From Tardiphaga sp. (GTDB taxonomy: Bacteria > Pseudomonadota > Alphaproteobacteria > Rhizobiales > Xanthobacteraceae), in contig JAQGJF010000154.1 in the NCBI GenBank assembly GCA_028290765.1, positions 1 to 6,759 on the forward strand: a stretch of 6,759 bases of DNA, read 5' to 3'. The translations under genes were made by a program, and so were the position numbers. Position 1 is the stretch's first letter. Each line of letters begins with the position of its first letter. The notes beneath the pieces were generated by a model, which saw only the letters and a program-made list of their open reading frames with translations, made no database searches and had not been told where the DNA came from. Below are positions 1-6,759 of the stretch, piece after piece.

Positions 1-175
1 CCGCTCCTGCATCAGTTTCTGGGCTTTCTGGGGATCGTTCCAGAGATTGGGGTCTTCGGAGAGCTTGTTCAGTTCCGCCAGGCGTGCGGTGGATGCATCA
101 ACGTCAAAGATGCCTCCTCAGCAGCCCGACTGACTGCTTGATCTCTTCGACAAGGCGTTCGATTTCAGCGCGCAT
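1..175 (-). CDS. prfB: Peptide chain release factor 2 (RF2), 5' part, with programmed +1 frameshift
   Basis: RF2 recognises UGA and UAA stop codons in the ribosomal A site and triggers peptide release. Only the N-terminal 58 residues are in the window; the gene continues past the left edge, so the SPF and GGQ motifs are not visible. Reading from the ATG at 175, the zero frame gives 23 codons (MRAEIERLVEEIKQSVG..., ending RRHL) and then TGA at 106-104. Skipping the T at 106 continues in the +1 frame with DVDASTARLAELNKLSEDP and then the LWNDPQKAQKL segment, which matches the N-terminal helical region of bacterial RF2. The full product therefore needs the recoding event annotated separately. 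A weak Shine-Dalgarno stretch (GAGAAA, 183-178) precedes the ATG. The gene lies 98 bases downstream of mrcA on the same strand, so co-transcription is possible. The high confidence rests on the combination of RF2 sequence and frameshift site. Confidence 0.95.
103..118 (-). promoter_or_regulatory. RF2 programmed +1 ribosomal frameshift site
   Basis: Read on the minus strand the site is AGG AGG CAT CTT TGA C. It has an internal Shine-Dalgarno-like AGGAGG (118-113), a three-base spacer, the slippery Leu codon CTT (109-107) and an in-frame TGA (106-104) followed by C. This is the same architecture and spacing as the E. coli prfB site (AGGGGG TAT CTT TGA C). In the known mechanism, scarce RF2 lets the ribosome pause at UGA and shift +1 to make full-length RF2, while ample RF2 terminates after the short peptide. 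Here that peptide would be 23 residues. The motif is seen directly; the autoregulation is inferred from the family. Confidence 0.95.
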
Positions 176-273
176 GGTTTCTCAAATCTGCGGCCCGAGC
201 CGCCATTGCGATGTGAGGGATGTAGCGGCGGGCGTCGCAAAGCGCAACGCCGTATTCGCGTACTCCAGATGCC

Positions 274-2763
274 TCAATACAGGCCGCCGGTGCCCGGGCG
301 CATGATGCTGCGGTCGACGTCCGGCGACATCGTGATCGCGCGCCCGTCGGCATCGGCAACGCCGATGACCGAGTAGTTGTCCGACGGCGCGGTGCCCGGC
401 TTGAAAGCCTCCAGGATGGTCTTGCCGCTGTCGGGACCGGCACGCATGCCGGTCTTGGCATCGACCCGGACCAGCTTGATGCCAGTCGGTATCCGGAACG
501 GAGTGGCCGGCTTGTCGGCGAGCGCAAGTTTCATGAAATCCCGGGCGATCGGCCCGGCGGTGTGGCCGCCTTGCGCATTTCGGCCCAGGCTGCGCGGCTT
601 GTCGTAGCCGACATAGAGGCCGACCACGAGATCGGGCGAAAAGCCGACGAACCAGAGATCCTTTGCATCCGAAGACGTCCCGGTCTTGCCGGCGATCGGC
701 TTGCCGACGTCGCGCAACGCTATCGCGGTGCCGCCCTGCACGACGCCTTCCATCATCGAGGTGATCTGGTAGGCCGTCATCACATCCAGCACCTGCTCGC
801 GGCGGTCGACCAATTGCGGCTCGGCCTGGTTCTTCCATCCATCCGGCGCGTCGCAGCCGCGGCATTCGCGGGCATCGTGCTTGAAGATGGTGTGCCCGTA
901 ACGGTCCTGGATGCGGTCGATCAGGGTCGACTTCACCCGCCGGCCGCCATTGGCGAATATCGAATAGCCCGTGACCATCCGCATCACGGTGGTCTCGCCG
1001 GTGCCGAGCGCATAGGACAGGTAATTCGGCAGATCGTCATAGATGCCAAAGCGTTTGGCATATTCGCCGATCAGCGGCATGCCGACGTCCTGTGCCAGAC
1101 GGACCGTCACGGTATTGAGCGACAGCCGCAACGCGTTGCGCAGCGTTGTCGGTCCCTGGTATTTGCCGGAGGAAAAGTTATCCGGCCGCCAAACCCCGAC
1201 GCCCTGCCCCTGGTCGATCTCGATCGGCCCGTCGACGAGAACAGTCGATGGCGTATAGCCGTTGTCGATCGCGGATGAGTAGACGATCGGCTTGATGGTC
1301 GAGCCCGGCTGGCGGTAGGCCTGCGTCGCGCGGTTGAACTGGCTCTGGTCGAACGAGAAGCCGCCGACCATCGCCAGCACGCGGCCGGTCCACGGGTCCA
1401 TCGCCACCATGGCGCCGGAGACTTCAGGATATTGCCGCAGCCGGTACTGACCCTGAACCGGATTGCCGTCCTTGCCGATCAAAGGATCGGCGTAGATCAC
1501 GTCGCCCGGCGACAGCACCTGCGAAACCGTGGTCGGCGTCTTGCCCTGCGTCGGCCCTGAAGCGGCCTTGGCCCATCGCACGCCCTCGAGCGTGATGTTG
1601 CCGGTCTGCCGGTCCTTGAGCACCGCACCGCCGAGTTCACGCCCCGGCTGAAAGCCGATCCGCGCCGACTGATCGCTGGTTTCCAGCACCACGGCCATCC
1701 GCCACGGCGAAATGTCGGACAATGATTTGACGTCGGCGAGCTTCACGCCCCAGTCGCCGGTGATGTCGAGCTTGCTGGGCGCGCCGCGCCAGCCTTGCGC
1801 CTCGTCGAAATTGACCAGGCCTGCCGCCATGGCCTTGCGCGCCATCACCTGCATCTTCGGATCCAGCGTGGTCCGCACCGACAGGCCGCCCTCGTAGAGC
1901 TTCTTCTCGCCGTAGCGCTCGAGGATGTCGCGGCGAACCTCCTCGGCGAAATATTCCCCGGCAAAAGTATGGCCCCCGTTGCTGCGGCCGGTCACGGCGA
2001 GCGGATCCTTGCGGGCCTTGTCGGCGTCGACCGGCTTGATCCAGCCGTTTTCCAGCAGCCGGTCGACCACATAGTTCCGCCGTTCGATGGCGCGGTCGCG
2101 GTTGCGCACCGGATGCAGCTGCGCCGGCGCCTTCGGCAATGCCGCCAGATACGACGCCTCGGCGACCGTCAGCTCATTGACCGACTTGTCGAAATACACC
2201 AGCGACGCCGCGGCAATGCCGTAGGCGCCGAGCCCGAGATAGATTTCGTTCAGATACAGTTCGAGGATCTTGTCTTTCGAATAGGCGCGCTCGAGCCGCA
2301 TCGCCAGCAAGGCTTCCTTGATCTTGCGGGTGAACGACACCTCGTTGGTCAACAGGAAGTTCTTCGCCACCTGCTGGGTAATGGTGGAAGCGCCCTGTGG
2401 CCGGCGGTTGGAGCCGAAATTCTGCGCATAGAGCAGCGCGGCGCGCGCCATGCCCGAATAGTCGATGCCGCCATGCTCGTAGAAATTCTTGTCCTCGGCG
2501 GCCAGGAAGGCGTTGATGACCAGCTTCGGAACCGCCTGGATCGGCAGATACAGCCGCCGCTCCTTGGAATACTCCGCCAGCAGCGCGCCGTCCGACGCGT
2601 GCACCCGCGTCATCACCGGCGGCTCGTAATCCTGAAGCTGCGAATAGTCCGGCAGATCCTTGGAATAGTGCCAGATCAGTCCGGCCGCCGCGGCGACGCC
2701 GACGAGGAACACGATGGTTCCGATTGTAAACAGGAAGCCCAAAAACCGCATCAGCAGGCGCAT
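274..2763 (-). CDS. mrcA: Penicillin-binding protein 1A, bifunctional transglycosylase/transpeptidase
   Basis: Class A PBP (829 aa; E. coli PBP1A is 850) anchored in the inner membrane. It polymerises lipid II into glycan strands and cross-links their stem peptides. A short cytoplasmic N terminus and one membrane helix (about residues 7-30) lead into the GT51 glycosyltransferase domain (about 55-235). That domain shows the EDKNFYEH motif with catalytic Glu90, GASTITQQ (124-131), the RKIKEALLAMRLE block (146-158) and ELYLNEIYLG (168-177). A linker/OB-like region spans about 325-435. The transpeptidase domain follows with SxxK (Ser488-Lys491, in PGSTIKP), SxN (Ser548-Asn550, in LSLNT) and KTGT (693-696), so both active sites look intact. 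A CxxC pair (Cys634, Cys637) sits in the transpeptidase region. A GGAAA ribosome-binding sequence (2775-2771) lies 7 bases before the ATG. The gene is 183 bases downstream of amiC. That gap shows no convincing terminator or promoter, so read-through from amiC is possible but unproven. Confidence 0.97.
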   Translation of the reverse strand: MRLLMRFLGFLFTIGTIVFLVGVAAAAGLIWHYSKDLPDYSQLQDYEPPVMTRVHASDGALLAEYSKERRLYLPIQAVPKLVINAFLAAEDKNFYEHGGIDYSGMARAALLYAQNFGSNRRPQGASTITQQVAKNFLLTNEVSFTRKIKEALLAMRLERAYSKDKILELYLNEIYLGLGAYGIAAASLVYFDKSVNELTVAEASYLAALPKAPAQLHPVRNRDRAIERRNYVVDRLLENGWIKPVDADKARKDPLAVTGRSNGGHTFAGEYFAEEVRRDILERYGEKKLYEGGLSVRTTLDPKMQVMARKAMAAGLVNFDEAQGWRGAPSKLDITGDWGVKLADVKSLSDISPWRMAVVLETSDQSARIGFQPGRELGGAVLKDRQTGNITLEGVRWAKAASGPTQGKTPTTVSQVLSPGDVIYADPLIGKDGNPVQGQYRLRQYPEVSGAMVAMDPWTGRVLAMVGGFSFDQSQFNRATQAYRQPGSTIKPIVYSSAIDNGYTPSTVLVDGPIEIDQGQGVGVWRPDNFSSGKYQGPTTLRNALRLSLNTVTVRLAQDVGMPLIGEYAKRFGIYDDLPNYLSYALGTGETTVMRMVTGYSIFANGGRRVKSTLIDRIQDRYGHTIFKHDARECRGCDAPDGWKNQAEPQLVDRREQVLDVMTAYQITSMMEGVVQGGTAIALRDVGKPIAGKTGTSSDAKDLWFVGFSPDLVVGLYVGYDKPRSLGRNAQGGHTAGPIARDFMKLALADKPATPFRIPTGIKLVRVDAKTGMRAGPDSGKTILEAFKPGTAPSDNYSVIGVADADGRAITMSPDVDRSIMRPGTGGLY

Positions 2764-2946
2764 TATCGAATTTCCGTTTCAATCCCGATGCTGCAACATA
2801 CCATAGGGCAGATCATGTGGCGCGAAATCCGCGGGCCGAATTGTCGTTCAAGCGACAGGGCGACGCCGATTCCGACGGCCGCCGAAGGCTTTCTATAAAG
2901 CTGCCGCTGTGTCGAAACTAGGGCTTTTCAAATCAACGGAACCCCT

Positions 2947-4236
2947 TCAATTGGTTGGGCCGGCCGATACCAGCCGCTTGGCAAAGAAGGCGTCCACCGC
3001 CTGCGCCATCGAGCCGACCGTCTTGGACCGCCAGTTCTCCGACACCAATTGCTGCAGATCGCCCTTGTTGGAAACATAGCCGAGTTCGATCAGGACCGAC
3101 GGCACGTCGGGCGCCTTCAAAACCTTGAAGCCGGCAGATTTGAGCGGGTGCTTGTGCATCCGGACCGAGCTTTTCATCTCGCCCATCAGAAGCCGGGCAA
3201 AGCGGTTCGAGAACGTCTTGGTCTCGCGCTGCGCCAGATCGATTAGGATGTCGGCGACGTCGGTCGGCTCCTCGGTCAGGTTGACGCCACCGATCGCATC
3301 GGCCCGATTTTCCGATTCCGCCAGCCGTTCGGCCTCGGCGTCCGAGGCGCGGTCGGACAGCGTGTAGATCGTGGCGCCCTGGGCGTCGCCTTCGCGGCGC
3401 GGCAACGCATCGGCGTGGATCGACACGAACAGAGCGGCCGACTGATTGCGCGCCATCCGCACGCGTTCGCCGAGCGGGATGAAGGTGTCGTCGGTTCGGG
3501 TCATGACGACACGGTATTTGCCGCTCTTCTCGATCCGGTCGCGCAGCGCCAGCCCAAATCCCAGCACCAGGTTCTTTTCGGTTTCGCCGCCGGCCTGGGT
3601 GCCGTTATCGATGCCGCCGTGCCCCGGATCGATGACGACCACCGGACGGATATCCGCCGATGGCGCGGATTTCGCCGTGCCGGTGGCGTCGGCCGCAACG
3701 CCGGCGGTTTCGATCGCCGGCCGCAATTCGGGGCGATTTTCGACCGCGAGCGACTGCACAAAGGTGGTCCGGTCCACTGCTTCGAGATCAATGATCAGCC
3801 GCGCCGGCTGGCCATTGGCGGAATCGAGCACATAGGCTTTTTCGATTTTGGCCGGTCCGGTCAGATCGAACACGATCCGCGAACCTCCCGGCATCACCAG
3901 ACCGTAGCGGAACGCCTTGATCAGCCCGCGCCCGGTGGCGCCGAACTCGGCACCAAGGCGGAATGTGGTTTGCGGCAGATCGACCACCACGCGATATGGA
4001 TCGGCAAGTGCAAAGGCGCGGAGCTGGACCGTCCGGTCGAGGTCGAGAATGAACCGGGTTCGCTTGTCGTCGCCGGCTACGCGCACGTCCGAGGCGACTG
4101 GAAAACTGGCAACAACCTCCGGGCGAGTCAACTCGCTTCCCGCAGCTTGGGTGGAGTCAGGCCGCAAGCACAGCATTGCTGCAGCGCACACAAGCGCCGC
4201 TCCAAACAAAACGGTATGATTTGCGCGGCTCGCCAC
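2947..4236 (-). CDS. amiC: Periplasmic N-acetylmuramoyl-L-alanine amidase (AmiC type)
   Basis: Zinc amidase that cuts the bond between MurNAc and the L-Ala of the stem peptide, splitting septal peptidoglycan during daughter-cell separation. Numbering is from the GTG start (429 aa; E. coli AmiC is 417). A signal peptide covers about residues 1-31, with a hydrophobic core around LFGAALVCAAAML and a TQA-A cleavage-like site. An AMIN domain (about 50-150) would target the protein to the septum, and a low-complexity linker covers about 160-193. The Amidase_3 domain (about 197-420) has zinc ligands His206 (PGHGG), Glu220 (ETEKN) and His274 (SIHAD), and catalytic Glu384 (LIELGY). The helical insert at about 299-347 (AERLAESENRADAIGG and onward) matches the autoinhibitory segment of AmiB/AmiC enzymes that EnvC/NlpD/DipM-type activators relieve. 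The frame also has a TTG start at 4245, but GGAGG lies only 1 base before it and 10 bases before the GTG, so GTG is preferred. A CtrA box lies about 50 bases upstream. Confidence 0.95.
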   Translation of the reverse strand: MASRANHTVLFGAALVCAAAMLCLRPDSTQAAGSELTRPEVVASFPVASDVRVAGDDKRTRFILDLDRTVQLRAFALADPYRVVVDLPQTTFRLGAEFGATGRGLIKAFRYGLVMPGGSRIVFDLTGPAKIEKAYVLDSANGQPARLIIDLEAVDRTTFVQSLAVENRPELRPAIETAGVAADATGTAKSAPSADIRPVVVIDPGHGGIDNGTQAGGETEKNLVLGFGLALRDRIEKSGKYRVVMTRTDDTFIPLGERVRMARNQSAALFVSIHADALPRREGDAQGATIYTLSDRASDAEAERLAESENRADAIGGVNLTEEPTDVADILIDLAQRETKTFSNRFARLLMGEMKSSVRMHKHPLKSAGFKVLKAPDVPSVLIELGYVSNKGDLQQLVSENWRSKTVGSMAQAVDAFFAKRLVSAGPTN

Positions 4237-4246
4237 GAATCCCAAG

Positions 4247-4251
4247 CCTCC
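4247..4251 (-). promoter_or_regulatory. Ribosome binding site that decides the amiC start
   Basis: The minus strand reads GGAGG C TTG GGA TTC GTG. The GGAGG is one base from the TTG, too close for initiation, and ten bases from the GTG at 4236, a workable spacing. There is no in-frame ATG or GTG between this site and the upstream stop codon, and the first internal Met lies within the hydrophobic core of the signal peptide. Confidence 0.6.
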
Positions 4252-4283
4252 GAGCAGCCCTCTTAACGCAATAGAACCGCACG

Positions 4284-4299
4284 GTTAACGAAAGCTTAA
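4284..4299 (-). promoter_or_regulatory. CtrA-type binding box upstream of amiC
   Basis: On the minus strand the sequence is TTAAGCTTTCGTTAAC, a perfect match to the full CtrA consensus TTAA-N7-TTAAC known from Caulobacter and other alphaproteobacteria. The terminal C is present only in the orientation facing amiC. The box ends about 47 bases before the GTG start, which would suit overlap with a -35 region. No strong -10 hexamer stands out downstream (TATTGC and GTTAAG are weak candidates). CtrA is the essential cell-cycle response regulator in this class, and division and cell-wall genes are among its targets. Use of this box for amiC is inferred from motif, position and function. It could also affect the divergent rne gene. 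Confidence 0.65.
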
Positions 4300-4444
4300 G
4301 CCTCCTGGTTCGAATAAGATCGAGTGTTGCAGGCTTGCGACGCTTCCCTTGCATGAAGCGGTCAATCCACGTATGTATCTGGTGCTGACGGTTTAAACTC
4401 CCGGTTGTGTCGCGTTCAGCCTCCCGGTGCAGCGCCGGAACCTC

Positions 4445-4459
4445 CGAACACTTTGTTCG
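4445..4459 (+). other. Short perfect hairpin in the amiC-rne intergenic region
   Basis: CGAACA-CTT-TGTTCG forms a 6-bp stem with a 3-base loop. No U-run follows, so it is not an intrinsic terminator. It may be a leader structure or a small protein-binding palindrome, or simply chance. Confidence 0.3.
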
Positions 4460-4601
4460 AGTTCCAGCGTTCCTTCCGATCCCTCCACAGCCAGCGCAGC
4501 GCGCGGCTGATCCGGAGTGGCGGTTTCTAGCCCGAGCGGCGTCCGGTCCCAGGTCATTATTTGCACCAGGGGCGGCTTTAGACGCTTCATGACCGATTCT
4601 T

Positions 4602-4619
4602 GCGGCCGCAGAGGGCCGC
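4602..4619 (+). other. GC-rich hairpin in the probable rne leader
   Basis: GCGGCC-GCAGAG-GGCCGC is a perfect 6-bp all-GC stem with a 6-base loop. No T-tract follows on either strand, which argues against a terminator. It is consistent with a structured 5' UTR. Confidence 0.4.
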
Positions 4620-4676
4620 GATATGCGACAGCCGGCGAGCGCTTCGGCGCGGCGCTGGTCCGTCAGCGATAGACAA

Positions 4677-4694
4677 GGCGGCACCTTCGCCGCC
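4677..4694 (+). other. GC-rich hairpin in the probable rne leader
   Basis: GGCGGC-ACCTTC-GCCGCC is a perfect 6-bp stem with a 6-base loop. It is not followed by a T-run on either strand. It is the second of three strong stems spaced roughly 75-95 bases apart upstream of rne. Confidence 0.4.
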
Positions 4695-4770
4695 AACCTG
4701 TTCAGACGGGCCGACGCTTGATGCGCCAGACTGTGATGCCGACCAAGACCCACGCGAAGAATGCGCCGAT

Positions 4771-4788
4771 GCGAAGCGAAAGCTTCGC
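4771..4788 (+). other. GNRA-tetraloop hairpin in the probable rne leader
   Basis: GCGAAGC-GAAA-GCTTCGC is a perfect 7-bp stem closed by a GAAA tetraloop. The lower stem may extend through an internal loop (CGA 4767-4769 with TCG 4792-4794). The stabilising GAAA loop appears only when the plus strand is transcribed, which supports a structured RNA in the rne direction. The hairpin ends about 150 bases before the rne ATG and has no downstream U-tract. Confidence 0.5.
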
Positions 4789-4940
4789 GCGTCGCCTTGC
4801 AGCGGGTTCGGGTTCGGTACGGCGCCCCGGGTTGCGTTTCGGCCTTCCCCTCACCCCCGAATCAGGTGGACCGTCGCGTCACCCGGCTGCGCGACATGCG
4901 CTTGCCGTCATGCGCGCCCTCCGCCGTCAAGAGCTCCAAA

Positions 4941-6759
4941 ATGCCCAACAAAATGTTGATCGATGCCACCCACCCGGAAGAGACCCGGGTCGTTGTGGTG
5001 CGCGGCAATCGCGTCGAAGAATTTGATTTTGAAACCGCCCAGCGCAAGCAACTGCGCGGCAACATCTATCTCGCCAAGGTTACGCGGGTAGAGCCGTCGC
5101 TGCAGGCGGCCTTCATCGAATACGGTGGCAACCGCCACGGCTTCCTGGCCTTCAGCGAAATCCACCCCGACTATTATCAGATCCCGGTCGCCGACCGTCA
5201 GGCGCTGATCGAGGCGGACGAGCGCGCCCATCGCGAAGCCGAGGAAGAATCCGAAAACCGCTCCAACCGCCGCCGTCCGCGGCATCGCACCTCGCGCCGC
5301 CGCGGCAGTGGCGAACGGGTGCAGAGCGAGGTCATCGAGAATGCGGCTTCCGACCCGTCGCAAACCGCGCAGCCGCACGACCACGAGCACGGCGAAGCGG
5401 GCCATGTCCACGCCCACGACGCCGAACATCATCCGGCCGACGCCGACCATGCGGATCATCATGACCATGAAGGTCATGAGCATGATCACGACCACGAAGG
5501 TCATCACGATCACAACCATGACCATGCGCACGACCATGACGATACGCACGGCCATGCGCATGCGGCGACCGAGTCCGACGCCCCGGCTGCTTCCCAACCG
5601 GCGATGCCGGCTCTGGCGAGCTTCGATCCCTACGCTCCTTCCGAACCGGCCCCGGTGGCGGCGAGCGCAGATCTGCAGGATGAGCATGCGCGTGAAAACG
5701 CCGCCCATGCCGACGACGCCCCGCATCCCGAACACGCGGAAGCCGACCACGCCGAAACCACGCACGGCGAACACGCCGCCACCGCGCCGCAAGGCGACGA
5801 GCATCACGCCCAAGAGGCGATGGATGGCGAGGATGACGATGACGGCGAGGAAGCCGAGGAAGACATCGTCGAATCCGTCGGCGGCGACGACGTCATGGAG
5901 GAAGTGCCGGAACGGGCCTTCCGCCCACGCCGCCAATACAAGATTCAGGAAGTCATCAAGCGCCGCCAGGTGATGCTGGTGCAGGTGGTCAAGGAAGAGC
6001 GCGGCAACAAGGGCGCCGCGCTGACCACCTATCTGTCGCTGGCCGGCCGCTATGCCGTGCTGATGCCCAACACCGCGCGAGGCGGCGGGATCAGCCGCAA
6101 GATCACCTCCGCCCAGGATCGCTCCAGGCTGAAGGAAGTGGTGCAGGATCTCGACGTGCCCGAAGGCATGGGGATCATCCTGCGCACCGCCGGCGCCTCC
6201 CGGACCAAGCCCGAGATCAAGCGCGACTTCGAATATCTGATCCGGATGTGGGAAACCGTCCGCGACATGACCCTGAAGTCGCAAGCACCGACCCTGGTCT
6301 ATGAAGAGGGATCGCTGATCAAGCGGTCGCTGCGCGACCTTTACAACAAGGAAATCGACGAAATCCAGGTCGCCGGCGAAGCCGGCTACCAGGAAGCCCG
6401 CGACTTCATGCAGATGCTGATGCCGACCAACACGCGGGCGGTAAAGCTCTATCGCGACGGTCAGCCGCTATTCTCGCGCATGGGGGTCGAGAGCCAGCTC
6501 GATGCGATGTTCTCGCCAACCGTGCAACTGCGCTCCGGCGGCTACATCGTCATCAACCAGACCGAGGCGCTGGTCTCGATCGACGTCAATTCGGGCCGTT
6601 CGACCCGTGAACATCACATCGAGGACACCGCGCTCAAGACCAATGTCGAGGCCGCCGAGGAAGTCGCGCGGCAACTGCGGTTTCGAGATCTGGCGGGCCT
6701 GATCGTCATCGATTACATCGACAAGGACGAGAAGCGCAACAATCGCGCGGTCCAGCGCA
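4941..6759 (+). CDS. rne: Ribonuclease E, N-terminal catalytic part, with a large His-rich S1 insertion
   Basis: Endoribonuclease that starts mRNA decay and processes rRNA/tRNA precursors, and is the usual scaffold of the degradosome. 606 codons are visible; the gene runs off the right edge, so the Zn-link cysteines and C-terminal scaffold are not seen. The frame is open throughout. The start MPNKMLIDAT aligns with E. coli MKRMLINATQ, and AAGAG (4929-4933) lies 7 bases before the ATG. By comparison with E. coli: RNase H-like segment about 1-35, S1 domain about 36-86 resuming at about 331-370, 5' sensor about 371-460 with Arg415-Thr416 (E. coli R169/T170), second RNase H-like segment about 461-524, then the DNase I-like catalytic domain with Asp548, Asn550 (SIDVN) and Asp591 (VIDYID), matching D303, N305 and D346. 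The insertion at about 87-330 splits S1 into Arg-rich (107-126), His/Asp-rich (146-207), Ala/Pro/His-rich (210-292) and acidic (295-321) stretches. All visible catalytic residues are intact. Confidence 0.97.
   Translation, partial: MPNKMLIDATHPEETRVVVVRGNRVEEFDFETAQRKQLRGNIYLAKVTRVEPSLQAAFIEYGGNRHGFLAFSEIHPDYYQIPVADRQALIEADERAHREAEEESENRSNRRRPRHRTSRRRGSGERVQSEVIENAASDPSQTAQPHDHEHGEAGHVHAHDAEHHPADADHADHHDHEGHEHDHDHEGHHDHNHDHAHDHDDTHGHAHAATESDAPAASQPAMPALASFDPYAPSEPAPVAASADLQDEHARENAAHADDAPHPEHAEADHAETTHGEHAATAPQGDEHHAQEAMDGEDDDDGEEAEEDIVESVGGDDVMEEVPERAFRPRRQYKIQEVIKRRQVMLVQVVKEERGNKGAALTTYLSLAGRYAVLMPNTARGGGISRKITSAQDRSRLKEVVQDLDVPEGMGIILRTAGASRTKPEIKRDFEYLIRMWETVRDMTLKSQAPTLVYEEGSLIKRSLRDLYNKEIDEIQVAGEAGYQEARDFMQMLMPTNTRAVKLYRDGQPLFSRMGVESQLDAMFSPTVQLRSGGYIVINQTEALVSIDVNSGRSTREHHIEDTALKTNVEAAEEVARQLRFRDLAGLIVIDYIDKDEKRNNRAVQR
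5376..5561 (+). repeat. His/Asp-rich low-complexity tract in rne (codons 146-207)
   Basis: This stretch encodes 26 histidines in 62 residues, mostly as HD, HE and HA dipeptides (for example HDHEGHEHDHDHEGHHDH). CAT and CAC codons are mixed, which argues against very recent slippage. Such patches in other proteins (ZnuA-type loops, nickel and cobalt chaperones, metal efflux proteins) bind Zn, Ni or Co. Metal binding here is inference. Nine more His are scattered through codons 249-289. Confidence 0.85.
5463..5516 (+). repeat. Imperfect 27-base tandem duplication within the His-rich tract
   Basis: Two adjacent 27-base units (5463-5489 and 5490-5516) begin GACCATGAAGGTCAT and GACCACGAAGGTCAT, 14 of 15 bases identical, and then diverge. 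They encode the repeated peptide DHEGH. The multiple of three keeps the reading frame, consistent with growth of the tract by duplication. Confidence 0.55.

What the first reader, a model, noticed from the sequence alone, without database searches (positions are those of the whole stretch)
5196..5930. RNase E whose S1 RNA-binding domain carries a roughly 245-residue insertion with an extreme His/Asp tract
Aligned by eye to E. coli RNase E, the flanking S1 segments (NIYLAKVTRVEPSLQAAFIEY before; QVMLVQVVKEERGNKGAALT after) are well conserved, and catalytic D548/D591 sit about 245 residues later than D303/D346. The extra residues hold 35 His, 26 of them within codons 146-207. Enlarged S1 insertions occur, to my knowledge, in other alphaproteobacterial RNase E proteins, but a metal-chelator-like tract inside the domain that holds the RNA substrate is unusual. 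Hypothesis: binding of Zn, Ni or Co changes RNA affinity or condensate/degradosome behaviour, linking mRNA decay to metal status. It may instead be a passive disordered loop.
Basis: partly seen in the sequence, partly recalled or inferred. Interest (0 to 1): 0.72.

Follow-up and report, generated by a model that had tools for sequence, protein, structure and literature searches.

The report
Histidine-rich RNase E insert in Bradyrhizobium clade
In Bradyrhizobium and its close relatives the main RNA-degrading enzyme carries, in a floppy loop next to where it holds RNA, a long histidine-rich stretch that evolution keeps and that looks like a metal-binding (or acid-sensing) segment, although no experiment has yet shown what it does.

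Summary
Residues 86-330 (5196-5930) interrupt the S1 domain with 245 aa holding 37 His, 26 of them in residues 146-207. D548 and D591 are the catalytic aspartates.

The insertion is known: alphaproteobacterial RNase E carries an acidic, largely disordered S1 insert (Caulobacter, PDB 4OXP). What my searches did not find described is its histidine. Of 298 RNase E sequences compared, all 63 of one Bradyrhizobium/Afipia/Rhodopseudomonas-type clade (window included) have 13-44 insert His; the nearest sisters have 5-8, the other 235 a median of 3. The disordered C-terminal region stays near 0.9% His.

Changes at His codons are mostly synonymous, and His/Gln swaps are rare where Asp/Glu swaps are free, so His is being kept. 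High His recurs elsewhere (18 of 235 rows). Two clade genomes also carry HDHDH in CobW, NicO, cation-efflux and other metal-linked proteins. AlphaFold2 on a relative gives the tract very low confidence, as for disorder.

Most likely it is a low-specificity transition-metal ligand near the RNA channel; a proton sensor is not excluded. Metal control of mRNA decay is untested. His number varies threefold, and hydrogenase content does not track it.

The parts
4941..6759 (+). rne, RNase E, 606 residues then cut by the window end
   Evidence: TIGR00757 416.9 bits over cut-off 325.95; PF10150
5046..5183 (+). first part of the S1 domain (residues 36-81)
   Evidence: match to E. coli S1 structure 1slj, query 36-80
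5187..5270 (+). start of the S1 insert: conserved predicted helix (residues 83-110)
   Evidence: AlphaFold2 of relative L004: helix 83-110, block means 66-87; window model helix 83-108 (poor model overall)
5259..5318 (+). Arg-rich block of the insert (residues 107-126)
   Evidence: sequence; first 45 insert residues hold 27.8% Arg across 63 clade members
5376..5561 (+). His/Asp tract, residues 146-207, 26 His
   Evidence: imperfect tandem units of 15, 18 and 27 nt at 67-83% match
5685..5807 (+). second, looser His cluster, residues 249-289, 9 His
5823..5864 (+). acidic block (residues 295-308)
   Evidence: last 45 insert residues 46% Asp+Glu in the clade
5865..5936 (+). conserved end of the insert (residues 309-332, VESVGGDDxxEEVPERxFRPRRQ)
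   Evidence: clade consensus; aligned to the 4OXP chain; G314 and R325 invariant in 53 sequences
5937..6050 (+). S1 domain resumes (residues 333-370)
6582..6584 (+). catalytic Asp, residue 548
   Evidence: invariant in 53 sequences
6711..6713 (+). catalytic Asp, residue 591
   Evidence: invariant in 53 sequences

Best explanation
An ordinary RNase E whose known alphaproteobacterial S1 insert became, most simply once on the stem of the Bradyrhizobium-Afipia-Rhodopseudomonas-type clade, a disordered His/Asp/Glu-rich, nearly Lys- and Cys-free loop. Shown: real, in frame, clade-wide in the sample, restricted to this insert and not the C-terminal disordered region, constrained to keep His. Predicted only: disorder. 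Inferred: the loop binds transition metal ions (Zn, Ni, Co or Cu; low specificity, several per chain; if the enzyme is a tetramer like E. coli's, the window's form has 148 insert His per tetramer) beside the RNA channel. It would keep free metal off the Mg2+-dependent active site and degradosome partners and, when loaded, partly neutralise and cross-link the acidic insert, changing RNA access or condensate behaviour. Buffering and protection is the likelier half; regulation of mRNA decay is the less likely half.
For: 63 of 63 clade members have 13-44 insert His and form a monophyletic group on a FastTree tree without the insert, support 86; all 63 share the >=13 His state and the nearest sisters do not. 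Insert His 11.1% against 0.9% in the C-terminal region; insert higher in 59 of 59 clade proteins measured. His codons in 31 disjoint clade pairs: 82 synonymous third-position transitions against 5 and 9 amino-acid-changing transitions at positions 1 and 2, ratio 0.085, bootstrap 0.036-0.158. His/Gln swaps 10 against 82 synonymous, Asp/Glu swaps 85 against 86; Fisher 9e-11. His spacing of 2 and 5 enriched in the clade, in 36 mutually dissimilar clade tracts and, more weakly, in the 18 outside His-rich rows. At least 13 His also in 18 of 235 other rows; the state needs at least 16 changes over the tree. HDHDH frames of two clade genomes: of 14 found, 10 were scanned and match CobW (2), NicO, cation efflux, nitrile hydratase alpha, cupin (2), a phosphoesterase, Cpn60, and 1 nothing. 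Tract region pLDDT under 50 in an otherwise confident model of L004. Cu2+ bound by His in Caulobacter RNase E and BR-body protection under copper stress (PMC12510024, passages and discussion).
Against: No metal was measured. His count varies 13-44 and differs by about 10 on average between clade members beyond the closest pairs; 15 of 63 have fewer than three HxH pairs and L131 has none. The constraint is not peculiar to His of this clade: Asp codons of the same inserts give 0.128 and His codons in inserts of 58 pairs outside the clade 0.14 (0.054-0.30), overlapping 0.085. The test cannot separate metal binding from protonation or another imidazole role, and part of the deficit of His-to-Tyr/Arg may be avoidance of those residues in an acidic loop. 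NiFe hydrogenase: 8 of 34 clade, 0 of 8 other His-rich, 16 of 77 remaining genomes. The published Caulobacter copper site lies in another part of the protein and that work reports no Zn binding. In Caulobacter part of the insert was helical in the crystal although predicted disordered, so disorder here is only a prediction.
Confidence: 0.45

Rival explanations
1. Proton sensor: with Asp/Glu constant and Lys/Arg nearly absent, His is almost the only positive charge available in the middle of the insert; acidification protonates it, turns the loop from repelling to attracting RNA or tunes condensates.
For: Mid-insert Lys 0.0%, Arg 1.7%, His 14.9%, Asp+Glu 27.1% in the clade; His is kept against Gln.
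Against: Spacing preference of 2 and 5 and sharing of HDHDH with metal-handling families are not expected of a pure pH sensor. Across other lineages His does not clearly replace Lys/Arg (Spearman -0.15, p 0.08).
Confidence: 0.2
2. Neutral or nearly neutral filler: a disordered spacer whose repeats expand and decay by slippage, His being tolerated.
For: Imperfect tandem units at 67-83% match; His number and arrangement change fast; inserts of 44-329 aa outside the clade; absence of losses inside the clade is weak evidence alone, only about 0.7 changes being expected there at the outside rate.
Against: Non-synonymous to synonymous ratio 0.085 at His codons and no His/Gln exchange comparable with Asp/Glu; 63 of 63 retention; mean His difference levels off near 10 instead of growing with distance; C-terminal disordered region has not gained His.
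Confidence: 0.2
3. Protein-partner segment: the insert docks a helicase or other degradosome partner and His is part of that interface.
For: In Caulobacter RhlB binds the catalytic-domain fragment that contains the S1 insert (PMC4245959, passages); the two ends of the insert are strongly conserved.
Against: The conserved ends, not the His-rich middle, are what an interface would preserve; the clade consensus shows no conserved linear motif in the middle.
Confidence: 0.12

Closest known systems
S1-domain insertion of alphaproteobacterial and plant RNase E (Caulobacter crescentus RNase E, PDB 4OXP, PMC4245959)
   Same: Same place in the S1 domain, charged and acidic, predicted disordered with a helical element, conserved ends.
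   Different: Published range about 50-150 aa, here 245 (44-329 outside the clade by my boundaries); 37 of the 245 residues are His here, against a median of 3 His per insert in the 235 rows outside the clade.
Cu2+-binding Caulobacter RNase E and BR-bodies (PMC12510024)
   Same: RNase E of an alphaproteobacterium binding a transition metal through His, with a proposed protective role in the degradosome condensate.
   Different: That binding was measured on residues 451-898 with one His per copper; the S1 insert was not in the construct, and zinc was not bound.
His-rich metal-handling tracts (CobW/COG0523, NicO, cation-efflux proteins; HypB and Hpn-like proteins elsewhere)
   Same: HDHDH-type runs, His with Asp/Glu, seen in a CobW protein of each of two clade genomes and in NicO and cation-efflux proteins of one of them, G034.
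   Different: Here the tract sits in a global ribonuclease, not in a transporter or metallochaperone; no metal data. HypB and Hpn comparisons are recalled or from a search listing only.

Membership tests
RNase E/G family | Rne/Rng catalytic core and catalytic aspartates | tested here: met
   TIGR00757 over its cut-off, PF10150, D548 and D591 invariant; L004 model matches E. coli RNase E first, Foldseek E 2e-46, though whole-chain superposition is poor (TM 0.4-0.6, rmsd 15-18 A). The window piece matches NCBI's equivalog NF008074 below its cut-off, 353.8 of 908 bits, and full-length L003 does too, 476.5.
Alphaproteobacterial RNase E S1 insertion | inserted at the same place of the S1 domain | tested here: met
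Alphaproteobacterial RNase E S1 insertion | high share of charged residues and predicted disorder | tested here: met
   Asp+Glu 29.8% of clade inserts; residues 113-323 of L004 nearly all with pLDDT under 50
Alphaproteobacterial RNase E S1 insertion | length of about 50-150 aa as published | tested here: not met
   245 aa, clade 200-283; the published range is exceeded by many rows outside the clade too (131 of 235 have 150 aa or more), so I treat it as descriptive rather than defining
Alphaproteobacterial RNase E S1 insertion | RhlB binding near the insert | not testable with these tools
   needs pull-down
His-rich metal-binding tracts | dense His with HxH spacing and acidic neighbours | tested here: met
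   window; clade; 15 of 63 have fewer than three HxH pairs
His-rich metal-binding tracts | binds metal ions | not testable with these tools
   no biochemical data
Hydrogenase-nickel maturation link | co-occurrence with NiFe hydrogenase | tested here: not met
   full-length PF00374 matches in 8 of 34 clade, 0 of 8 other His-rich, 16 of 77 remaining genomes (counted; fragments not counted; low power)

The most novel reading that the evidence does not exclude
RNase E of the whole Bradyrhizobium-type clade is a direct metal (or proton) switch on global mRNA decay: loading of the His/Asp loop beside the RNA channel changes substrate access and condensate state, so that the transcript pool responds within minutes to metal supply or acid without a transcription factor, and the same device has arisen repeatedly in other alphaproteobacteria.
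Probability: 0.15. Interest if true: 0.85.

Novelty: new variant of a known kind. Interest (0 to 1): 0.57.

Why it matters
The role of the S1 insert was called not understood in PMC4245959 (passages), which cites that deleting it from Arabidopsis RNase E greatly reduced activity and places RhlB binding on the fragment that holds it. A clade-wide, constrained, recurrent His-rich version gives a testable handle: it predicts that this insert carries ligand chemistry, and it connects with the 2025 report that RNase E condensates protect Caulobacter from copper. If true, mRNA decay in a group that includes nitrogen-fixing symbionts would be coupled to metal supply.

Tried and rejected
Considered and set aside. 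(1) Frameshift or wrong-frame artefact: rejected, the frame is open and both flanks are conserved in the relatives compared. (2) Antisense gene on the long minus-strand ORF 4908-6284: not tested as a gene; by reasoning only, the frequent third-position changes on the plus strand would alter its protein. (3) Recent slippage array: repeats are imperfect, 67-83% match. (4) General His richness of the clade's genomes: HxHxHxHxH also gave 40 matches in G008 (genome of L036, titled Xanthobacteraceae bacterium 501b), whose rne insert has 0 His. (5) Codon effect: CAT share of His codons 0.50 in clade inserts against 0.49 in the following part of rne; third-position G+C is lower in the insert, 0.72 against 0.81. 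(6) Nickel for hydrogenase: no association seen. (7) The tract alone against PDB sequences gave no match, expected for low-complexity sequence. (8) The first AlphaFold2 job, on the truncated window protein, was poor, mean pLDDT 52; repeated on relative L004 with its full catalytic part. (9) Rfam found nothing at gathering thresholds in the window. (10) No whole genome is held for the window, so its own other His-rich proteins were not examined.

Literature: searches for RNase E with 'histidine-rich' (9 papers), with S1 domain added (1 paper), and with zinc, metal binding, degradosome and histidine (7 papers) listed no paper whose title or shown abstract describes a His-rich S1 insert; only PMC CC0, CC BY and CC BY-SA papers are held, so subscription papers are unseen. 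Papers: PMC4245959 passages; PMC12510024 passages, outline and discussion section; PMC12691583 passages; PMC4287336 passages; all others listing only.

Rows dropped: of 337 records (336 loci plus the window) I left out L081-L110 (pattern-search loci), merged identical proteins of the remaining 307 to 300, and two (L218, L308) lacked the N-terminal match, leaving 298. Only part of the hits were used: 30 automatic loci in each (some shared between them), plus 60, 40 and 40 regions chosen from their lists. Of 14 HDHDH frames four (L341, L348, L349, L351) were not scanned.

Full report
WHAT IS THERE. The window carries, on the minus strand, the start of prfB, a class A penicillin-binding protein (274-2763; Transgly and Transpeptidase domains) and an AMIN/Amidase_3 amidase (2947-4245), and on the plus strand rne from ATG 4941 to beyond the window end. 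Residues 86-330 of RNase E (5196-5930) are 245 aa with 37 His, 31 Asp, 35 Glu and 43 Ala; 26 His are in residues 146-207 and 9 in 249-289. D548 and D591 are invariant in an alignment of 53 sequences. The flanks align to E. coli RNase E and to the Caulobacter S1/5'-sensor structure 4OXP on both sides of the gap. By DNA the closest held locus is L004, titled Bradyrhizobium sp. isolate LY.8, at 80-89% in pieces.

THE INSERT IS A KNOWN THING. [quoted passage not shown] RhlB binds the fragment holding it, and deletion of the insert in Arabidopsis is cited as greatly reducing activity. In my sample inserts outside the clade run from 44 to 329 aa and inside it from 200 to 283.

THE HISTIDINE IS A CLADE TRAIT. 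Of 300 distinct proteins, 298 had both ends. Sixty-three, window included, have catalytic identity of 0.92 or more to the window (cut at 0.915); the 30 that come from named records are titled Bradyrhizobium, Afipia, Rhodopseudomonas, Bradyrhizobiaceae, Xanthobacteraceae or Rhizobiales. All 63 have 13-44 His in the insert, median 28; the other 235 have a median of 3, range 0-29, and 18 of them have 13 or more. On a FastTree tree built without the insert the 63 are monophyletic (support 86) next to L145 and L146 (8 His each) and L147 (5). The state of 13 or more His needs at least 16 changes over the tree; since all 63 share it and the sisters do not, one is most simply placed on the stem and the rest lie outside, direction not told. 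With a cut of 10 His the minimum is 24 changes, with 5.5% His 25. At the rate of change outside, only about 0.7 changes would be expected inside the clade, so the absence of losses is weak evidence by itself; the codon test carries more weight.

IT IS SPECIFIC TO THE INSERT. The C-terminal disordered region of the same proteins has 0.9% His in the clade and in the others alike, against 11.1% and 2.7% in the insert; the insert exceeds the C-terminal region in 59 of 59 clade proteins and 153 of 218 others. Genome-wide His richness is not the cause: HxHxHxHxH is found in 10 of 10 genomes tried, including G008, whose rne insert (L036) holds no His. Cys is absent from 63 of 63 clade inserts and 233 of 235 others. 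In the middle of the insert the clade has 14.9% His, 27.1% Asp+Glu, 1.7% Arg and 0.0% Lys.

IT IS KEPT. In 31 non-overlapping pairs of clade members, counting columns with well-aligned neighbours, His codons show 82 synonymous third-position transitions, but 5 transitions to or from Tyr and 9 to or from Arg: ratio 0.085, bootstrap 0.036-0.158; without the neighbour filter 0.079. For comparison: Asp codons of the same inserts 0.128; His codons of the catalytic part 0.088 on few counts and Asp codons there 0.005; His codons of the C-terminal region 0.75 (filtered) or 0.29 (unfiltered) on very few counts; His codons in inserts of 58 pairs outside the clade 0.14 (0.054-0.30). So the ratio shows constraint, but not one peculiar to this clade's His. 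The sharper result is His/Gln exchange, a third-position transversion, seen 10 times, while Asp/Glu exchange by the same kind of mutation is seen 85 times against 86 synonymous changes (Fisher 9e-11). A merely polar spacer would not make that distinction. Limits: alignments of low-complexity sequence are imperfect, and avoidance of Tyr and Arg in an acidic loop may contribute.

PATTERN. In the densest 62-residue windows His pairs at distances 2, 5 and 7 are over-represented and direct neighbours under-represented; distances 2 and 5 hold in 36 mutually dissimilar clade tracts and, with z 2.1 and 4.9, in the 18 outside His-rich rows, where 7 does not. Forty-eight of 63 clade members have three or more HxH pairs; L131 has none. 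Tandem units in the window are imperfect. His number differs by 2.8 on average between the closest clade pairs and by about 10 beyond, without further growth. The window's four nearest rows on the tree have 13-18 His against its 37.

SAME MOTIF ELSEWHERE. HDHDH sites of two clade genomes (G034 and G105) outside rne were fetched as 16 regions. Frames holding HDHDH were found in 14 of the 16; 10 of those 14 were scanned: CobW twice, NicO, cation efflux, nitrile hydratase alpha, cupin twice, a phosphoesterase, Cpn60, and one without a match. Most of these are metal-handling or metal-using families by general knowledge. The window's own genome is not held.

STRUCTURE. AlphaFold2 on the window protein itself was poor (mean pLDDT 52). 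On relative L004 with its whole catalytic part it is confident in the core; residues 83-110 form a helix and nearly all of 113-323, which hold its His tract, are below 50. Foldseek puts E. coli RNase E first (E 2e-46) and finds 4OXP at 4e-17, with poor whole-chain superposition. The tract is therefore predicted, not shown, to be a flexible loop rooted at the S1 domain.

MECHANISM. Most likely a low-specificity metal-binding loop beside the RNA channel (0.45), with buffering and protection likelier than regulation. A proton-sensing loop (0.2), a nearly neutral spacer (0.2) and a partner-binding segment (0.12) are the rivals. The nearest published mechanism is in Caulobacter, where an RNase E construct of residues 451-898 binds Cu2+ through His and BR-bodies protect against copper (PMC12510024); that construct lacks the S1 insert and did not bind zinc. 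A hydrogenase-nickel link was tested and not seen.

NOVELTY. A new variant of a known kind: a His-rich version of the alphaproteobacterial RNase E S1 insert. None of the three literature searches named under Tried and rejected listed a paper describing it.

Noticed in passing
window 1-177, minus strand: Start of prfB (release factor 2) with the classic programmed +1 frameshift site: an AGGAGG stretch shortly before CTTTGAC, the RF2 frame resuming as DVDASTARLAELNKL (the site read, gene name and motif recalled).
   Followed up: partly
L154, L149, L182, L213, L297, L206, L229 and others (18 rows): High-His S1 inserts (13-29 His) in alphaproteobacterial rows outside the clade, several of them distant from it: the trait recurs.
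   Followed up: partly
L344:1042-1653 and L350:1516-2058: Small cupin proteins with a dense His/Asp/Ser tail at the N-terminal end, one in each of two clade genomes.
   Followed up: no
L352:1514-2950: A Cpn60 chaperonin ending in a His-rich tail (HDHDHHGGDMDF), reminiscent of mycobacterial GroEL1 (the comparison from a search listing).
   Followed up: no
S1 inserts of all 298 RNase E rows: Near-total absence of Cys (2 of 298 rows have any) and, in the Bradyrhizobium clade, of Lys in the middle of the insert.
   Followed up: partly
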